Shown here piece after piece: positions 1 through 64,000 of a DNA stretch of 64,000 nt. The notes below the pieces were generated by a model, which saw nothing but the letters and a program-made list of their open reading frames with translations, had not been told where the DNA came from and made no database searches. The first letter of the stretch is position 1. Every line of letters begins with the position of its first letter. This DNA comes from Pedobacter sp. ASV12 (GTDB lineage: Bacteria > Bacteroidota > Bacteroidia > Sphingobacteriales > Sphingobacteriaceae), in contig NZ_JAELUC010000009.1 of the NCBI RefSeq assembly GCF_016429155.1, positions 1-64,000 on the forward strand, written 5' to 3'. Made by a program: the position numbers and the translations under genes.

Positions 1-143
<143 letters not shown>

Positions 144-300
144 GTTGCAAACTATCCAAAGGGATGTTCACCGCACCTTTTACACTGCCCGAAGCAAACT
201 CTTCAGGACTACGAACATCTACCAAAAATGCTCCGTTATTAATTGTTTCAGCTAATATGGTGTTGTCTGGAGTACCAAACAGCAATGAAAAAAGTCCCAT
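144..300 (-). CDS. Rhodanese-like domain protein, 3' end lost at contig edge
   Basis: Reading leftward from the ATG at 300, 52 codons are visible before the adapter artefact. The protein begins MGLFSLLFGTPDN and then shows the N-terminal half of a rhodanese fold (LVDVRSPEEFASG, then GAVNIPLDSL). The catalytic-cysteine loop lies in the missing part, so activity cannot be judged. The start lies one base after the stop of the metallo-beta-lactamase/rhodanese gene, so the two are probably translationally coupled. Small single-domain rhodaneses commonly accompany persulfide dioxygenases and move sulfane sulfur between thiols. The gene is truncated by the assembly; nothing suggests a biological break. 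Confidence 0.8.
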
Positions 301-301
301 T

Positions 302-1690
302 TTATATTGTTTTACCTTCGTTTGCAACCCATTCCTTCATACCGCCCGAATAGTTCTTGACCATATCAAAGCCGTTTCTCTTCAAAATAGAGTAGGCAAT
401 TGCAGACCTGTCGCCACTTTGGCAATGGATAATTACTTGTTTATCCCTGCTAATTTTATCCAAATTATCTTGTAGCGTACCCACAAATGCATGTACTGCG
501 CCCTCAATATGGCCCTCATTATATTCGGTTAAACCACGTACATCCACAATTTGCACATTATCCAGGCCTACATAGGCTCTAAATGTTTCCAAGTCAATTA
601 CATCGGCAGTTTGTAGCTCAAGGTCTAAACCTCCAACACCATTCACGAAGCCATAGCTATTGTCTAGGCCAATTCTCATGAGTTTTCTGGTAATTTCCTC
701 CATTTCATCAGCTTTGGCAACCAAGATAAATTGCTCTTGGTAATTTAAGAACCACCCTGCCCAGGTGGATAGGCTGTTATTATGCTGGATGTTGATACTG
801 CCAGGAATAAAACCTTTGGCAAAATCTACTTTGTTACGTGTGTCGATAACTTTGATCCCATCCTTATACGCCTGTAAAAATTGTGCTGAACTTAGTTCGG
901 GGTGCTTCGGTATTTCGACCAAAAGCGGACGGCTTACCTTGTTCAAGTACTTCATCATGGCAAAGTATTTTGGAGGCTCAGGTTGTCCGGCCAATAAATA
1001 GTCTACAAATCCCTTCTCGTCATTTGGGTATTGGAAGGCCCAATTTCTTATTTTTTCATATCCTACGGTTGAGCTTGGCACAGCGCCCAAAGCCTTACCA
1101 CAAGCAGAACCTGCACCGTGGCCGGGCCAAACCTGCACAAATGCGGGCAGCTCGGCAAAACGCCGAATAGATTCGTACATTTGCTTTGCACCCTTTTCCT
1201 GCGTGCCAATTAACCCCGCTGCTTTTTCCAATAAATCAGGGCGACCAATATCTCCAACAAAAACAAAATCTCCGGTAAAAATCATTACAGGTTCGGTAGT
1301 CGCTGGATGATCGGTCAATAAAAAACTGATACTTTCTGGCGTATGCCCAGGTGTATGCAACACCTCGAATGTGAGGTTGCCCACCTGAATTTGATCGCCA
1401 TGTTTTAATCCGATGTGATCGAATTGATATTGCCAATCTGAACCGCCTTCGTCCGATAAGTAGAGTTGGGCACCAGTTACCGCGGCCAACTCTCTTGATC
1501 CTGTCAGGAAATCGGCATGGATATGGGTTTCGGTAATGTGCGTAATTTTAAGATTGTTTTGTGCCGCAATTTCAAGATACACATCCATATCACGTTGTGC
1601 ATCAATTACAATGGCCTCGCCTTTAGCTTGGCAACCAATTAGAAAGCTTGCTTGGGCTAAGCTCTTATCATATACGTGTTGAAAAAACAT
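302..1690 (-). CDS. MBL-fold hydrolase with two rhodanese domains (persulfide dioxygenase/sulfurtransferase-like)
   Basis: A 462-residue protein. The N-terminal half is a metallo-beta-lactamase fold of the ETHE1/persulfide dioxygenase type. Putative metal ligands are H56, H58 and D60 (THIHADF), H116 (HTPGHT), D141 (TGDFVFVGDIGRPDL) and H191 (PGHGAGSACGK). Two rhodanese domains follow. The first, about residues 260-355, has no cysteine in its active-site loop and is probably structural. The second carries the loop C423-QSGDRS. This order matches CstB-like proteins that oxidise persulfides and transfer sulfur, which suggests detoxification of sulfide-derived sulfane sulfur in the cytoplasm. It lies downstream of a TauE exporter and a Crp/Fnr regulator. 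Its own upstream region carries the operator/promoter at 1709-1753. The family call is firm; the exact reaction is inferred. Confidence 0.88.
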   Translation of the reverse strand: MFFQHVYDKSLAQASFLIGCQAKGEAIVIDAQRDMDVYLEIAAQNNLKITHITETHIHADFLTGSRELAAVTGAQLYLSDEGGSDWQYQFDHIGLKHGDQIQVGNLTFEVLHTPGHTPESISFLLTDHPATTEPVMIFTGDFVFVGDIGRPDLLEKAAGLIGTQEKGAKQMYESIRRFAELPAFVQVWPGHGAGSACGKALGAVPSSTVGYEKIRNWAFQYPNDEKGFVDYLLAGQPEPPKYFAMMKYLNKVSRPLLVEIPKHPELSSAQFLQAYKDGIKVIDTRNKVDFAKGFIPGSINIQHNNSLSTWAGWFLNYQEQFILVAKADEMEEITRKLMRIGLDNSYGFVNGVGGLDLELQTADVIDLETFRAYVGLDNVQIVDVRGLTEYNEGHIEGAVHAFVGTLQDNLDKISRDKQVIIHCQSGDRSAIAYSILKRNGFDMVKNYSGGMKEWVANEGKTI

Positions 1691-1708
1691 AATGTTAGAT
1701 TTTATTTA

Positions 1709-1753
1709 CAAAGGTGCTACGCTCAATTTTTCTGTACAGCTACTTTGGTTACA
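1709..1753 (-). promoter_or_regulatory. Candidate activator-dependent promoter of the MBL/rhodanese gene
   Basis: On the minus strand the motif GTAACCAAAGTAGC (1739-1752) lies upstream of CACCTTTG (1709-1716), a near match to the Bacteroidota -7 element TAnnTTTG. No good -33 element is present. The centre of the motif is 36.5 bases from the far edge of the -7 element, exactly as at the tauE promoter. That places the motif near -41, typical of a class II Crp/Fnr activator. Binding by the neighbouring regulator is an inference. Confidence 0.5.
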
Positions 1754-1762
1754 TAAGCGGGA

Positions 1763-2554
1763 TTATTTCAATATCGTTTCTTTAATTAGGATATAAATAC
1801 CCATTACCAGCACAAACCAGCCGAATGCAGGCTTTAATTTTTTGCCATCTATCTTAGTTGATAAATACGCCCCAATAAAAATCCCTACCGTCGCAAACAA
1901 GGTTACGGCAAGCAGAAATTGCCAATCTATTGGATAATGGCCCAATGAAAAACTAAAGCCTATTAATGAGTTTACGGCAATGATAATCAAGGAAGTGCCA
2001 ATTGCCGTTTTTATGGGCAATTTTAAAAGGTTAACCAATGCAGGAATGATTAGAAAACCGCCACCTGCACCAATAAGTCCGGTAACCATACCAACAATCA
2101 CACCTTGCCCAATTATCCAGGCCGTGTTGGCAGGTTTAGTCATTGCATCGCTCTTTTCCCTGCCCTTCCTGATCATGCTGTAGGAGGCGAAAACCATGAG
2201 CAACGCGAAAAATACCATGAGCAAAACAGATCTGCTAATTCCAAGATCTCCAACATTCATTACATGTTCAGGAATGGCAGGAAGAATGTAGTGACGGGTT
2301 AAAAAAACAGCGATTATTGAGGGGATACCAAAAAACAGCGCGGTTTTACCAGCTATAAATCCTTTTTTAAAATAGGATGCAGAGCCCACTAAACTGGTAG
2401 AGCCCACTACAAAAAGCGAGTAGGTAGTCGCCAAAACGGTATCGACGCTAAACAGGTAAACCAATACAGGCACCGTTAAAATACTGCCACCGCCGCCAAT
2501 TAGTCCGAGTGAAATGCCGATAAGTATTGAAGCCGAATAGCCTGTAATTTCCAT
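1763..2554 (-). CDS. TauE/SafE family sulfite/sulfur-anion exporter
   Basis: A 263-residue, strongly hydrophobic protein with about eight membrane segments arranged as two homologous halves. Each half begins with the glycine-rich signature of the TauE/SafE (TSUP) family: GLIGGGGSILTVPVLVYL near residue 17 and GLIGAGGGFLIIPALVNL near residue 157. The length is typical. Members move sulfite, sulfoacetate, thiosulfate or related anions across the inner membrane. Between a Crp/Fnr regulator and a persulfide dioxygenase-like enzyme, the likely role is export (or import) of the oxidised sulfur product. Substrate and direction cannot be read from the sequence. It has its own candidate promoter at 2574-2617. 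Confidence 0.88.
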   Translation of the reverse strand: MEITGYSASILIGISLGLIGGGGSILTVPVLVYLFSVDTVLATTYSLFVVGSTSLVGSASYFKKGFIAGKTALFFGIPSIIAVFLTRHYILPAIPEHVMNVGDLGISRSVLLMVFFALLMVFASYSMIRKGREKSDAMTKPANTAWIIGQGVIVGMVTGLIGAGGGFLIIPALVNLLKLPIKTAIGTSLIIIAVNSLIGFSFSLGHYPIDWQFLLAVTLFATVGIFIGAYLSTKIDGKKLKPAFGWFVLVMGIYILIKETILK

Positions 2555-2573
2555 TGCCCTGATTTGATAATTT

Positions 2574-2617
2574 CAAAGCTAGCTCAAATCAAATCCGGCT
2601 ACGGTTACTTTAGTTAC
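2574..2617 (-). promoter_or_regulatory. Candidate Crp/Fnr-type activated promoter of tauE
   Basis: The minus strand carries TAGCTTTG (2574-2581), a full match to the Bacteroidota -7 element, and upstream of it GTAACTAAAGTAAC (2604-2617). The motif overlaps the stop codon of the regulator gene. No -33 element is found at the usual distance, as expected of an activator-dependent promoter. Motif and spacing match those upstream of the MBL/rhodanese gene. Confidence 0.5.
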
Positions 2618-3237
2618 ACAAGGATAATTTTATTTCTGCCTAACTGCACTACACCATGGTCTTCCAATTGTTTCAATAGGCGAGAAATGACCACTCGTGC
2701 GGTACCCAATTCGTTTGCCAACTGTTCGTGTGTAATGGTAATGGTCTTGTTATGGATTAATTCAGCTTTCTTATGCAGCAGGTTTAGCAACCTTTCATCC
2801 ACTTTCTTAAAGGCAATGGCATTTACAATTTCCAAGAGTTCTTCAAAACGTTTATGGTACAAGCGGAAAATATAGTCTAGCCATTGTGGATATTCTTTGA
2901 TAAAAAGAGAAACCTTATCTATCGGAAGAAACAAAATCTCGGCATCTTCTTCTACTTCGGCTTTTACCTTGCTGGTTTCGTTGTGCATACCGCCTAAAAA
3001 CGACATGATGCAGCTTTCGCCAGCTTTGATATAATACAATAAAATCTCTCTGCCGTCTTCTTCCGTTCGTATGACTTTCATACTTCCTTTGATTACAATA
3101 GGAATGGCTCGGATGTAGGCATTTTCGTTCAGAATAATACCGCCAGCCTTATATTTTTTCAGGATGCTATTCTGATACAATTTAGCAATTAGTTCAGGCG
3201 ACGACTTAAACTCTTCAATTTGTTCAAGATTTTCCAT
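2614..3237 (-). CDS. Crp/Fnr family transcriptional regulator
   Basis: About 207 residues from the preferred start (MENLEQIEEF); an in-frame ATG ten codons earlier is less likely because it adds residues absent from the usual family start. The first two thirds form a cyclic-nucleotide-binding-like beta-roll (ILNENAYIRAIPIVIKGSMKVIRTEE and following). The C-terminal third is a Crp-type winged helix with recognition region HEQLANELGTARVVISRLLK. There is no N-terminal cysteine cluster like that of the iron-sulfur sensor FNR. It is the first gene of a same-strand set with tauE and the persulfide dioxygenase-like gene. It is the obvious candidate to bind the motif shared by their promoters and may sense sulfide, persulfide or redox state. 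The ligand is unknown. Confidence 0.88.
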   Translation of the reverse strand: MENLEQIEEFKSSPELIAKLYQNSILKKYKAGGIILNENAYIRAIPIVIKGSMKVIRTEEDGREILLYYIKAGESCIMSFLGGMHNETSKVKAEVEEDAEILFLPIDKVSLFIKEYPQWLDYIFRLYHKRFEELLEIVNAIAFKKVDERLLNLLHKKAELIHNKTITITHEQLANELGTARVVISRLLKQLEDHGVVQLGRNKIILV

Positions 3238-3420
3238 ATGTAGTAAATGTAGGAATTTATAATGCAAGGGAGATTACATATTTCTCTAATGATCTAGTAG
3301 CAACAAACTATTACGCCATCGTTCATCCAAACCAAGCCAAAGGCATAATTCTTCCTGAAGAGTAAGCAAAAAAGTATATTGACTTCATTTATTTCTTTTT
3401 AGAGCAGGTATTTAAACTAA

Positions 3421-3540
3421 AGCGGCTTTGAAATTTTTGGAGGCTTTACACCGTATGATGTGCGGACATTGGCTCGAACCAAAAATCTGCGCGAAGAGCT
3501 GATCAACATGTTTTTAAAAAAACATCAAAAAACAGAAAAG
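3421..3540 (+). pseudogene. Possible C-terminal scar of an IS transposase
   Basis: This is part of a 330-base stretch (3238-3569) without an intact gene. Frame 3430 onward reads EIFGGFTPYDVRTLARTKNL and stays open into the tRNA region, with a stop just upstream at 3418. The segment resembles the C-terminal end of rve-type (IS3/IS481-like) transposases, where a G-G-x-TPY motif follows the last catalytic region. No start, catalytic residues or terminal repeats remain. Its position beside a tRNA gene fits a decayed insertion. This rests on motif resemblance alone. Confidence 0.25.
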
Positions 3541-3566
3541 CCTCTAACGATTTCGCTAGAGGCTTT
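3533..3566 (-). terminator. Rho-independent terminator of tRNA-Asn
   Basis: A seven-base stem, 3540-3546 with 3557-3563 (GCCTCTA/TAGAGGC), is flanked by A and T tracts. On the minus strand it is followed by TTTTCTG, immediately beyond the 3' end of the tRNA. Confidence 0.75.
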
Positions 3567-3569
3567 CAG

Positions 3570-3643
3570 CTCCCGAAGCTGGGCTCGAACCAGCGACCCT
3601 CTGATTAACAGTCAGATGCTCTAACCGGCTGAGCTATTCGGGA
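3570..3643 (-). tRNA. tRNA-Asn (GTT)
   Basis: The minus strand folds into a full 74-base cloverleaf: acceptor TCCCGAA/TTCGGGA, D arm GCTC-GAGC, anticodon arm TCTGA-CTGTTAA-TCAGA with anticodon GTT, and T arm GCTGG-TTCGAGC-CCAGC. The discriminator base is G. The CCA tail is not encoded. A terminator hairpin follows at 3533-3566. Confidence 0.97.
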
Positions 3644-3786
3644 GTACCGGTTATCCAAAAACGCCTTGTTGCATATGCTTTGAACATATACCCCTGTTCG
3701 TTTTGGGAATGCAATATTAGGGCTTTTAAATTATTTATGCAATATTTGCAGTGAAAAAATTTTAAAAAAATTACAACTTAACAGAT

Positions 3787-4710
3787 ATGAGCCTGATAAT
3801 CATAGGTACTGTGGCTTTCGATGCCCTGGAGACCCCTTTCGGAAAAACAGATAAAATTGTAGGTGGCGCGGCTACTTATGCCAGTTTAGCTGCTTCTTAC
3901 TTCTATAACAAGACCAAAATTGTAGCCGTTGTTGGTGATGATTTCGGACAAGACAATATCAATATCCTGAACCAACATGGTGTTGATACCGAAGGCCTAC
4001 AGGTTAAGGAAGGCGAAAAATCCTTCTTTTGGAGCGGCAAATACCACAACGACATGAACAGCCGCGACACCTTGGTTACCGAACTGAACGTGCTGGAAAA
4101 TTTCGACCCGATCATCCCCGACAGTTATCAGGACTGTGAGTATTTGATGCTGGGCAACTTAACGCCGCAAATCCAACAAACTGTAATCAAGCGCTTAAAA
4201 AACCGCCCGAAACTAATTGTATTAGATACCATGAACTTTTGGATGGACATTATGATGGATGATCTTTTGGAGACCATTAAAATGATCGACGTATTGACCA
4301 TTAACGATTCTGAAGCCCGCCAATTATCAGGTGAATACTCTTTGGTAAAAGCCGCCAATAAAATCCTGACCATGGGCCCAAAATACCTCATCATCAAAAA
4401 AGGTGAGCACGGCGCATTATTGTTCCACGAAGACAAGATCTTCTCGGCTCCTGCCCTGCCACTGGCCGATGTATTTGATCCAACCGGTGCCGGCGACACT
4501 TTTGCCGGAGGCTTTATCGGCTACCTGGCCCAAGTAGGCACCGTAAACTTCAACAATATGAAAAATGCCTTGATTTACGGTTCGGCCCTTGCTTCTTTCT
4601 GCGTAGAAAAATTCGGCATCGAACGCTTATTGGAGCTCGACAAAAAAGCCATTGCCGAACGCCTGCAACAGTTTGTCAACCTAAGCAGTTTCGAGATTAT
4701 TCAGGAGTAA
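3787..4710 (+). CDS. PfkB-family sugar/nucleoside kinase
   Basis: A 307-residue ribokinase-fold protein. The N-terminal glycine-rich substrate motif (VGGAATYAS) is at residues 25-33. The C-terminal PfkB signature DPTGAGDTFAGGF is at 231-243, with D237 as the expected catalytic base and the GAGD anion hole intact. Enzymes of this family phosphorylate sugars, nucleosides or related alcohols with ATP in the cytosol. The specific substrate cannot be assigned, and no sugar-pathway genes flank it. It is monocistronic and ends against a repeat-rich hairpin that separates it from the convergent cytochrome b5-like gene. Confidence 0.9.
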   Translation: MSLIIIGTVAFDALETPFGKTDKIVGGAATYASLAASYFYNKTKIVAVVGDDFGQDNINILNQHGVDTEGLQVKEGEKSFFWSGKYHNDMNSRDTLVTELNVLENFDPIIPDSYQDCEYLMLGNLTPQIQQTVIKRLKNRPKLIVLDTMNFWMDIMMDDLLETIKMIDVLTINDSEARQLSGEYSLVKAANKILTMGPKYLIIKKGEHGALLFHEDKIFSAPALPLADVFDPTGAGDTFAGGFIGYLAQVGTVNFNNMKNALIYGSALASFCVEKFGIERLLELDKKAIAERLQQFVNLSSFEIIQE

Positions 4711-4720
4711 TGAAGTTAAG

Positions 4721-4771
4721 AGTTGAAAGTTGGTCTAATGGTCAGCTTTCAACTTTGCACTTTCAACTTTT
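4721..4771. repeat. Inverted word-repeat hairpin between convergent genes
   Basis: The left arm AGTTGAAAGTTG (4721-4732) pairs, with one G-T wobble, with CAGCTTTCAACT (4743-4754). A further CTTTCAACTT follows at about 4760. The word TTGAAAGT or its complement occurs three times in 50 bases. The hairpin lies just after the pfkB-family stop and ends in a T run, so it may serve as a terminator. Confidence 0.55.
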
Positions 4772-4772
4772 T

Positions 4773-5006
4773 TCACTTCAACGTGCCCACCACAGTAAAT
4801 TTCTCAAAAACAGTTTCTGTATGTGGTGCGTCGGCCAATTCGGCGGTCAGGTCCTGCCCAGCCCAATGTTCATAGTGCTTGCCGTTTTTCCACAGCCGAC
4901 TTTCGCCCACATCGTAAATCAAACCCTTATAGGCGACCCAAATCTGGGGCTTATCCTGGCCATTGCGTAAGGCAAGCTGCGATCTGGTATAAGTTGGCAA
5001 CTCCAT
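4773..5006 (-). CDS. Small cytochrome b5-like heme-binding protein
   Basis: A 77-residue single-domain protein without signal peptide or membrane segment. It fits the short bacterial cytochrome b5-like family: VAYKGLIYDVGES, then WKNGKHYEHWAGQDLTAEL, then APHTE and a terminal VVGTLK. H44 or H47 and H62 are the likely axial heme ligands. Its ATG overlaps the stop of the lycopene-cyclase-domain gene by one base (TAATG at 5004-5008), so the two are translationally coupled and presumably stoichiometric partners. It may deliver electrons to, or bind heme near, the membrane partner; this is inferred from the coupling alone. Confidence 0.82.
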   Translation of the reverse strand: MELPTYTRSQLALRNGQDKPQIWVAYKGLIYDVGESRLWKNGKHYEHWAGQDLTAELADAPHTETVFEKFTVVGTLK

Positions 5007-5683
5007 TATTTGGCGACCCTTTTGCCAAAAAACTCCAATAAATATACGCCCAACAAAAGCATGGCCATGATATAAAAATGGCTTTCCAGCGGAATATCAA
5101 CCATATTGATACCCAAGGTTTCCTTGCTATTATATAACAGGATGGGCAATTTGCCCATAATGCCAAAGCAGATATAAAAAGGCAGCAAACAAACCAGATA
5201 GGCCCGGTAAAAACGATACATAAACCTGATTTTGTTGAGGTATTCGACATAGAGCAACAAGACAAACAAGAGCGCAAAAACCACGATTGTATACCAATGA
5301 CTGTGGCCAAAAAAGCCAAAAGCTATACAAAGCCCCAGTACCAGGTTGCTTACGGTTAGGCTAAACTGCTGCAGGTTGTTTTTAGGGAACCGGGCATTGA
5401 GGTATTGGTAAACATTGATGCCCAAAAAACTAAAGCCGAAACAGAAAAGAAAAAACTCTAGCGGAACGCCCCGATAGTAGACACCGACCACAAACTCAGC
5501 GTTAAATTGCCAGATGCCAAAAATATTGAAAATAACTCCGATTGCCGAAAAAACAATACCGGCCACCACTGCCGGAACAGCAGCGTTGTTCAGTTTTTTG
5601 AGCCTAAATGCCTTGCTATCCAGACAGAACGTCCAAGGAGCTAGAAAAAGAAAAATATCAAGACATAGAAACAGGTTCTTCAT
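5006..5683 (-). CDS. Lycopene-cyclase-domain integral membrane protein
   Basis: A 225-residue protein with about seven membrane helices. It carries two copies of the motif of heterodimeric-type (CrtYc/CrtYd) lycopene cyclases: IWQFNAEFVVGVYYRGVPLEFF at about residues 55-76 split across a helix boundary, and VDIPLESHFYIMA near residue 197. In true cyclases the motif is PxE(E/D); here the second acidic residue is F in the first copy and S in the second. No crt carotenoid genes are nearby. It is coupled to a cytochrome b5-like gene. The fold call is good, but catalytic lycopene cyclisation is doubtful; a different membrane redox or lipid role is possible. Confidence 0.72.
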   Translation of the reverse strand: MKNLFLCLDIFLFLAPWTFCLDSKAFRLKKLNNAAVPAVVAGIVFSAIGVIFNIFGIWQFNAEFVVGVYYRGVPLEFFLFCFGFSFLGINVYQYLNARFPKNNLQQFSLTVSNLVLGLCIAFGFFGHSHWYTIVVFALLFVLLLYVEYLNKIRFMYRFYRAYLVCLLPFYICFGIMGKLPILLYNSKETLGINMVDIPLESHFYIMAMLLLGVYLLEFFGKRVAK

Positions 5684-5768
5684 GCAAATGGGTTTAATTT
5701 CCGATAGCCAAAAGTAGGATTTTGCCCGCGTTTAACACATATCTTTTTTCTGTGGCAACAGGTTTAAC

Positions 5769-5798
5769 AAAAAAAGGCCCCAAATATTGGAGCCTTTT
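5769..5798 (-). terminator. Terminator of the ECF sigma gene
   Basis: An imperfect eight-base stem (5776-5783 with 5787-5794, one mismatch) is followed on the minus strand by a run of seven T. It lies 20 bases beyond the sigma-factor stop codon. Confidence 0.7.
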
Positions 5799-5815
5799 CG
5801 TGTTTTGATAGGTAT

Positions 5816-6343
5816 TTAGACCTCTGTTGCAGCCATGTCTTTGGCATATGTTTTCAGGTATTTCTTTAAAATGCCCCTGGCCACATGGATACGGGTTTTT
5901 ACCGTACCAATAGGAATGTCCAGCTCTTCGGCAATTTCATGGTATTTATAGCCTTCGAAGTATTTGATGAAAGGCACGTAGTACTCGGGTTGCAAGGTGG
6001 CCAAGGCCTTGTGGATATCGCCCAACACAAATTTGCTCTCCACGGCATTTCGGGTTGCGCTGTAATGCAGGTTAGCCGAAGAAATGTCTTCGCTTTGCGT
6101 AATCAGGGTATTCGTTTTTACCATGCGCCTGTAGTTGTTGATAAACGTATTGCGCATAATGGTAAACAACCACCCTTTTAAATTAGTTCCCTCTTTAAAT
6201 TTGCTGTAATAAGTAACCGCTTTAAGCAGCGTATCCTGCACCAAATCATTAGCATCTTCGATATCTTTTGTAAAATTTAAAGCAAATGACTGTAATGAGC
6301 CAGAATAATCATGCAATTGGTGGTTAAATTGAAGCTGTGTCAT
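5816..6343 (-). CDS. ECF-type RNA polymerase sigma factor
   Basis: 175 residues in the standard two-domain ECF layout. Sigma region 2 spans roughly residues 12-73 (DANDLVQDTLLKAV, then GWLFTIMRNTFINNYRR). Sigma region 4 spans about 115-164 (LQPEYYVPFIKYFEGYKYHEIAEEL and the helix-turn-helix IPIGTVKTRIHVARGIL). It would direct core RNA polymerase to a small regulon. No anti-sigma factor, FecR/SusC pair or sensor is adjacent, unlike the SusC-linked ECFs common in this phylum. It resembles the widespread free-standing SigE-like Bacteroidota ECFs. It is a single-gene unit with its own terminator; its regulon cannot be seen here. Confidence 0.92.
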   Translation of the reverse strand: MTQLQFNHQLHDYSGSLQSFALNFTKDIEDANDLVQDTLLKAVTYYSKFKEGTNLKGWLFTIMRNTFINNYRRMVKTNTLITQSEDISSANLHYSATRNAVESKFVLGDIHKALATLQPEYYVPFIKYFEGYKYHEIAEELDIPIGTVKTRIHVARGILKKYLKTYAKDMAATEV

Positions 6344-6499
6344 AGTTTTTAGGTTTTAAGTTTTAAAAAGAAACAGAAGCTTTGGAGAGTGGTTCGCCAA
6401 CTGTTTATATCGACCTTTGTCGTACAACTATGATACCAAAAAAATGACCTCGATCTAATTTTTTAAAAAAACTTACCTAATGAAACAGAAACAGCCTTG

Positions 6500-7516
6500 T
6501 CACAAAATATTTACCTCGCGCTCCAGCGCCACGCCAAACTTGGCCTGTACAGCCTGAATGATTTGTTCTGAAAAATCATACACTTCCTGTCCGCTGGCCC
6601 CGCCATGGTTTACCAAAACCAAGGCCTGGTTTTTCCAGGTACCGGTACGCCCCACTACCATACCTTTAAAGCCGCATTGCTCGATGAGCCAGCCCGCAGC
6701 CAACTTGATTTTGCCCTCGGCTACCGGATAATGCACCACTTCGGGGAATTTTTGGACAAGTTGCTTAAATTGCTCGGGTTCAATTACCGGGTTTTTAAAG
6801 AAACTACCCGCGTTGCCAATCGTTTTGGGATCGGGGAGCTTGCTTACCCTGATGTGAGAAACCACCGCCGAAACATCGGCGATGCTCGGATCAACGATAT
6901 TTCTTTTTTCCAATTCGGCATTAATGGCGCCATAATGTGTGTGCAACTGTGCAGTTTGGCTCAGGTTAAAGCCTACTTTAGTAATGATGAACTGGCCTTT
7001 AAGCTCATTTTTGAAGATGCTATCGCGATAGCCAAACGCACAATCGGCATAACCAAAGGTTTTGATTTGGCCGGTTGCGATTTCGAAGGCACTGCACCAC
7101 GCAAAAACATCTTTCAGCTCTACGCCATAAGCCCCGATATTCTGGATAGGCGACGCCCCTACCGTGCCCGGAATCAGGCTGAGATTCTCCAATCCGGCAA
7201 AACCATGGCTTACGCAATAGTTAACCAAATCATTCCATACTACGCCTCCGCCGGCACTTACGCTTACTTGGCCACCTGCTATCTCATGGCTAATGCCCTG
7301 AATATCCATTTTAACTACTAATCCATCAAAATCGTGCGTAAACAGCATGTTGCTGCCGCCACCCATCACCAAAAGCCTTTGTGTTTTAGCCAGAGGATCG
7401 GCAAATACAGCCCGCAGCTCGTCTTCGCTGGCAACGGCCACAAAGTAGCGGGCCTTTACCTCGATGCCAAAAGTATTGTACGACTTTAAGGATACGTTTT
7501 CTTGAAAAATGGACAT
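6500..7516 (-). CDS. murB: UDP-N-acetylenolpyruvoylglucosamine reductase MurB (type I)
   Basis: A 338-residue FAD enzyme of peptidoglycan synthesis, reducing UDP-GlcNAc-enolpyruvate to UDP-MurNAc with NADPH. The FAD-binding domain shows GGGSNMLF (residues 51-58) and NLSLIPGTVGASPIQNIGAYG (starting at 111). The type I substrate tyrosine region YRDSIFK is present. NAGSFFKNPV, near residue 235, contains the catalytic serine. The C-terminal glutamate is probably E334 in EREVNIL. All key elements are intact and the length matches E. coli MurB (342). A TACCTTTG -7 element lies just upstream at 7534-7541. Confidence 0.97.
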   Translation of the reverse strand: MSIFQENVSLKSYNTFGIEVKARYFVAVASEDELRAVFADPLAKTQRLLVMGGGSNMLFTHDFDGLVVKMDIQGISHEIAGGQVSVSAGGGVVWNDLVNYCVSHGFAGLENLSLIPGTVGASPIQNIGAYGVELKDVFAWCSAFEIATGQIKTFGYADCAFGYRDSIFKNELKGQFIITKVGFNLSQTAQLHTHYGAINAELEKRNIVDPSIADVSAVVSHIRVSKLPDPKTIGNAGSFFKNPVIEPEQFKQLVQKFPEVVHYPVAEGKIKLAAGWLIEQCGFKGMVVGRTGTWKNQALVLVNHGGASGQEVYDFSEQIIQAVQAKFGVALEREVNIL

Positions 7517-7533
7517 GGTTTTAGATTAGACAG

Positions 7534-7541
7534 CAAAGGTA
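7534..7541 (-). promoter_or_regulatory. -7 element of the murB promoter
   Basis: TACCTTTG on the minus strand, 18 bases before the murB ATG, matches TAnnTTTG. A weak TTTA stands in for the -33 element about 19 bases upstream. Confidence 0.4.
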
Positions 7542-7559
7542 TACAAAAAGGCCGACGCG

Positions 7560-8153
7560 TTAAACTTCGTCTTCCACTTCGCGTACCACATTTTCGATCC
7601 TGCGATCTGGAATAAGCCAAATCAGGGCTACGAGTACAAAAAGGCCACCTGAAATCCAGGTCGAAACATACGCCAACGGGATCGCTAAAATATAACAGGC
7701 CGTAGAGAGCTTGCCTTTCAAATCGCTGCCTACGGCTTTGGCCAACAACGATTCGTTACCATGGTGCTTCACCAGTACCGACATCAGTATAAAATAAGCG
7801 ATAGAATTCATCAACAAAACGCCGCCGTAAACGGCAACCGGCGCGGCAGCGAAATGGTTTTCGCCCATCCATGCGGTGGCAAAGGGAATCATGCTCAGCC
7901 AAAAAAGCAGATGTAGGTTGGCCCAAAGCACCGCTCCGTTTACCCGGTTTACGGCCGTAAACATATGATGGTGGTTGTTCCAATAAATACCCACATAAAT
8001 AAAACTGAGTACGTAACTTAAAAAAACAGGCAACAAGGGCACCAAGTCTTTCAGTTCGCTTTTCTCATGGGGCACCTTGAGTTCCAACACCATAATGGTA
8101 ATGATAATGGCAATTACGCCATCGCTAAACGCTTCTGTTCTTCCTTTTTTCAT
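7560..8153 (-). CDS. TMEM175-family (DUF1211) membrane protein, putative K+ channel
   Basis: A 197-residue protein with about six membrane helices. The first helix carries the family hallmark FSDGVIAIIITIMVLELKVP (residues 9-28), whose FSDGV motif lines the pore in TMEM175 channels. The histidine-rich YWNNHHHMF near residue 60 is also typical of the bacterial branch. One six-helix repeat means it would act as a tetramer, as bacterial TMEM175 proteins do. The physiological role in bacteria is not settled. It lies 43 bases upstream of murB on the same strand and may be co-transcribed with it, with no obvious functional link. Confidence 0.9.
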   Translation of the reverse strand: MKKGRTEAFSDGVIAIIITIMVLELKVPHEKSELKDLVPLLPVFLSYVLSFIYVGIYWNNHHHMFTAVNRVNGAVLWANLHLLFWLSMIPFATAWMGENHFAAAPVAVYGGVLLMNSIAYFILMSVLVKHHGNESLLAKAVGSDLKGKLSTACYILAIPLAYVSTWISGGLFVLVALIWLIPDRRIENVVREVEDEV

Positions 8154-8449
8154 CTTGCTTTTTTTATAGTTTCGAAGATAAGAAAAAGCTTAAAGCAAAA
8201 AACCGGTTCGGCTTGCGGTTCGGTTGTTTTTTTAACAGGAAGGCGAGCCTGAATTGCGGCCGCCAACACTTAGGGAGAAGCCGTCAAGGCCGAACCCGCT
8301 AGCACCGAACCTAACGAACTCCTCTTTTCACCTGTCCAAATCCTCCGTTCACCGAAAAAAGCTAGACCAATGTTTGGCAATTGCCTTTTTTTGCTTCATG
8401 GAATTAAATACAGACTTGACCCTCATCGAGGAAATAAAAATTTTAATAA
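8154..8449. other. Intergenic region with inverted word repeats, no gene seen
   Basis: Together with the TetR promoter this is a 355-base gap between divergent genes. It holds GGTTCGGC (8205-8212) and GGTTCGGT (8217-8224) in the left arm. The reverse complements GCCGAACC (8289-8296) and ACCGAACC (8304-8311) form the right arm. This is an inverted repeat built of duplicated eight-base words. Short open frames here have no recognisable domain. Confidence 0.5.
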
Positions 8450-8486
8450 GGAAACTTTGGAATTAAAAAAAGTTTCCATAGTTTTG
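8450..8486 (+). promoter_or_regulatory. TetR operator embedding the promoter of efflux operon 1
   Basis: A perfect nine-base inverted repeat, GGAAACTTT (8450-8458) and AAAGTTTCC (8469-8477), is separated by ten bases. The -33 element TTTG (8456-8459) lies within the left arm. TAGTTTTG (8479-8486), a perfect -7 element, begins two bases after the right arm; the spacer is 19. Repressor binding would block polymerase. The same layout recurs at 15271-15307 upstream of the second TetR gene. Confidence 0.8.
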
Positions 8487-8509
8487 CGCCATTATTTGAA
8501 AGGTGAAAG

Positions 8510-9151
8510 TTGGAAGTTAGAGAATACATCATTGCAGAAGCAGACAAGCTTTTTTGCCAATTTGGCTTTAAAAGTGTAACCATGGACGATATTGCCAAAC
8601 ATTTGGGCATGTCTAAAAAAACGATCTATCGCCATTTTAGCGACAAGGACGAACTGGTAACTATTCTGATCAGCGAGAAGATCAGTACGCAGGATTGCAT
8701 GGCAAAAGACACTGCCCAAAATTCGGAAAATGCTATTGACGAGATTTTTTTCGCCATTAACAGTACCAATGAGATGCTGGCCAATATGAACCCCAAGCTT
8801 TTCTACGACCTGCAAAAATACCATCCCAAAGCCTGGATGATATTTAGGGAGTTCAAAGAAAAGACTCTACGCGAAACGATTTACAAAAACCTGGAGCGTG
8901 GCATCAAGGAAGGGCTTTACCGCGACGATATCAATACCGATATCCTCACGCAGCTGCGCCTTGACCAGGTTGACCTTATTTTTAGTCAGCATGACCAATA
9001 TACCATGAACAAATACAACCTTGCCCAGATTATGGTAGAGCTTACCGAACATTTTTTATATGGCGTATGCTCTTTAACTGGCTTAGGGCACATTTATGCC
9101 AGCAAGCTCAAACTCAAGACGGAGGTTCCGGCAGCCGCCACTAAAATTTAA
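8510..9151 (+). CDS. TetR-family repressor of RND efflux operon 1
   Basis: 213 residues starting at a TTG codon; the paralog at 15337 also starts with TTG at the same alignment position, which supports the choice. The N-terminal helix-turn-helix is VTMDDIAKHLGMSKKTIYRHF (split near residues 24-44), followed by an all-helical ligand domain of usual size. It is the first gene of an operon with TolC, membrane-fusion and RND genes. It lies directly behind an operator that overlaps its own promoter, so autorepression and repression of the pump are expected. Its DNA-binding domain is almost the same as that of the second TetR, so the two probably recognise the same operators. Confidence 0.92.
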   Translation: MEVREYIIAEADKLFCQFGFKSVTMDDIAKHLGMSKKTIYRHFSDKDELVTILISEKISTQDCMAKDTAQNSENAIDEIFFAINSTNEMLANMNPKLFYDLQKYHPKAWMIFREFKEKTLRETIYKNLERGIKEGLYRDDINTDILTQLRLDQVDLIFSQHDQYTMNKYNLAQIMVELTEHFLYGVCSLTGLGHIYASKLKLKTEVPAAATKI

Positions 9152-9183
9152 ATTCATTAAACCCAAAATAAAACAATTATAAC

Positions 9184-10524
9184 ATGCTTAGAATAAAAAA
9201 GGCAAAACTCATCCTACTCCTGCTCGCAGGCGCAGTTTTGCCACAATTGGTAAACGCGCAGCAGCAGCTTACCCTAAAGGATGCCTTAACCTTTGCTTTG
9301 CAGCACAACAGCAACATGCGCAAGGCACGATTGGATATTGAAGGCGGACGCTACAAGGTGGAAGAAGTAAGGGCACAAGCCCTGCCTCAGCTTACAGGCA
9401 CCGCCGGCTTAACCTACAACCCCATTATCGGGCAACAGGTTGTCGATTTTGGTGGCCAGTTGCAAACGCTTAAGTTCGGACAGAAATGGAATTCGTCGGC
9501 AGGCGTTCAGCTCTCGCAACAACTGTTTAACCAACAGGTTTTCACAGGCTTGCAGGCGGCGAAATCGAGCGAGGAATACTACAACTTAACTGCTCAATTA
9601 ACCGAAGAACAGCTGATCGAACTGGTAGCCAACAACTACTATCAGGTATTGGTAACCAGGCAACAACTGGAAGTGATTGACAACAACATCAAAAATGTGA
9701 AGGTAGTCGAAAACATCGTTAACGTTCAGTATAAAAACGGCTTGGCCAAAAAAATCGATGTAGACCGCATCAAGGTAAACCTCACCAACCTCAATACCCA
9801 AAGAGAGCAGGTGATTAACGGGATTACCCAATTGGAAAACCAGTTGAAATACGCGATGGGCATGCCGGTTGCCACAGCAATCATCCTACCGGCAACCGAG
9901 CTTACGCAGGTAAGTACCTTGCCACAGCTAGCAGATGCCGTAGACTTGTCTAACCGTACAGAAATTAAGCTTTTGGACAATCAGGACAAGCTTTTGTCTT
10001 TGCAAAGGAAAGCTTATGTATCAGAATATTATCCTACATTGGCTTTAACAGGCAACTATACCTATTCTAGCCAGAGCAAAAGTTTCGACTTTTTAAACTC
10101 GAGCAGTTCGGCTATTGGTTTTGGCTCTTCGGCTGTGGGACTAACACTAAGGGTACCTATTTTTAACGGCTTCCTAACCCGTTCTAAGGTCCGTCAGGCC
10201 GATGTAGCCATCAAAAAGGCCAAGGAGGACAGAACCAACACCACCAACGCGTTAAACCTGGCCTACGAAAATGCCAAAATCCAATTGCGCGACAACCTGG
10301 CTACCATCAATGCGCAACGCAAAAATGCCGAGCTGGCCCAGGAAATCTACAAAAGCACACAGAACAACTATAACAACGGACTGGCTTCGCTAACCGATTT
10401 GCTGGAAACAGAAAACTCGTTAACCCAGGCCCAAAACAGCTATACACAGGCATTATTAAATTATAAAATTGCCGAAATACAATTAATCAAATCAAACGGA
10501 AATATTAAATCGCTAGTCCAATAA
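9184..10524 (+). CDS. TolC-family outer-membrane channel (operon 1)
   Basis: 446 residues with a Sec signal peptide (MLRIKKAKLILLLLAG, likely cleaved after VNA before QQQ). Two outer-membrane efflux protein repeats follow, each a long helical hairpin with beta strands. Typical features are the AxxxNxxLxxAxL-like helices and a late NYNNGLASLTDLLETENSLT stretch split over the second hairpin. It forms the trimeric exit duct for the RND pump encoded two genes downstream. It lies 32 bases after tetR and five bases before the membrane-fusion gene, inside one operon. The substrate is unknown. Confidence 0.93.
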   Translation: MLRIKKAKLILLLLAGAVLPQLVNAQQQLTLKDALTFALQHNSNMRKARLDIEGGRYKVEEVRAQALPQLTGTAGLTYNPIIGQQVVDFGGQLQTLKFGQKWNSSAGVQLSQQLFNQQVFTGLQAAKSSEEYYNLTAQLTEEQLIELVANNYYQVLVTRQQLEVIDNNIKNVKVVENIVNVQYKNGLAKKIDVDRIKVNLTNLNTQREQVINGITQLENQLKYAMGMPVATAIILPATELTQVSTLPQLADAVDLSNRTEIKLLDNQDKLLSLQRKAYVSEYYPTLALTGNYTYSSQSKSFDFLNSSSSAIGFGSSAVGLTLRVPIFNGFLTRSKVRQADVAIKKAKEDRTNTTNALNLAYENAKIQLRDNLATINAQRKNAELAQEIYKSTQNNYNNGLASLTDLLETENSLTQAQNSYTQALLNYKIAEIQLIKSNGNIKSLVQ

Positions 10525-10529
10525 CAGAA

Positions 10530-11597
10530 ATGAAAAGAGTAATAATCATAATCGTTGTCATTGCTGCCGCACTTGCGGCAATAGCCCTGGTTCTTAAGAA
10601 CAACAAAAAGAAGAACGACGCCAAAACTGCCTTCATTGCCGAAGGTGGCGGCGCGGTAGCTGTTCGCGTGGCAACTGTAGAAAAAAAGGTGGTAGACCTT
10701 GATTTTAATGCAAACGGAAACTTTGCCGCCAACCAAGAATTGAACTTCCTTTCTGAAAATGCTGGTCGCGTAAGCGCCATTTACGTCAAAGAAGGCGATC
10801 GCGTAAGCAAAGGACAGGTTTTGGCCCGCATTGATGCCGAAATTATCAATACCGACAGGGAAACAGCCGAAGCGGCCTACCAAAACGCGTTGAAAGACGA
10901 AGCCAGGTACCAAAGTTCGTATCAAACCGGTGGTGTAACCCAACAACAGCTTGACCAAGCCAAATTGGCTACCAGGAATGCACAGTTGCGCTTGCAGGCT
11001 TCGAAAAGAAGACTGAACGATGCCAGCATCAAATCGCCAATCAACGGTATCGTTAACAAAAAATATATTGAAGTAGGTGCTTTTGTAACCGCTCAAGGTA
11101 CCCAGTTGTTCGAATTGGTTGACGTTTCAAAACTCAAACTGAAAGTAAACGTAAACGAAGCACAAGTAGCCAACCTTAAATTAGGCGACCGCATCGATAT
11201 CAAATCAAATATTTTCCCAACTGAGAAATTCAGCGGCAAGATTACTTTCATCGCGCCTAAAGCCGATGCAACCTTGAACTTCCCGATCGAAATCGAAGTG
11301 GCCAACAACACCAAAAACAGCTTAAAGGCCGGCATGTACGGCACAGCTGTTTTCAACTTCCCGCAACAAGCTCCTAGCATCCTTATTCCACGTACCTCGT
11401 TCGTGGGCAGCGTAAGCAGCAACCAGGTTTTTGTGTTAGACAAAGCCAGCAATACCGCCAAGGTACGCAATGTGGTAAGCGGCCGGATTTTGGGAGATAA
11501 CGTGGAGATTTTGGATGGCTTGGCTGCAGGCGAAACCGTAATTACCAGCGGACAGATCAACTTGGCCGACGGCACTGCGGTAAGCATTGTTAAATAA
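10530..11597 (+). CDS. RND efflux periplasmic adaptor (membrane-fusion protein, operon 1)
   Basis: A 355-residue HlyD/AcrA-type adaptor. An N-terminal membrane anchor (MKRVIIIIVVIAAALAAIAL) is followed by a lipoyl-like half (GRVSAIYVKEGDRVSKGQVL). A short helical hairpin comes next, then the second lipoyl half (ASIKSPINGIVNKKYIEVG), a beta-barrel and a membrane-proximal domain. It bridges the RND pump and the TolC channel. There is no lipobox, unlike the paralog in operon 2, so anchoring is by an uncleaved helix. It starts five bases after tolC. Confidence 0.93.
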   Translation: MKRVIIIIVVIAAALAAIALVLKNNKKKNDAKTAFIAEGGGAVAVRVATVEKKVVDLDFNANGNFAANQELNFLSENAGRVSAIYVKEGDRVSKGQVLARIDAEIINTDRETAEAAYQNALKDEARYQSSYQTGGVTQQQLDQAKLATRNAQLRLQASKRRLNDASIKSPINGIVNKKYIEVGAFVTAQGTQLFELVDVSKLKLKVNVNEAQVANLKLGDRIDIKSNIFPTEKFSGKITFIAPKADATLNFPIEIEVANNTKNSLKAGMYGTAVFNFPQQAPSILIPRTSFVGSVSSNQVFVLDKASNTAKVRNVVSGRILGDNVEILDGLAAGETVITSGQINLADGTAVSIVK

Positions 11598-11656
11598 GCT
11601 AAAAATTGCATTTACAAATCGCTTGCGCCACTAAACGTATGCATTATTAAAACAAA

Positions 11657-14600
11657 ATGAAGATTACAGACATATCCATAAAAAGGCCCTCGCTGGTGAT
11701 TGTGGTTTTTACCGCACTTACCCTCCTGGGGCTATTGAGCTACTTTTCGTTGGGCTATGAGCTATTGCCAAAATTCTCCAACAACGTAGTATCCATTTCT
11801 ACCATCTACCCCGGCGCTTCGCCAAACGAAGTAGAAAATACCGTAACCAAGAAAATCGAGGATGCGGTATCATCGATGGAGAACATCAAAAAAATAAACG
11901 CAGTATCGTTCGAAAGCTTGTCGACGGTAACCATTACCCTAACCGACAAGGCTAATATAGACGTGGCCCTGAACGATGCGCAACGTAAGGTAAATGCCAT
12001 TCTGGCCAATTTGCCCGAAGATGTAAAAACGCCTTCGCTAAGCAAGTTCTCGCTCGACGATCTACCGGTAATCACCATGTCTGCCTCTGCCAACATGGAC
12101 GATATTACCTTTTACGATCTGATCGACAAACGGATTGCCCCGGTAATTTCGAGGGTAAATGGTATTGCCCAGGTAAACCTGATTGGTGGCTCTGAGCGCG
12201 AAATACAAGTAGCCTTAGATGCCAACAAGCTCCAAGGCTATGGCCTTTCGGTGCCTCAGGTGCAACAGATGATTTTATCGTCGAACCTCGATTTCCCTAC
12301 CGGAAGCGTAAAAACACAGAACCAAGATGTATTGATCCGTTTATCGGGAAAATACCAAAGCATTGACGAAATGCGCAACTTGGTGCTAACCACCACCAAA
12401 AGCGGTACGCAAATCCGCCTTGGCGATGTTGCCGACGTGCAGGATGCCCAAAAGGAAACCGAGAAACTGGCCCGTATCAACCGTAAAGGGGCTATCGCGA
12501 TCCAAATCATCAAACAAAGTGATGCCAACGCGGTAGAAGTAAGTAAAGGCGTACATGCCATTATCGAAAAGCTGAAAACCGAATACAAAGCCGATAATCT
12601 GGATATTAAGATCGTAAACGACAGTTCGATCTTTACCCTCGAATCGGCAGATGCGGTAATTCACGATTTGATGCTGGCGGTAGTGCTGGTGGCTTTCGTG
12701 ATGCTTTTCTTCTTGCACAGCATCAGAAACGCAGTTATTGTTATGGTGTCTATTCCGGCTTCCCTAATTGCTACGTTTATTGGTATCAGCCTCTTTGGCT
12801 TTACCCTCAACCTGATGTCGCTTTTGGGTCTTTCCCTGGTGGTAGGTATCTTGGTGGATGATGCCATTGTGGTACTGGAAAACATCCAACGCCACATGGA
12901 AATGGGCAAAAACAAAGTGAGGGCAGCCTCAGATGCCACGAGGGAAATCGGCTTTACGGTAGTTTCCATTACCTTCGTAATCGTAGTGGTATTCTTCCCT
13001 ATTGCGGTAAGTACCGGCTTGGTATCTAACATTTTGCGCCAGTTCTGTATCGTGGTAATTATTGCCACCTTGCTATCGTTGGTGGCTTCGTTTACCATTG
13101 TGCCTTTGCTTTTCTCGAGGTTCGGTAAATTGGAGCGTATCGAAGGCAAAAATATGTTCGGCCGTTTCATTTTATGGTTCGAAAAACAGCTCAAAAAATT
13201 CACGCATTGGGTTACTTCTATCCTAACCTGGTCGCTAAACCATAAAAGACGTACTATTTTTGCGGTAGTTATCCTATTTGTTGGCGCCATGTATTTAGCC
13301 GGAGCCGGATTTATCGGAAGCGAGTTCTTCCCTAAATCAGACAAGGGCGAATTCCTGGTACAGATCGAATTGCCCAAAGATGCTTCGTTAGAGCAAACCA
13401 ACTTTTACACCCAAAGAGCCGAAGCCTTCTTGCAGAAACAGCCTGAAATTACCCAACTTATTACAACGGTTGGCCAATCAAGTGGCGATTTCGGTGGCAC
13501 GCAGGCAACGGCTTATAAATCGGAGATTAACGTAAAATTGGTTGAACGCGACCAGCGCAAAGGGGTATCATCTGATATTTTTGCCACCAAAATGAGCCGT
13601 GCCTTAGCCAAAGAACTGGTGGGCGCCAAAGTAAAAACCGTTCCGATCAGTATTTTGGGTATCGCCGAAAATGCACCTATCCAGCTGGTGGTTATGGGCT
13701 CTGATTTGGATAGTGCCTTGAAATATGCCGAAGGTGCCCAAAAAGTACTGGCGGGCATTCCGGGTGCGACCGAGATTAAATTATCGGTAGAAAAAGGAAC
13801 ACCAGAAATCAACGTCAAAGTAGACCGCGATAAAATGTCGGCCTTGGGCCTAACCCTGCAAACCGTAGGAGGAACCATGCAGACTGCATTTAGCGGCAAC
13901 ACCGATGGCAAGTTCAGAAAAGGCGAGTACGAGTACGACATCAACATCCAATACCAGGATTTCAACCGCAAAAGCGTAGACGACGTGCGCAACCTGATTT
14001 TTGTAAACGGCGCCGGACAGCAGATTAAGCTTTCGCAGTTTGCCACCATTACCGAAGGATCCGGACCAAGTCAGCTGGAGCGTTTAAACAAATCAACTTC
14101 GGTATCGGTAAAAGCGCAATCTATTGGTAGGCCTACCGGAACTGTAGTAGCCGATTTCCAAAAGAAACTGGAAGAATTACAGAAAAACGGCAAGCTGAAA
14201 GCGCCAGTTGGCGTGAGCTATACCTGGGCCGGCGACCAAGAAAACCAGTCGGAAGGATTTGGTACCCTGGGCATTGCCTTATTGGCCTCGGTTATTTTGG
14301 TATACCTGATTATGGTGGCGCTTTACGATAGCTTTATCTATCCGTTGGTAGTGATGTTCTCGTTGCCGTTGGCCTTTATCGGTGCCTTCTTGGCCCTAGC
14401 CTTGACCAACAACTCGATCGGTATCTTCACCATTTTAGGTCTGATCATGCTCATGGGTTTGGTGGCGAAAAACGCGATTATCCTGGTCGATTTTACCAAC
14501 CACATGAAAGCCGAAGGCAAATCGACCATCGAGGCCTTGGTACTAGCCAACCACGCCCGTTTAAGGCCGATTTTGATGACGACCATCGCCATGATTTTCG

Positions 14601-14845
14601 GTATGCTTCCAATTGCATTGGCCAGTGGTGCCGGTGCCGAATGGAAAAATGGTTTGGCCTGGGTTATTGTAGGCGGCTTGACCAGTTCGCTCTTCTTGAC
14701 CCTGATTGTTGTACCGGTAGTTTACCTGATTTTCGATATGATGCTAGATAAACTGGGTTTCAACAAAAAAGGCAAATCTATTGAGGAGCTGATGGTAGAG
14801 CCTTACGACCATAAAGACGTACACGAGTACGACTTGGATCATTAA
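11657..14845 (+). CDS. RND-family efflux pump, inner-membrane permease (operon 1)
   Basis: 1062 residues with the AcrB-like layout of twelve membrane helices and two large periplasmic loops. The N-terminus MKITDISIKRPSLVIVVF is the usual first helix and GYELLPKF the usual loop start. The proton-relay aspartates are D401 and D402 in GILVDDAIVVLENI. The second half repeats the pattern, ending in GLVAKNAIILVDF and RLRPILMTT. It exports drugs, dyes, lipids or other amphiphiles using the proton gradient. A 59-base spacer separates it from the adaptor, and a strong terminator follows at 14878-14907. Substrate range cannot be read from sequence. Confidence 0.94.
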   Translation: MKITDISIKRPSLVIVVFTALTLLGLLSYFSLGYELLPKFSNNVVSISTIYPGASPNEVENTVTKKIEDAVSSMENIKKINAVSFESLSTVTITLTDKANIDVALNDAQRKVNAILANLPEDVKTPSLSKFSLDDLPVITMSASANMDDITFYDLIDKRIAPVISRVNGIAQVNLIGGSEREIQVALDANKLQGYGLSVPQVQQMILSSNLDFPTGSVKTQNQDVLIRLSGKYQSIDEMRNLVLTTTKSGTQIRLGDVADVQDAQKETEKLARINRKGAIAIQIIKQSDANAVEVSKGVHAIIEKLKTEYKADNLDIKIVNDSSIFTLESADAVIHDLMLAVVLVAFVMLFFLHSIRNAVIVMVSIPASLIATFIGISLFGFTLNLMSLLGLSLVVGILVDDAIVVLENIQRHMEMGKNKVRAASDATREIGFTVVSITFVIVVVFFPIAVSTGLVSNILRQFCIVVIIATLLSLVASFTIVPLLFSRFGKLERIEGKNMFGRFILWFEKQLKKFTHWVTSILTWSLNHKRRTIFAVVILFVGAMYLAGAGFIGSEFFPKSDKGEFLVQIELPKDASLEQTNFYTQRAEAFLQKQPEITQLITTVGQSSGDFGGTQATAYKSEINVKLVERDQRKGVSSDIFATKMSRALAKELVGAKVKTVPISILGIAENAPIQLVVMGSDLDSALKYAEGAQKVLAGIPGATEIKLSVEKGTPEINVKVDRDKMSALGLTLQTVGGTMQTAFSGNTDGKFRKGEYEYDINIQYQDFNRKSVDDVRNLIFVNGAGQQIKLSQFATITEGSGPSQLERLNKSTSVSVKAQSIGRPTGTVVADFQKKLEELQKNGKLKAPVGVSYTWAGDQENQSEGFGTLGIALLASVILVYLIMVALYDSFIYPLVVMFSLPLAFIGAFLALALTNNSIGIFTILGLIMLMGLVAKNAIILVDFTNHMKAEGKSTIEALVLANHARLRPILMTTIAMIFGMLPIALASGAGAEWKNGLAWVIVGGLTSSLFLTLIVVPVVYLIFDMMLDKLGFNKKGKSIEELMVEPYDHKDVHEYDLDH

Positions 14846-14877
14846 TACACTCCCCAAATTATATACTTTTAGTTTTG

Positions 14878-14907
14878 AAAGGAGCCGAGAATTCGGCTCC
14901 TTTTTTT
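14878..14907 (+). terminator. Terminator of RND operon 1
   Basis: A perfect eight-base GC-rich stem (14881-14888 with 14893-14900), four-base loop, then seven T. Confidence 0.9.
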
Positions 14908-15270
14908 ATGTGGCTAAGCTTCGCCTGATATTCTTCATCATTCAGATTGGTATGCTTCACCAACGGTTTCTATGCATCTAACTTGTGGGCAAAGCATACC
15001 AACAAAAGCCACTTCATTTCTGATGTGGCTGGTGCTGGTTAATATCGTAGCCCATACTGGTGTTCTCCACCAACGAATTTGCGCATTGGTTATCACGCCA
15101 AAAAGATACCCCCTCCTTCCCACACCCCATCCCTTACCTCCATTCACCTACCCAAAACCGCCATTTGCCGACTAGGCCATATTTAATTATTGACTAATAA
15201 CTTCTTTTGTGCTGTAAAGGAAGAGCAGCTGAAGACAGGGAACTATACTGGAGATAAAATGTTTTTCAAT
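14908..15270. other. Inter-operon spacer with short inverted repeats, no gene seen
   Basis: A 490-base gap separates the two efflux operons. Besides the terminator and the TetR operator it holds an 11-base perfect inverted repeat, TTGGTATGCTT (14948-14958) and AAGCATACCAA (14993-15003). There is also a small hairpin GCCAC/GTGGC near 15008-15029 and several CCAAC/GTTGG copies. No open frame has a recognisable product. It could hold a small RNA or simply repeat debris. Confidence 0.4.
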
Positions 15271-15307
15271 GGAAACTTTTAGTTTAAAAAAAGTTTCCAT
15301 AGTTTTG
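15271..15307 (+). promoter_or_regulatory. TetR operator embedding the promoter of efflux operon 2
   Basis: GGAAACTTT (15271-15279) and AAAGTTTCC (15290-15298) form the same nine-base inverted repeat with the same ten-base spacer as at 8450-8477. TAGTTTTG (15300-15307) is the same -7 element at the same distance. The spacer bases between the arms differ, so conservation is concentrated in operator and promoter. Confidence 0.8.
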
Positions 15308-15336
15308 ATTATGTAATTTTCAAGAAAGGGTACAGA

Positions 15337-15957
15337 TTGGAAATCAAAGAATACATAATTAAGGAATCGGATAAACTTTTTTGCCAATTTGGCTTTAAAA
15401 GCGTAACCATGGACGATATCGCCAAGCATTTGGGCATGTCCAAAAAAACCATTTATCAACATTTTAGCGACAAAGACGAGCTGGTGAACATTCTGATCAG
15501 CGAAAAAATAGGCACTCAGGATTGCGTGGTTAAAGACGGAGCCAAAAATTCGGAAAATGCAGTTCACGAAATATTTTTCGCTATGAGCAACATTAACGAA
15601 CTCTTGTCGAACATGAACCCCAAGCTCTTTTACGACCTGCAAAAATATCACCCCAAAGCCTGGCTGATCTTTAGGCAGTTTAAGGAAAAAACATTGACAA
15701 TGGCCATAGCCCATAATTTAGAACGTGGCAGAAAAGAAGGTTTGTACCGGAGCGAAATCAACGTAGACATCCTTACGCAGATGCGCCTCACACAAATAGA
15801 CCTGCTTTTTAACCAGCACGACAATTACACCATGAACAAATACAGCCTTGCCCAAGTGATGATTGCCATAACCGAACACTACCTTTTTGGCGTATGCAAC
15901 CCAAAAGGCGTAGAACTTATTCATTTTTACCAACAGAAAAAACCCATACAAGCGTAA
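15337..15957 (+). CDS. TetR-family repressor of RND efflux operon 2
   Basis: 206 residues, TTG start. The first 60 residues differ from the operon 1 repressor at only about eight positions, and the recognition helix is essentially the same (MSKKTIYQHF here, MSKKTIYRHF there). The C-terminal ligand domain has diverged more, with a different tail. This pattern fits duplication of the whole operon with retained DNA specificity and changed inducer recognition. The stop is five bases before the tolC start. Confidence 0.92.
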   Translation: MEIKEYIIKESDKLFCQFGFKSVTMDDIAKHLGMSKKTIYQHFSDKDELVNILISEKIGTQDCVVKDGAKNSENAVHEIFFAMSNINELLSNMNPKLFYDLQKYHPKAWLIFRQFKEKTLTMAIAHNLERGRKEGLYRSEINVDILTQMRLTQIDLLFNQHDNYTMNKYSLAQVMIAITEHYLFGVCNPKGVELIHFYQQKKPIQA

Positions 15958-15962
15958 ATGAT

Positions 15963-17309
15963 ATGAAACCACAACTTTACATTTTACTTTTTTGTCTGAG
16001 TTGGATCATCCCAGCCCAAGCCCAGCAAAAAGATACCACGGCAAGCTTCAGTCTGCAGGAGGCCATCTCCTTTGCATTAACCCATCAGGCTGATGTAAAA
16101 AATGCCAAAATAGACGAGCAAATCGCGGCAAATACCGTTAAAAAGACCTTTGGCATTGGCCTGCCCCAGGTAAGCGCAAGCGCCGATTTTAACGACTTCC
16201 TCAAAGTGGCCACCAGTTTAGTACCCGCCATCTTTTTTGACAAGGATGCGGCTCCCGGAACTTTTATTCCAGTGCAATTTGGCGTAAAGTACAACTCAAC
16301 AGCAGGCATTAATGCCAGTCAGCTGCTTTTTGACGGCACCTACCTGGTAGGGTTAAGGGCATCGAAAACCTATAAAGAGCTCAGCACCAAAAACAGTGCG
16401 CGGACCCGAATTGAAACCGCCGTTGCGGTTACCAAAGCCTATTATTCTGTTTTGGTAAGCGGCGAGCAGCTAACATTGCTAGATGCCAACATAGCCAGCT
16501 TAAAAAAATCGCTCAACGATACCGAGGCCATGTTCAAAAATGGTTTTGCCGAAAAGATCGATGCCGACAGGCTGAGCGTACTTTACAATAATGCGCAAAC
16601 CGAAAGGGAAAATGTAGTGAGGATGCTGGCCTTAAACCTTAACCTGCTGAAATTTCAGATGGGATTAACCGTAAACAGCAACCTAACGCTCAAGGATAAA
16701 ATTGGTGAGATCAATGTAGATCAAGTACCTGTTTTAAGCGATAGCAGTGCCTATCACAAAAGGATTGAATATTCGATCCTGCAAACGCAGCTCAAACTGA
16801 ACGAGTTGGATGTAAAAAGATACAAAAGCGCATTTTTGCCTAGTTTATCGGCATTCGGCAGCTATTCGCTAAGTTTCCAAAACGACAGGTTTGCTGATTT
16901 GTACGACAAGAACTTCCCTACATCGGTAATCGGCCTGAAGCTTTCTATTCCGATCATTTCTGGTGGCCAAAAACTTTACGACGTTAGAAATGCAAAACTG
17001 GAGGTACTTAAAACCCAGAACAACATCAACAACCTGGCGAATTCGATCAATCTGGAAGTTTCGCAAGCGCAGACCAACTTCGTGAACGGCCAAAAATCGC
17101 TTCAAAACCAAAAAAGGAATATGGCCCTAGCCCAAGAGGTATTGCGTGTAACCAAAATCAAGTATGAACAAGGCGTAGGCTCCAACCTGGAGGTAACCAC
17201 CGCCGAAACCTCGCTTAAAGAAGCCCAAAACAACTATATCAATGCTTTATACGATATGCTCATCAACAAGGTAAATCTGGATAAGGCCCTAGGAAACATC
17301 AATTATTAA
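15963..17309 (+). CDS. TolC-family outer-membrane channel (operon 2)
   Basis: 448 residues from the ATG at 15963. That start opens a clean signal peptide (MKPQLYILLFCLSWIIPAQA, then QQK); a longer frame begins inside tetR and lacks this property. Two efflux-protein repeats follow, with the late motif KYEQGVGSNLEVTTAETSLK at the second hairpin. It forms the outer-membrane duct for the pump at 18522. It is clearly diverged from the operon 1 channel, much more than the two repressors are from one another. Confidence 0.92.
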   Translation: MKPQLYILLFCLSWIIPAQAQQKDTTASFSLQEAISFALTHQADVKNAKIDEQIAANTVKKTFGIGLPQVSASADFNDFLKVATSLVPAIFFDKDAAPGTFIPVQFGVKYNSTAGINASQLLFDGTYLVGLRASKTYKELSTKNSARTRIETAVAVTKAYYSVLVSGEQLTLLDANIASLKKSLNDTEAMFKNGFAEKIDADRLSVLYNNAQTERENVVRMLALNLNLLKFQMGLTVNSNLTLKDKIGEINVDQVPVLSDSSAYHKRIEYSILQTQLKLNELDVKRYKSAFLPSLSAFGSYSLSFQNDRFADLYDKNFPTSVIGLKLSIPIISGGQKLYDVRNAKLEVLKTQNNINNLANSINLEVSQAQTNFVNGQKSLQNQKRNMALAQEVLRVTKIKYEQGVGSNLEVTTAETSLKEAQNNYINALYDMLINKVNLDKALGNINY

Positions 17310-17330
17310 ACCTTACAAAACCATCACATA

Positions 17331-18416
17331 ATGAAAAGAGTATTATTCATTTCAGTAATTGCCATTTTGGCCGCCTGCTCCAAGCCAAAAGACAAAAAAG
17401 CAGAACTAGCCGAGCTCAAGCAAAAACGCGCAGAGCTTGATGGCCAAATTGCCAAATTGGAAAAAGAAGTAGGTGGCAAAGATTCGTTGGCCACCAAAGA
17501 CGTAACGGTTTACGACGTGAAATCGGCCCCTTTTTACAACTATATAGAAATACAGGGCAAAGTTGATGCCGAGCAAAACGTAGAGGTCAATCCCGAAATG
17601 CAGGGCATTGTAACTGCCGTTTATGTTAAGATTGGCCAAACCGTAAGCAAAGGCCAGGTATTGGCTCAGATAGACGACAATGTGTTGCGCCAAAACATTG
17701 CCCAACTGCAAACACAGTTAGATTTGGCCAACAATTTGTACAATCGCCAAAAAAATCTTTGGGACCAAAAAATTGGCACCGAAGTACAATACCTCAATGC
17801 GAAAAGCCAAAAAGAAGGCTTAGAACGCCAAATGAACGTGTTGCGTACCCAACAGGGGCAATTTAAAATCAAGTCGCCCATTTCGGGCAGCGTAGAGCAG
17901 ATGGACCTGAAAGTAGGCCAGGCGGCCGCTCCGGGCATGCAAGCCATCAGGATTGTCAATGCCAACACCTTAAAAGCCAAGGCACAGGTTGCCGAAGCCT
18001 ATTTGGGCAAAATTGGCCAGGGCGATAATGTAAGGGTAATCTTCCCTGATTTGCAAGACAGTTTAACCACCAAGGTATCATTCGCCTCTAAGGTGGTTGA
18101 CCAGGCTTCGCGCAGCTTCAACATCGAGGTTAACCTCCCATCGAACAAAAAATACCGCGCCAATATGATTTCGGTATTAAAGGTGGTCGACTACTCAAAT
18201 CCTAATGCCATCATCGTTCCGGTAAATGCCATCCAAAATGCCGAAAACGGAAAATATGTAATGGCTGTGGTTAACGGAAAAGCCCAACGTACCAACATCA
18301 GCATTGGCAGGACCATAGACGGCAAAACCGAAGTGCTTTCGGGCCTCAAGGCTGGCGATAAAATCGTAGTAACTGGGGTGGAAGACCTGAACGAGGGCGA
18401 TCCGGTTAAATATTAA
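17331..18416 (+). CDS. RND efflux adaptor lipoprotein (operon 2)
   Basis: 361 residues. The N-terminus is a lipoprotein signal with lipobox LAAC (C16), so the adaptor should be lipid-anchored in the inner membrane. A charged coiled coil occupies about residues 24-48. Lipoyl halves follow (GIVTAVYVKIGQTVSKGQVL and FKIKSPISGSVEQMDLKVG) with a helical hairpin between, then the beta-barrel and membrane-proximal domains. It couples the RND pump to TolC. Unlike its operon 1 counterpart it has a lipobox and an N-terminal coiled coil. Confidence 0.92.
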   Translation: MKRVLFISVIAILAACSKPKDKKAELAELKQKRAELDGQIAKLEKEVGGKDSLATKDVTVYDVKSAPFYNYIEIQGKVDAEQNVEVNPEMQGIVTAVYVKIGQTVSKGQVLAQIDDNVLRQNIAQLQTQLDLANNLYNRQKNLWDQKIGTEVQYLNAKSQKEGLERQMNVLRTQQGQFKIKSPISGSVEQMDLKVGQAAAPGMQAIRIVNANTLKAKAQVAEAYLGKIGQGDNVRVIFPDLQDSLTTKVSFASKVVDQASRSFNIEVNLPSNKKYRANMISVLKVVDYSNPNAIIVPVNAIQNAENGKYVMAVVNGKAQRTNISIGRTIDGKTEVLSGLKAGDKIVVTGVEDLNEGDPVKY

Positions 18417-18425
18417 TTAGAAAAT

Positions 18426-18508
18426 GAATGAGTGATTCAATGAGTGAATTGGAATGTGGCGACTGATCCGCGGGCATTCAATCATTCAAAACTCAATCAT
18501 TCAAAATT
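18426..18508. repeat. Inverted word-repeat between adaptor and pump genes
   Basis: The left arm (18426-18451) holds GAATGAGTGA twice in degenerate form. The right arm (18475-18508) holds CATTCAATCATTCAAA-type words, the reverse complement, also twice. The arms can form an imperfect stem that ends 13 bases before the pump ATG. It may affect mRNA stability or pump translation. Confidence 0.6.
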
Positions 18509-18521
18509 AAACCCTAAACAA

Positions 18522-21500
18522 ATGAAAGACGTTAACAAAGAGTTTAAACCTTCGAGTTGGGCCATCGACAATAAAACGGCAATTTATATCATCACCATCA
18601 TGATTTCGATTGCGGGTTTGTTTGCCTATAACTCTACGCCAAAAGAAAATTTTCCGGAAGTAATCATCCCGAAAATCTTTATACAAACCACCTACCCTGG
18701 TACTTCGCCAGAGAACATGGAAACCTTAGTAACCAAGCAATTGGAAAAAGAAATCAAGGGTACGCAGGGACTGAAGAAAATCACCTCCAACTCTTACCAG
18801 GATTTCTCGATCATCACGGCCGAATTTGGCACAGATGTGGATATCAAAGATGCCAAGCAACGCGTAAAAGATGCGGTTGACAAGGCCAAAACAGACTTGC
18901 CCAACGACTTGCCCGACGATCCTGTGGTGCAAGACATCAACCTGTCTGATTTGCCGATCATGTACCTGAACATTTCGGGCAATTTTGACTTGAAGAAACT
19001 GAAGGAATATGCCGACGACATCCAAGACCGTATCGAGGCCTTGCCAGAAATTTCGGGTGTTGATATTGTTGGGGCTTTGGATCCGGAAATCCAGATTACG
19101 GTTGACATGAACAAAATGGCAGCCGCGCAAATTACCTTTACAGACATCGCCAATGCGGTAGGTGGCGAAAACGTGAACGCCTCTGGAGGTACCGTAAAAA
19201 TGGATGGCCTGCGCCGTACGCTGAACATCAAAAAAGAGTTTAAAAACGCAGAGCAGATTGCCAATCTGGTCATTAAAACCCCTACCGGGGCTGCTGTTTA
19301 CCTCAGAGACATCGCCGAAGTAAAAGATGCCTTTAAGGAGCAAAACAGTTATGCGCGCCTGTATGGCAAAAACGTAATTACGCTGAACGTGAAGAAACGT
19401 TCGGGACAAAACCTCATTGAGGCTTCTGACAAAATCAATCAGATTATTGCCGATATGAAGGCCCACTCCTTACCCAAAAGCCTGGAAATCAAAATTACCG
19501 GCGACCAATCCGACCAAACTCGTGTAACCTTGCACGACTTGATCAACACGATTATCATCGGCTTTATCTTGGTAACCATCATCCTCATGTTCTTTATGGG
19601 GGTAACCAATGCCTTGTTCGTGGCTTTATCGGTTCCGCTTTCCATGTTCATCGCCTTCTTGTCGATGCCGTTTTTGGGTGGCTTGTTTGGTTTCAGCTTT
19701 ACCATGAACATGATCGTACTCTTCTCTTTCCTACTGGGATTGGGCATTGTGGTAGATGATGCCATTGTGGTAATCGAGAACACCCACCGTATTTTCGATA
19801 ACGGCAAGGTACCAATTGTTAAAGCGGCCAAAACCGCAGCCGGCGAGGTTTTCGTGCCTGTATTTTCGGGTACCCTAACCACATTGGCTCCGTTCTTTCC
19901 CTTGCTGTTCTGGCCAGGAATTATCGGCAAGTTTATGTTCTTTTTACCGGTTACGCTCATTGTTACCCTATTTGCCTCGCTGATTGTAGCTTATATCATC
20001 AACCCGGTATTTGCAGTCGATTTTATGGCGCATGATGACCATTCGGCCAATAAAAAACCACATTTTGATCAAAAAACCAGGAAAAACCTCTTGATCATGG
20101 GCATTATTGCCATAGCAGGTTATTTGATCAATATCGGCTTGGGCAATTTTGTGGTTTTCCTCGCCTTGCTGTACCTGCTTAACCATTTCTTCTTAACCAA
20201 TGCGGTTAAAACATTTCAGAACAAGATTTGGCCTGGCTTCCAAAACCGATATGTTAAAGTATTGCATTGGGCAGTGGAGCATCCTAAAAAATTAATCTGG
20301 GGTACTTTCGGCTTGTTCTTTTTAACCCTGTTTGTTTTTGTTACCCTGGTAGGCACCGGCCGGCAAAAAATCATCTTCTTCCCTTCGGCCGACCCGAACT
20401 TTGTGTATGTATACGTAGGCATGCCTGTGGGTACCGACCAAGCTTATACCAATGAAGTGGTGCGAAACGTAGAACAAAAAGTAACCAAGGTATTGAGCAA
20501 AAACGGCAAGATAGATCCCGTAGTAACTTCTATCATTTCGAACGTAACCGTAGGCGTAACCGATCCGCAGGACGAAGACCAGGGCGAATACCCGAACAAA
20601 GGAAAAGTAACCGTTGCTTTTGTCGAATTTGGCAAGCGTAACGGCGTCAATACGGCTACCTACCTCGACAAAATAAGGGAAGCCGTTAAGGGTATTCCTG
20701 GTGCCCAAATATCGGTTGCCCAAGAGCAGGGCGGTCCGCCAACAGCTAAGCCAATCAGTATCGAAATTACCGGCGACAACCTGGATTCGATTGTAAACAC
20801 TTCAGAAAGACTGAAAAAATACCTGGTGAACAAACAGATTGCCGGTGTAGAGGAGTTGAGATCGGATTTCCAGAACAACAAGCCTGAAGTCATTTTTGAC
20901 ATCGACAGGGAAAGGGCTAATCGTGAAGGCATTTATACGGGCCAAATTGCACTTGACTTGCGTGCGGCTCTATATGGACGTGAAATTTCCAAATTCAGAG
21001 ATGAAAAAGAGGATTATGAAATCAACGTGCGTGCCAAAGACGACCAGAAAAACAACCTTGAGGTGCTCCGCAACATGAAAATGACCTATCGCGATATGGC
21101 GATGGGTGGACAGATCAGGCAGGTGCCGATTTCTTCTTTCACCAATATCGACTATGTGAATACTTACGGCGGCATTAAGCGCAAGCAACAAAAAAGGATC
21201 ATCATCCTATCGTCAAACGTATTGAGCGATGCCAACCCTAACCAGGTGGTAGCCAACGTAGCCCAGGAAGTGGCCCAGTTTAAGGCACCAAGGGGCGTTG
21301 AAATCAGAATGGCCGGCGACCAGGAGGAACAGGCCGAAACGATGGGCTTCTTGTTAAAAGCATTTTTAATTGCCATAGGCACGATTTTGATCATTTTGGT
21401 AACCCAATTCAACTCCATCAGTAAGCCCATCATTATCTTGGTCGAGGTATTGTTCAGCTTGATCGGCGTATTGGGGGGCTGCATCCTCTTCAACATGCCG

Positions 21501-21977
21501 TTCTCAGTGATGATGTCGATGCTGGGTATTGTGGCTTTAATTGGCATCGTTGTAAGGAACGGTATTTTGCTGGTAGAATTTACCGAGTTGATGGTGAGCC
21601 AGGGCATGAGCGTAAAAGACGCCGTCATAGAGGCCGGTCGTACGCGTATGACCCCGGTATTGTTAACGGCAACAGCTACCATGCTGGGCCTAATTCCGCT
21701 GGCGGTTGGCTTAAATATCGACTTTGTGAAGTTGTTTACCGAGCTGAACCCGCACATTTATTTCGGCGGCGATAACGTAGCTTTCTGGGGGCCATTGTCG
21801 TGGACCATGATTTTCGGGCTGAGCTTCGCTACATTCCTCACCCTCATTTTGGTTCCTTGCATGTATATCGTGATGGATAAAAACTCGAGGGCCATTAAAG
21901 GCTGGTTCAAGAAAAAACCGGTGACAGAGGCCAACCATGAGGCAACTGATGAGGCAAGCGATTTAGCCGCACACTAA
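18522..21977 (+). CDS. RND-family efflux pump, inner-membrane permease (operon 2)
   Basis: 1151 residues from the ATG at 18522 (MKDVNKEFKPSSWAIDNKTA), preferred over an upstream in-frame ATG that would translate the word-repeat spacer. It has the AcrB-like layout, with proton-relay D412 and D413 in GIVVDDAIVVIENTHRIF. It is about 90 residues longer than pump 1. Much of the extra length is an additional hydrophobic stretch after the first half (HFDQKTRKNLLIMGIIAIAG and following, about residue 528), suggesting extra membrane helices near the middle. A terminator follows at 21997-22034. Substrate unknown. Confidence 0.93.
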   Translation: MKDVNKEFKPSSWAIDNKTAIYIITIMISIAGLFAYNSTPKENFPEVIIPKIFIQTTYPGTSPENMETLVTKQLEKEIKGTQGLKKITSNSYQDFSIITAEFGTDVDIKDAKQRVKDAVDKAKTDLPNDLPDDPVVQDINLSDLPIMYLNISGNFDLKKLKEYADDIQDRIEALPEISGVDIVGALDPEIQITVDMNKMAAAQITFTDIANAVGGENVNASGGTVKMDGLRRTLNIKKEFKNAEQIANLVIKTPTGAAVYLRDIAEVKDAFKEQNSYARLYGKNVITLNVKKRSGQNLIEASDKINQIIADMKAHSLPKSLEIKITGDQSDQTRVTLHDLINTIIIGFILVTIILMFFMGVTNALFVALSVPLSMFIAFLSMPFLGGLFGFSFTMNMIVLFSFLLGLGIVVDDAIVVIENTHRIFDNGKVPIVKAAKTAAGEVFVPVFSGTLTTLAPFFPLLFWPGIIGKFMFFLPVTLIVTLFASLIVAYIINPVFAVDFMAHDDHSANKKPHFDQKTRKNLLIMGIIAIAGYLINIGLGNFVVFLALLYLLNHFFLTNAVKTFQNKIWPGFQNRYVKVLHWAVEHPKKLIWGTFGLFFLTLFVFVTLVGTGRQKIIFFPSADPNFVYVYVGMPVGTDQAYTNEVVRNVEQKVTKVLSKNGKIDPVVTSIISNVTVGVTDPQDEDQGEYPNKGKVTVAFVEFGKRNGVNTATYLDKIREAVKGIPGAQISVAQEQGGPPTAKPISIEITGDNLDSIVNTSERLKKYLVNKQIAGVEELRSDFQNNKPEVIFDIDRERANREGIYTGQIALDLRAALYGREISKFRDEKEDYEINVRAKDDQKNNLEVLRNMKMTYRDMAMGGQIRQVPISSFTNIDYVNTYGGIKRKQQKRIIILSSNVLSDANPNQVVANVAQEVAQFKAPRGVEIRMAGDQEEQAETMGFLLKAFLIAIGTILIILVTQFNSISKPIIILVEVLFSLIGVLGGCILFNMPFSVMMSMLGIVALIGIVVRNGILLVEFTELMVSQGMSVKDAVIEAGRTRMTPVLLTATATMLGLIPLAVGLNIDFVKLFTELNPHIYFGGDNVAFWGPLSWTMIFGLSFATFLTLILVPCMYIVMDKNSRAIKGWFKKKPVTEANHEATDEASDLAAH

Positions 21978-21996
21978 AACTCCCCATTCAATAACA

Positions 21997-22034
21997 ATAA
22001 GCCCTTTAGTCTGAAAAGATTAAAGGGCTTTTCA
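21997..22034 (+). terminator. Terminator of RND operon 2
   Basis: A ten-base perfect stem (21999-22008 with 22021-22030) and a short T-rich tail, 20 bases after the pump stop. Confidence 0.85.
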
Positions 22035-22058
22035 ATTAAATTTAACCTTTTCATCAAG

Positions 22059-22087
22059 TTGGCTAAACAAGAACTTTAGTATATTCG
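22059..22087 (+). promoter_or_regulatory. Candidate promoter of the VOC gene
   Basis: TTG (22059-22061) is separated by 18 bases from TATATTCG (22080-22087), one mismatch from TAnnTTTG, 20 bases before the ATG. Confidence 0.4.
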
Positions 22088-22107
22088 TATAACCAAAAAC
22101 CACAAAA

Positions 22108-22503
22108 ATGAACTATAAAAGTGCAATTAGTTGGTTCGAAATACCAGCTTCGGATTTAGACAGGGCGACCAAATTTTACGAAACCATTATGGGCATCGAA
22201 TTGATCCCAATGGATATGGAAGGCATGAAAATGCGCCTGTTTCCGGTAGCAGACATGATGAACGACATTGGTGGGGCTATTGTTGACCGTGGCGATTTTT
22301 ACAGCATCTCGTCAACAGACGGCGTACTGATCTATCTTAACGGAAATCCAGACGTACAACAGGCCTTAGACAAAGTAGAAGCGGCCGGTGGCAAGATTGT
22401 CGTTCCGAAAACAGAAATTAGTCCGGAATATGGTTTTATGGCGGTGATTATTGATACCGAAGGCAATAGAATTGGCTTGCATAGCGTACCTGCATCAGCT
22501 TAA
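22108..22503 (+). CDS. VOC-family (glyoxalase/bleomycin-resistance-like) protein
   Basis: 131 residues with the paired beta-alpha-beta-beta-beta modules of the vicinal oxygen chelate superfamily. The start is AISWFEIPASDLDRATKFYETIMG and the end IIDTEGNRIGLHS. Single-chain VOC proteins of this size dimerise. This subgroup, frequent in Bacteroidota, includes predicted lyases and dioxygenase-like enzymes, but most have no assigned substrate. It is a single-gene unit. Confidence 0.88.
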   Translation: MNYKSAISWFEIPASDLDRATKFYETIMGIELIPMDMEGMKMRLFPVADMMNDIGGAIVDRGDFYSISSTDGVLIYLNGNPDVQQALDKVEAAGGKIVVPKTEISPEYGFMAVIIDTEGNRIGLHSVPASA

Positions 22504-22612
22504 CCATCACCTAACCGTTTCTTTTCTAAAAGGACCTATACTTGCGAAGTTTTTAAACGGCATGGCCCTCCACTTTGCCATGGTGAAAGGATTCATGCTT
22601 CGTCAATGTATG

Positions 22613-23800
22613 TTATCGAATGGCCTTTACCTTGGCCACAATCAGGCTGATGCAGATACCGAAGCACCCGATTACCGCATAAGAATACCTCAAACTCGAA
22701 AGTGCCGAAATATAGCCGATTAGCGGAGGCCCCATGAGGAAGCCAAAATAACTTACGCCCGAAACCATGGCCAAGGCAATGCCAGGCGCGACTTTGGTAT
22801 TGTTACCGGCAATACTGTAAACCATGGGTACAATGCCCGACACGCCAACACCTACCATCATAAAACCAATGGTGGCCGGAATAAGATAGGGAAAAACAAC
22901 CGATAGCAACATCCCACTCGAAATAACAACGCCACTTACCTGCAGCAACCTTTTCCGGCCATAGGCAGCAATAACCTTATCGCCCAAAAAACGGCCGGTA
23001 GCCATCATGATCATGAAAGAGGTATAGCCCAAAATAACCAAGGCGTGCGGTGCCTTTACAATCTCCTTAAAATAAACACCGCTCCAATCGAACATGGCTC
23101 CCTCTGTAGCCATGCTGCAAAAGCCAATAATGCCCAATTGTATCAATACGCCTTGTGGCCGGGTAAATAATTTCGGTTTTTCCTGTTGCACAGGTTTCTT
23201 GGCTTCCAGCAGATACCTATAGTTGATGCCGATGTGCACAAAGGCCAAAACAGCGATCATGCAGAAATGCAAATAGGGTGAAGCATGCAGGCTCGTCATG
23301 AGCAGACCTACCAAAGCTCCCGAAAAGCCACCAACACTCCAAGCGCCATGAAAAGAGGTCATGATAGGCTTGCCATAATAGCTCTCTCCGGCTACACCCT
23401 GCGTATTCAAAGCTATATTGCAAAGATTTCCGGTAATGCCGAATATAAACAGCATCAGTGCCAATTGCCAACCTGTATTGGCCAAAGCCAAGTTGGTTAG
23501 CGCCAAGGCATACAAAGGCGCACCAATGGTAAGCATGCGCTTGCTGCCAAAAACGGTGGTTAAACGACCAGATACCGGCATGGTAAGCAACTGGCCCAAG
23601 GGCAAGGCCAACAAAATACTGCCCAGTTGCGCATCAGAAAGCTGCAGGGCCGATTTGAGGTCGGGAATACGGCTGGCCCAGGAAGCAAAGCAAAGGCCTT
23701 GGCCAAAATAGAAAAGCGAAACCGCCAATCGCACTTTTTTCCTGCTATAAGGATGAACTATTGCATCGGAGGCGAGGATGGGCTCGGCACTTGCTGACAT
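22613..23800 (-). CDS. MFS transporter
   Basis: 395 residues from MSASAEPILAS, with twelve predicted membrane helices. An in-frame ATG 26 codons upstream would place the start inside the neighbouring terminator hairpin (23869-23890), so the shorter start is preferred. The A-motif-like loop and the central cytoplasmic loop (LEAKKPVQQEKPKLFTR) fit the major facilitator superfamily, in the YbjJ/fucose-permease-like group. Substrate is unknown; no linked metabolic genes. It is convergent with the VOC gene. Confidence 0.88.
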   Translation of the reverse strand: MSASAEPILASDAIVHPYSRKKVRLAVSLFYFGQGLCFASWASRIPDLKSALQLSDAQLGSILLALPLGQLLTMPVSGRLTTVFGSKRMLTIGAPLYALALTNLALANTGWQLALMLFIFGITGNLCNIALNTQGVAGESYYGKPIMTSFHGAWSVGGFSGALVGLLMTSLHASPYLHFCMIAVLAFVHIGINYRYLLEAKKPVQQEKPKLFTRPQGVLIQLGIIGFCSMATEGAMFDWSGVYFKEIVKAPHALVILGYTSFMIMMATGRFLGDKVIAAYGRKRLLQVSGVVISSGMLLSVVFPYLIPATIGFMMVGVGVSGIVPMVYSIAGNNTKVAPGIALAMVSGVSYFGFLMGPPLIGYISALSSLRYSYAVIGCFGICISLIVAKVKAIR

Positions 23801-23863
23801 GCTTGATTTTTTTTGGGTGGAAATAGAGCTCGCAAATTTCTTCAAATTAGCCGAGAAAAGCAT

Positions 23864-23893
23864 AAAAAAAGCCGGCAAATCTACCGGCTTTTG
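23864..23893 (-). terminator. Terminator of the choice-of-anchor I gene
   Basis: AAGCCGG (23869-23875) pairs with CCGGCTT (23884-23890); on the minus strand a run of seven T follows. It lies about 30 bases past the stop at 23920. Confidence 0.88.
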
Positions 23894-23919
23894 ATTTTGA
23901 AATGACTTTAGCCTTTGAG

Positions 23920-25443
23920 CTATAATTTATCTGGCTGAAAGAATTTAACCGTTCCGTCATCTTCATTCGATACAATTAACAAGCTCCTGCCGTTAGGGCT
24001 GTCTTTGGCTTTCACAAACAAAATGCCTTCTGGAGCATCGCCGGTTGAGAACAACTGCACAAATTTAGGCGCGGCTGGATTGCCGATATCGTAAATGGCA
24101 ATCTGGTCTACCCTCTCCATACCGATAAAGGCCAAAGTCTGCCCGTTTACCTGTGCCACAACAACACCTTCAACCTCTACGCCTTTATTGTCCGAGCGGT
24201 CGTCGTCGTATTTGCCGGCATCAATTACGCGTTGCTCTAAATCCTTGCCAATATTGGCTACCAATTGTCCGGTTGAGGCATTGATAATGCTCAGGCTTCT
24301 GCCACCGGTAGCATATAATTCGTCGTAATCACCATCGCCATCGGTGTCGCCAAAGAGCTTGGTTACGGTTAGGCGACCCAAATTAGCATCCTGCTTCAGT
24401 ACTGATGCCGTTGGAAACTTGGTTGGATCCAGTGTCAGGTCTTTCACCCTGGCTTCTTCATTAAAAGCACTGTAGGCACGGGTATCGCCTTCGTTGGCCA
24501 AGGCCAGATAGCTGGTATTGTTGACGGTGAAATGCGCAATGGCATCTGGCAGGTAAAATGCTTTGATTGGCCAGTTTTTCAATTCTTTTTTGCCATCCTT
24601 ATCGCTTACGTCAAAAGGATTTTCGGCCAGGCTGATGTCTCTTGTACCCAAAGGCATAATTTTGGTAATCGCTCCTGCAATTATGTCGATTTCGGCTACG
24701 CCATTGTTCTCCTGTAGGGTTACGTAGGCTTTTTTACTATCGGCTGCTACTGCAATGTATTCTGGTTCAATATCTTTGGCAAAGGATGCGTTCAGCCCGT
24801 AAATCCTGAATCCGTTGGCCACCAGAGTTGCCTTTTGGCTTTCGAAGCCTGAAAAATCCATGGTCTTAACCGAATAGTTATCTTTGACGTTAATAATGGA
24901 AATCGAACCTACCGGATCAACAGTATAAGTATCGTTCGGCTCGCCTTCGTTGGCCGTTAAAATGTAATTGCCATCAGGACTAAAAGTTACCATGTCGGGC
25001 ATGGCACCAACGGTGATCTTTTTCAGTTCTTCTAGGGTTGATGTTTTAATGATGACCACATCGCCATTGCCCTGCTTGTCGGCCCCATCTAAAGCTACAG
25101 CCAACAAACCATTGGAAACTGCTACGCTGTTGATGCCTGCATTATTGGGAAAGGTAATGGTTTTGACTTTACTTACCGCAGGATAGGCACTTAAATCGAC
25201 CACTTCTACTTTGGTGCCACCATCGTTGCTCACCACGAATAGTTTTTTGGTACTTGGGTCGTAGGCCGAGATTTCGGCTGCAGTGGCTCCGCCCAAATCA
25301 ATAGAGGCAATCTCCTTAAAGCTTGCCGGATTTTCTGCAACAATGGGCTCCGGAATAGGTTCATCGGTTTTTTTGTCTTTTTTACAAGACGCCAATGCCA
25401 TGGCCACAATTAACAATGCATTAAATAATTTTCTTGAGTTCAT
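23920..25443 (-). CDS. Choice-of-anchor I beta-propeller lipoprotein
   Basis: 507 residues. A lipoprotein signal with lipobox LASC (C20) is followed by a charged linker (KKDKKTDEPIPEP). The mature part is a beta-propeller-like chain of the choice-of-anchor I family: AAEISAYDPSTKKLFVVSNDG, GNYILTANEGEPNDTY and EYIAVAADSKKAYVTLQENN are hallmark stretches split along blades. It ends with GVEVEGVVVAQ and NEDDGTVKFF. Members are secreted or surface proteins, sometimes fused to phosphatases. In this phylum the acidic-poor KKDKK after the lipobox cysteine does not clearly signal surface export. Function unknown; possibly esterase-like or extracellular binding. Confidence 0.85.
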   Translation of the reverse strand: MNSRKLFNALLIVAMALASCKKDKKTDEPIPEPIVAENPASFKEIASIDLGGATAAEISAYDPSTKKLFVVSNDGGTKVEVVDLSAYPAVSKVKTITFPNNAGINSVAVSNGLLAVALDGADKQGNGDVVIIKTSTLEELKKITVGAMPDMVTFSPDGNYILTANEGEPNDTYTVDPVGSISIINVKDNYSVKTMDFSGFESQKATLVANGFRIYGLNASFAKDIEPEYIAVAADSKKAYVTLQENNGVAEIDIIAGAITKIMPLGTRDISLAENPFDVSDKDGKKELKNWPIKAFYLPDAIAHFTVNNTSYLALANEGDTRAYSAFNEEARVKDLTLDPTKFPTASVLKQDANLGRLTVTKLFGDTDGDGDYDELYATGGRSLSIINASTGQLVANIGKDLEQRVIDAGKYDDDRSDNKGVEVEGVVVAQVNGQTLAFIGMERVDQIAIYDIGNPAAPKFVQLFSTGDAPEGILFVKAKDSPNGRSLLIVSNEDDGTVKFFQPDKL

Positions 25444-25587
25444 GTCTTATCTGTTTTACGGCAAAAATATTTAGCCGGCTGCACAGAAATGTTCAACACT
25501 CATTATCATTGTGTTAACAAATCATAAACTCATCAAAAACAAAAAACATGGGTAGGCTGTGAGCCACAAACAACCGAGTTTAAAACA

Positions 25588-25623
25588 AAAAGTCCCGTAG
25601 CAAAATACTACGGGACTTTGAAA
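25588..25623 (-). terminator. Terminator of lpdA
   Basis: A perfect ten-base stem, 25591-25600 with 25608-25617, flanked by A and T tracts, 35 bases past the lpdA stop. Confidence 0.9.
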
Positions 25624-25657
25624 AAACATCTTCAAGTTCAGGGCTTCCTACCCCAGA

Positions 25658-27064
25658 CTAAATATGGATCGCTCTGTTAGCAGTTGCGGCCAAAGCGGCT
25701 TCTTTTAAGGCTTCGGTATAGGTTGGGTGTGCATGGCAGATCCTGGCAATATCTTCGGCCGAGGCACGGAACTCCATCGCTACTACGGCTTCGGCAATCA
25801 TGTCGGCCGCACGCGGACCAATCATGTGTACGCCCAAAACTTCATCGGTTGCCTCATCGGCCAATACTTTGATAAAGCCATCGGTATCCATGCTGGCCTT
25901 GGCCCTGCCACTTGCTTTGAAAGGGAAGGAACCGGTTTTGTATTTTACGCCCTGCTCTTTCAACTGCTCTTCGGTATAACCTACAGAAGCCACTTCTGGC
26001 CAGGTATAAACCACACCCGGAATTAAGTTATAGTTGATGTGCGGTTTTTGTCCGGCAATGGTTTCGGCTACGTAAATGCCTTCGTCTTCGGCTTTGTGGG
26101 CCAACATGGCACCTTTAATCACGTCGCCAATGGCATAAACCCCCGGCACCGAAGTCTCCAAATGCTCATTTACTGGAATTTTTTTGCCTCTTTCTTCAAC
26201 AGTAATACCGATCTTATCCAAGCCTAAACCTTCGCTATAAGCCGTACGGCCAACGGCAACGATACAATAGTCGGCTTCCAGTTTAATGGCTTCGCCTTTC
26301 GGGTTATCGGCAGTTACGGTAACAGTTTTGCCTTTGGTAGTGGCACCGGTTACTTTGTGGCCCATGTAAAACTCCATGCCCAGGGTTTTCTTCAGTACAC
26401 GTTGCAATTCTTTGCCTAAACCAGCGTCCATGGTGCTGATGATAGATGGCATAAACTCAACCACAGAAACTTTTGTTCCCAGGCGCGCATACACCGAACC
26501 CAATTCCAAACCAATTACGCCGCCGCCAATAACCACCATGCTTTTGGGCACTTCTTTAATGTTCAAGGCTTCGGTTGAAGTAATGATGCGTTTTTTGTCG
26601 ATAGGCAAAAACGGCAAGGCTGTTGGCTTAGAGCCAGTAGCAATAATTACATTTTTGGCGTTCAGGGTTTCGGTAGTACCATCAGCTTTGGTTACCAAAA
26701 TGGTGTTTTTATCTACAAAAGAACCTACGCCTTCAAAGGCATCGATTTTGTTCTTTTTGAAAAGGTAGGTAATACCCGCAGTGTTCTGCAAAACCACATC
26801 GTCTTTGCGGGCAATCATCTGCTTCATGTCTACCTTTAAATCTTTAAGGTTGATGCCATGCGTAGTGAACGTATGTGCTGCATTGTGGTAATGCTCAGAA
26901 GAATCCAATAAGGCTTTTGATGGAATACAGCCCACATTGAGGCAGGTGCCGCCATAAGTTTTATATTTTTCAACTACGGCCGTTTTTAAGCCTAATTGTG
27001 CACAACGGATGGCACCTACATAACCGCCCGGTCCCGAGCCAATAACAACTACATCGTATTGCAT
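25658..27064 (-). CDS. lpdA: Dihydrolipoyl dehydrogenase (E3)
   Basis: 468 residues from MQYDVVVIGSGPGGY. It reoxidises dihydrolipoyl groups of 2-oxoacid dehydrogenase complexes with NAD+. It has the N-terminal FAD Rossmann motif (residues 7-14) and the redox disulfide C41/C46 in GGTCLNVGCIPSK. The NAD-binding GGGVIGLELG is present, as is the C-terminal H446/E451 pair in HAHPTYTEAL. The frame continues 58 codons upstream through a heptamer repeat (MDYGLWT), but a TAACTTTG promoter element lies between repeat and ATG, so the extension is unlikely to be translated. It is the probable E3 for the sucAB genes at 37-41 kb. Confidence 0.96.
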   Translation of the reverse strand: MQYDVVVIGSGPGGYVGAIRCAQLGLKTAVVEKYKTYGGTCLNVGCIPSKALLDSSEHYHNAAHTFTTHGINLKDLKVDMKQMIARKDDVVLQNTAGITYLFKKNKIDAFEGVGSFVDKNTILVTKADGTTETLNAKNVIIATGSKPTALPFLPIDKKRIITSTEALNIKEVPKSMVVIGGGVIGLELGSVYARLGTKVSVVEFMPSIISTMDAGLGKELQRVLKKTLGMEFYMGHKVTGATTKGKTVTVTADNPKGEAIKLEADYCIVAVGRTAYSEGLGLDKIGITVEERGKKIPVNEHLETSVPGVYAIGDVIKGAMLAHKAEDEGIYVAETIAGQKPHINYNLIPGVVYTWPEVASVGYTEEQLKEQGVKYKTGSFPFKASGRAKASMDTDGFIKVLADEATDEVLGVHMIGPRAADMIAEAVVAMEFRASAEDIARICHAHPTYTEALKEAALAATANRAIHI

Positions 27065-27087
27065 AGTAAAGATCTTTTTTTGTGAAA

Positions 27088-27095
27088 CAAAGTTA
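27088..27095 (-). promoter_or_regulatory. -7 element of the lpdA promoter
   Basis: TAACTTTG on the minus strand, 23 bases before the lpdA ATG, is a perfect TAnnTTTG match. No good -33 element is seen. It lies 58 bases downstream of the heptamer array. Confidence 0.5.
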
Positions 27096-27152
27096 AGGAA
27101 TAGGTTTGAATGTTTGGGGCTTGATTTTTCGAATGTTACACTATTCTGGTTG

Positions 27153-27255
<103 letters not shown>

Positions 27256-27421
27256 GGGATTGTTCGATTGCTACATGGTTTAATTGCTGGGATTGTTAAC
27301 TGTAAACTTGAAACTGAAAACTGGTAACTACAAACCGGCAATCACACCCCAGTTTTGTCATTTCTCCCCCACATCAAACCCAACAATTCTGTTCAACTTT
27401 GTTTAACCAAAAACCAGCATT

Positions 27422-27646
27422 ATGTCATTTCAAGCTTATTTAAACACCATTAAGGTACAAACGGGCAAAACCCCTGCCGATTTCAGGCAAATGGCCGAAA
27501 CCAAAGGCTTTACTGTTAAAGGCGAACTCCAGGTCAAAGCAACCGAAATTACCAATTGGCTCAAGGCTGATTTCGGTCTGGGACACGGCCACGCCATGGC
27601 CATCTATGCCCTGCTCAAGGGAATCAAAGACGAGAACAGCCAATAG
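27422..27646 (+). CDS. DUF4287 domain protein
   Basis: A 74-residue soluble protein matching DUF4287: FQAYLNTIKVQTGKTPADF, then WLKADFGLGHGHAMAIYALL. These small helical proteins are widespread and often stand alone or next to DUF5655 proteins. No activity is established. There is no signal peptide. It is a single-gene unit divergent from lpdA. Confidence 0.85.
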   Translation: MSFQAYLNTIKVQTGKTPADFRQMAETKGFTVKGELQVKATEITNWLKADFGLGHGHAMAIYALLKGIKDENSQ

Positions 27647-27765
27647 GTACATTTGCACCTATCCATGAGCGATCAATCATAGCTTAAAAGTGTAACTTCT
27701 TTAAATACTTAGGTTTTTGAAACCGGCTTTTTTTATATTTATGGTTCATAACTAATTTCTTCATC

Positions 27766-29640
27766 ATGAACCGCCTAAAACTGATTGTAGCCCTACTGAG
27801 TTTTGCCCTGGCATCTGCTCAAGTCGCAGCCCAAAACACCTACGTTAAAGACAATTATACCAAAACCGACACTTACATTACCATGCGCGATGGGGTCAAG
27901 CTTTTTACATCTATTTATGTCCCTAAAAATGCCTCGGCGCAGCAAAAATACCCCATCATGATGCAACGCACCTGCTATAGCGTTGCGCCTTATGGTGCCG
28001 ACAAATATCCCAACCGTTTGGGTCCTTCGACTACCATGATGAAAGAAGGCTACATTTTCGTATACCAAGACGTGCGTGGCCGCTACAAAAGCGAAGGTAC
28101 TTTTACCAATATGACCCCGGTTATCGACAACAAAAAAGCCAAAACCGATGTTGATGAAGGCTCAGATACCTACGACACCATCGATTGGCTGATCAAAAAT
28201 GTAGCCAACAACAATGGCAACGTAGGCCAATGGGGTATTTCCTATCCTGGGTTTTATACCGCGGCCGGTATTTTGAGCAACCATCCGGCCCTTAAGGCCT
28301 CTTCGCCGCAAGCACCAATTTCCGATTTCTTTTTCGACGACTTTCACCACAACGGCGCTTTCCTGCAAAGCTATTTCTTTACCTTCCCAGTGTTTGGCGT
28401 TCAGAAAAAAGATACCACAACTACCGCTTGGTACAACAACCAAATGATCAGGACGGGTACCAGAGACGGCTACCAATTTGGCCTCGACTTGGGCCCACTA
28501 AGCAATGCCGACAAGTATTACAAAGACAATTTTTTCTGGCAAGAAACGGTTAACCACCCTAGCTACGACGAGTTCTGGCAAAAAAGAGGCTTGTTGAAAC
28601 ACTACCAGCCCAACCTTAAAACTGCAGTGATGACCGTAGGCGGCTGGTTCGACGCCGAAGATCTTTCGGGACCGTTGAACATTTACAAAACCATCGAAAA
28701 GAAAAACCCAAATGCTTACAATACCATCGTAATGGGACCATTTGGCCACGGACGCTGGTCGAGCGAAACCGGCCACACCATGCACAGCAACGTTTATTTT
28801 GGCGATAGCATTGCTACATTTTACCAAAAGGAAATCGAATCGAAATTCTTCAGCCACTTTTTGAAAGGCAATGGCGACAAAAACTCGAACCTGCCTGAAG
28901 CTTACATGTTCGATACCGGCCTCAAACAATGGAACAAATTTGATCAATGGCCAGCTGCCAAAGCCACCAAGCAAAAGCTGTTTTTGGGTGCTGATGGCAA
29001 ATTGACTTTCTCGCAGGCCAAAACTGCCGGTTCTGTTTCTTATGTGAGCGACCCCATGAAACCGGTTCCGTATACCGAAGACATAACTACCTCGACCGGC
29101 TTTACGCCACACAATTACATGAGCGAAGACCAGCGCTTTGCAGGTCGCCGTACCGATGTACTGGTTTTCCAAACCGATGTGCTGACCGAAGACATTACCT
29201 TGGGTGGCGAAATCATGTCGCACCTTAAAATTGCAACCACGGGCAGCGATGCCGATTTCTTTGTCAAACTGATCGATGTATATCCGGCTGACGAGCCCAA
29301 CAATCCTTACATGCCGAACAAGAACATCACCCTGAGCAATTATTGGCAAATGGTCCGCTCTGAAATCATGCCGGCCCGTTTCCGCAACAGTTTCGAGAAA
29401 CCAGAACCCTTGGTGTCAGGCAAAAAAACCGATGTCAATTTCCGTTTGCAAGACGTATTGCACACCTTTAAAAAAGGCCACCGCATTATGATCCAGGTAC
29501 AAAGCACAGCTTTCCCGTTGTTTGCGCGCAATCCTCAAAAATTTGTAGCCAACCCGTACAAAGCCACACAAGCCGACTACATCAAGGCTACCCAAACCGT
29601 ATTTAACGATAGTTTTATCGAAGTTGACGTGATCAAATAA
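27766..29640 (+). CDS. CocE/NonD family alpha/beta hydrolase, secreted (copy 1)
   Basis: 624 residues with a signal peptide ending in SAQVAA before QNTY. It is an X-Pro dipeptidyl-peptidase/cocaine-esterase-type hydrolase. The nucleophile is S159 in WGISYPG, with D296 (GGWFDAED) and H328 (GPFGHGRW) completing the triad. A C-terminal jelly-roll domain runs from about residue 420 (DVLVFQTDVLTEDITLGG). Likely a periplasmic acylase, peptidase or glutaryl-7-ACA-type amidase; substrate unknown. It is followed three bases later by a paralog of nearly equal length and then an M1 peptidase, pointing to peptide or amino-acid-ester scavenging. Confidence 0.93.
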   Translation: MNRLKLIVALLSFALASAQVAAQNTYVKDNYTKTDTYITMRDGVKLFTSIYVPKNASAQQKYPIMMQRTCYSVAPYGADKYPNRLGPSTTMMKEGYIFVYQDVRGRYKSEGTFTNMTPVIDNKKAKTDVDEGSDTYDTIDWLIKNVANNNGNVGQWGISYPGFYTAAGILSNHPALKASSPQAPISDFFFDDFHHNGAFLQSYFFTFPVFGVQKKDTTTTAWYNNQMIRTGTRDGYQFGLDLGPLSNADKYYKDNFFWQETVNHPSYDEFWQKRGLLKHYQPNLKTAVMTVGGWFDAEDLSGPLNIYKTIEKKNPNAYNTIVMGPFGHGRWSSETGHTMHSNVYFGDSIATFYQKEIESKFFSHFLKGNGDKNSNLPEAYMFDTGLKQWNKFDQWPAAKATKQKLFLGADGKLTFSQAKTAGSVSYVSDPMKPVPYTEDITTSTGFTPHNYMSEDQRFAGRRTDVLVFQTDVLTEDITLGGEIMSHLKIATTGSDADFFVKLIDVYPADEPNNPYMPNKNITLSNYWQMVRSEIMPARFRNSFEKPEPLVSGKKTDVNFRLQDVLHTFKKGHRIMIQVQSTAFPLFARNPQKFVANPYKATQADYIKATQTVFNDSFIEVDVIK

Positions 29641-29643
29641 ACC

Positions 29644-31515
29644 ATGAGAAACCTTAAATCACTCTTATTACTGGTCCTAACCTGTTTTACGACAACCACT
29701 TGGGCGCAAGAAAGCGATTCGGCCTACGTACGCAGCCACTATACCAAAATAGAACGCCAAATTCCGATGCGCGATGGCGTGAAACTGTTTACGGCCATCT
29801 ACATTCCGAAAGACCAAAGCCAAAAATATCCCTTTTTGCTCAACCGCACGCCCTATACCGTTGCCCCTTATGGCCAAGACAAGTACAAAACCAGCCTGGG
29901 CAATTTTCCAGGCATGATGCGCGAAGGCTTTATCTTTGTTTATCAGGATGTGCGTGGCCGTTGGATGAGCGAAGGGAATTTTGAAGACATCAGGCCACAA
30001 ACCAACAAAAAAGGCAAAAACGATATCGACGAAAGTACCGACACTTACGATACCATCGACTGGTTAGTTAAAAACATTGCCAACAACAACGGCAATGCTG
30101 GTATTTATGGCATCTCATACCCGGGCTTCTACTCTACCACCTCGTTGCCCAATGCCCATCCGGCCCTAAAGGCGGTTTCGCCACAGGCACCGGTAACCGA
30201 TTGGTTTATGGGCGACGATTTCCACCATCGTGGCGTGCTGTTTTTGATGGATGCCTTTAGCTTTATGAGCAATTTTGGCGTGCCTCGCCCGAAACCCATT
30301 ACCCCAGACAAAGGCCCTAAAGGCTTTAAATTTCCTATCCAGGATAATTACCGTTTTTACCTGGAAGCCGGAAGCGTTAAAAACCTGAAAGAAAAATACT
30401 TTGCCGACAGCATCAGATTTTGGAACAACCTGTTCAAGCACCCCAACCTTGATACCTTTTGGAAAGCAAGGTTGATTTTACCGCATTTAACCAACGTAAA
30501 ACCTGCAGTAATGGTGGTTGGTGGCTTTTTTGATGCCGAAGATGCCTATGGCACTTTTGCGACCTACAAAGCCATCGAAAAACAAAATCCGGGCGCCAAC
30601 AACATCCTGGTGGCAGGCCCATGGTTTCACGGTGGCTGGGTACGCAGCACAGGCAGCAGCTTTGGCGACATCCAGTTTGGCCAGCCCACCAGCACTTATT
30701 ATCAAGAAAACTTTGAATTGCCCTTTTTTAAATACTACCTCAAAAACGAAGGCAGCTTTAAAGCCGGTGAAGCCAATATTTTTGTAACGGGCAGCAACCA
30801 ATGGAAAAAATTCGATACCTGGCCACCAGTTGCTACCGAAAGTAAAAATTTGTACCTGCATCCCAACGGCAAATTGGCTTTCGAGAAAGTTGGCCGTACT
30901 GACAGCTGGGACGAATACGTGAGCGATCCGAACAATCCGGTGCCTTACCAAGACGGCATACAGGCCAAGCGTACCCGCGAATACATGATAGACGACCAGC
31001 GCTTTGCCGCACGCAGGCCAGACGTAAAAACCTATCAAACCGATGTTTTAACAGAAGACCTAACCGTTACAGGGCCTGTGCTGGCCAATTTGGTGGTTTC
31101 TACCACCGGAACCGATGCCGATTATGTAGTTAAATTGATTGACGTTTACCCGGAAGATGCGCCTAATCCAAGTCCAAATCCCCAAAACATCATCATGGGT
31201 GGCTACGAAATGCTGGTTAGGGGCGAAATTATGCGTGGCAAATACCGCAACAGCTTCGAAAAGCCCGAACCTTTTGTACCCGGAGCCATTACCAAGGTTA
31301 ACTATCCCTTGCCCGATGTAGCCCATACCTTTAAAAAAGGCCATCGCATCATGATCCAGATCCAAAACTCCTGGTTCCCATTGGCCGATAGAAATCCACA
31401 GCGATTTATGGATATCTATCAGGCAGAACCGAAGGATTTCCAAAAAGCAACACACAAAATTTACCACGATACTTTTAACAGTTCTTTTATTACCCTAAAT
31501 GTTTTAAAACCATAA
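29644..31515 (+). CDS. CocE/NonD family alpha/beta hydrolase, secreted (copy 2)
   Basis: 623 residues with a signal peptide ending TTTWA before QESDS. It has the same architecture as the preceding gene, with triad S158 (YGISYPG), D297 (GGFFDAED) and H329 (GPWFHGGW), and the C-terminal jelly-roll. Sequence conservation with copy 1 is strong around the active site and at PYGxDKY, but the lid segment (about residues 205-265) differs, suggesting a duplicated gene with shifted specificity. The start is three bases after the copy 1 stop. Probably co-transcribed with the M1 peptidase ten bases downstream. Confidence 0.93.
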   Translation: MRNLKSLLLLVLTCFTTTTWAQESDSAYVRSHYTKIERQIPMRDGVKLFTAIYIPKDQSQKYPFLLNRTPYTVAPYGQDKYKTSLGNFPGMMREGFIFVYQDVRGRWMSEGNFEDIRPQTNKKGKNDIDESTDTYDTIDWLVKNIANNNGNAGIYGISYPGFYSTTSLPNAHPALKAVSPQAPVTDWFMGDDFHHRGVLFLMDAFSFMSNFGVPRPKPITPDKGPKGFKFPIQDNYRFYLEAGSVKNLKEKYFADSIRFWNNLFKHPNLDTFWKARLILPHLTNVKPAVMVVGGFFDAEDAYGTFATYKAIEKQNPGANNILVAGPWFHGGWVRSTGSSFGDIQFGQPTSTYYQENFELPFFKYYLKNEGSFKAGEANIFVTGSNQWKKFDTWPPVATESKNLYLHPNGKLAFEKVGRTDSWDEYVSDPNNPVPYQDGIQAKRTREYMIDDQRFAARRPDVKTYQTDVLTEDLTVTGPVLANLVVSTTGTDADYVVKLIDVYPEDAPNPSPNPQNIIMGGYEMLVRGEIMRGKYRNSFEKPEPFVPGAITKVNYPLPDVAHTFKKGHRIMIQIQNSWFPLADRNPQRFMDIYQAEPKDFQKATHKIYHDTFNSSFITLNVLKP

Positions 31516-31525
31516 TCTCCATATA

Positions 31526-33184
31526 ATGAAACGAATACTTTTAGCGGCCCTTTCCTTGCTGCTGTTCAGCATTACAGCGAATGCCCAGTTAATGGCTAAT
31601 AAGAAAGACTATACCCGGGCCGATACGCTAAGGGGTATGCTTACACCCCTGCGTACTTGTTACGACATCAATTACTATCACCTGGATGTGAAAATCAATC
31701 TTGAGGAAAAATCGGTAAGCGGCAGCAATGAATTTGCTTTTACTGCTACGCAGGATTTTAACAAATTGCAGTTCGATCTGTTCGAAAACCTTAAAATTGA
31801 CAAAATTGTTTACAAAGGTGCCGAACTTCCCTATACCCGCGAATTTGGAGCCGTATTTGTAACTTTCCCCAAAACCATAAAAAAAGGCGCAAAAGACCGT
31901 TTCACAGTATTCTATAATGGCAATCCAAAGGTTGCGCGCAATCCGCCTTGGGATGGCGGGTTCATCTTTAAGAAAGACAAAGCCGGCAATCCTTTTGTTT
32001 CGGTAGCCTGTCAAGGTTTGGGTGCCAGCGTTTGGTGGCCTAACAAAGACCATCAAAGCGACGAGGTAGACAGCATGTTGATCAGCATTTCCGTGCCAAA
32101 GGATCTAGACGAAATTTCGAACGGCCGCTTGCGCAGCGTTGTTGATCAGCCCGATGGCTATAGGCAGCACAACTGGTTCGTGGCCAATCCCATCAACAAC
32201 TACACCGTAACTTTTTACATTGGCAAATATGCCCACTGGACAGATACCTACAATGGCGAAAAAGGCCCGTTAACCATCGATTATTGGTCGCTTAAAGAAG
32301 ACAGTGCCGTGGCGCGACCGCACTGGGATGCCGACGTAAAGCCAATGCTCGAATCGTTCGAGCACTGGTTTGGTCCTTATCCATGGTATAAAGACGGCTA
32401 CAAGCTGGTGCAGGCGCCACACCTGGGCATGGAGCACCAAAGCGCTGTGGCTTATGGCAATCAGTTTAAAAAAGGCTATTTGGGCAGGGATTTGTCAGGC
32501 ACAGGCTTAGGCTTGAAATGGGATTACATTACGGTACATGAAAGCGGCCATGAATGGTTTGCCAACAACATTACCACCAAAGATATTGCCGATATGTGGG
32601 TGCATGAGGGCTTTACCAGCTACTCGGAAGCCTTATTTACCGAATCGACCCAAGGCAAAAAAGCCGGCGACGCTTATGCCATCGGCTTGCGCAGAAGCAT
32701 TGGCAACCGTACCCCAATTATTGGGCCTTACAACGTAAACAAGGAAGGCGATGGCGACATGTATCCCAAAGGTGCCAACTTGATCCATACCATTCGCCAA
32801 TTGATCAACGACGACGAGAAATTCAGGTCGATTTTAAGAGGCTTGAACTCGACTTTTTACCACAAAACCGTAACCACGGCCGACGTAGAAAACTACATCA
32901 GCAAGCAGAGCGGCTTAAAACTGCAAAAGGTTTTTGACCAATACCTTAGGTATACCAACATTCCGGTATTGGAATACAAAATCAACAATGGCGTATTGTC
33001 TTACCGCTGGATTACCGACGTGAAAGGATTTGATATGCCGGTAAAGGTTTCGCTCAAAGCCGACGATTATACCTTTATCTACCCAACCAACGATTGGAAA
33101 ACCACCAAAATAGACAGTTCGGTAAACATGGACACCTTTAAAGCCGAGCCCAACTTTTATGTAAAAGTGAAAAAGGGCGAATAA
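31526..33184 (+). CDS. M1 family (aminopeptidase N-like) metallopeptidase, secreted
   Basis: 552 residues with a signal peptide cut near SITANA before QLMAN. The zinc site is H338-E339-S-G-H342, with third ligand E361 (WVHEGFTSYSEAL). The exopeptidase motif normally written GxMEN appears as GMEH (301-304), a variant seen in this M1 branch. It is shorter than full AMPs (about 870) and lacks the helical C-terminal domain. It likely removes N-terminal residues from peptides in the periplasm. Third gene of the CocE-CocE-M1 operon, followed by a terminator. Confidence 0.92.
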   Translation: MKRILLAALSLLLFSITANAQLMANKKDYTRADTLRGMLTPLRTCYDINYYHLDVKINLEEKSVSGSNEFAFTATQDFNKLQFDLFENLKIDKIVYKGAELPYTREFGAVFVTFPKTIKKGAKDRFTVFYNGNPKVARNPPWDGGFIFKKDKAGNPFVSVACQGLGASVWWPNKDHQSDEVDSMLISISVPKDLDEISNGRLRSVVDQPDGYRQHNWFVANPINNYTVTFYIGKYAHWTDTYNGEKGPLTIDYWSLKEDSAVARPHWDADVKPMLESFEHWFGPYPWYKDGYKLVQAPHLGMEHQSAVAYGNQFKKGYLGRDLSGTGLGLKWDYITVHESGHEWFANNITTKDIADMWVHEGFTSYSEALFTESTQGKKAGDAYAIGLRRSIGNRTPIIGPYNVNKEGDGDMYPKGANLIHTIRQLINDDEKFRSILRGLNSTFYHKTVTTADVENYISKQSGLKLQKVFDQYLRYTNIPVLEYKINNGVLSYRWITDVKGFDMPVKVSLKADDYTFIYPTNDWKTTKIDSSVNMDTFKAEPNFYVKVKKGE

Positions 33185-33202
33185 TTTAGCCTGCTAAAAT
33201 TA

Positions 33203-33237
33203 AAGAGCCAATCTGTTAATTCAGGTTGGCTTTTTTA
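33203..33237 (+). terminator. Terminator of the CocE-M1 operon
   Basis: A ten-base stem with one mismatch (33206-33215 with 33222-33231) followed by six T. Confidence 0.75.
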
Positions 33238-33375
33238 CGATTTGAGTTGTCCACATCTTCAACAGGCTAACTCTCTAATCAGCCAATCATATTATAGGTT
33301 GAGCTAATTTTTTCCTCAGGCCATGCAACTTTTCAAAAAAGTTCCACGTCTTATCATAAAACAACCTATTCACAC

Positions 33376-34110
33376 ATGAAAAAATTATTCGTTTCGTTAA
33401 GTTTCATGGCAGCTGTGGCCTGCTTGAACCTGCAGCCGGTTTTGGCGCATATTTACCCTATTGTTATTGGTTACAAAACCAAAAAACAGGAAGAAGTAAA
33501 AAACTATAATGGCGTTGCCGCCGGTGGCCCTATCGATGTGATCATCCAATTAGGCGACAGCGAAGGCATCAGATTTGAAGGCGATGCCGATGCTATTGCG
33601 TCTTTGATTGTTGAAGTTAAAAACAACGTATTAACCATCAGGCCAGAAAACAGCTGGAATAACTGGTCGCGAAAGTACGACAACAGAAAAGTAACGGCCT
33701 ACATAAAAGCCAAAAGCTTAAAAAGCTTAACCATGTCTGGTTCGGGCAAAATGAGCGTGAACGGCACCATCAAAGGCGCTTCTCTCTCGTCGGTTTTAAG
33801 CGGGTCGGGCAGCATCAGCGCCAGCGCCCAGGTCAACAAGTTCAACGGCGTAATCAGCGGTTCGGGCTCGCTCAACTTTACCGGTAGCGCCGATGATGCC
33901 AGTATCGTAGTAAGCGGTTCAGGTTCGTTCAGCAGAAAAGGCTTTTCGGTAGGCACATTGTCTACAACGGTTAGCGGATCGGGCAATGTAAACGTCAATG
34001 CCGAAAAAGAAATCAATGCCGTAATCAGCGGTTCGGGCAGTGTAAACTATTCGGGCGATCCTTCGGTACAAAAAAGAGTATCAGGCTCCGGCCGCGTAAG
34101 AAAAATATAA
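33376..34110 (+). CDS. GIN-domain (DUF2807) secreted protein
   Basis: 244 residues with a signal peptide (MKKLFVSLSFMAAVACLN, then LQPVLA). The mature chain is a right-handed beta-helix of the head-GIN type. The repeated SGSGS/SGSGN motif occurs about nine times, each rung offering a turn of small residues. These proteins are very common in Bacteroidota and lack an established activity; they are thought to be cell-envelope or adhesin-like. Single gene with its own terminator. Confidence 0.9.
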   Translation: MKKLFVSLSFMAAVACLNLQPVLAHIYPIVIGYKTKKQEEVKNYNGVAAGGPIDVIIQLGDSEGIRFEGDADAIASLIVEVKNNVLTIRPENSWNNWSRKYDNRKVTAYIKAKSLKSLTMSGSGKMSVNGTIKGASLSSVLSGSGSISASAQVNKFNGVISGSGSLNFTGSADDASIVVSGSGSFSRKGFSVGTLSTTVSGSGNVNVNAEKEINAVISGSGSVNYSGDPSVQKRVSGSGRVRKI

Positions 34111-34135
34111 GGCGCTTTTAACACACAACAAAAGC

Positions 34136-34170
34136 AAAGCTCCTTTGGAAAATACCAAAGGAGCTTTTTT
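34136..34170 (+). terminator. Terminator of the GIN-domain gene
   Basis: A perfect 11-base stem (34138-34148 with 34155-34165) followed by six T. It lies between convergent genes and may also slow the opposing transcript. Confidence 0.88.
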
Positions 34171-34205
34171 ATGACCTATCGTTAAATAGATTAAGGGGTT
34201 GTGCC

Positions 34206-35096
34206 TTAAAATTGATAGCCCAAAACCGTTAAATTCTCGGCATACCTGATGGTTTGGCTGGCTCGGTCTATATCATTCCTGCCGGTAGTGTGAATACGTG
34301 AAAGATCGGTAAAACCCACTTTGGTTGTATTTTGCACGTAAAATCCCTTGGTGATATAAAACTTGATACCCGCCTTGGCCGAAATGCCATAGCCGGCAAT
34401 GTTCCAAAAGTTGTTTTTGCCTACGCCAAATAAATGCACATCACTTCTTGGTATCATCATGCCTACGCCTAAACCGGTTTCAAAGGTCAGCGAAGTTTCT
34501 CGCGACGGCGCTACCCAAAGGTCGTCATAACGCTCAATCTCGGTACTGATATAATTAAACCCGTCGGTATGCTCAAAAGTCAGCATATTATCTTTTACCT
34601 GCAGCGGTGTGTTGTTGTAGGTACCTGCATAGGCGCCTGTAGGAATAGCCGGATTAGAAATGGTCGAATTGATATAGCCCTCAACATTTACCGTTTGCGG
34701 AATATCCATTACATATTTCATGTGATCCCAACCGATAGAAATACTGTAGTTATCCTTGATAAAATAGCCAAAACGGAAGTTGAATTGTGGCGTGGTAATC
34801 AAAGTTGGATCCAAATACTCTAGCGACAAGCGTTTGGGGCGGTCGTGCGCCTTCACGTCTTTCAGCGTAAAATCATAACCCGGGCCTTTAAAATGGATAT
34901 CGCTTTCATCATACCAGGAGAAGTTATAGCCCCAATGGAAAAACCAGTTGCCTTTGCGGGAAAAGTTTCTTTTAATTTCGTTAGCGAAAATGCTTTTGCC
35001 AATTTTGGCTACCGGAGCAGGTTGCGGCATAATCTCTTGTGCACTTATTTTTCTTCCGAAAAACAAGGTTATTAATAAAATGGGTAATCTTTTCAT
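34206..35096 (-). CDS. Putative outer-membrane beta-barrel protein
   Basis: 296 residues from MKRLPILLITLFFGRKISAQ, a standard signal peptide; an ATG 32 codons upstream adds a non-signal stretch and is rejected. The mature protein alternates polar and aromatic residues in strand-length blocks (NFRFGYFIKDNYSISIGWDH and similar) and ends in a hydrophobic terminal strand (NLTVLGYQF), as expected of an outer-membrane barrel. I do not recognise a named family. No partner genes adjoin. Confidence 0.65.
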   Translation of the reverse strand: MKRLPILLITLFFGRKISAQEIMPQPAPVAKIGKSIFANEIKRNFSRKGNWFFHWGYNFSWYDESDIHFKGPGYDFTLKDVKAHDRPKRLSLEYLDPTLITTPQFNFRFGYFIKDNYSISIGWDHMKYVMDIPQTVNVEGYINSTISNPAIPTGAYAGTYNNTPLQVKDNMLTFEHTDGFNYISTEIERYDDLWVAPSRETSLTFETGLGVGMMIPRSDVHLFGVGKNNFWNIAGYGISAKAGIKFYITKGFYVQNTTKVGFTDLSRIHTTGRNDIDRASQTIRYAENLTVLGYQF

Positions 35097-35273
35097 GGTG
35101 TGCAGTGCTATAGTAGCACTAATTTGTTTTTTAAGACGGCCAAAAATACGCAATGAAATTCTCCAAAAACCCCCATAAAATGCTAAAAACATGTTTTTAC
35201 ATTAAGATGTTAAAACAGGCCTGTTGGTGTCGAATTACCGTCATCTTTTGGGTCTTGCATTTTTTTGCGCTTT

Positions 35274-35299
35274 TAAATTTGTCTAATCCGCTAAATTTG
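35274..35299 (+). promoter_or_regulatory. Two candidate -7 elements upstream of map
   Basis: TAAATTTG occurs twice, at 35274-35281 and 35292-35299, both perfect TAnnTTTG, 43 and 25 bases before the map ATG. Only weak TTG partners lie upstream. Confidence 0.35.
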
Positions 35300-35323
35300 T
35301 ATCGCATCAAAATGTACTAAGCC

Positions 35324-36088
35324 ATGTCGATTACCACCGAAGACGAACTATCAGGGATGAAAAAAGTAAGTGAAGCTGTGGCACTTACCCTCAAAGAAAT
35401 GCGCAATTATGCCAAACCAGGCATGAGTACCTTGCATTTAGACCAATTCGGTGGCCAAATCTTGCAAAAGATGGGTGCCAATTCTGCGCCTTTCCTTACC
35501 TACGGCTTTCCGGGTTTTACCTGCATCAGCGTGAATAATGAAGTGGCCCACGGCATTCCAAGTGCCAAAAAGATTTTGCAGGAGGGGGATTTGGTGAACA
35601 TTGATGTTTCGGCAGAATTAAATGGCTTTTGGTCAGACAATGGCGGTTCTTTCGTGCTTGGTCAGGATATTCATGGCCACCAACATTTGGTCAATGCCTC
35701 TAAACAGATTTTAAGTAAGGCCATCGCCAATATTAAAGGGGGGTTAAAAATAGCTGACCTGGGTTTTCTGATCGAGACCGAAGCCCGAAAATCAGGCTAT
35801 ACCGTTATCAAAAACCTGACGGGCCATGGCATTGGCCGAAGCCTGCACGAATCGCCCAGCGAGATTGCCAATTTTAGGGATCGCTATAACTTGAACCGCT
35901 TCAAGAAGAACAGCGTAGTAGCTGTCGAAACCTTTATTTCTACCCAATCAACCATCGCTAACACCCTAGCCGATGGCTGGACCTTGGTAGGCAACAAAGG
36001 CGGCTACGTGGCCCAACACGAACATACCATTATCGTAACCGATTCGAAACCCATCATCTTAACAGCGATGAACGAGATTTGGAATTAG
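35324..36088 (+). CDS. map: Type I methionine aminopeptidase
   Basis: 254 residues, pita-bread fold. All metal ligands of the family are visible: D94, D105, H168, E202 and E233, with the substrate histidine H76 (NEVAHGIP). It removes the initiator methionine from nascent proteins. In most Bacteroidota map sits in the ribosomal/secY cluster. Here it is isolated between envelope genes, so it may be a second, accessory copy; the rest of the genome would be needed to decide. Confidence 0.94.
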   Translation: MSITTEDELSGMKKVSEAVALTLKEMRNYAKPGMSTLHLDQFGGQILQKMGANSAPFLTYGFPGFTCISVNNEVAHGIPSAKKILQEGDLVNIDVSAELNGFWSDNGGSFVLGQDIHGHQHLVNASKQILSKAIANIKGGLKIADLGFLIETEARKSGYTVIKNLTGHGIGRSLHESPSEIANFRDRYNLNRFKKNSVVAVETFISTQSTIANTLADGWTLVGNKGGYVAQHEHTIIVTDSKPIILTAMNEIWN

Positions 36089-36214
36089 TTCTTCTTAAAT
36101 ACGCGATAGCCCCACTACCCATCGTTCAACAAAACAACCGACCTTGGCCAGTGCTGTAGCATTAATTTGACTAAGCACTAACCTTGTAGCGCTGGGCGCA
36201 GTCGGCAATTTTTG

Positions 36215-36238
36215 GTCCTTTTGTTTGCACAAAAGGAC
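36215..36238. repeat. Perfect 10-bp hairpin in the map/DUF2490 convergent spacer
   Basis: GTCCTTTTGT (36215-36224) pairs perfectly with ACAAAAGGAC (36229-36238) around a four-base loop. No T-tract follows on the plus strand, so it is not a canonical terminator there, though it lies between convergent genes. Similar palindromes with this word pattern are common in intergenic DNA of this phylum. Confidence 0.6.
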
Positions 36239-36259
36239 TAGGCCATGCCTGTTATGAGG

Positions 36260-36952
36260 CTAAAATCTCGTATACAAAGCCAATTGTATCACATTATTCA
36301 TAACGGTATTACTCGCGGCTTTTTGTGTTTGGTTCAAATAGCCTATCTCGGCATCAAATTTTTTCGAGAAACGGTAGCCAGCCGCCAAATAGGCACGGTT
36401 CTGATCAAAAAAGCTTCCATTCAGCTTGTCTTTGTTTTGCAGGTTAAAGAAAATTTCGTTCTGCAAAGCTACGAAAGCACCTTTGCTAAAGCCGCCTTCC
36501 TGCTTTTGTAAAGGCTGGATGAACCTGAAGAAATAGCGGAAGCGTTGTGAAAAGGTATCGTCAGGGCCATTGGTTTCGATAAAACGTTGCTCTAGCCTGA
36601 AACGGTGCATCGCAAAAACCGAGCTGATTTTATGCGTCAGGATATATTGTTGCCAAATGCGATGCTCTAGCAAAGTATTCACTTTATTATCGGTCGTAAT
36701 CAGGGCATAGCCAGCAGTTACGTTGTTTCTGTCGTTGACGTAATAAGTCAACCCAGGCCTGAACAAAGTGTTTCTTACATAAGCCCAATCGTCGGCCGAA
36801 CGAACCTGGATATCGAGTGCCAAGCCCCATTTGCTGTTGAATTTGGTAGCATTGAACAAGGCAAACCAGCCCGTATTTTGCTGTACGGTTTGTGCTGACA
36901 ACTGGCTAAAGCCTAAAGCGCCGAACAGCGCAACGAATAATAGTTTTTTCAT
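36260..36952 (-). CDS. DUF2490 domain protein, putative outer-membrane barrel
   Basis: 230 residues. The signal peptide MKKLLFVALFGALGFSQLSA precedes QTVQQN. The mature chain fits DUF2490: WGLALDIQVRSAD, FRPGLTYYVND, NVTAGYALI, EHRIWQQY, RFRYFFRF and a terminal aromatic strand ending in LALYTRF. It is predicted to sit in the outer membrane; no function is known for the family. Confidence 0.85.
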   Translation of the reverse strand: MKKLLFVALFGALGFSQLSAQTVQQNTGWFALFNATKFNSKWGLALDIQVRSADDWAYVRNTLFRPGLTYYVNDRNNVTAGYALITTDNKVNTLLEHRIWQQYILTHKISSVFAMHRFRLEQRFIETNGPDDTFSQRFRYFFRFIQPLQKQEGGFSKGAFVALQNEIFFNLQNKDKLNGSFFDQNRAYLAAGYRFSKKFDAEIGYLNQTQKAASNTVMNNVIQLALYTRF

Positions 36953-37029
36953 CTGTGTATTTGTTTTCCGGTGTAAAAAACGATTGCTCCGCTCCCCTTA
37001 TTGAGTATTGCAATCGTGGTGTATCTTCA

Positions 37030-37064
37030 TAAAAAAGCCCTAATGCATTGCATTAAGGCTTTGT
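37030..37064 (-). terminator. Terminator of sucAB
   Basis: A 12-base stem with one mismatch around a short loop (37035-37046 with 37050-37061), followed on the minus strand by six T; 17 bases past the sucB stop. Confidence 0.85.
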
Positions 37065-37080
37065 AAAATTTATAGATCGG

Positions 37081-38313
37081 CTATACGCCTAATAACAATC
37101 TTGCTGGATCTTCTAACAGCTGCTTAACGCGTACCAAGAAGCCTACCGATTCGCGGCCATCGATAATACGGTGGTCGTAAGAAAGCGCTACGTACATCAT
37201 CGGACGGATAACCACCTCCTTGTTTTCGGCAATAGGACGCTCAATGATGTTGTGCATACCTAAAATGGCCGATTGTGGCGCGTTGATAATGGGTGTAGAC
37301 ATCATCGAGCCGAAAACACCGCCGTTGGTAATGGTAAAGGTACCGCCGGTCATTTCTTCGATGCTCAATTTGCTATCCCTGGCTTTGGTAGCCAATTCGA
37401 TTACGGTTTTTTCGATTTGCGCCAGGCTCATGCTTTCTGCATTTCTGATTACCGGTACAACCAAGCCTTTCGGAGCAGATACGGCGATAGATACGTCAAC
37501 AAAATCATTGTAAACGATTTCTTCACCCTCGATACGTGCATTTACTGCCGGGAAGTCTTTCGCAGCCTCGCAAACCGCTTTGGTAAAGAAGCTCATAAAG
37601 CCTAGGCCAACACCGTGTTTTTCTTTAAACTGGTCTTTGTATTTGGCTCTCAAATCCATAATCGGTTTCATATTCACCTCGTTAAAAGTGGTTAACATGG
37701 CCGTTTCGTTTTTCACAGCAACCAAACGTTTAGCTACAGTTTTGCGCAATGGCGACATTTTTTCCCTGCGCTCGTTTCTTGAACCTGCAACCTGAGGGGC
37801 AGGTGCCGTTACCGTAACTGTTGCCTGCTTAACAGGAGCTTTGCCAGCTTCTGCTTTATTCGCATCGTCTTTAGTGATACGGCCATCAACGCCAGTACCT
37901 TTAACCGATGCAGGATCAACGCCTTTTTCGGCCAAAATTTTACCTGCAGCAGGAGATGGTGTTCCTGTAGCATAGCTCTCGCCTGATTTTTCGGCAACAG
38001 GCGCACTTGCTTTATCTGCAACCGGAGCCTCAGCTTTTGGTTGCTCGCTTGCTGCCGCTGGCTTTGCTGCAGGGGCACCGCCTTCTTCAATTGAACAAAC
38101 TATCGCACCAATTGGCAAGGTATCGCCTTCGCTAGCTATGATTTTTAAAGTTCCTGCTTTTTCGGCAGTAAGTTCAAACGTGGCCTTATCCGATTCTAAT
38201 TCGGCAATGATTTCGTCCATTTCAACAAAATCGCCATCATTTTTAACCCAGCGTGATAAAACTACTTCTGTGATCGACTCGCCTACCGGCGGAACTTTGA
38301 TTTCTAAACCCAT
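37081..38313 (-). CDS. sucB: 2-oxoglutarate dehydrogenase E2, dihydrolipoyl succinyltransferase
   Basis: 410 residues. The lipoyl domain is at the N-terminus with lipoyl lysine K43 (ESDKATF). An Ala/Pro-rich linker rich in K and A follows (about 80-125), then the peripheral subunit-binding domain ([20 protein letters not shown]). The catalytic core ends in H381 and D385 of [14 protein letters not shown]. It transfers succinyl from lipoamide to CoA in the TCA cycle. It follows sucA on the same strand across a spacer that contains an 80-base tandem duplication. Confidence 0.96.
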
Positions 38314-38317
38314 GATA

Positions 38318-38485
38318 TTTTTTTGTTTGGCGATTGGCGATTGGTGTTTAAGCGTCTGGTGAACGCTTTACGCTTGTCGCTAAGCGCTTGTCTATGTTTA
38401 CTATTTTTGTTTGGCGTTTGGCGATAGGCGTCGTGCGTTTAAAAATGCGCAACGCTTAACGCTAAACACTAGTCTATGTTTACTA
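38318..38485. repeat. Imperfect tandem duplication of about 83 bp covering the sucA 3' end
   Basis: Two units, about 38318-38403 and 38404-38485, each begin TTTTTGTTTGGCG and end GTCTATGTTTACTA. The second unit contains the last codons and stop of sucA. The middles are diverged but share GCG-rich words (GGCGATTGGCGATTGG, GCTTA-TAAGC types). Confidence 0.7.
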
Positions 38486-41264
38486 ATTTTTTAGAAGCCT
38501 TCGCTACGATTTCTTTTACTTTCTCGGTTACCGGAACATCGAAGGCGGTAGAAACGATGTAGGCCTGTTGGTTGGTGTGCTGTTTGGCATAACCTGTAGC
38601 CGTACTGCTGCTTTCTTTTCTCGAAATTACATCAATATGGTTCAAGGCTGTTTTACGTAACCTGCGCAGCAAATATGGCCAAGCGCCCATGTTTTCTGGT
38701 TCTTCTTGCACCCAGAATACTTCTTTGGCATTTTTGTAGCGTTTGTAAACGGCTTCCATTTGCTCAACCGGCGTTGGGTAAAGCTGCTCTACGCGCACCA
38801 AGGCTACATCGCCTTTGCCATTGGCTTTTTGAGCCTCCAACAAGTCGTAGTAGATTTTGCCACTGCAAAAAACCACACGTTTTACCCCTGCTGGTTTTAC
38901 GTTTTCATCGTCAATCACCTCTCTGAACTTGCCATTGGTAAAATCGGCCAACGGACTTACACAAAGCGGGTGGCGCAACAAGCTCTTAGGGCTGAATACC
39001 ACCAATGGCTTACGGAAATCGCGCTTAAACTGACGGCGCAAGGCGTGGAAGAAGTTGGCTGGGGTAGTACAGTTGGTTACCTGCATGTTGTAATCGGCAC
39101 AAAGCTCCATAAAACGCTCGATACGTGCTGATGAGTGCTCTGGGCCTTGGCCTTCGTAGCCATGTGGCAACAACATGACCAAACCATTCTCACGTTGCCA
39201 TTTGGTTTCGGCACTGGCCACATATTGATCAACCACAATCTGCGCACCATTAAAGAAATCGCCAAACTGGGCTTCCCAAATGGTTAAGGCATTAGGGTTG
39301 GCCATGGCATAACCATATTCAAAACCCAATACGCCATACTCAGACAAGTGCGAGTTGTAGATATCAAATTCGGCTTGTTGATCCGAAATGTTTGAAAGCG
39401 GTGTATATTCCTCTTCCGAATCTTCTAGGGTTAATACGGCATGACGGTGAGAGAAGGTTCCTCTTTTCACATCCTGACCACTTAAACGAACTCTTTTGCC
39501 TTCGGTTAACAAAGTACCATAAGCCAATTGCTCGCCCATTGCCCAGTCGAACACATGGGTAGTGGTCGCCATTTTTAAACGCTCTTCAAACAATTTCTCG
39601 ATTTTTTTGAAGAACTTTTTATCTTTCGGCAAGGTAGAAATCCGCTTCGCTACTTCCAGCAAAGTGTTTTTCTTAACCGAAGTATCTGGCGAAACATCGA
39701 AATCCTTTGCCGTAGCCAAACGCATGTCGGCCCAAGCCCCACCAAACTTCACATCATGGTAGGTAGAAGTAATTTCTTTGGCTTCGTTTAGGCGTTCCTG
39801 CAACAGGCCTTTAAACTCTTTTTCTAATTCTTTGGCCGCTCCAGCTTCCAAGCTACCTTCCTTAATTAGTTGGGCCACATAGATATCGCGTGGGTTGGCG
39901 TGGTTCTCGATAGCTTTGTACAGCAACGGCTGGGTGAATTTAGGCTCATCGGCTTCGTTGTGACCAAACCTGCGGTAGCATAAAATATCGATGAATACGT
40001 CGTTTCTGTATTTCTGACGATACTCCATGGCCAAATTGATGGCATAAACCAACGCTTCTACATCGTCGCCATTCACGTGGAATACCGGCGACAGCGTTAC
40101 TTTGGCAATATCGGTACAATAGGTACTTGAACGGGCATCTTTATAGTTGGTGGTAAAACCGATTTGGTTATTGATCACCAAGTGGATGGTTCCTCCGGTT
40201 TTGTAGCCTTCTAAACCTGCCATCTGAATCACTTCGTACACAATGCCCTGGCCCGCAACAGAAGCATCGCCATGGATCAATATCGGAGCCAGGCGACTGT
40301 TATCGCCGGCATATTTGAAATCGATTTTGGAACGCGACATCCCTTCTACCACACCATTTACGGTTTCCAGGTGCGAAGGATTTGGACACAAACTCAAGTG
40401 AACGCTTTTGCCACTGTTGGTACTCACGTCGGTCGAATAGCCCAAGTGGTATTTCACGTCGCCACCAAATGGCGAATCGGCGCTATAGCCTTTGCCTTCA
40501 AACTCGGCAAAAATATCTTTATAGGTTTTTTGCATGATATTGGCCAACACGTTCAAACGACCGCGGTGCGCCATACCAATTACAAACTCCTCGATGCCTA
40601 AATCGGCGCCTTTTTCAATTACAGAATCCAAAGCCGGAATAAGTGCCTCTGCACCTTCTAGCGAGAAGCGTTTTTGGCCCAGGAATTTGGTACCTAAAAA
40701 GTTCTCGAAAATAACGGCTTCGTTTAGTTTTTTAAGTACACGTTTTTTCTCGTCGATAGAAAGCTTTGGCGTATTGCGCTCGGTTTCCATCTTGGTCTCT
40801 ATCCACTTCAGTATTTCTGGCGTACGAACATATTTGTATTCGGCACCAATAGAACGGCAATATGTCTGCTCTAAAAAGGCCACGATATCGCTCAACTTGG
40901 CTGGGCCGATGCCCAACTCGATGCTTGAGTTAAAAACCGTGTCTAAATCTGCCGGAGTTAAGCCAAAATTCTCTATGGCCAAAGTTGGCAGGTGCTTACG
41001 TCTTTCCCTTACCGGATTGGTCTTGGTAAACAAGTGTCCACGCTGACGGTAGCCGTTAATGAGGTTTAAAACGTTGATTTCCTTTAAAAAATGTTCGGGG
41101 GTTTCGGCACTTACATGGGTGGCACCTGAGCCTCTTCCAAAATCAAAGCCTTCAAAAAATTTCTGCCAGCCAAACTCTACCGAATTCGGGTCTGCGATAT
41201 AGCTCTGGTATAACGACTCGACATATTCGGCATTGGCGCCATTAAGATAAGATAGATTATCCAT
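38469..41264 (-). CDS. sucA: 2-oxoglutarate dehydrogenase E1 component
   Basis: 931 residues, the thiamine-diphosphate E1 subunit that decarboxylates 2-oxoglutarate. The N-terminal segment SYLNGANAEYVESLYQSY is the E2-interaction region usual for OdhA. Typical blocks follow: EEFVIGMAHRGRLNVLANI, LSLCPNPSHLE, HGDASVAGQGIVYE, the ThDP region HVNGDDVEALVYAINLA, and the C-terminal transketolase-like domain with LLPHGYEGQGPEHSSAR. All are split here by normal sequence. Length is normal for the family. It is first in the sucA-sucB unit and has a TAATTTTG promoter element at 41290-41297. Confidence 0.96.
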   Translation of the reverse strand: MDNLSYLNGANAEYVESLYQSYIADPNSVEFGWQKFFEGFDFGRGSGATHVSAETPEHFLKEINVLNLINGYRQRGHLFTKTNPVRERRKHLPTLAIENFGLTPADLDTVFNSSIELGIGPAKLSDIVAFLEQTYCRSIGAEYKYVRTPEILKWIETKMETERNTPKLSIDEKKRVLKKLNEAVIFENFLGTKFLGQKRFSLEGAEALIPALDSVIEKGADLGIEEFVIGMAHRGRLNVLANIMQKTYKDIFAEFEGKGYSADSPFGGDVKYHLGYSTDVSTNSGKSVHLSLCPNPSHLETVNGVVEGMSRSKIDFKYAGDNSRLAPILIHGDASVAGQGIVYEVIQMAGLEGYKTGGTIHLVINNQIGFTTNYKDARSSTYCTDIAKVTLSPVFHVNGDDVEALVYAINLAMEYRQKYRNDVFIDILCYRRFGHNEADEPKFTQPLLYKAIENHANPRDIYVAQLIKEGSLEAGAAKELEKEFKGLLQERLNEAKEITSTYHDVKFGGAWADMRLATAKDFDVSPDTSVKKNTLLEVAKRISTLPKDKKFFKKIEKLFEERLKMATTTHVFDWAMGEQLAYGTLLTEGKRVRLSGQDVKRGTFSHRHAVLTLEDSEEEYTPLSNISDQQAEFDIYNSHLSEYGVLGFEYGYAMANPNALTIWEAQFGDFFNGAQIVVDQYVASAETKWQRENGLVMLLPHGYEGQGPEHSSARIERFMELCADYNMQVTNCTTPANFFHALRRQFKRDFRKPLVVFSPKSLLRHPLCVSPLADFTNGKFREVIDDENVKPAGVKRVVFCSGKIYYDLLEAQKANGKGDVALVRVEQLYPTPVEQMEAVYKRYKNAKEVFWVQEEPENMGAWPYLLRRLRKTALNHIDVISRKESSSTATGYAKQHTNQQAYIVSTAFDVPVTEKVKEIVAKASKKLVNID

Positions 41265-41289
41265 TGTGTATTTGTTACGATAAGTATTG

Positions 41290-41297
41290 CAAAATTA
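41290..41297 (-). promoter_or_regulatory. -7 element of the sucA promoter
   Basis: TAATTTTG on the minus strand, 25 bases before the sucA ATG, matches TAnnTTTG. A TTG lies 22 bases further up, slightly longer than usual. Confidence 0.4.
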
Positions 41298-41374
41298 GGA
41301 TTTTACCTGCTAATAATGACAATAAACTTAACAATAAAATCAAATAAAAACGCTTTTTTGAGGCACTCGCCGGG

Positions 41375-42661
41375 CTAGGCCCTAACTGCCTGTACATAAG
41401 TACTTTTAGGATCAAAAGCCTTTAGCTGCTTTTCGAAGTCGAAACTGCCGGTAAGGCGCTGGTCGTTGCCCACGCCGGCCAGATTTGCCCAATTGCCCCA
41501 ATTGCTGGCCGGGCAATAGTCGATCAGCTTTTCTTCGAGGTAAGCGGCGCCCATTACCCAATTCACCTTCAGTTCATAAACCAGGTAGGTAGCCACCAGC
41601 AAGCGCGAGGCATTATTGATGTAGCCAGTTTGGTTCAGTTCGTGCATGATGGCATCAACCAAGGGATGGCCGGTACTGGCGGTTTTCCAGGAGTGCAGCA
41701 ACTCGCTATCCGAAAGCGAAATCACCTGGGCATCTTTTTTAAATCCCTCTGGCTTAAAAAAGGTATTACCATATTTCTTGAACATGAAACGGTAGTAATC
41801 GCGCCACAACAAACCCAATACCACCTGATTGAAGTAAGGTTTCAAACCATAATTGGCTTCTGCTTCCTTCATTTTCCAATACACTTCCCTTGGCGAAAGG
41901 CAGCCTAGCGCCAACCAGGGCGAAAGCCTGGAAACCACTTCGTTCTTTTTGAGCGAAGCATTAGCCAGTGCCATATCTTCGCCGGCATGCAAAAAATCGT
42001 ACAGGTGTTTAAATGCGGCAGCTTCTCCGCCCTTAAACTCTGCAACCGCCGACAAATCCTGCAGGTCTTCATGCAAAACCAGATCGCTTAACACGGGCAT
42101 GTTGCCCCAATCGTCGAGCTGGGCAAAAACAATATGCGCCGGCGTTGGAAAACAGGGCTTTACCAAGGCATCGCGCTCCGTTTTCTTCTTAAATTGGGTA
42201 AAAACGTCGGGAATATCCTTGATCGGGAAAGGCAAATCTTCCTTGTTGTAAAGCGTATGACCGATAAAATGCTTCAGGTTGACCCTGAGCTTCCACAACA
42301 GGTCTTCTACGGCAACCGAAACAGCCGTCTCTTCGCTGGCTACTTCCCTGTGGTGGTAAACTTCGGTAATATGATGTTCGGCAACCAGTTGAGGCAACAA
42401 TTCTTCGGGTTTTCCCTGCAAAATGAGGATATCACCACCAAATTGTTGAAATGATTGACGTAAGGCTTGTACGCTTTCCAGCAAAAAGCGGGCACGAACG
42501 GCGCCAGTTTTGATGCTATGGTAGCGGGTAGGCTCGAAATGGCGGGGGTCGAAACAGTAAACAGGCATGATTTCTTCTGATTTGGCAATGGCTTCTACAA
42601 GCATTTCGTTGTCGTGCATGCGTAGATCATTCCTAAACCAAACCAAAATCTTTTTGCTCAT
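41375..42661 (-). CDS. Cryptochrome-DASH / deoxyribodipyrimidine photolyase family protein
   Basis: 428 residues from MSKKILVWFRNDLRMHDNEML, a start that aligns with the photolyase N-terminus; an ATG 12 codons upstream is less likely. The alpha/beta antenna domain is followed by the helical FAD domain with WRDYYRFMFKKYG, GHPLVDAIMHELNQTGYINN and SNWGNWANLAGVGND, which mark the DASH branch. DASH proteins repair cyclobutane dimers in single-stranded or loop DNA, and some act as light sensors. Divergent from the TIGR01777/CPD photolyase pair. It lacks an evident C-terminal extension. Confidence 0.9.
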   Translation of the reverse strand: MSKKILVWFRNDLRMHDNEMLVEAIAKSEEIMPVYCFDPRHFEPTRYHSIKTGAVRARFLLESVQALRQSFQQFGGDILILQGKPEELLPQLVAEHHITEVYHHREVASEETAVSVAVEDLLWKLRVNLKHFIGHTLYNKEDLPFPIKDIPDVFTQFKKKTERDALVKPCFPTPAHIVFAQLDDWGNMPVLSDLVLHEDLQDLSAVAEFKGGEAAAFKHLYDFLHAGEDMALANASLKKNEVVSRLSPWLALGCLSPREVYWKMKEAEANYGLKPYFNQVVLGLLWRDYYRFMFKKYGNTFFKPEGFKKDAQVISLSDSELLHSWKTASTGHPLVDAIMHELNQTGYINNASRLLVATYLVYELKVNWVMGAAYLEEKLIDYCPASNWGNWANLAGVGNDQRLTGSFDFEKQLKAFDPKSTYVQAVRA

Positions 42662-42946
42662 ATCCGAAGCCATTTTATATCGAGTTGCAAATTGCACAAT
42701 TTATCGCAATTAGATGGTCAAACATCCTATTTTTTACATACCGATAACACTCCTTGGGCAAGTCGTAAGTCGCTAGCCCATAGCCGTCGGCCTGGGGCTT
42801 GGAATCCGTGGTTTTAGGTTTGCTCTTTTCAATTCATCTTGGCCAACGCAATAGGACAATCCATAATAACTAACCAGCTCATGAACCAAATATTGCTATC
42901 TTGGCTTCCGAAAAAACAAATCTCCGAAAAGCAAGGTTTAAAGGAT

Positions 42947-43858
42947 ATGGCAAAGAACATTTTGATTACCGGCGCTACTGGACTGGTGGGGCGCAAACTG
43001 GTGCCGCTTTTGTTGCAACAGGGCCACCGGGTTTCTATACTTTCGAGAAAGCTGCACGACATAAAAGGTGCCCAGGTTTTTCTTTGGGACGTGAAGCAGC
43101 AAACCATTGATCTTATGGCTTTTGAAGGGATTGACACGATTGTACACCTAGCCGGAGCAGGAATTGCCGACAAAAAATGGACTGCCGAATACAAGCAGGA
43201 AGTGATAGACAGCCGGGTACAATCAACACAGTTGCTTTACCAAAGCATCAAAGCAGCCAATGCACCTGTAAGCAGCTTCATTTCGGCATCAGCCATTGGC
43301 TATTACGGCGACAGGGGCGAAGAAATCCTGACTGAAAACAGCGAGCCGGGTACCGGCTTTTTGGCCAACTGTTGTTTACTTTGGGAAGAAGCCGTAAACG
43401 AAGGCATAGCCATGGGACTTAGGGTAGTTAAAATAAGGGTTGGCCTCGTGTTAAGCAGGGAAGATGGCGCACTGGCCACCATGGAAAAACCCGTCAGGTA
43501 TTTTGTAGGCGCGCCTCTGGGCAGCGGCAAGCAATGGATGCCCTGGATACACCTGGACGACATGGCCAATATCTTTGCCAAAGCCGTAAACGACAATGAA
43601 ATGGCGGGAGCCTACAACGGCTGTTCGCCCGTTCCGGTTACCAATAAGCTATTTACCAAAAGCATTGCCCAGCAATTGGGCCGACCCGTTTGGCCTATTC
43701 GTGTACCTGCCTTTGTGCTCAAGGCAGTGCTCGGCGAAATGAGCATCATGCCCCTGATGAGCAGCAATACCTCTGCCCAAAAACTGCTCGATGCCGGCTA
43801 TAAATTTGCTTACCTTAACCTAGATAGTGCCCTGAATGAAATCTATGCAACAAAATAG
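42947..43858 (+). CDS. TIGR01777-family NAD(P)-dependent epimerase/oxidoreductase
   Basis: 303 residues from MAKNILITGATGLVG, preceded at good spacing by AAGG; a longer in-frame start 36 codons upstream adds no recognisable sequence. It is an extended SDR with the Rossmann glycine motif (residues 8-14), SASAIGYYGDRGEE (the Y is the likely catalytic tyrosine) and the C-terminal DUF1731 segment ending in LLDAGYKF. Cell-division-inhibitor SulA-like annotations exist for this family, but they are not functional evidence. It is 17 bases upstream of the CPD photolyase, consistent with a light- or UV-response unit. Confidence 0.9.
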   Translation: MAKNILITGATGLVGRKLVPLLLQQGHRVSILSRKLHDIKGAQVFLWDVKQQTIDLMAFEGIDTIVHLAGAGIADKKWTAEYKQEVIDSRVQSTQLLYQSIKAANAPVSSFISASAIGYYGDRGEEILTENSEPGTGFLANCCLLWEEAVNEGIAMGLRVVKIRVGLVLSREDGALATMEKPVRYFVGAPLGSGKQWMPWIHLDDMANIFAKAVNDNEMAGAYNGCSPVPVTNKLFTKSIAQQLGRPVWPIRVPAFVLKAVLGEMSIMPLMSSNTSAQKLLDAGYKFAYLNLDSALNEIYATK

Positions 43859-43875
43859 CTTCAAAAACCATAATC

Positions 43876-45189
43876 ATGACAACAGCAATTAGCATCTGCT
43901 GGCTCAGAAGAGACCTGCGCCTAGAAGATCAGGCTGCGCTCTATCATGCGCTCAAAAGCGGCCATCCGGTACTTTGCCTTTTTATATTCGATCAGCATAT
44001 CCTTTCGCAGCTCTCCAACAAAGCCGATGCAAGGGTCGATTTCATTTACCAGACTTTGGCGAAACTCAAAGCCAAATTGGAGCAACAAGGCTCTGCCCTA
44101 TTGGTTAAACACGGAAAAGTAGAACAGGTTTGGCCCGAAATCATAAAAAAATTCAACGTAAAGGCTGTTTATACCAATACCGACTACGAGCCTTATGCCA
44201 CGCAACGCGATAACGGTCTGGCCGAATACCTGCGTAGCGAAGGAATTGGCTTTTTTAGCTATAAGGATCAGGTTATTTTTGAGAAATCGGAAGTGGTTAA
44301 GGCCGATGGGAAGCCTTATACCGTTTTTACGCCTTACTACAAGCAATGGTTGCAGAAACTGGATCGGTTTTACCTGAAGCCCTATCCCACTGCAAAATAT
44401 TTCGATAAGCTAGCCAAAACCGAACCTTTGCCTTTTCCAGCCTTATCCGAACTCGGATTTGAAGCAAGTGGCCAAGCATTTCCTTCCGTCCACTTCGAAA
44501 ACAAGCTGGCCGGTTACGATCAATCGCGCGATTTTCCAGCCTTAAACGCCACTACCCACATTGGCCTGCACCTACGTTTTGGCACATTGAGTATTAGGGC
44601 CGTCGCACAGGAAGCATTGGCACAGCAAGCACACAAATGGCTCTCTGAACTGGCCTGGCGCGAATTTTACATGATGATTTTGTGGCATTTCCCACATACG
44701 GCGAACCATTCTTTTAAACCGGCCTACGACCATATCAAATGGCGCAACAACGAAACCGAATTCAAGGCTTGGTGCGCAGGCAAAACGGGCTATCCCTTGG
44801 TAGATGCAGGTATGCGCCAGCTCAACGAAACCGGATTTATGCACAACCGCGTACGGATGGTGGTGGCCAGTTTCCTGTGCAAGCACTTATTGATAGACTG
44901 GCGTTGGGGCGAAGCCTATTTTGCCGAAAAGCTGTTAGACTACGACCAGGCCAGCAATGTAGGTGGCTGGCAATGGGCCTGTGGTTCTGGCAATGATGCC
45001 GCCCCTTATTTCAGGGTTTTTAATCCCGAGTTGCAGCTCAAAAAATTCGACCCAAAACTAGAATATGTGTACCGATGGGCACCCGAATACCGATCGGCTT
45101 TGGCACCTGTGCCTGTTGTTAAACACGAGCTGGCCAGAGATCGTGCCTTAAAAGCCTACAAATTGGCCCTCAACGAAAAAGCCAGTTAA
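43876..45189 (+). CDS. phr: Class I CPD deoxyribodipyrimidine photolyase
   Basis: 437 residues. The N-terminal antenna domain begins ISICWLRRDLRLEDQAALY. The FAD domain shows LAWREFYMMILWHFP, GYPLVDAGMRQLNETGFMHN and, near the C-terminus, SNVGGWQWACGSGNDAAPYF, a class I hallmark with the tryptophans of the electron-transfer chain. It repairs cyclobutane pyrimidine dimers using blue light. Its stop codon lies within the bidirectional terminator hairpin. Its partner gene upstream is a TIGR01777 oxidoreductase; a DASH paralog is divergent. Confidence 0.93.
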   Translation: MTTAISICWLRRDLRLEDQAALYHALKSGHPVLCLFIFDQHILSQLSNKADARVDFIYQTLAKLKAKLEQQGSALLVKHGKVEQVWPEIIKKFNVKAVYTNTDYEPYATQRDNGLAEYLRSEGIGFFSYKDQVIFEKSEVVKADGKPYTVFTPYYKQWLQKLDRFYLKPYPTAKYFDKLAKTEPLPFPALSELGFEASGQAFPSVHFENKLAGYDQSRDFPALNATTHIGLHLRFGTLSIRAVAQEALAQQAHKWLSELAWREFYMMILWHFPHTANHSFKPAYDHIKWRNNETEFKAWCAGKTGYPLVDAGMRQLNETGFMHNRVRMVVASFLCKHLLIDWRWGEAYFAEKLLDYDQASNVGGWQWACGSGNDAAPYFRVFNPELQLKKFDPKLEYVYRWAPEYRSALAPVPVVKHELARDRALKAYKLALNEKAS

Positions 45190-45202
45190 AAACTGGCTTT
45201 CT
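45176..45202. terminator. Bidirectional terminator between phr and the FKBP operon
   Basis: A ten-base perfect stem (45178-45187 with 45191-45200), loop of three, A tract on one side and T tract on the other. The phr stop codon is partly inside the stem. Confidence 0.75.
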
Positions 45203-45203
45203 A

Positions 45204-46082
45204 TTAATTTGTTACCCCCGTAATCTCGATATCGAAATCGAGGGCGGAGTTTGGCGGTACAATATAACTTCCCGTAGTTTGGTTTCTGCTTCCTGTCGCC
45301 CCGTAAGCCAAATCAGAAGGCACAAAAAATCTGATCTTGGTGCCTTGCTTTAAGCCAACCAAGGTTTTTTGCCAACCAGGGATAAGGAGGTTGAGTTGCG
45401 ATGTTAAACCATTATTTTGGTCGAAGATGGTTCCATTGAGCAACCTGCCTGTATAATTAACGGTAATGGTTGAAGCCGTGCTCGAAATGGCATCGCCAGT
45501 ACCTACAAAATTCATGATGGTGTAAACCCTTGATGGATTTTTAACAGCCGTCAGGCCTTTCGCCGTCAGGAAGTTATTGATGTTTTGATCATCGATTTCC
45601 CATATTTTGCCATAAGGCGATACTGTAATCTCAGACAAGATGACTTCATTAGACGGAACCGTTGCGGTGCCATTTTTGCCATAGGCCAAATAAGAAGGCA
45701 ATATCACCCTTACCTTGCCACCCCGGTTAACACCGGTTAGGGCAATGCGGTAGGCTTCCGGACTAAGATAGCCCAAATAAGTGCCCTCAGTGCTATAAGT
45801 TGCGGTGTTATAATAGCTTGTTCCGCTCAGAGACTTAATAGCCAAGCTGTAAAAAACCGAATCCTTGTTCAACAAAGGCGCACCAGTTCCCTGATTAAGT
45901 ACCTGATAATAAAATCCAGCCGGATCTTTGGTCATGGTAAGGTTATTCTGTTTGATATAAGCCTGAATTTTGGCCTCGTCAATACTTTGGATGGTTTCAT
46001 ATTCTTTTTTACAAGAATTGAACAGCAGCAAGAGGCCTAATAAAGCGATTGCCGGAAAGATAAGTTTTTTACGCATGAGCAT
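45204..46082 (-). CDS. Tandem FKBP-type peptidyl-prolyl isomerase lipoprotein
   Basis: About 292 residues (ATG at 46082, or 46076 for MRKKLIFP). A lipoprotein signal ends in FNSC (C24). Two FKBP-like domains follow: the first, about 70-155, is degenerate around YLGYLSPEAYRIAL. The second, about 205-290, keeps the canonical strands VNYTGRLLNGTIFDQ, GWQKTLVGLKQGTKIRFFVPS, LAYGATG and PPNSALDFDIEI. It would assist proline isomerisation of envelope proteins. It follows a single-domain FKBP gene by two bases, so the two are coupled. Confidence 0.88.
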   Translation of the reverse strand: MLMRKKLIFPAIALLGLLLLFNSCKKEYETIQSIDEAKIQAYIKQNNLTMTKDPAGFYYQVLNQGTGAPLLNKDSVFYSLAIKSLSGTSYYNTATYSTEGTYLGYLSPEAYRIALTGVNRGGKVRVILPSYLAYGKNGTATVPSNEVILSEITVSPYGKIWEIDDQNINNFLTAKGLTAVKNPSRVYTIMNFVGTGDAISSTASTITVNYTGRLLNGTIFDQNNGLTSQLNLLIPGWQKTLVGLKQGTKIRFFVPSDLAYGATGSRNQTTGSYIVPPNSALDFDIEITGVTN

Positions 46083-46084
46083 AT

Positions 46085-46555
46085 TTATTGTGCGCTGATT
46101 AAGTCGATGGTAAAGTCTAAAACCGCATTTTCGGGAATACCCGGACCTGGCGATTGGTTTTTATAGGCCAAGGTAGAAGGCACGATCAACCTGATTCTGC
46201 CCCCCTTTTGGATCAGTGGAATGCCGATTTGCCAACCTTGGATCAGTCTGCCCAAAACAAAAGTTACTGCGCTTGAGGATTTGTCGAAAACATTTCCGTT
46301 CAGCAATCTTCCTTCGTAGTTAACCACTACCGCGGTTGAAGAGTTAAAACTCACGTCTCCGCTTCCCGGGGTAATAATCTGGTAATAGATTCCCGAACTG
46401 TGTTTGATGGCGGCAATACCGTTTTTAGCTATGAAATCTGCAATGAGGCCGTCGTCTATCTTTGCTTGTTTCTCTGCATTGTAACTGTCTTTTTTACAAG
46501 ATGCAAAGGTTGCTACGATTAAAAAGAAACCTAAAAATAACCTGGTTTTAAACAT
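46085..46555 (-). CDS. FKBP-type peptidyl-prolyl isomerase lipoprotein
   Basis: 156 residues. Lipobox TFASC (C20) is followed by KKDSYN and a helical linker (KQAKIDDGLIADFIAKNGI). One FKBP domain contains VVNYEGRLLNGNVFDKSS, GRLIQGWQIGIPLIQKGGRI and IPENAVLDFTIDL. It is likely membrane-anchored in the periplasm. Together with the downstream two-domain lipoprotein it makes a two-gene unit; the shared FIAKNGI/YIKQNNL linker suggests a common origin. Confidence 0.88.
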   Translation of the reverse strand: MFKTRLFLGFFLIVATFASCKKDSYNAEKQAKIDDGLIADFIAKNGIAAIKHSSGIYYQIITPGSGDVSFNSSTAVVVNYEGRLLNGNVFDKSSSAVTFVLGRLIQGWQIGIPLIQKGGRIRLIVPSTLAYKNQSPGPGIPENAVLDFTIDLISAQ

Positions 46556-46679
46556 AATTGCACAAAAATAAGCTTTTATTGCCTATGGCGCAATTTTTAA
46601 CCAATTTTAACACTTGCCAGCAGTGGAGGGTTAAAGGCAAAAGGCTGAAAGATGGAAAGCGCAGGGCTTGTTCAAAATA

Positions 46680-46710
46680 AAAAGATTTAGGATGAAATAA
46701 CCCTAAACCT
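46680..46710 (-). terminator. Weak terminator of the beta-oxidation operon
   Basis: TTTAGG (46686-46691) pairs with CCTAAA (46702-46707); on the minus strand a T-rich tract follows. It lies 25-45 bases beyond the acyl-CoA dehydrogenase stop. The stem is short. Confidence 0.4.
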
Positions 46711-46731
46711 TCTACTTTTTTACCTTCAACC

Positions 46732-48510
46732 TTAAAAACAGTATTTGTTGGCTTCGATCAGTTGCAATGCTACGTTTTGACGGGCTTGTTTTACGTTAAA
46801 CGGCTCCATTTTGGTAAACCTGCGCAAACCAACCAGCATCATGCGCAGTTCGTCGCCTTCGGCAAAAGCCCAAAGCGCTTCCTTGCCTGCTTTCTGCACG
46901 CCGTCAACCGCTTCTACAAAATAGATGCGCATCATATCTAACTGACCCTTGCAGGCTTCTTCGCCACGTAGGCTAACTAATTTCTCCGTCCTGAGCATAG
47001 CCGATTCCGCTACGTACACATAGCTGGCCATGTCGGCGATATTCATTAAAATTTCCTGCTCTTTTGAAAGGCTCATCATCAACTTTTGCACCGCAGCGCC
47101 AGCCACCATCAAAGTTGCTTTTTTCAGGTTCTGGATAATTTTCTTTTCTGCAGCGAACAAGGTGGTGTCTTCTTCTCCAAAATCGGGGATAGACAGCAGC
47201 TCGTTGGCCACGGCAGTTGCCGGTGTCATCAGGTCCAGTTCGCCCTTCATCGCCCTTTTCAGCATCATGTCAACGGTGAGCAAACGATTAATTTCGTTGG
47301 TACCTTCAAAAATACGGTTGATACGTGCATCGCGATACGACCTGTCCATCGGTGCATCGGCCGAGAAGCCCATGCCACCATAAATCTGTACACCTTCGTC
47401 GGTTACATAATCCAGTACTTCAGAGCCCCATACTTTCAAAATGGCGCACTCTACTGCAAACTGTTCTGTTGATTTGAGTTTGGCTTTTCCTGCCTCCATG
47501 CCACCCGCAACCAAGGCATCGTAAGCATCGTCTATGTTTTGTCCGGCCCTGTAGTTTGCCGATTCTACCGCATAGATTTTGGTGGCCATTTCGGCCAGTT
47601 TATAACGGATTGCTCCATATTTGGAGATAGGCCTGTCGAATTGCACACGTTCGTTTGCATAGTTAACGGCCTGGTTCACCACTTCTTTAGAGCCACCAAT
47701 CGCGGCAGCGGCCAACTTGATCCGGCCAATGTTCAGGATGTTTACGGCAATCTTAAAACCATTTTCCCTTTCCGACAGCATATTCTCTACCGGTACCGGA
47801 CAGTCGTTAAAGAATACCTGGCGGGTCGACGAACCTTTGATACCCATCTTGTGTTCTTCGGGGTTCATGGTTATGCCGCCAAATTCCTTCTCTACAATAA
47901 ATGCAGTTAGGTTCTTATCGTCATCTATTTTGGCAAAAACGATGAAGATGTCTGCAAAACCACCATTGGTAATCCACATTTTTTGTCCGTTGATGATGTA
48001 GTGCTTGCCATCGGCCGATAATTTGGCTTTGGTTTTGCCCGAGTTGGCATCAGAGCCCGAATTGGGTTCGGTTAAGCAGTAAGAGGCCTTCCACTCGCCA
48101 GTTCCCAATTTGGGAATGTATTTGGCTTTTTGGGCTTCATTGCCATAGTAAAGAATAGGCAAGGTGCCGATACCCGTATGGGCCGATAGCGCCACGGCAA
48201 ACGAATGGCCTGCGCCGCAAACATCGGCCACCAGCATTGATGTGTTGAAATTTTTTCCGAAACCGCCGTATTCTTCCGGAATGGACACACCCAAAATACC
48301 GAGTTCGCCAGCCTTGTCCATCAGCGACGGCATGAGGCCTTCTTCCTGGCTGTCGATCCTGTCTAATATGGGGTTAACTTCGGCCGCCAGAAAATCGCGG
48401 CAGGTTTGCGCAATCATCTGTTGCTCTTCATCAAATTCTTCAGGAATGAATACATCCTGGTATTGGGTTGTTGCAATTAGGAATTCACCGCCTTTTATTG
48501 TTTTTTCCAT
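46732..48510 (-). CDS. Acyl-CoA dehydrogenase, VLCAD/ACAD9-like
   Basis: 592 residues. N-terminal helical, central beta and C-terminal helical ACAD domains are followed by an extra helical region (about 425-592), as in very-long-chain acyl-CoA dehydrogenases. Visible signatures are CLTEPNSGSDANSGKTKA (145-162), IYGGMGFSADAP (376-387) and RIFEGTNEINRL (399-410), where E402 is the probable catalytic base. FAD-dependent, it oxidises acyl-CoA to trans-2-enoyl-CoA. Last gene of the operon with thiolase and HCDH/ECH, completing the beta-oxidation cycle. A 121-base repeat-containing spacer separates it from the thiolase. Confidence 0.94.
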   Translation of the reverse strand: MEKTIKGGEFLIATTQYQDVFIPEEFDEEQQMIAQTCRDFLAAEVNPILDRIDSQEEGLMPSLMDKAGELGILGVSIPEEYGGFGKNFNTSMLVADVCGAGHSFAVALSAHTGIGTLPILYYGNEAQKAKYIPKLGTGEWKASYCLTEPNSGSDANSGKTKAKLSADGKHYIINGQKMWITNGGFADIFIVFAKIDDDKNLTAFIVEKEFGGITMNPEEHKMGIKGSSTRQVFFNDCPVPVENMLSERENGFKIAVNILNIGRIKLAAAAIGGSKEVVNQAVNYANERVQFDRPISKYGAIRYKLAEMATKIYAVESANYRAGQNIDDAYDALVAGGMEAGKAKLKSTEQFAVECAILKVWGSEVLDYVTDEGVQIYGGMGFSADAPMDRSYRDARINRIFEGTNEINRLLTVDMMLKRAMKGELDLMTPATAVANELLSIPDFGEEDTTLFAAEKKIIQNLKKATLMVAGAAVQKLMMSLSKEQEILMNIADMASYVYVAESAMLRTEKLVSLRGEEACKGQLDMMRIYFVEAVDGVQKAGKEALWAFAEGDELRMMLVGLRRFTKMEPFNVKQARQNVALQLIEANKYCF

Positions 48511-48521
48511 GTTAGTATTGT

Positions 48522-48622
48522 GTATTGAGTATAGCGTACCGAGACGGTATGCCCATGTTTACAATTATTTTATTTTATTGTCCAATAGTACGAGAGAAGT
48601 ATCTCAATACGCACTACGCAAT
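48522..48622. repeat. Gene-less inverted repeat pair in the thiolase-ACAD spacer
   Basis: GTATTGAG (48522-48529) on the left and CTCAATAC (48603-48610, within TCTCAATACGCACTACGCAAT at 48602-48622) on the right are inverted. The right arm shares the words GTATTGAGA and GTAGTGCG (as complement) with the 30-bp repeats that flank the four-helix-bundle gene. No coding sequence lies between. Confidence 0.65.
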
Positions 48623-48631
48623 TCTATTTTC

Positions 48632-49807
48632 TTACAACAGTTCAAAAATACCTGCCGCGCCTTGGCCCGTACCTACGCACATGGTTACCATGCCGTATCT
48701 TTTGTTTTGCCTTTTGAGTTCGTTGAAGAGCTGCACCGAAAGTTTAGCTCCCGTACAACCCAATGGATGGCCCAAAGCTATAGCGCCTCCATTTACGTTT
48801 ATTTTTTGCGGATCCAAGCCCAAGGTTCTGATCACCGCCAACGACTGCGAAGCAAAAGCTTCATTCAACTCAATCAGGTCGATATCATCTTGCTTCATTC
48901 CCGCCTGTTTTAAAGCTTTCGGAATAGCTTCGATGGGACCAATGCCCATAATTCGTGGCGGTACGCCAGCAATGCCATAACTTACCAAACGGGCAATCGG
49001 CGTTGCACCCAATTCCTTCATTTTCTTTTCCGAAACCACCAGTACAAAAGCTGCTCCATCAGAAGTTTGCGAAGAATTACCCGCAGTAATGCAGCCATCG
49101 GCCGCAAAAACAGGTTTCAGCTTGGCCAAACGCTCAAGCGTGGTATCAGCGCGCGGCCCTTCATCGGTATCCACCACATAAGAACGGGTCTGTTTTTTCA
49201 GGTTGCCATCCAAATAGGTTTCGTTTACCGTAATGGGCAAGATGCCGTCTTTGAGGTGGCCGTTCTTGATGGCTTCTACAGCTTTAAGATGCGAACGATA
49301 GGAAAACTCATCCTGGTCTTCGCGGCTTACATTATATTCTTTAGCCACGGCTTCGGCTGTTAAGCCCATGCCCCAGTACCAGTCTGGATTATTTTTGGCA
49401 ACCGCTGCATTGGGTACCAGTTTCCAGCCTCCAAATGGCATACCCGACATGATTTCTACACCACCGGCCACAATGCAATCGGCCATACCGGCCTTGATTT
49501 TTGCCACGGCCGTAGCAATGGTTTCTAAACCAGATGCACAGTAGCGGTTAACGGTAACGCCAGGCACCTTATCGGTATCGAGCCCCATTAGGCTAATCAT
49601 ACGGGCAACGTTTAAACCCTGCTCGGCTTCTGGCGTAGCATTGCCAACGATTACATCGTCTATTTCTGCCTTATCCAAATTAGGAACCGAGGCCACCAAT
49701 GCCCTGATCACATCTGCCGCCAAATCATCAGCTCTTGTAAAGCGGAATACACCCCTCGGGGCCTTGCCCACGGCTGTTCTTAGTCCTGCTATTATGTATG
49801 CTTCCAT
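48632..49807 (-). CDS. Acetyl-CoA C-acyltransferase (thiolase)
   Basis: 391 residues. The acyl-acceptor cysteine is C90 (NRYCASGLET), the histidine H347 (ALGHPLGCTGA) and the deprotonating cysteine C377 (MCVGTGQGAAG). It cleaves 3-ketoacyl-CoA into acetyl-CoA and a shortened acyl-CoA, the last step of beta-oxidation. Length is standard. It lies between the four-helix-bundle gene upstream and the acyl-CoA dehydrogenase downstream, all on the minus strand. FadA-type rather than biosynthetic is inferred from the operon. Confidence 0.95.
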   Translation of the reverse strand: MEAYIIAGLRTAVGKAPRGVFRFTRADDLAADVIRALVASVPNLDKAEIDDVIVGNATPEAEQGLNVARMISLMGLDTDKVPGVTVNRYCASGLETIATAVAKIKAGMADCIVAGGVEIMSGMPFGGWKLVPNAAVAKNNPDWYWGMGLTAEAVAKEYNVSREDQDEFSYRSHLKAVEAIKNGHLKDGILPITVNETYLDGNLKKQTRSYVVDTDEGPRADTTLERLAKLKPVFAADGCITAGNSSQTSDGAAFVLVVSEKKMKELGATPIARLVSYGIAGVPPRIMGIGPIEAIPKALKQAGMKQDDIDLIELNEAFASQSLAVIRTLGLDPQKINVNGGAIALGHPLGCTGAKLSVQLFNELKRQNKRYGMVTMCVGTGQGAAGIFELL

Positions 49808-49820
49808 TTTATAGTATCTA

Positions 49821-50300
49821 GTAGTGCGTATTGCGTAGCGGGTATTGAGATATACGCGCCTAACACAATTTATTATTTTAAAGCACCTTGAAGTTTATAA
49901 TTCATTTTCTGTAATTCATCGATGTTGTCCAAAAGCTCGCCCGCTATTTGTTCATTTACAAATCCGAGCTTTTCTGCAATTACCAATTGTGTTTGTAACT
50001 CGTATGACGAGCCGTTAGCAACTCCTAAAAACTGTTTGAACTCACCTTTCGTGTTTCGCCCGGCTCCTTCGGAAATATTTGAAGGAATAGAAACAGCACT
50101 GCGTCTTGATTGAGATATTAGACCATAGCGTTCATCAATGGGATAATCCGAAGTAATTTGATAAATCCTCACCGCCAAATCAATTGACTTATTCCAAATT
50201 TTTAAATCTTTTATATTATGCATGCCATAAGTATTTAATTCGATTATTTGGGGATTGATTTTCTATTTTGTCTCAATACGCTTGTCTCAATACGCACTAC
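49821..50300. mobile_element. Candidate IVS/S23-type cassette with 30-bp inverted repeats
   Basis: 480 bases inserted between the HCDH/ECH and thiolase genes. Left repeat 49821-49850 and right repeat 50271-50300 are inverted copies. Read in the same sense both are GTAGTGCGTATTG, eight variable bases, GTATTGAGA, giving at least 22 of 30 identical. The only gene inside encodes a four-helix-bundle protein (49873-50223) of the family found in intervening sequences of bacterial 23S rRNA. No target-site duplication is obvious and no transposase is encoded. That this is a mobile or excisable unit is inferred. Confidence 0.55.
49873..50223 (-). CDS. Four-helix-bundle (23S rRNA IVS/S23-type) protein
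   Basis: 116 residues with the family pattern: LKIWNKSIDLAVRIYQIT, then GLISQSRRSAVSIPSNISEG, then EFKQFLGVANGSSYELQTQL and a C-terminal helix LDNIDELQKMNYKL. These small bundles form pentamers, are encoded within intervening sequences of 23S rRNA genes in several phyla, and are related to the Avd accessory protein of diversity-generating retroelements. No reverse transcriptase or variable repeat is nearby. It is unrelated to fatty acid metabolism, so its place inside this operon is odd; it is flanked by inverted repeats. Molecular function is unknown, probably nucleic-acid binding. Confidence 0.88.
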   Translation of the reverse strand: MHNIKDLKIWNKSIDLAVRIYQITSDYPIDERYGLISQSRRSAVSIPSNISEGAGRNTKGEFKQFLGVANGSSYELQTQLVIAEKLGFVNEQIAGELLDNIDELQKMNYKLQGALK

Positions 50301-50306
50301 TCCTTC

Positions 50307-52715
50307 CTAATTCCTCAACGGCTTCCCTTTGGTTACGATAGACTGTATTCTTTCCAAAGTTTTTCTTTCGCCACAGAGTGACAAGAAGGCTTCGCGTTCC
50401 AAATCCAGCAAGTATTGCTCGCTTACTTCGGTTGGCGATGAAAGGTCTCCACCGCACATGACCCAGCCCAGTTTCTCCGAAATCTTTTTATCGTGTTCGG
50501 AGATATAATGGCCGGCATACATGCTGTTGGCTCCGGCATACACAATGCCCAGGCCTTGTTTGCCTAATACCTTGATGTCTTTGCGCTGCACCGGCTTGGT
50601 GTATCCTGCATCGGCCAATTCTATTGCCTTGGCTTTGGCATCGGCGATTAAGCGGCTTCTGTTCATGCTGATGCCGTACTTGCCTTTTTGCAGGTAACCC
50701 AATTCTGCCGCTTCTACCGCAGAGGTCGACACTTTGGCCATACCAATGGTCAGGAAGCGGTCTTTGAGCGTGTTTTGCACAATCTGATCGGCATGATATT
50801 CGTCAGAGGCCCGCAGCGCAAACTCTTTGGTACCGCCACCACCCGGAATTACGCCTACCCCAAACTCTACCAAGCCCATGTAAGTTTCGGCATTGAGCTG
50901 CACAAAGTCGGCATGGAGACTAAACTCGCAGCCACCGCCCAAAGTCAGGTTATGTGGCGCCACCACTACAGGAATTGACGAATAACGGATGCGCATTGAT
51001 GTATTTTGGAACATCCTGATGGCCATATTCAATTCTTCCCATTCCTGCTCTACAGCCATCATGAAGATCATACCTACGTTGGCACCTGCCGAGAAATTAG
51101 CCCCATCGTTGCCTATCACTACCCCGCGGTAATCCTTTTCGGCCATATCTATGGCCTTGTTAATAGCCGACAGCGTGTCGCCTCCAATGGTATTCATTTT
51201 CGAATGAAATTCTACATTTAAAATGCCATCTCCCAAATCAATGATAGAGGCACCGGCGTTTTTCCAGAGCACCTTGCTGGCCCTGAGGTTATCCAAAATG
51301 ATAAAATCGGCCGTACCCGGAATTTCTTGATAGCTTTTTGAAGGGATGTCGTAATATTTCTTAATTCCGTCTTCTACTTTATAAAACGAAGTATGACCAG
51401 CTTCCAGCATTTCGCCTACCCATGCAGCAGGTTGATGGCCGTATTTTTTCATGCCTTCAATGGCTTCGGTAACACCAACAGCGTCCCAAACTTCGAATGG
51501 GCCTAAATCCCAACCAAAACCGGCACGCATGGCATCGTCTATGCGGTATAATTCGTCAGAAATTTCAGGAATACGATCCGACACATATTCGAACAGTCCG
51601 AAAAAAGAAGCCCTGAACAATTCGCCAGCCTTATCTTTGCCAGCTGCGAAAACCTTCATGCGGTCTTTCACGTTTTCGATACTCTTGGTAAGGTCTAAGG
51701 TGGCCGATTTTACTTTCTCCTGCGGCCGATACTCGAGCGTTTTCAGGTCGAGCGCCAATATTTCGGTTTTGCCTTCGGCATTTTTAGTCTTTTTGTAGAA
51801 GCCCTGCTTGGTTTTATCGCCTAGCCAGTTGTTTTCTTCCATCTTTTTCACGTAAGCCGGCAACTGGAATAAATCATGAGCCTTATCCTCAGGGCAATTA
51901 TCGTACAGGCCTTTGGCCACCTTGATCATGGTGTCAAGCCCTACAACGTCGGTGGTACGGAAAGTAGCCGATTTCGGTCTGCCCAAAGCCGGACCGGTAA
52001 ATTTATCCACTTCCTCAACGGTCAGCCCCATCTTCTCCACCAAGTGCAACAAGGCCATGATTGAGTAAACTCCAACCCTGTTGGCAATAAATGCCGGCGT
52101 ATCTTTACAGAGCACCGTGGTTTTGCCCAGAAACTTATCGCCGTAATGCAATAAGAAATCAACCAGTTCTGGCTTGGTATAAGGCGTAGGAATGATTTCG
52201 AGCAGCCTCAAATAACGTGGTGGATTAAAAAAGTGCGTACCGCAGAAATTTGCCTTGAAATCGTCGCTCCTGCCTTCGGCCATTAAATGAATAGGGATGC
52301 CCGAAGTATTGGAGGTTATCAAAGTACCTGGTTTGCGGAATTGTTCTACCTGCTCGAATACTTTTTTCTTGATGTCCAGGTTTTCTACAACCACTTCGAT
52401 CACCCAATCGCAGTTGGCAATTTTCGGCATATCGTCGTCAAAGTTGCCTGTAGCTATTTTCTGCAACACACTTTGCGAATAAATTGGCGAAGGGTTGGTT
52501 TTTACCGCGGTTTGCAAGGCCGTGTTTACCATGCGGTTCTTCACTGCCGGATGGGTCAGGGACAGACCTTTGGCCTGCTCTTCGGCATTCAGTTCTTTCG
52601 GAGCAATATCCAGCAGCAATACCTCTACGCCAATATTGGCGAAATGACAGGCAATGCGCGATCCCATAATGCCAGAGCCTAATACGGCTACCTTATTTAT
52701 CTTTTTGTTCATCAT
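50307..52715 (-). CDS. 3-hydroxyacyl-CoA dehydrogenase / enoyl-CoA hydratase fusion
   Basis: 802 residues (ATG at 52715 or one codon later). The NAD-binding domain starts at residue 7 (KVAVLGSGIMGSRIACHF), followed by HCDH blocks CGTHFFNPPRYLRLLE and IANRVGVYS and the C-terminal HCDH domain. A crotonase domain follows at about 510-700: GANFSAGANVGMIF, and the two expected glutamates in LGGGCEFSLHAD and GLVEFGVGVIPGGGGTKE. The order HCDH then ECH is the reverse of E. coli FadB and is common in Bacteroidota. It catalyses two steps of beta-oxidation. Overlaps the MarR gene by 23 bases. Confidence 0.93.
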   Translation of the reverse strand: MMNKKINKVAVLGSGIMGSRIACHFANIGVEVLLLDIAPKELNAEEQAKGLSLTHPAVKNRMVNTALQTAVKTNPSPIYSQSVLQKIATGNFDDDMPKIANCDWVIEVVVENLDIKKKVFEQVEQFRKPGTLITSNTSGIPIHLMAEGRSDDFKANFCGTHFFNPPRYLRLLEIIPTPYTKPELVDFLLHYGDKFLGKTTVLCKDTPAFIANRVGVYSIMALLHLVEKMGLTVEEVDKFTGPALGRPKSATFRTTDVVGLDTMIKVAKGLYDNCPEDKAHDLFQLPAYVKKMEENNWLGDKTKQGFYKKTKNAEGKTEILALDLKTLEYRPQEKVKSATLDLTKSIENVKDRMKVFAAGKDKAGELFRASFFGLFEYVSDRIPEISDELYRIDDAMRAGFGWDLGPFEVWDAVGVTEAIEGMKKYGHQPAAWVGEMLEAGHTSFYKVEDGIKKYYDIPSKSYQEIPGTADFIILDNLRASKVLWKNAGASIIDLGDGILNVEFHSKMNTIGGDTLSAINKAIDMAEKDYRGVVIGNDGANFSAGANVGMIFMMAVEQEWEELNMAIRMFQNTSMRIRYSSIPVVVAPHNLTLGGGCEFSLHADFVQLNAETYMGLVEFGVGVIPGGGGTKEFALRASDEYHADQIVQNTLKDRFLTIGMAKVSTSAVEAAELGYLQKGKYGISMNRSRLIADAKAKAIELADAGYTKPVQRKDIKVLGKQGLGIVYAGANSMYAGHYISEHDKKISEKLGWVMCGGDLSSPTEVSEQYLLDLEREAFLSLCGERKTLERIQSIVTKGKPLRN

Positions 52716-53151
52716 GATCTTTTACGGGCGAATAAGCCAGGGTTAATTGGTTAACTTTGGAGAGCGTGGCAATCAGTTGTTCTTTTTCTTTGGCGCTGAG
52801 CTTTTCGTTTAAGTATTCGTTAAAAGACACCACTACGTTTCTGGCCAACTTTCTTTTTTCTACACCAAAGGGGGTTAGAAAAACTTTGACAGAACGCTTG
52901 TCGCCTGCCGCAATTTCTCTGTATATTAGGCCCAGCTCTTCCATGTTGTTGAGCATGCGCGACAGGCTGGTGGCTTTTACGCCGAGCAGGCCTGCCAATG
53001 CCGATACGGTAGTACCCTCGGCATGAATGTTGATCAGCACATAGCCAATGGCCTGGGTAATCCCAAAACCAGAGGCGATTTGGTTATAGGTGTTCGAAAC
53101 GTTTTGCCAAACGATCTTTAAAAAATAATCTACTGTTTCCTGTTGCTTCAT
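52693..53151 (-). CDS. MarR-family regulator of the beta-oxidation operon
   Basis: 152 residues, winged helix. The recognition region is TTVSALAGLLGVKATSLSRMLNNME, the wing is GLIYREIAAGDKRSVKVFLT, and dimerisation helices are at both ends. First gene of the operon; its 3' end overlaps the HCDH/ECH start by 23 bases, so it is co-translated. The likely role is repression relieved by fatty acyl-CoA or a related ligand. Dyad sequences at its promoter (53160-53203) are the likely operator. Ligand inferred from context. Confidence 0.9.
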   Translation of the reverse strand: MKQQETVDYFLKIVWQNVSNTYNQIASGFGITQAIGYVLINIHAEGTTVSALAGLLGVKATSLSRMLNNMEELGLIYREIAAGDKRSVKVFLTPFGVEKRKLARNVVVSFNEYLNEKLSAKEKEQLIATLSKVNQLTLAYSPVKDHDEQKDK

Positions 53152-53158
53152 TAATTAC

Positions 53159-53203
53159 TATGCTTGCATAACAAATCTAAGCTATTAAAGTTTAGGATGC
53201 AAG
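53159..53203 (-). promoter_or_regulatory. Promoter and candidate MarR operator
   Basis: On the minus strand TTG (53200-53202) lies 20 bases from TAGATTTG (53172-53179), a perfect -7 element. CTTGCAT (53163-53169) and ATGCAAG (53197-53203) form a perfect inverted repeat around it. The proximal arm is itself part of the dyad TATGCTTGCATA (53159-53170). A repressor bound here would cover the core promoter. Confidence 0.6.
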
Positions 53204-53295
53204 TAGAATATTAAAATAATTTTTGGAAATGACTTTGACCTGAAATTCGGGTTTCGGTTACTGATTTTTAGTTTGCAGTCAACCATAAAAAAGAG

Positions 53296-53331
53296 TAAAA
53301 AAAAAGCCTCCGATTTTATCGGAGGCTTTTG
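53296..53331 (-). terminator. Terminator of the OmpA-family gene
   Basis: A nine-base perfect stem (53306-53314 with 53318-53326), loop of three, then a run of nine T on the minus strand. Confidence 0.92.
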
Positions 53332-53351
53332 TATTTCAAAGAATGAATAGC

Positions 53352-54668
53352 CTAATACAAGGTAAATTCTACCCTTCTGTTTTGCTGACGACCAGCTGCA
53401 GTTTTGTTGGTTGCGATTGGCTGATCAGGACCGTAGCCAGTAGCTTCAATTCTGCTGGCATTGGCACCTTGCGATACCAAATAGGCTTTTACTGATTCAG
53501 CTCTATCTTTTGATAAACGCATGTTCAATTCTCTTGAACCTGTAATATCGGTATGGCCGGCTAATTTCAGGCTAAAGTTTTTCTCTACCAATAGCGCAGC
53601 TACTCTATTTAAGGTCGCGTAAGATTTAGCACGGATAGTAGCTTTGCCCAAATCGAATTCAAGGTTTTTAATCGCTTCAGCTACTACTTTACGGTCAGCT
53701 TCAGTAACGATTACTTTCTCGGTTACCTGAGGTGCAGGGATTTTGATCGGACAGCCTGAGCCATCAACTACCGTTCCTGCAGGTGTACCTGGACATTTAT
53801 CCAATTTATCGGCTACACCGTCACCATCGCTGTCTTTCAACAAGTCGTTCATTTCTGAACGCAATTTGGCATTTTCAGCTTTTTGAGCATCCAAATCTGC
53901 CTTCAAGGCGTTGGCTGTATTTTTAGCAGCCACTGCTTGGTCGTAAGTAGCCGCAACCGGGTTGTGGAAAGCCAATTGTTTTCCTTTACCCAAGGCAAAC
54001 TCTAAACCGGCATAACCATAGTTGTATTTGTCGTTGCCATTTCTGTAATAGCCGTCAAGGTTATCGCCGTCAACAAAGTTAATTGTCCAGCCCAAATCAA
54101 GGTTAACCCCATCAGAAAGCCTGAACTTGGCGCCTAAACCTACCGGAATAATCAGCTCGCTAATGGTTTTGCCACCTGCATAAGCCGAAGTGCCCGAAGC
54201 AGTAGTGATGGTTGGCTTATAACCAGCCAAACCTGCACCTGCCGAAGCATAAAGCTGCAAAACATCTTCTTTTTTGAACATGTCGATATTGAACATATTC
54301 ACTACCGCATTTAAGCTACCAGAATATTCCAATTGGGTATCGAATGCTTTTACCGGGCTGTTGTTGATTACGCCACTGTCATAAGCTTCCGAGTTATCGC
54401 CTTTCAACTTACCTCTTACTCCATCTAAACGTAACGAGAAATAAGGTGTAAATTGTTTTTTGATATACAAGCCATAACCGAAGCTTGATTTATTGTTGCT
54501 GAAATCGTTCTTGCCACCAAGCGGAGACAATGGAGTAAGCACACCGGCATTTACACCAATAGACCAGCTCCTCAACGGGGTGCTGGCAGGTTCTTGGGCT
54601 TGTGCTGCAGTTCCGATAAATAAACCAGCTAATGCAACTGGTAGACATTTTAAAAGTTTCGAATTCAT
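53352..54668 (-). CDS. OmpA-family outer-membrane protein with TSP3-like repeat
   Basis: 438 residues. The signal peptide ends GTAAQA before QEPA. An eight-stranded barrel domain follows to about residue 235, a coiled-coil linker comes next (AAKNTANALKADLDAQKAENAKL in parts), then one calcium-type TSP3 motif (DSDGDGVADKLDKCPGTPAG). The C-terminal OmpA peptidoglycan-binding domain has D374 (GHTDITG) and R389 (SKDRAESV) at the expected 15-residue spacing. It anchors the outer membrane to the cell wall. Typical of abundant OmpA/OprF-like proteins in this phylum. Confidence 0.93.
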   Translation of the reverse strand: MNSKLLKCLPVALAGLFIGTAAQAQEPASTPLRSWSIGVNAGVLTPLSPLGGKNDFSNNKSSFGYGLYIKKQFTPYFSLRLDGVRGKLKGDNSEAYDSGVINNSPVKAFDTQLEYSGSLNAVVNMFNIDMFKKEDVLQLYASAGAGLAGYKPTITTASGTSAYAGGKTISELIIPVGLGAKFRLSDGVNLDLGWTINFVDGDNLDGYYRNGNDKYNYGYAGLEFALGKGKQLAFHNPVAATYDQAVAAKNTANALKADLDAQKAENAKLRSEMNDLLKDSDGDGVADKLDKCPGTPAGTVVDGSGCPIKIPAPQVTEKVIVTEADRKVVAEAIKNLEFDLGKATIRAKSYATLNRVAALLVEKNFSLKLAGHTDITGSRELNMRLSKDRAESVKAYLVSQGANASRIEATGYGPDQPIATNKTAAGRQQNRRVEFTLY

Positions 54669-54895
54669 AGTTGTGATTTTAATAAGCGTTCTTTTGTTTA
54701 CTGCTCTTGTTCAATAGCTGTACCAAAGATCGAAAACCAACAACAAAACAAATTAAAATACTTTTAAACAGATAGTTAGCCGTTATTTCTCCTGTATTAA
54801 ATTTGTTAAATAATGTTAAATAAACTGTGCACTTTGCTATACAAAATTAATATTTAGCGGAATTTATGCCTCAAATTTTATCAATTTGGCACGCC

Positions 54896-56608
54896 TTATT
54901 TGATGCTGCCCGCAAACTTCCACTGGGTACTGAAATTTTCGGGAAGTTGCTGGTTGGTTAGTAAGGCCCTCACCATTTCAACCGGCATGTTGTTTTCGTG
55001 CAAAATACGCTCGTGGAATTGGATATTGGTCATCTTCCCACTGGCCACCAATTCTTTGTGCAATGCCCTAAATTGCAGGCCGCCTAGCATATAGCCAATT
55101 TGGTACAACGGCCCATAGCCACCCGTAAACGAGCGTCTTACCTCGGCCTCAGCATTGGCGCGCTCAAAACCTACACGGTCTACCAAAAAGTCGATACATT
55201 GTTTTGGCGTCCATTTGCCCAGGTGGTAATTCATAGAGAAAATAATGCGGGCGCAACGATGCATGCGCCAGAAGAGCATCCCGATTTTATCTTCTGGAGA
55301 TTTCGGAAAGTTTTGGTCCCAAAGCAGCATTTCCCAATATAATGACCAGCCTTCGGTCCAGAACGGTGTACTAAAAACCCTGCGGTAAGGTTTGTAGCGG
55401 CTCTGCATGTAATATTGCAGGTTGTGGCCCGGGATGAGTTCGTGAAACACAACCGCTCTCGAAAAATGCCGGTTGTTGCCACGCAGGGTCATCATTTTGG
55501 CATCTTCGCTCATGTCTTCAGTAGGATAAGCAATCAACACCGACTCGCCTCCCAAGAAAAACGGTGCGAATAATTGTTCCTGCGGACTCAACATGCGCAT
55601 GCGCCAGCCTTCCTTGGCCATAGCCGGAATAGCAATCAGTTTATTTTTCTCTACAAAATCAATGGCTTCGTTGGCCAATTCGTAAACCAGTTCGGGTTGC
55701 TTGCCTAACTCGGGATAATCGGTTTTTACCTTTTCCAACGCTTTTTTCCAATCGTTGCCAAAGCCCATTTGTTGCGAAGCCTTTAGCATTTCGGCATCAC
55801 ACCAGGCAAATTCACGCATGGCAATGGCTTCGATCTGCTCTGGCGTGTAGGCAATCATTTCGTCCTTCAAATTGCTGAGCAAGGCCGCCCGGCCAATGGG
55901 ATTGCCGATAATGCCGCTGCCATCGTCTTTTACAGCCGAAGGCTTGGCCATTTTGCCCAATACATTGGCATAGGCTTTCAGGGCATCGGTTACTTCAGGA
56001 TAAACGCCTTTGGTGGCGGTGGTAAACTGGGGGTCGTAGCCATCATAAAACTTGTAGGCCTCCGTAAATACGGCCAAATATTGCTCAACGGTTTGTTTGG
56101 CCCAGGCGGCCTGTACTGGCGTAACGGCCAGTTCTTTTTGCTCTACCGCCTTTGTGGTTTGCAGAATGGCTTCTTTGAGCCGGATAAATTGTTGTTGCAC
56201 GGTTTTACCGTCTTGCTGCTGCCCTATACGACGCTTGGCCTCAAAATCGATAAGGGTCTGGGCAAAAGGCAAAGTAAAAATGGTACTGTTAAATTCGGCA
56301 AAATTCTGTTGCAAACTAGCCGAATCAGTCCTGATATCTCGTTTAAGCAAGATATAATCTACCCGTTCGTTTACGGTAAGCTTATTAAAAGGCAGGGATT
56401 TTAGTTTTTGGCGCCAAGCAGCATAAAAGCGCTCCATGCGTTTAAAATACTCCACCGACCGCTTGAGCGTGTATTTGCGGTTGAGCATGGTTTCGTCGGC
56501 CTGGTATTGGTTAATCAACGGACTGATGAGGCTGGCTTCGTTGCTTTGGGCATGAGCCAGTTGTAACGCTAATCCTAAAAACAGCAATAAAGAAGTTAGT
56601 TTTCGCAT
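54896..56608 (-). CDS. DUF885 family secreted metallo-protein, putative peptidase
   Basis: 570 residues from MRKLTSLLLFLGLALQLAHA, a clean signal peptide; an ATG 19 codons upstream is rejected. The DUF885 motif HELIPGH places H389, E390 and H395 as zinc ligands and base, in a helical gluzincin-like fold, with EGWSLYWEMLL downstream as the third-ligand region. Members are predicted carboxypeptidase-like enzymes of the M32/neurolysin-like clan, mostly uncharacterised. Follows the gamma-glutamyltransferase gene on the same strand, so a shared role in periplasmic peptide or glutathione turnover is possible. Confidence 0.9.
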   Translation of the reverse strand: MRKLTSLLLFLGLALQLAHAQSNEASLISPLINQYQADETMLNRKYTLKRSVEYFKRMERFYAAWRQKLKSLPFNKLTVNERVDYILLKRDIRTDSASLQQNFAEFNSTIFTLPFAQTLIDFEAKRRIGQQQDGKTVQQQFIRLKEAILQTTKAVEQKELAVTPVQAAWAKQTVEQYLAVFTEAYKFYDGYDPQFTTATKGVYPEVTDALKAYANVLGKMAKPSAVKDDGSGIIGNPIGRAALLSNLKDEMIAYTPEQIEAIAMREFAWCDAEMLKASQQMGFGNDWKKALEKVKTDYPELGKQPELVYELANEAIDFVEKNKLIAIPAMAKEGWRMRMLSPQEQLFAPFFLGGESVLIAYPTEDMSEDAKMMTLRGNNRHFSRAVVFHELIPGHNLQYYMQSRYKPYRRVFSTPFWTEGWSLYWEMLLWDQNFPKSPEDKIGMLFWRMHRCARIIFSMNYHLGKWTPKQCIDFLVDRVGFERANAEAEVRRSFTGGYGPLYQIGYMLGGLQFRALHKELVASGKMTNIQFHERILHENNMPVEMVRALLTNQQLPENFSTQWKFAGSIK

Positions 56609-56720
56609 GAGGCAAGATTGTTTGATGGGCTGCAATATAATAAATGCAACAAAATTAGTTACCATAGCCCAAGGCTTTGATTTGTAACTTCTTTAAGGAA
56701 CAATGGTTGTTGCGCAAAAC

Positions 56721-58433
56721 CTACCAGCCAATGGCTTTGTCGTCGCCACGCGGATCGGCACCGCCTTGGTAAAATCCCCATTTGGTTCTCAGAATGGCAT
56801 CCACCCGCCCTATTGGCCCACGATATACAATCTTATAACCTTTAGCCTGCAGTTTAACCATCGTAAGGCTATCCAGGGCATTTTCTTCTACCGAAATATC
56901 ATCTGGCAACCATTGGTGATGAAATTTTTTGGCACTTACCGCAGCCTGCATCGATTTGTTAAAGTCGACCACGTTTAAAATGGTTTGGAAAACCGAGGTA
57001 ATGATGGTTGAACCACCTGGCGTACCTACCACCATGAACAATTGTCCATCTTTAGACAGAATCGCAGGGGTCATGGAGCTGAGCATACGCTTGTTCGGTG
57101 CAATGGCATTGGCTTCGCCACCAACCAATCCGTACATATTCGGGGCACCAGGTTTTACCGAAAAATCGTCCATTTCGTTGTTCAGCAAAAAACCTGCGCC
57201 TTTTACCACTACCGCAGCCCCATAAGAACCATTCAGTGTGGTGGTAATGGAAACAGCATTGCCTTCTTTGTCTACAATAGAAAAATGGGTAGTTTCTTCG
57301 TGCTCGGCAGGGGGAATTTCGCCTGCCCCGATAGTGGCACTGTTGCCGGCTTGTTGCCAATTGAAGGTGCCCATGCGTTGCCTGATGTAGGCATCTTCCA
57401 TTAATTTCTTTTGCGGCACGGGATAAAAATCGGGATCGCCCAGGTAAGAAGCGCGATCGGCATATACTCTCCGCTCGGCTTCGACCATTAACTGAACCGT
57501 AGAATCGGCATTAAAGCCCCATTTGGCAAGTGGATAAGGCTCAACCGATTTGAGCAACTGTACCAAGGCTATGCCTCCACTTGACGGGGGTGGCATGGTT
57601 ACAATTTCGTAACCTCTATAGTTGCCCACAATGGGTTTGCGCCACACGGCCTGGTAGTTTTGGAGGTCTTGCTTGGTCATGATACCACCTCCGCGCTGCA
57701 TTTCGGCAACGATTGAGTCTGCTACCGGACCTTCGTAAAAGCCTTTCCTTCCCTTTTCAGCAATCAGTTTTAGCGTATTGGCCAATTCCTGTTGTACCAA
57801 TACATCGCCTTCAGTCCATTTGCTATCTTTAAGCAGTGCTGTGCCCAAGGGATTGAGGGCTTTTAATCTTTTTTTAAGTCCGTTGAGTTCGTTGGCTTGG
57901 CGGGCGGTGATCTTGAAGCCTTCGGCAGCTAATTTAATAGCAGGTTTTACCAAATCTTCCCATTTCAATCTACCATATTTTTGATGGGCTTCTACCATGC
58001 CAGCCACCGAACCTGGAACGCCAGCAGCCAATTGCCCGTACAGGCTCTTATCTACAATAGGATTACCAGATGCATCCAAGTACATGTCTCTTGTGGCACT
58101 GCCTGCCGCTTTTTCCCTAAAATCGAGGGTATTGGCTTCGCCTTTGGCCGAACGGTAAACCATAAAGCCGCCACCGCCAATGTTGCCTGCATTTGGGTAA
58201 ACTACGGCTAAAGCAAATTGAACGGCTACTGCCGCATCAACCGCATTGCCCCCTTTTTTGAGGATGTCAACCCCAACCTGCGAGGCAATGCCATTGGCCG
58301 AAACTACCATGCCATTACGGTATTCATCGCTGTTGTGCCTGCCTAGCTGACCGCCTACGCAGCCGAAAAACAGGCTTATGGAAACTAAACCTAAGGTAAT
58401 TGCACCTAACTTACGCTTTATAGTTTTCTGCAT
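56721..58433 (-). CDS. ggt: Gamma-glutamyltransferase, lipoprotein form
   Basis: 570 residues from MQKTIKRKLGAITLGLVS. The signal ends in a lipobox (LFFGC, C25), unusual as most Ggt are soluble periplasmic. The proenzyme autocleaves before T381 of EETTHFSIVDKEGNAV, giving a large subunit and a small subunit of about 190 residues. Other hallmarks present: GGNAVDAAVA, FREKAAG, PPPSSGGIAL and GTPGGSTIITSVFQ. It transfers or hydrolyses the gamma-glutamyl group of glutathione-like compounds. Its start lies inside the end of the acyl-CoA ligase gene (23-base overlap), so the two are co-translated. Confidence 0.94.
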   Translation of the reverse strand: MQKTIKRKLGAITLGLVSISLFFGCVGGQLGRHNSDEYRNGMVVSANGIASQVGVDILKKGGNAVDAAVAVQFALAVVYPNAGNIGGGGFMVYRSAKGEANTLDFREKAAGSATRDMYLDASGNPIVDKSLYGQLAAGVPGSVAGMVEAHQKYGRLKWEDLVKPAIKLAAEGFKITARQANELNGLKKRLKALNPLGTALLKDSKWTEGDVLVQQELANTLKLIAEKGRKGFYEGPVADSIVAEMQRGGGIMTKQDLQNYQAVWRKPIVGNYRGYEIVTMPPPSSGGIALVQLLKSVEPYPLAKWGFNADSTVQLMVEAERRVYADRASYLGDPDFYPVPQKKLMEDAYIRQRMGTFNWQQAGNSATIGAGEIPPAEHEETTHFSIVDKEGNAVSITTTLNGSYGAAVVVKGAGFLLNNEMDDFSVKPGAPNMYGLVGGEANAIAPNKRMLSSMTPAILSKDGQLFMVVGTPGGSTIITSVFQTILNVVDFNKSMQAAVSAKKFHHQWLPDDISVEENALDSLTMVKLQAKGYKIVYRGPIGRVDAILRTKWGFYQGGADPRGDDKAIGW

Positions 58434-60180
58434 CTTTATAGATCTTTTCGATGATGGCCGCATATTTTTCGAGGACTACCTTCCGCTTAAAGCTCAGTTT
58501 AGGGGTAAGCTCGCCTCCATCAATGCTGAATTCTTTGGGCAAAAGCGCAAAGCGTTTGACCTGCTCCCATTTGCCGAATTCTGATCCTAAAGCTACAATA
58601 ATCTGATTATATTTTTCCAACACCTGCTCGTTTTTGATCATTTCCTCATTGGTGCTGTAATCGATGCCTTTTTTGGCGCACCAGGCTTTCAGCGCCGGAA
58701 ATGCAGGCACGATCAAGGCCGAAGGGAATTTCCTGTTCTCGCCCAACACCATGATCTGTTCTATCAGAGGCGATTCTTTATAGCGGTTTTCGAGCATTTG
58801 GGGCGCTACGTATTTGCCACCCGCAGTTTTGAAGATTTCTTTTTTGCGATCTGTGATTTTGAGGAATTTGCCTTCCAGTATCTCGCCGATATCACCAGTA
58901 TGGAACCAGCCTTCGGCATCGATGGTCTCGGCCGTCAGGTCGTCGCGTTTGTAATAGCCTTTCATCACGTTGTGCCCACGCACCAAAATTTCGCCATCGG
59001 CGGCAATCTTGATTTCAACGCCTTCGATTACCGTGCCTACAGTGCCGAACATGGTGGCACCAAAATGGTTAACGGTAATTACCGGCGAGGTTTCGGTGAG
59101 GCCATAACCTTCGAAAACGGGCATGCCGGCGGCCCAAAAAATACGGCACAAGCGCGGGTTGAGGGCTGCACCACCCGAAACGAGCACCACGATGCGTCCG
59201 CCAAGTGCCTCTTGCCATTTTTTGAACACCAACTTACGGGCAATGCCCAACTTGAAGTTGTACCACCAGCCGTTGTTGCCGTCGAATTTTTCGGCTAGGG
59301 CCAGCGACCAAAAGAAAATGCCTCGTTTGATACCTTTGAGGTCTTTTCCCTTTTCCAATATTTTATCGTACACCTTTTCCAACAGTCGGGGTACGGTAGA
59401 AAAGGCATTGGGTTTTACTTCCTGGATATCGGCTACGATGGTGTCCATGCTTTCGGCATAATAAACCGATACGCCAAAATAGGCATAGAGGTAGGAAATC
59501 ATGCGCTCAAAAATGTGCGACAGAGGCAGAAAGCTCAATGACACCTTAATTTCTGTTGGAAAGATGATGGCCGATTTTACGAAGTTCTTCACCAAATTAT
59601 CATGGGTAAGCATTACGCCTTTGGGTGTTCCAGTGGTGCCTGAAGTATAGATTAGCGTGAGGATATCTTCGGAACTCACCGCTTGCCTGTAGCTTTCTAA
59701 ATCAACATTGGTTGATTTTCCAACCTCGACCACTTCCTGCCAATGGCTTGCGCCTTGCACCTGATCGAAAGTGAAAACCTTTACTTCATGTTTGATTTCC
59801 CGGCAAACCATGGTCACTTTTTGATAAAGCGTTTCGTCGCTTACAAATACGATGGTAATTTCGGCATCTTCGATAATGAATTTTACATCGTGTTCGGCCA
59901 GGGTTGGATAAAGCGGAATTTGATAAGCACCGAGTTGCATGATGCCATAATCGCAGATGTTCCACTCGGGCCGGTTATGCGACATGACCGCTACCCGAGA
60001 GCCTTTTTTGATGCCCAAAGTAGTGAGGCCGCGGCTCAGGTTGTCGGTTACTTCACAAAAATGTTTGGTGCTGTACTTTTCCCATTTGCCCTTGATCTTG
60101 CCGCTGATAAATTCTTCTTTCGGAAAGTTCTCGAGGTTGTATGGAAGGAGGTCGAATACCCGTGTGATGCTTGTAGACAT
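58411..60180 (-). CDS. Long-chain fatty-acid-CoA ligase (AMP-forming)
   Basis: 589 residues from MSTSITRVFDLLPY; an ATG 12 codons upstream is less likely. ANL-superfamily enzyme with the P-loop TSGTTGTPKG at residues 179-188, GYGLTETSPVIT, GWFHTGDIGE and DRKKEIFKTAGGKYVAP. It activates fatty acids to acyl-CoA and so feeds the beta-oxidation operon at 46.7-53.2 kb. The family includes FadD/FadD15-like ligases with broad chain preference. Overlaps ggt by 23 bases. Its promoter (60246-60276) uses the same TTG-N20-TAGATTTG core as the MarR-controlled promoter. Confidence 0.94.
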   Translation of the reverse strand: MSTSITRVFDLLPYNLENFPKEEFISGKIKGKWEKYSTKHFCEVTDNLSRGLTTLGIKKGSRVAVMSHNRPEWNICDYGIMQLGAYQIPLYPTLAEHDVKFIIEDAEITIVFVSDETLYQKVTMVCREIKHEVKVFTFDQVQGASHWQEVVEVGKSTNVDLESYRQAVSSEDILTLIYTSGTTGTPKGVMLTHDNLVKNFVKSAIIFPTEIKVSLSFLPLSHIFERMISYLYAYFGVSVYYAESMDTIVADIQEVKPNAFSTVPRLLEKVYDKILEKGKDLKGIKRGIFFWSLALAEKFDGNNGWWYNFKLGIARKLVFKKWQEALGGRIVVLVSGGAALNPRLCRIFWAAGMPVFEGYGLTETSPVITVNHFGATMFGTVGTVIEGVEIKIAADGEILVRGHNVMKGYYKRDDLTAETIDAEGWFHTGDIGEILEGKFLKITDRKKEIFKTAGGKYVAPQMLENRYKESPLIEQIMVLGENRKFPSALIVPAFPALKAWCAKKGIDYSTNEEMIKNEQVLEKYNQIIVALGSEFGKWEQVKRFALLPKEFSIDGGELTPKLSFKRKVVLEKYAAIIEKIYKDAENYKA

Positions 60181-60245
60181 GAAATAGCAATTTAATTTGG
60201 CCAGGAACTGCAGCAACGAATTACTTGTTTGAACTCGTTGTTTCT

Positions 60246-60276
60246 CAAATCTAACAAATTATACTTTTCGTATCAA
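60246..60276 (-). promoter_or_regulatory. Promoter of the acyl-CoA ligase gene
   Basis: On the minus strand TTG (60274-60276), a 20-base spacer and TAGATTTG (60246-60253) form a core promoter with the same spacing and -7 element as that of the beta-oxidation operon. The spacer contains the dyad ATAC-N5-GTAT, a possible operator. Confidence 0.5.
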
Positions 60277-60285
60277 CCCATTTCG

Positions 60286-60313
60286 AAAATTATTATGCAT
60301 GCAGAATAATTTT
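60286..60313. repeat. AT-rich hairpin upstream of the acyl-CoA ligase promoter
   Basis: AAAATTATT (60286-60294) and AATAATTTT (60305-60313) are a perfect nine-base inverted repeat; the loop contains TGCATGCA, itself a palindrome. It could be an operator or a back-up terminator for the adjacent tandem operon. Confidence 0.45.
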
Positions 60314-60343
60314 ATTGCTTTTTGATGATGTTAGAAGAAGAAT

Positions 60344-60380
60344 AGAAAATAGGCAACAGCCTCTTGACCATTGCCTATCT
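60344..60380 (-). terminator. Terminator of the tandem paralog operon
   Basis: ATAGGCAA (60349-60356) and TTGCCTAT (60371-60378) pair perfectly; TTTTC follows on the minus strand. It lies 25-55 bases past the stop of the last paralog. Confidence 0.65.
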
Positions 60381-60404
60381 ATATTGAAAGTAGTTAAGGA
60401 AAGT

Positions 60405-61214
60405 TTACTTTTTACTTTTTACTTTTTCGAGTTCTTTCCTCAATTCATCGATAGCTTGTTCTTGTTTTTCATTCTTTTTGTTTTGGTCGATGAGCAACAA
60501 GGTAAGCTCTTCTACTTTTTTGAGCAACAATTTATTCATTTCGCCTAGTTCAACTCCATTGGCTTCCACTTCCTTGGCACTTGGCATTTCGGGCAGGCGC
60601 TTATTCGCTTTGATGTAGCCTTCCAATGCTTCCAACGTTCCAACTTTATAATCTTCTTCAAAAACGTAGTCCGGCCAGTTGGCGGATTCTACCTTGATTT
60701 CTTTGGCGCGGATCTTGCCATTTACGGATAGTTTTTCTTTTGGTGTGGTAGTACCAATGCCAACATTGCCGGAGCCAAGTACCGTAAATAAATCGACACC
60801 ACCCCCTAATCCTACATCATTTACCGTAAATCTTACTTCGCTGCCCGTACCAGCAACTCCAGCACTAGCAGAAAGACCAACAACTACCCAGCCGGGTTTT
60901 GAATCATGGGCATGACCATATAAATTAAGCGCACCTCCAAAGCCGTCTGATCCGGCTCCGGCCTGCATTGTCACTTTCCCCGTGCCAGTATACGTTGCGT
61001 CTGTAATGATATATCTATTGACGTTATCACCAGAAAAACCAAGGTTGCCGTTTATAGTTAATTTTTGTGTAGGGATAGTGGTACCGATGCCTACATTGCC
61101 GCCCACGTTAATGCCCAGCGTGGTCGTATTTCCATTTTGTGTGACGGTCTGTAAATCTTGGGCGAGGCTAAACAAAGGAGCCGTCGCTAAAAGTAGTCCA
61201 AATATTTTTTTCAT
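60405..61214 (-). CDS. Secreted repeat/coiled-coil protein, paralog 4 (last in array)
   Basis: 269 residues. Signal peptide MKKIFGLLLATAPLFSLA. Two copies of the NVGIGTTxPxxKLxxNG module follow (near residues 40 and 150). The shared C-terminal domain (KIRAKEIKVESANWPDYVFEE, then EMPSAKEVEANGVELGEMN, split here) comes next, then a charged coiled coil to the end. The architecture resembles trimeric tail-fibre or adhesin tips whose C-terminal coil assembles the trimer, but no S74 peptidase motif is present. It is the shortest member and the most diverged (ANKRLPEM where others have ANKHLPEM). Function unknown. Confidence 0.75.
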   Translation of the reverse strand: MKKIFGLLLATAPLFSLAQDLQTVTQNGNTTTLGINVGGNVGIGTTIPTQKLTINGNLGFSGDNVNRYIITDATYTGTGKVTMQAGAGSDGFGGALNLYGHAHDSKPGWVVVGLSASAGVAGTGSEVRFTVNDVGLGGGVDLFTVLGSGNVGIGTTTPKEKLSVNGKIRAKEIKVESANWPDYVFEEDYKVGTLEALEGYIKANKRLPEMPSAKEVEANGVELGEMNKLLLKKVEELTLLLIDQNKKNEKQEQAIDELRKELEKVKSKK

Positions 61215-61215
61215 A

Positions 61216-62511
61216 TCAATTGTTTTTTTTAGTCAGTTTTCTCAATAGCGCTTCCAGCCTTTCTTGTCTTTCTTCCAAGTTTTGAAGCTTTTCATTTTGG
61301 CATTTGACCAGTTCTTTGTTTTTAGTCAATTCTTTATCTTTTTCGATGAGGTACAAAGTCAGTTCTTCAATCTTTTTTTGTTGCAATTTCATCATCTCAC
61401 CCAGCTCAACACCGTTGGCTTCCACTTCCTTGGCACTCGGCATCTCAGGCAAATGCTTGTTAGCCTTGATATAACTTTCCAACTCTTGCAACGTTCCAAC
61501 CTTATAGCCTTCTTCAAAAACATAGTCTGGCCAATTGGCAGTTTCCACCTTGATTTCCTTGGCGCGGATCTTGCCGTTTACGGACAGCTTTTCGTTTGGC
61601 GTAGTGGTGCCGATGCCTACATTTCCATTATCAGTAATCTGCATGGTTGGCTCTCCTAAAAATGTTGCTCCGATGGTTTCCGAACTTGCATTTTTTGTAT
61701 AGAATTTAATTCCTCCTTCACTAAAGCCCCTTCCCAACACAATGGCGCTTCTGGCCATATTGCCATGAGAATAAACCAATTGCTCCGATGCAGAATGTGG
61801 TTTTAATCCGTGAGCCAACACTAATCCGGCAGAAGCATACATGCTCCCGATTGTATTATACTCGTTATTATTTGCGGTGCCGAAACCTAGGTAGGCCCCA
61901 CCGGTTGGGTCGAAAATATTAATATTTCCGTTTACAGTAAGCTTTTCACTAGGCGAGGCCACACCAATCCCCACATTGCCATTTCCATTACCAATGTTTT
62001 CAAATAGAAACCCTTTTTCTGGGTTTATCATTAAGCGCGTATAATTTGCCATATCTCCTGACCGCGAGGTCTGGAAGCGAATTTTGCTTTCCGCAACATT
62101 TTGCCCAACCTGCTCTATGAATGCACCAATGGCGTCGATTCCAGAATAAATTGATTTAGAAGTTTCATTGCCCCAACGTAAAATCCCATTGATATGCAAT
62201 TTATCTAAAGGATTAGCGATACCGACACCTATATTTCCATTGGCTAAAACACTCAGTCTTTCTCCACCCCCCGCGTAGATAGCCAATCTTTGGGTTGCCA
62301 CTCCGTTTGCATTTCCTGCTACCAAATAACTGGGACCAGCCTGCTGATATAATTGCAAGTGGTTCCCTGAAGTACCTTCTTGAACCACTATTGCATTTTC
62401 TACATTTTTTGTTGTTGTATAGCCTCTTTCTGTCACTGTTTGCAAGGTTTCCTGTGCTTTTGAGACGTAGGCCATTGAAAACAATACGCCCAGAACCATT
62501 ATCCTTTTCAT
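61216..62511 (-). CDS. Secreted repeat/coiled-coil protein, paralog 3
   Basis: 431 residues with signal peptide ending near AYVSKA before QETLQ. Four NGNIGVG/NVGIG-type modules are spread along the chain: VLANGNIGVGIANP, NGNGNVGIGVASP, NGNVGIGTTTPNEKL and one degenerate copy. The conserved C-terminal domain and a coiled coil follow. The stop is one base before the ATG of the next paralog. Its C-terminal DNA is a mosaic: 61434-61510 is nearly the same as paralog 2, while 61521-61620 is 99 of 100 identical to paralog 1. That is unexpected for simple duplication. Function unknown; surface or secreted adhesin-like. Confidence 0.75.
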   Translation of the reverse strand: MKRIMVLGVLFSMAYVSKAQETLQTVTERGYTTTKNVENAIVVQEGTSGNHLQLYQQAGPSYLVAGNANGVATQRLAIYAGGGERLSVLANGNIGVGIANPLDKLHINGILRWGNETSKSIYSGIDAIGAFIEQVGQNVAESKIRFQTSRSGDMANYTRLMINPEKGFLFENIGNGNGNVGIGVASPSEKLTVNGNINIFDPTGGAYLGFGTANNNEYNTIGSMYASAGLVLAHGLKPHSASEQLVYSHGNMARSAIVLGRGFSEGGIKFYTKNASSETIGATFLGEPTMQITDNGNVGIGTTTPNEKLSVNGKIRAKEIKVETANWPDYVFEEGYKVGTLQELESYIKANKHLPEMPSAKEVEANGVELGEMMKLQQKKIEELTLYLIEKDKELTKNKELVKCQNEKLQNLEERQERLEALLRKLTKKNN

Positions 62512-62517
62512 TTGAAA

Positions 62518-63558
62518 TTAGTTTTGTTTAAGTAATTTTTTCATAAGAAACTCCAGGTTCGTAACCCGGTCATCTAAAGCGCCATTTTTTTCTTTTTCCT
62601 TTCGAAGCTCTTTATCCTTTTCGATCAAATGAAGTGTTAGTTCTTCGATCTTCTTTTGTTGCAGTTTCACCATTTCACCCAATTCTACGCCATTGGCTTC
62701 TACTTCCTTCGCACTCGGCATCTCAGGCAAATGCTTGTTAGCCTTTATGTAACTTTCCAACTCTTGCAACGTTCCAACATTATAGCCTTCCTCAAACACA
62801 TAATCCGGCCAGTTGGCGGTTTCCACCTTGATTTCCTTGGCGCGGACCTTGCCGTTTACGGATAGTTTTTCGGCAGGACTGGTAGTGCCTATGCCGACGT
62901 TGCCACTTTGGGTAATCCGCATTTTCTCGCTGTCGACTACGGGCTGATCCACATTTAAGGCTCCATTTATCCCCGTGTGAAAAGTAATGCCATAATAATA
63001 GTTTAGAGAAACGAAAGAGCCTGCATCATAGGGATTGGCCGTTTTCTTTACTGTATTCGTTCCCGAGCCAGACATCACGTTGTTGCCCAAAATGGTTGAG
63101 GCACCACCGTAACTCTCAGACAAGGAAGCATAATTGATCAGGTAACCAGTTAGTGGATTCGAGAGTTTAACATTGCCATTAATCGTAAGTTTTTCGCTGG
63201 GTGTGCTTAGACCAATTCCAAAATTCCCATTATCATTGCTTACCAAAAACGACCTCCAACTCCCCCATCCGGTACCCGTATAACCCGACCGGATGTACAC
63301 GTCTCCCTCGTCAGAAAAAGTCAATTCATTGGCTTTGCCACCAGAATCGTCAGCCCAACCCCTTATACCAAGGACCGTATAATAGGTATTGGGCAAACCT
63401 AATATAGTGCCCGATTTAAAATGCGACTCAACAGATTGAGAATAAGAATTGGGAACCGTTGGAACGGCTCTTGTATCCTGAACAGTTAATATATTGGTTT
63501 GCGCCATCAAAGTTTTAGCCGATAAGAAAACCAGCATGGTGATTATATATTTTTTCAT
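62518..63558 (-). CDS. Secreted repeat/coiled-coil protein, paralog 2
   Basis: 346 residues with signal peptide MKKYIITMLVFLSAKTLMA before QTNIL. The N-terminal portion (NSYSQSVESHFKSGTILGLP, GSWRSFLVSNDNG) is unlike the other paralogs and resembles phage tail/pyocin knob-like sequence. Three NxNFGIG/NVGIG modules follow, then the conserved C-terminal domain and coiled coil ending LMKKLLKQN. Six bases from the next gene. Recognised only as a Bacteroidota family seen in tandem arrays; activity unknown. Confidence 0.75.
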   Translation of the reverse strand: MKKYIITMLVFLSAKTLMAQTNILTVQDTRAVPTVPNSYSQSVESHFKSGTILGLPNTYYTVLGIRGWADDSGGKANELTFSDEGDVYIRSGYTGTGWGSWRSFLVSNDNGNFGIGLSTPSEKLTINGNVKLSNPLTGYLINYASLSESYGGASTILGNNVMSGSGTNTVKKTANPYDAGSFVSLNYYYGITFHTGINGALNVDQPVVDSEKMRITQSGNVGIGTTSPAEKLSVNGKVRAKEIKVETANWPDYVFEEGYNVGTLQELESYIKANKHLPEMPSAKEVEANGVELGEMVKLQQKKIEELTLHLIEKDKELRKEKEKNGALDDRVTNLEFLMKKLLKQN

Positions 63559-63559
63559 C

Positions 63560-64000
63560 TTATTTTTTTATTTTCATAAATGCCTCCAACTTAGCAATTC
63601 TTTCTTCTTGCTGTAGATTTTTGGTCTTTTCTACGACAAGCTCTTTATTCTTTTCTGCCAGGTCTTGTAATTGTTTATTTTGTTCGATGAGCAACAATGT
63701 CAATTCCTCAATCTTCTTTTGCTGCAGCTTGACCATTTCACCTAATTCTACACCATTGGCCTCCACTTCTTTGGCGCTCGGCATCTCAGGCAAATGTTTA
63801 TTTGCCTTGATGTAACGTTCCAATTCTTCCAACTTTTCAACCTTGTAACCGTCTGCAAATACATAGTCTGGCCAATTGGCGGTTTCCACCTTGATTTCCT
63901 TGGCGCGGATCTTGCCGTTTACGGACAGCTTTTCGTTTGGCGTAGTGGTGCCGATGCCTACGTTGCCTTGTGCATTCCAGATACCATTCTCCGGCATCAT
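63560..64000 (-). CDS. Secreted repeat/coiled-coil protein, paralog 1, 5' end beyond window
   Basis: The last 146 residues of a protein whose N-terminus lies past base 64000. It contains one NVGIGTTTPNEKLSVNG module, the shared C-terminal domain (WPDYVFADGYKVEKLEELER, split) and a long coiled coil (LIEQNKQLQDLAEKNKELVV). An in-frame ATG at 64000 is almost certainly internal because no signal peptide follows it. The stop is one base before the start of paralog 2, so the array is translationally coupled. Confidence 0.75.
   Translation of the reverse strand: MMPENGIWNAQGNVGIGTTTPNEKLSVNGKIRAKEIKVETANWPDYVFADGYKVEKLEELERYIKANKHLPEMPSAKEVEANGVELGEMVKLQQKKIEELTLLLIEQNKQLQDLAEKNKELVVEKTKNLQQEERIAKLEAFMKIKK

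Follow-up and report, generated by a model that had tools for sequence, protein, structure and literature searches.

The window analysed here, a stretch of 64,000 nucleotides, belongs to the Pedobacter-like genome of a soil bacterium (G000; 4.48 Mb in 403 contigs) and carries a beta-oxidation operon in the order FadB, thiolase, acyl-CoA dehydrogenase, with an S23 gene in the first spacer and a gene-less hairpin in the second (Table 1). The thiolase is about 90% identical to Pedobacter thiolases (91% to that of P. nanyangensis). The original prediction of an S23-type four-helix-bundle gene inside a beta-oxidation operon is borne out, the gene in the FadB-thiolase spacer matching PF05635 with 126 bits against a cut-off (gathering score) of 33.8. 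The gene lies between inverted repeats, as was also predicted, although these are 31 nt rather than 30 bp long and share, counted by eye, 14 outer and 9 inner identical bases rather than 13 and 9; the arms are 81% complementary. In the 5' arm a 14-nt (2 x 7) word stands twice, its second copy extending slightly beyond the arm, and both arms show a 7/14-nt periodicity. The arm word GTATTGAGAYA has 4 matches in the window compared with 0.01 expected, while a longer form of the word, allowed up to two mismatches, has 2 matches there, a number equalled in 12 of 100 shuffles and thus within chance. In the whole genome, GTATTGAGANA has 17 matches, some of them by eye in coding sequence, compared with none for its reversed control. 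When a 499-nt transcript is folded in silico the arms close on each other; 27 of the 32 paired bases among its first 44 nt have their partner in the last 75 nt, a raw count uncontrolled by shuffles.

Table 1. The S23 cassette of the window and the operon around it
Feature	Position	Strand	Remarks
FadB-like 3-hydroxyacyl-CoA dehydrogenase/crotonase, upstream operon gene	50307..52715	-	
5' arm in operon sense, upstream of the S23 gene	50271..50301	-	
Leader, from 5' arm to S23 ORF	50224..50270	-	TCATCC-like leader motif at 50250-50259
S23/IVP four-helix-bundle gene, 116 aa	49873..50223	-	PF05635, TIGR02436
3' arm in operon sense, inverted partner of the upstream arm	49820..49850	-	
Acetyl-CoA acyltransferase (thiolase), downstream operon gene	48632..49807	-	
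Gene-less hairpin in the thiolase/acyl-CoA dehydrogenase spacer, of the word family of the cassette arms	48511..48631	-	heptad array 48515-48538
Acyl-CoA dehydrogenase, next operon gene	46732..48510	-	

Elsewhere in the window, a perfect array of about 15 heptads stands in a divergent spacer devoid of an S23 gene (27153-27255), upstream of a gene which we take to be dihydrolipoyl-dehydrogenase-like, and two more gene-less hairpins of degenerate repeats lie in codirectional spacers (18417-18521 and 38314-38468). The window opens with a run of well over 100 C (1-120), probably an assembly or sequencing artefact.

PF05635 is the only family found in the window protein, in which no Y1 (HUH) transposase domain was detected. 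The monomer was modelled with a pLDDT of 95.9, and the best PDB match of the model is 2GSC (Xcc0516; TM 0.95, 39% identity), which the available text of PMC4990558 describes as a homopentamer ring. The same text presents S23 as a conserved protein family of unexplained function that is known from the intervening sequences (IVSs) of rRNA.

The window cassette is one of many. There are 8 PF05635 genes in its own genome, and the family is present in 18 of the 21 genomes searched, own genome included. We read 76 S23 loci, a set that omits many weaker or fragmentary PF05635 places, and obtained 75 non-redundant genes after repeats, short frames and short flanks were dropped. When the upstream flank of these 75 genes was compared with the reverse-complemented downstream flank, the mean score was 17.98 for own pairs vs 10.54 for mispaired flanks, and 29 genes scored above the 99th percentile of the mispairs; in direct orientation the means were 13.33 and 10.16, with 10 genes above that percentile. 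A joint criterion of inverted and tandem repeats was passed by 46/75 loci compared with 94/743 mispairs. The case set to refute the original prediction, in which every other S23 gene would lack such repeats, was thus not encountered. Its IVS-type layout in a protein-coding operon, where a long inverted repeat has the S23 ORF in its loop, recurs around further S23 genes, also of other species. No rRNA family was matched at the 40 S23 loci scanned with flanks of approximately 0.4 to 1.5 kb. The S23 gene is codirectional with both neighbours at 69/75 loci, against a baseline of 82/172 for genes of 90-160 aa. Its dN/dS lies between 0.03 and 0.16 in the 10 of 15 hand-picked pairs with a computable dS, the ratios being rough for the four pairs in which dS exceeds 1.

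The fad operon is a recurrent site. Among 80 named thiolase loci, S23 genes lie in the first fad spacer, in the second, or in both (L078, L096, and L098), and always on the operon strand. The other fad spacers at these sites, among those listed, are short, contain a hairpin without a gene, or have arms that enclose a fragment of S23, as seen by eye in L104 and L142. Two further features of S23 loci were observed. In one genome, three S23 genes lie within 3.3 kb in the spacers of an operon that we presume to serve arginine biosynthesis (G005:C12:24733-28016). A leader motif, TCATCC, occurs a few tens of nucleotides before the S23 start in 11/75 upstream flanks (e.g., L027, L037, and L075), as ATCATCC in 9 of the 11, compared with 0.6 expected in shuffles and 0/75 downstream flanks; a variant of this possible binding site is found at 50250-50259 in the window.

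The arms of these cassettes are built on a period of seven nucleotides. In 181 arms from 96 Bacteroidota cassettes (the 75 together with the fad cassettes), the excess of self-matches over shuffles is 7.16 at shift 7, 5.88 at shift 14 and 3.72 at shift 21, and stays at or below 0.92 over the remaining shifts between 2 and 24. Seven is the best period in 93 of 111 scoring arms, while shuffles yield 9 scoring arms. A shift-7 score of at least 9 is reached by the better arm of 66/96 cassettes and by 98/181 single arms, compared with 25/486 ordinary spacers in S23-bearing Pedobacter, 1/179 in S23-less Pedobacter, and 0/26 spacers in an E. coli K-12 stretch of 50 kb. The 30/96 cassettes that fall below 9 do not include the one in the window. 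The median array is 31 nt long, equal to 4.4 units, and four units are the commonest class (148 arrays, all sets). In Bacteroidota G exceeds C in 41/49 upstream arrays and C exceeds G in 42/49 downstream arrays. At some S23 loci the arrays are direct or one-sided instead of inverted (e.g., L322 and L072). Degenerate tandem 7-nt arrays thus flank most of the S23 genes examined.

Sequence comparison firmly indicates that the arm word differs between S23 lineages and matches the lineage of the protein. Arms counted as shared when they scored above 17.5, a cut-off placed at the 99th percentile for pairs with protein identity under 0.35. When the two members of a pair came from different genomes and also from different sites, sharing was seen in 25/2758 pairs below 0.35 identity, in 30/36 at 0.65-0.75, and in 10/12 above that (40/48 at 0.65 or more), and arm similarity follows protein identity with a Mantel r of 0.364, which none of 2000 permutations reached. 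The same pattern holds in 42 cyanobacterial and viral loci, where arms are shared in 2/207 pairs below 0.35 and in 30/32 at 0.65 or above, pairs being unsorted by site. In a tree of 32 S23 proteins from fad spacers the groups track, by eye, the arm word rather than the spacer, and several word groups mix genera; the word labels come from expressions of our own and are weak for two rows, one word appears in two places, and the row of the window, with a separate word, sits in a group of rows that share a different one. The spacer label, the one label put through shuffling, changes at least five times on starred branches of this tree and is somewhat clustered, with 8 changes in all, a number as low being found in 27/500 shuffles. 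Among the 50 pairs of at least 0.65 identity from different sites, same-genome pairs included, arms are shared in 35/36 between two fad spacers and in 3/4 between adjacent spacers but in 2/10 at unlinked sites. These counts point to cassette movement chiefly between neighbouring spacers and only weakly to movement between unlinked sites; a broader reading, in which arms travel with their cassette to unlinked places, was narrowed accordingly.

Arrays of the same kind also occur away from S23 genes. A hairpin detector based on the inverted-repeat score alone did not separate the genomes, and with the tandem criterion added the contrast was weak (2/137 spacers in S23-less vs 23/412 in S23-bearing genomes); therefore, words were counted over whole genomes instead. 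The counts cover two words and 79 Pedobacter genomes, an even sample of a larger group, and 49 of the 79 contain PF05635. Word 1 was found in 38/49 S23-bearing and word 2 in 40/49, and each in 0/30 S23-less genomes; for either word the figures are 45/49 vs 0/30 (Fisher p 8e-18, uncorrected for phylogeny), and with the patterns reversed there were 0 and 1 matches in the entire set. Four S23-bearing genomes hold neither word, and G003 is without one word and G000 without the other. This co-occurrence, which relates the presence of a word to that of S23 per genome rather than to the cognate S23 lineage, may rest on few evolutionary events. A third word pattern had no discriminating value, with one match in the S23-less G012. 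At 60 word loci, some of which are the same site, the S23 gene is in the spacer at 3, while 10 were called inside an open frame and 5 had no assignable spacer; where the word stands in both orientations (23 loci), the forward copy precedes the other. To judge by these matches, the two tested words form dispersed, mostly gene-less arrays that are confined to S23-bearing genomes among the 79 Pedobacter.

The association extends beyond Bacteroidota. By tblastn, S23 was found in 44 plasmid records, mostly cyanobacterial, from which 18 cyanobacterial loci were chosen by hand. Their mean shift-7 score is 19.4 compared with 3.9 in shuffles, their flanks score 15.9 in own pairing vs 8.7 mispaired, and 14/18 loci score at least 9, against 5/106 ordinary spacers of three of these plasmids; G exceeds C in 12/14 upstream and C exceeds G in 7/7 downstream arrays. 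A scan of contigs labelled viral, which may be host DNA, gave 35 S23 loci, 26 of them non-redundant, where 21/26 score at least 9 at shift 7 and 14/26 have an inverted-repeat score of at least 14, with G above C in 18/18 upstream and C above G in 13/14 downstream arrays. S23 had no match in a phage collection at E 1e-3. Judged by its sequence, then, the cassette architecture is found repeatedly among Bacteroidota as well as on plasmids of cyanobacteria and contigs from metagenomes. Some S23 genes of cyanobacterial plasmids (L322, L324, and L333) are placed within CRISPR operons, twice as cas6-S23-cas4 and once as cas10/cmr2-S23-cmr3.

Tandem 7-mers, mostly intergenic, are familiar from the STRRs of cyanobacteria and from the TAACTGA repeats of Beggiatoaceae, the GGGAATC repeats of Xanthomonas, and the heptads of Geobacter, and the S23 arms likewise consist of tandem 7-nt units. 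In contrast to those known repeats, the heptads described here flank S23 genes and track the S23 lineage. Among the periodic repeats in prokaryotic intergenic DNA, heptamers are reportedly the commonest, with a function that is unexplained. They have also been described in Bacteroidetes (PMC4679880, in part). Xanthomonas campestris, the source of 2GSC, has 186 arrays of the GGGAATC type with 70 inverted pairs; such pairs number 70-75 in Xanthomonas, and few of them stand between divergent genes (PMC4692102, in part). In the sections of PMC4679880 available, the spread of heptamers is compared with that of XisH/XisI and a hypothetical protein, and S1, Csp, and Csr are named as possible binders, with S23 unmentioned; MacGregor weighed there the possibility that the mobile element is the repeat-binding protein itself, and saw in the identification of this protein a way of testing it. 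Neither "S23" nor "four helix" occurs in the main text of PMC4679880, PMC4692102, or PMC2700814, and a link between S23 and heptamers was not found in the open PMC literature searched, a body outside which preprints and most subscription journals lie.

We lean towards reading the locus as an S23 cassette between inverted degenerate heptad arrays, part of a REP/RAYT-like and IVS-like gene-plus-repeat system in which an S23 ring recognizes its own heptads. S23 would be transcribed from the host operon promoter, and its ring (the closest solved relative is a homopentamer of four-helix bundles) would recognize the heptads of its own lineage as ssDNA or RNA. Because the arrays comprise four to five heptads (median 4.4) and the ring five subunits, we infer approximately one heptad per S23 subunit; the TRAP ring offers a comparison. 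S23 would keep and spread the arrays, and occasionally the whole cassette, much as RAYTs do with REPs, although S23 would itself bring no nuclease. The arrays would probably spread through host polymerase slippage and template switching, the latter an event of quasi-palindromes. Heptad binding, array spreading, and any RNA processing are here inferred activities. As in RAYT/REP systems, the gene stands between inverted repeat copies, in the window and at 46/75 loci (direct or one-sided at some), gene-less copies are dispersed in spacers, and the repeat is tied to the presence of the gene, for two words and uncorrected for phylogeny. Unlike in those systems, the S23 gene encodes no Y1 (HUH) transposase, the repeats are degenerate heptad arrays instead of fixed palindromes, and these genomes have RAYT-like genes as well, most of which are accompanied by repeats of another kind.

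The cassette also has much in common with the IVSs of 23S rRNA, namely a sense-oriented S23 ORF inside terminal inverted repeats of approximately 30 bp that can form a stem, in an element of approximately 430-500 bp, but it lies between the protein genes fadB and thiolase instead of within an rRNA gene and its arms are heptad arrays. As in the original prediction, the arms could form a stem in the polycistronic mRNA that RNase III processes; the cut would then set free the part with S23 and decouple the genes on either side. The layout is indeed that of rRNA IVSs such as the one of Coxiella, with 428 nt, a 28-bp stem, an S23 ORF, and RNase III (PMC4990558, in part), the window transcript folds in silico with its arms paired, and the two arms of a cassette form a stronger duplex than arms combined from different cassettes (mean -49.5 vs -37.5). 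We nevertheless consider this unlikely, as G-U pairs at arm mismatches number 68 in sense and 110 in antisense, with no sense-strand excess, and the duplex energies are about equal (-49.5 in sense vs -48.3 in antisense, sense being better in 36/75), so that these tests lend no support to selection on an RNA stem or to its removal by RNase III, and as the 7-nt period, the single-sided arrays, and the gene-less arrays tied to S23 are left unexplained. It is similarly improbable, and slightly more so, that polymerase slippage, which has been proposed for heptamers (PMC4679880 and PMC4692102, in part), makes the heptads unaided and that these do no more than offer S23 genes a place to insert, within the array or next to it. 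The presence of the S23 gene in the spacer at only 3/60 word loci would fit such hitchhiking, whereas the absence of both words from 30/30 S23-less Pedobacter genomes and the tracking of S23 lineage by the word argue against it.

Two explanations would place the driving enzyme elsewhere. An Avd-like S23 might be the partner of a reverse transcriptase that acts in trans and copies the arrays; the model shares the four-helix-bundle fold of Avd of diversity-generating retroelements (4DWL) at a TM of approximately 0.8, with a weak Foldseek E of 0.15, and homology between Avd and PF05635 is held likely in the part of PMC10053308 available. RVT_1 presence, however, does not track S23: the Pedobacter genomes G001, G004, and G009 have S23 genes and no RVT_1 match, and G012 has 7 RVT_1 matches and no S23, which makes this partnership very unlikely. 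Least credible, to the point of being highly improbable, is that RAYT (Y1) transposases mobilize the arrays with S23 as cargo. Y1_Tnp is found in 18/18 S23-bearing and 1/3 S23-less genomes, and of the 20 Y1_Tnp loci read, a single one (L244) shows words resembling heptads, far out in its flanks. At most of the 20, however, the flanks have by eye no evident repeat or palindromes of another kind, GC-rich for the most part, in place of S23 arm words, and RAYT was rejected as the driver. As an observation on the RAYT-like Y1_Tnp genes of Pedobacter themselves (L232-L251), many are flanked by their own, mostly GC-rich palindromes.

The interpretation as an IVS alone was thus supported in part, having missed the 7-nt period, the link between word and lineage, and the dispersed gene-less arrays; in view of these three, a gene-plus-cognate-repeat system is the better description. 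The window cassette is not an oddity, since heptad arrays flank most S23 genes examined. More tentatively, and with rather less confidence than we place in the reading of the cassette, S23 proteins across bacteria may be heptad-specific binding rings to which the tandem intergenic heptads of many phyla owe their origin, their spread, and their maintenance, a nuclease-free mobile or regulatory system of which the rRNA IVSs would be a special case that landed in rRNA. The S23 family would in this way be tied to the widespread heptamer repeats of bacterial genomes, and each of the two puzzles would gain a testable partner.
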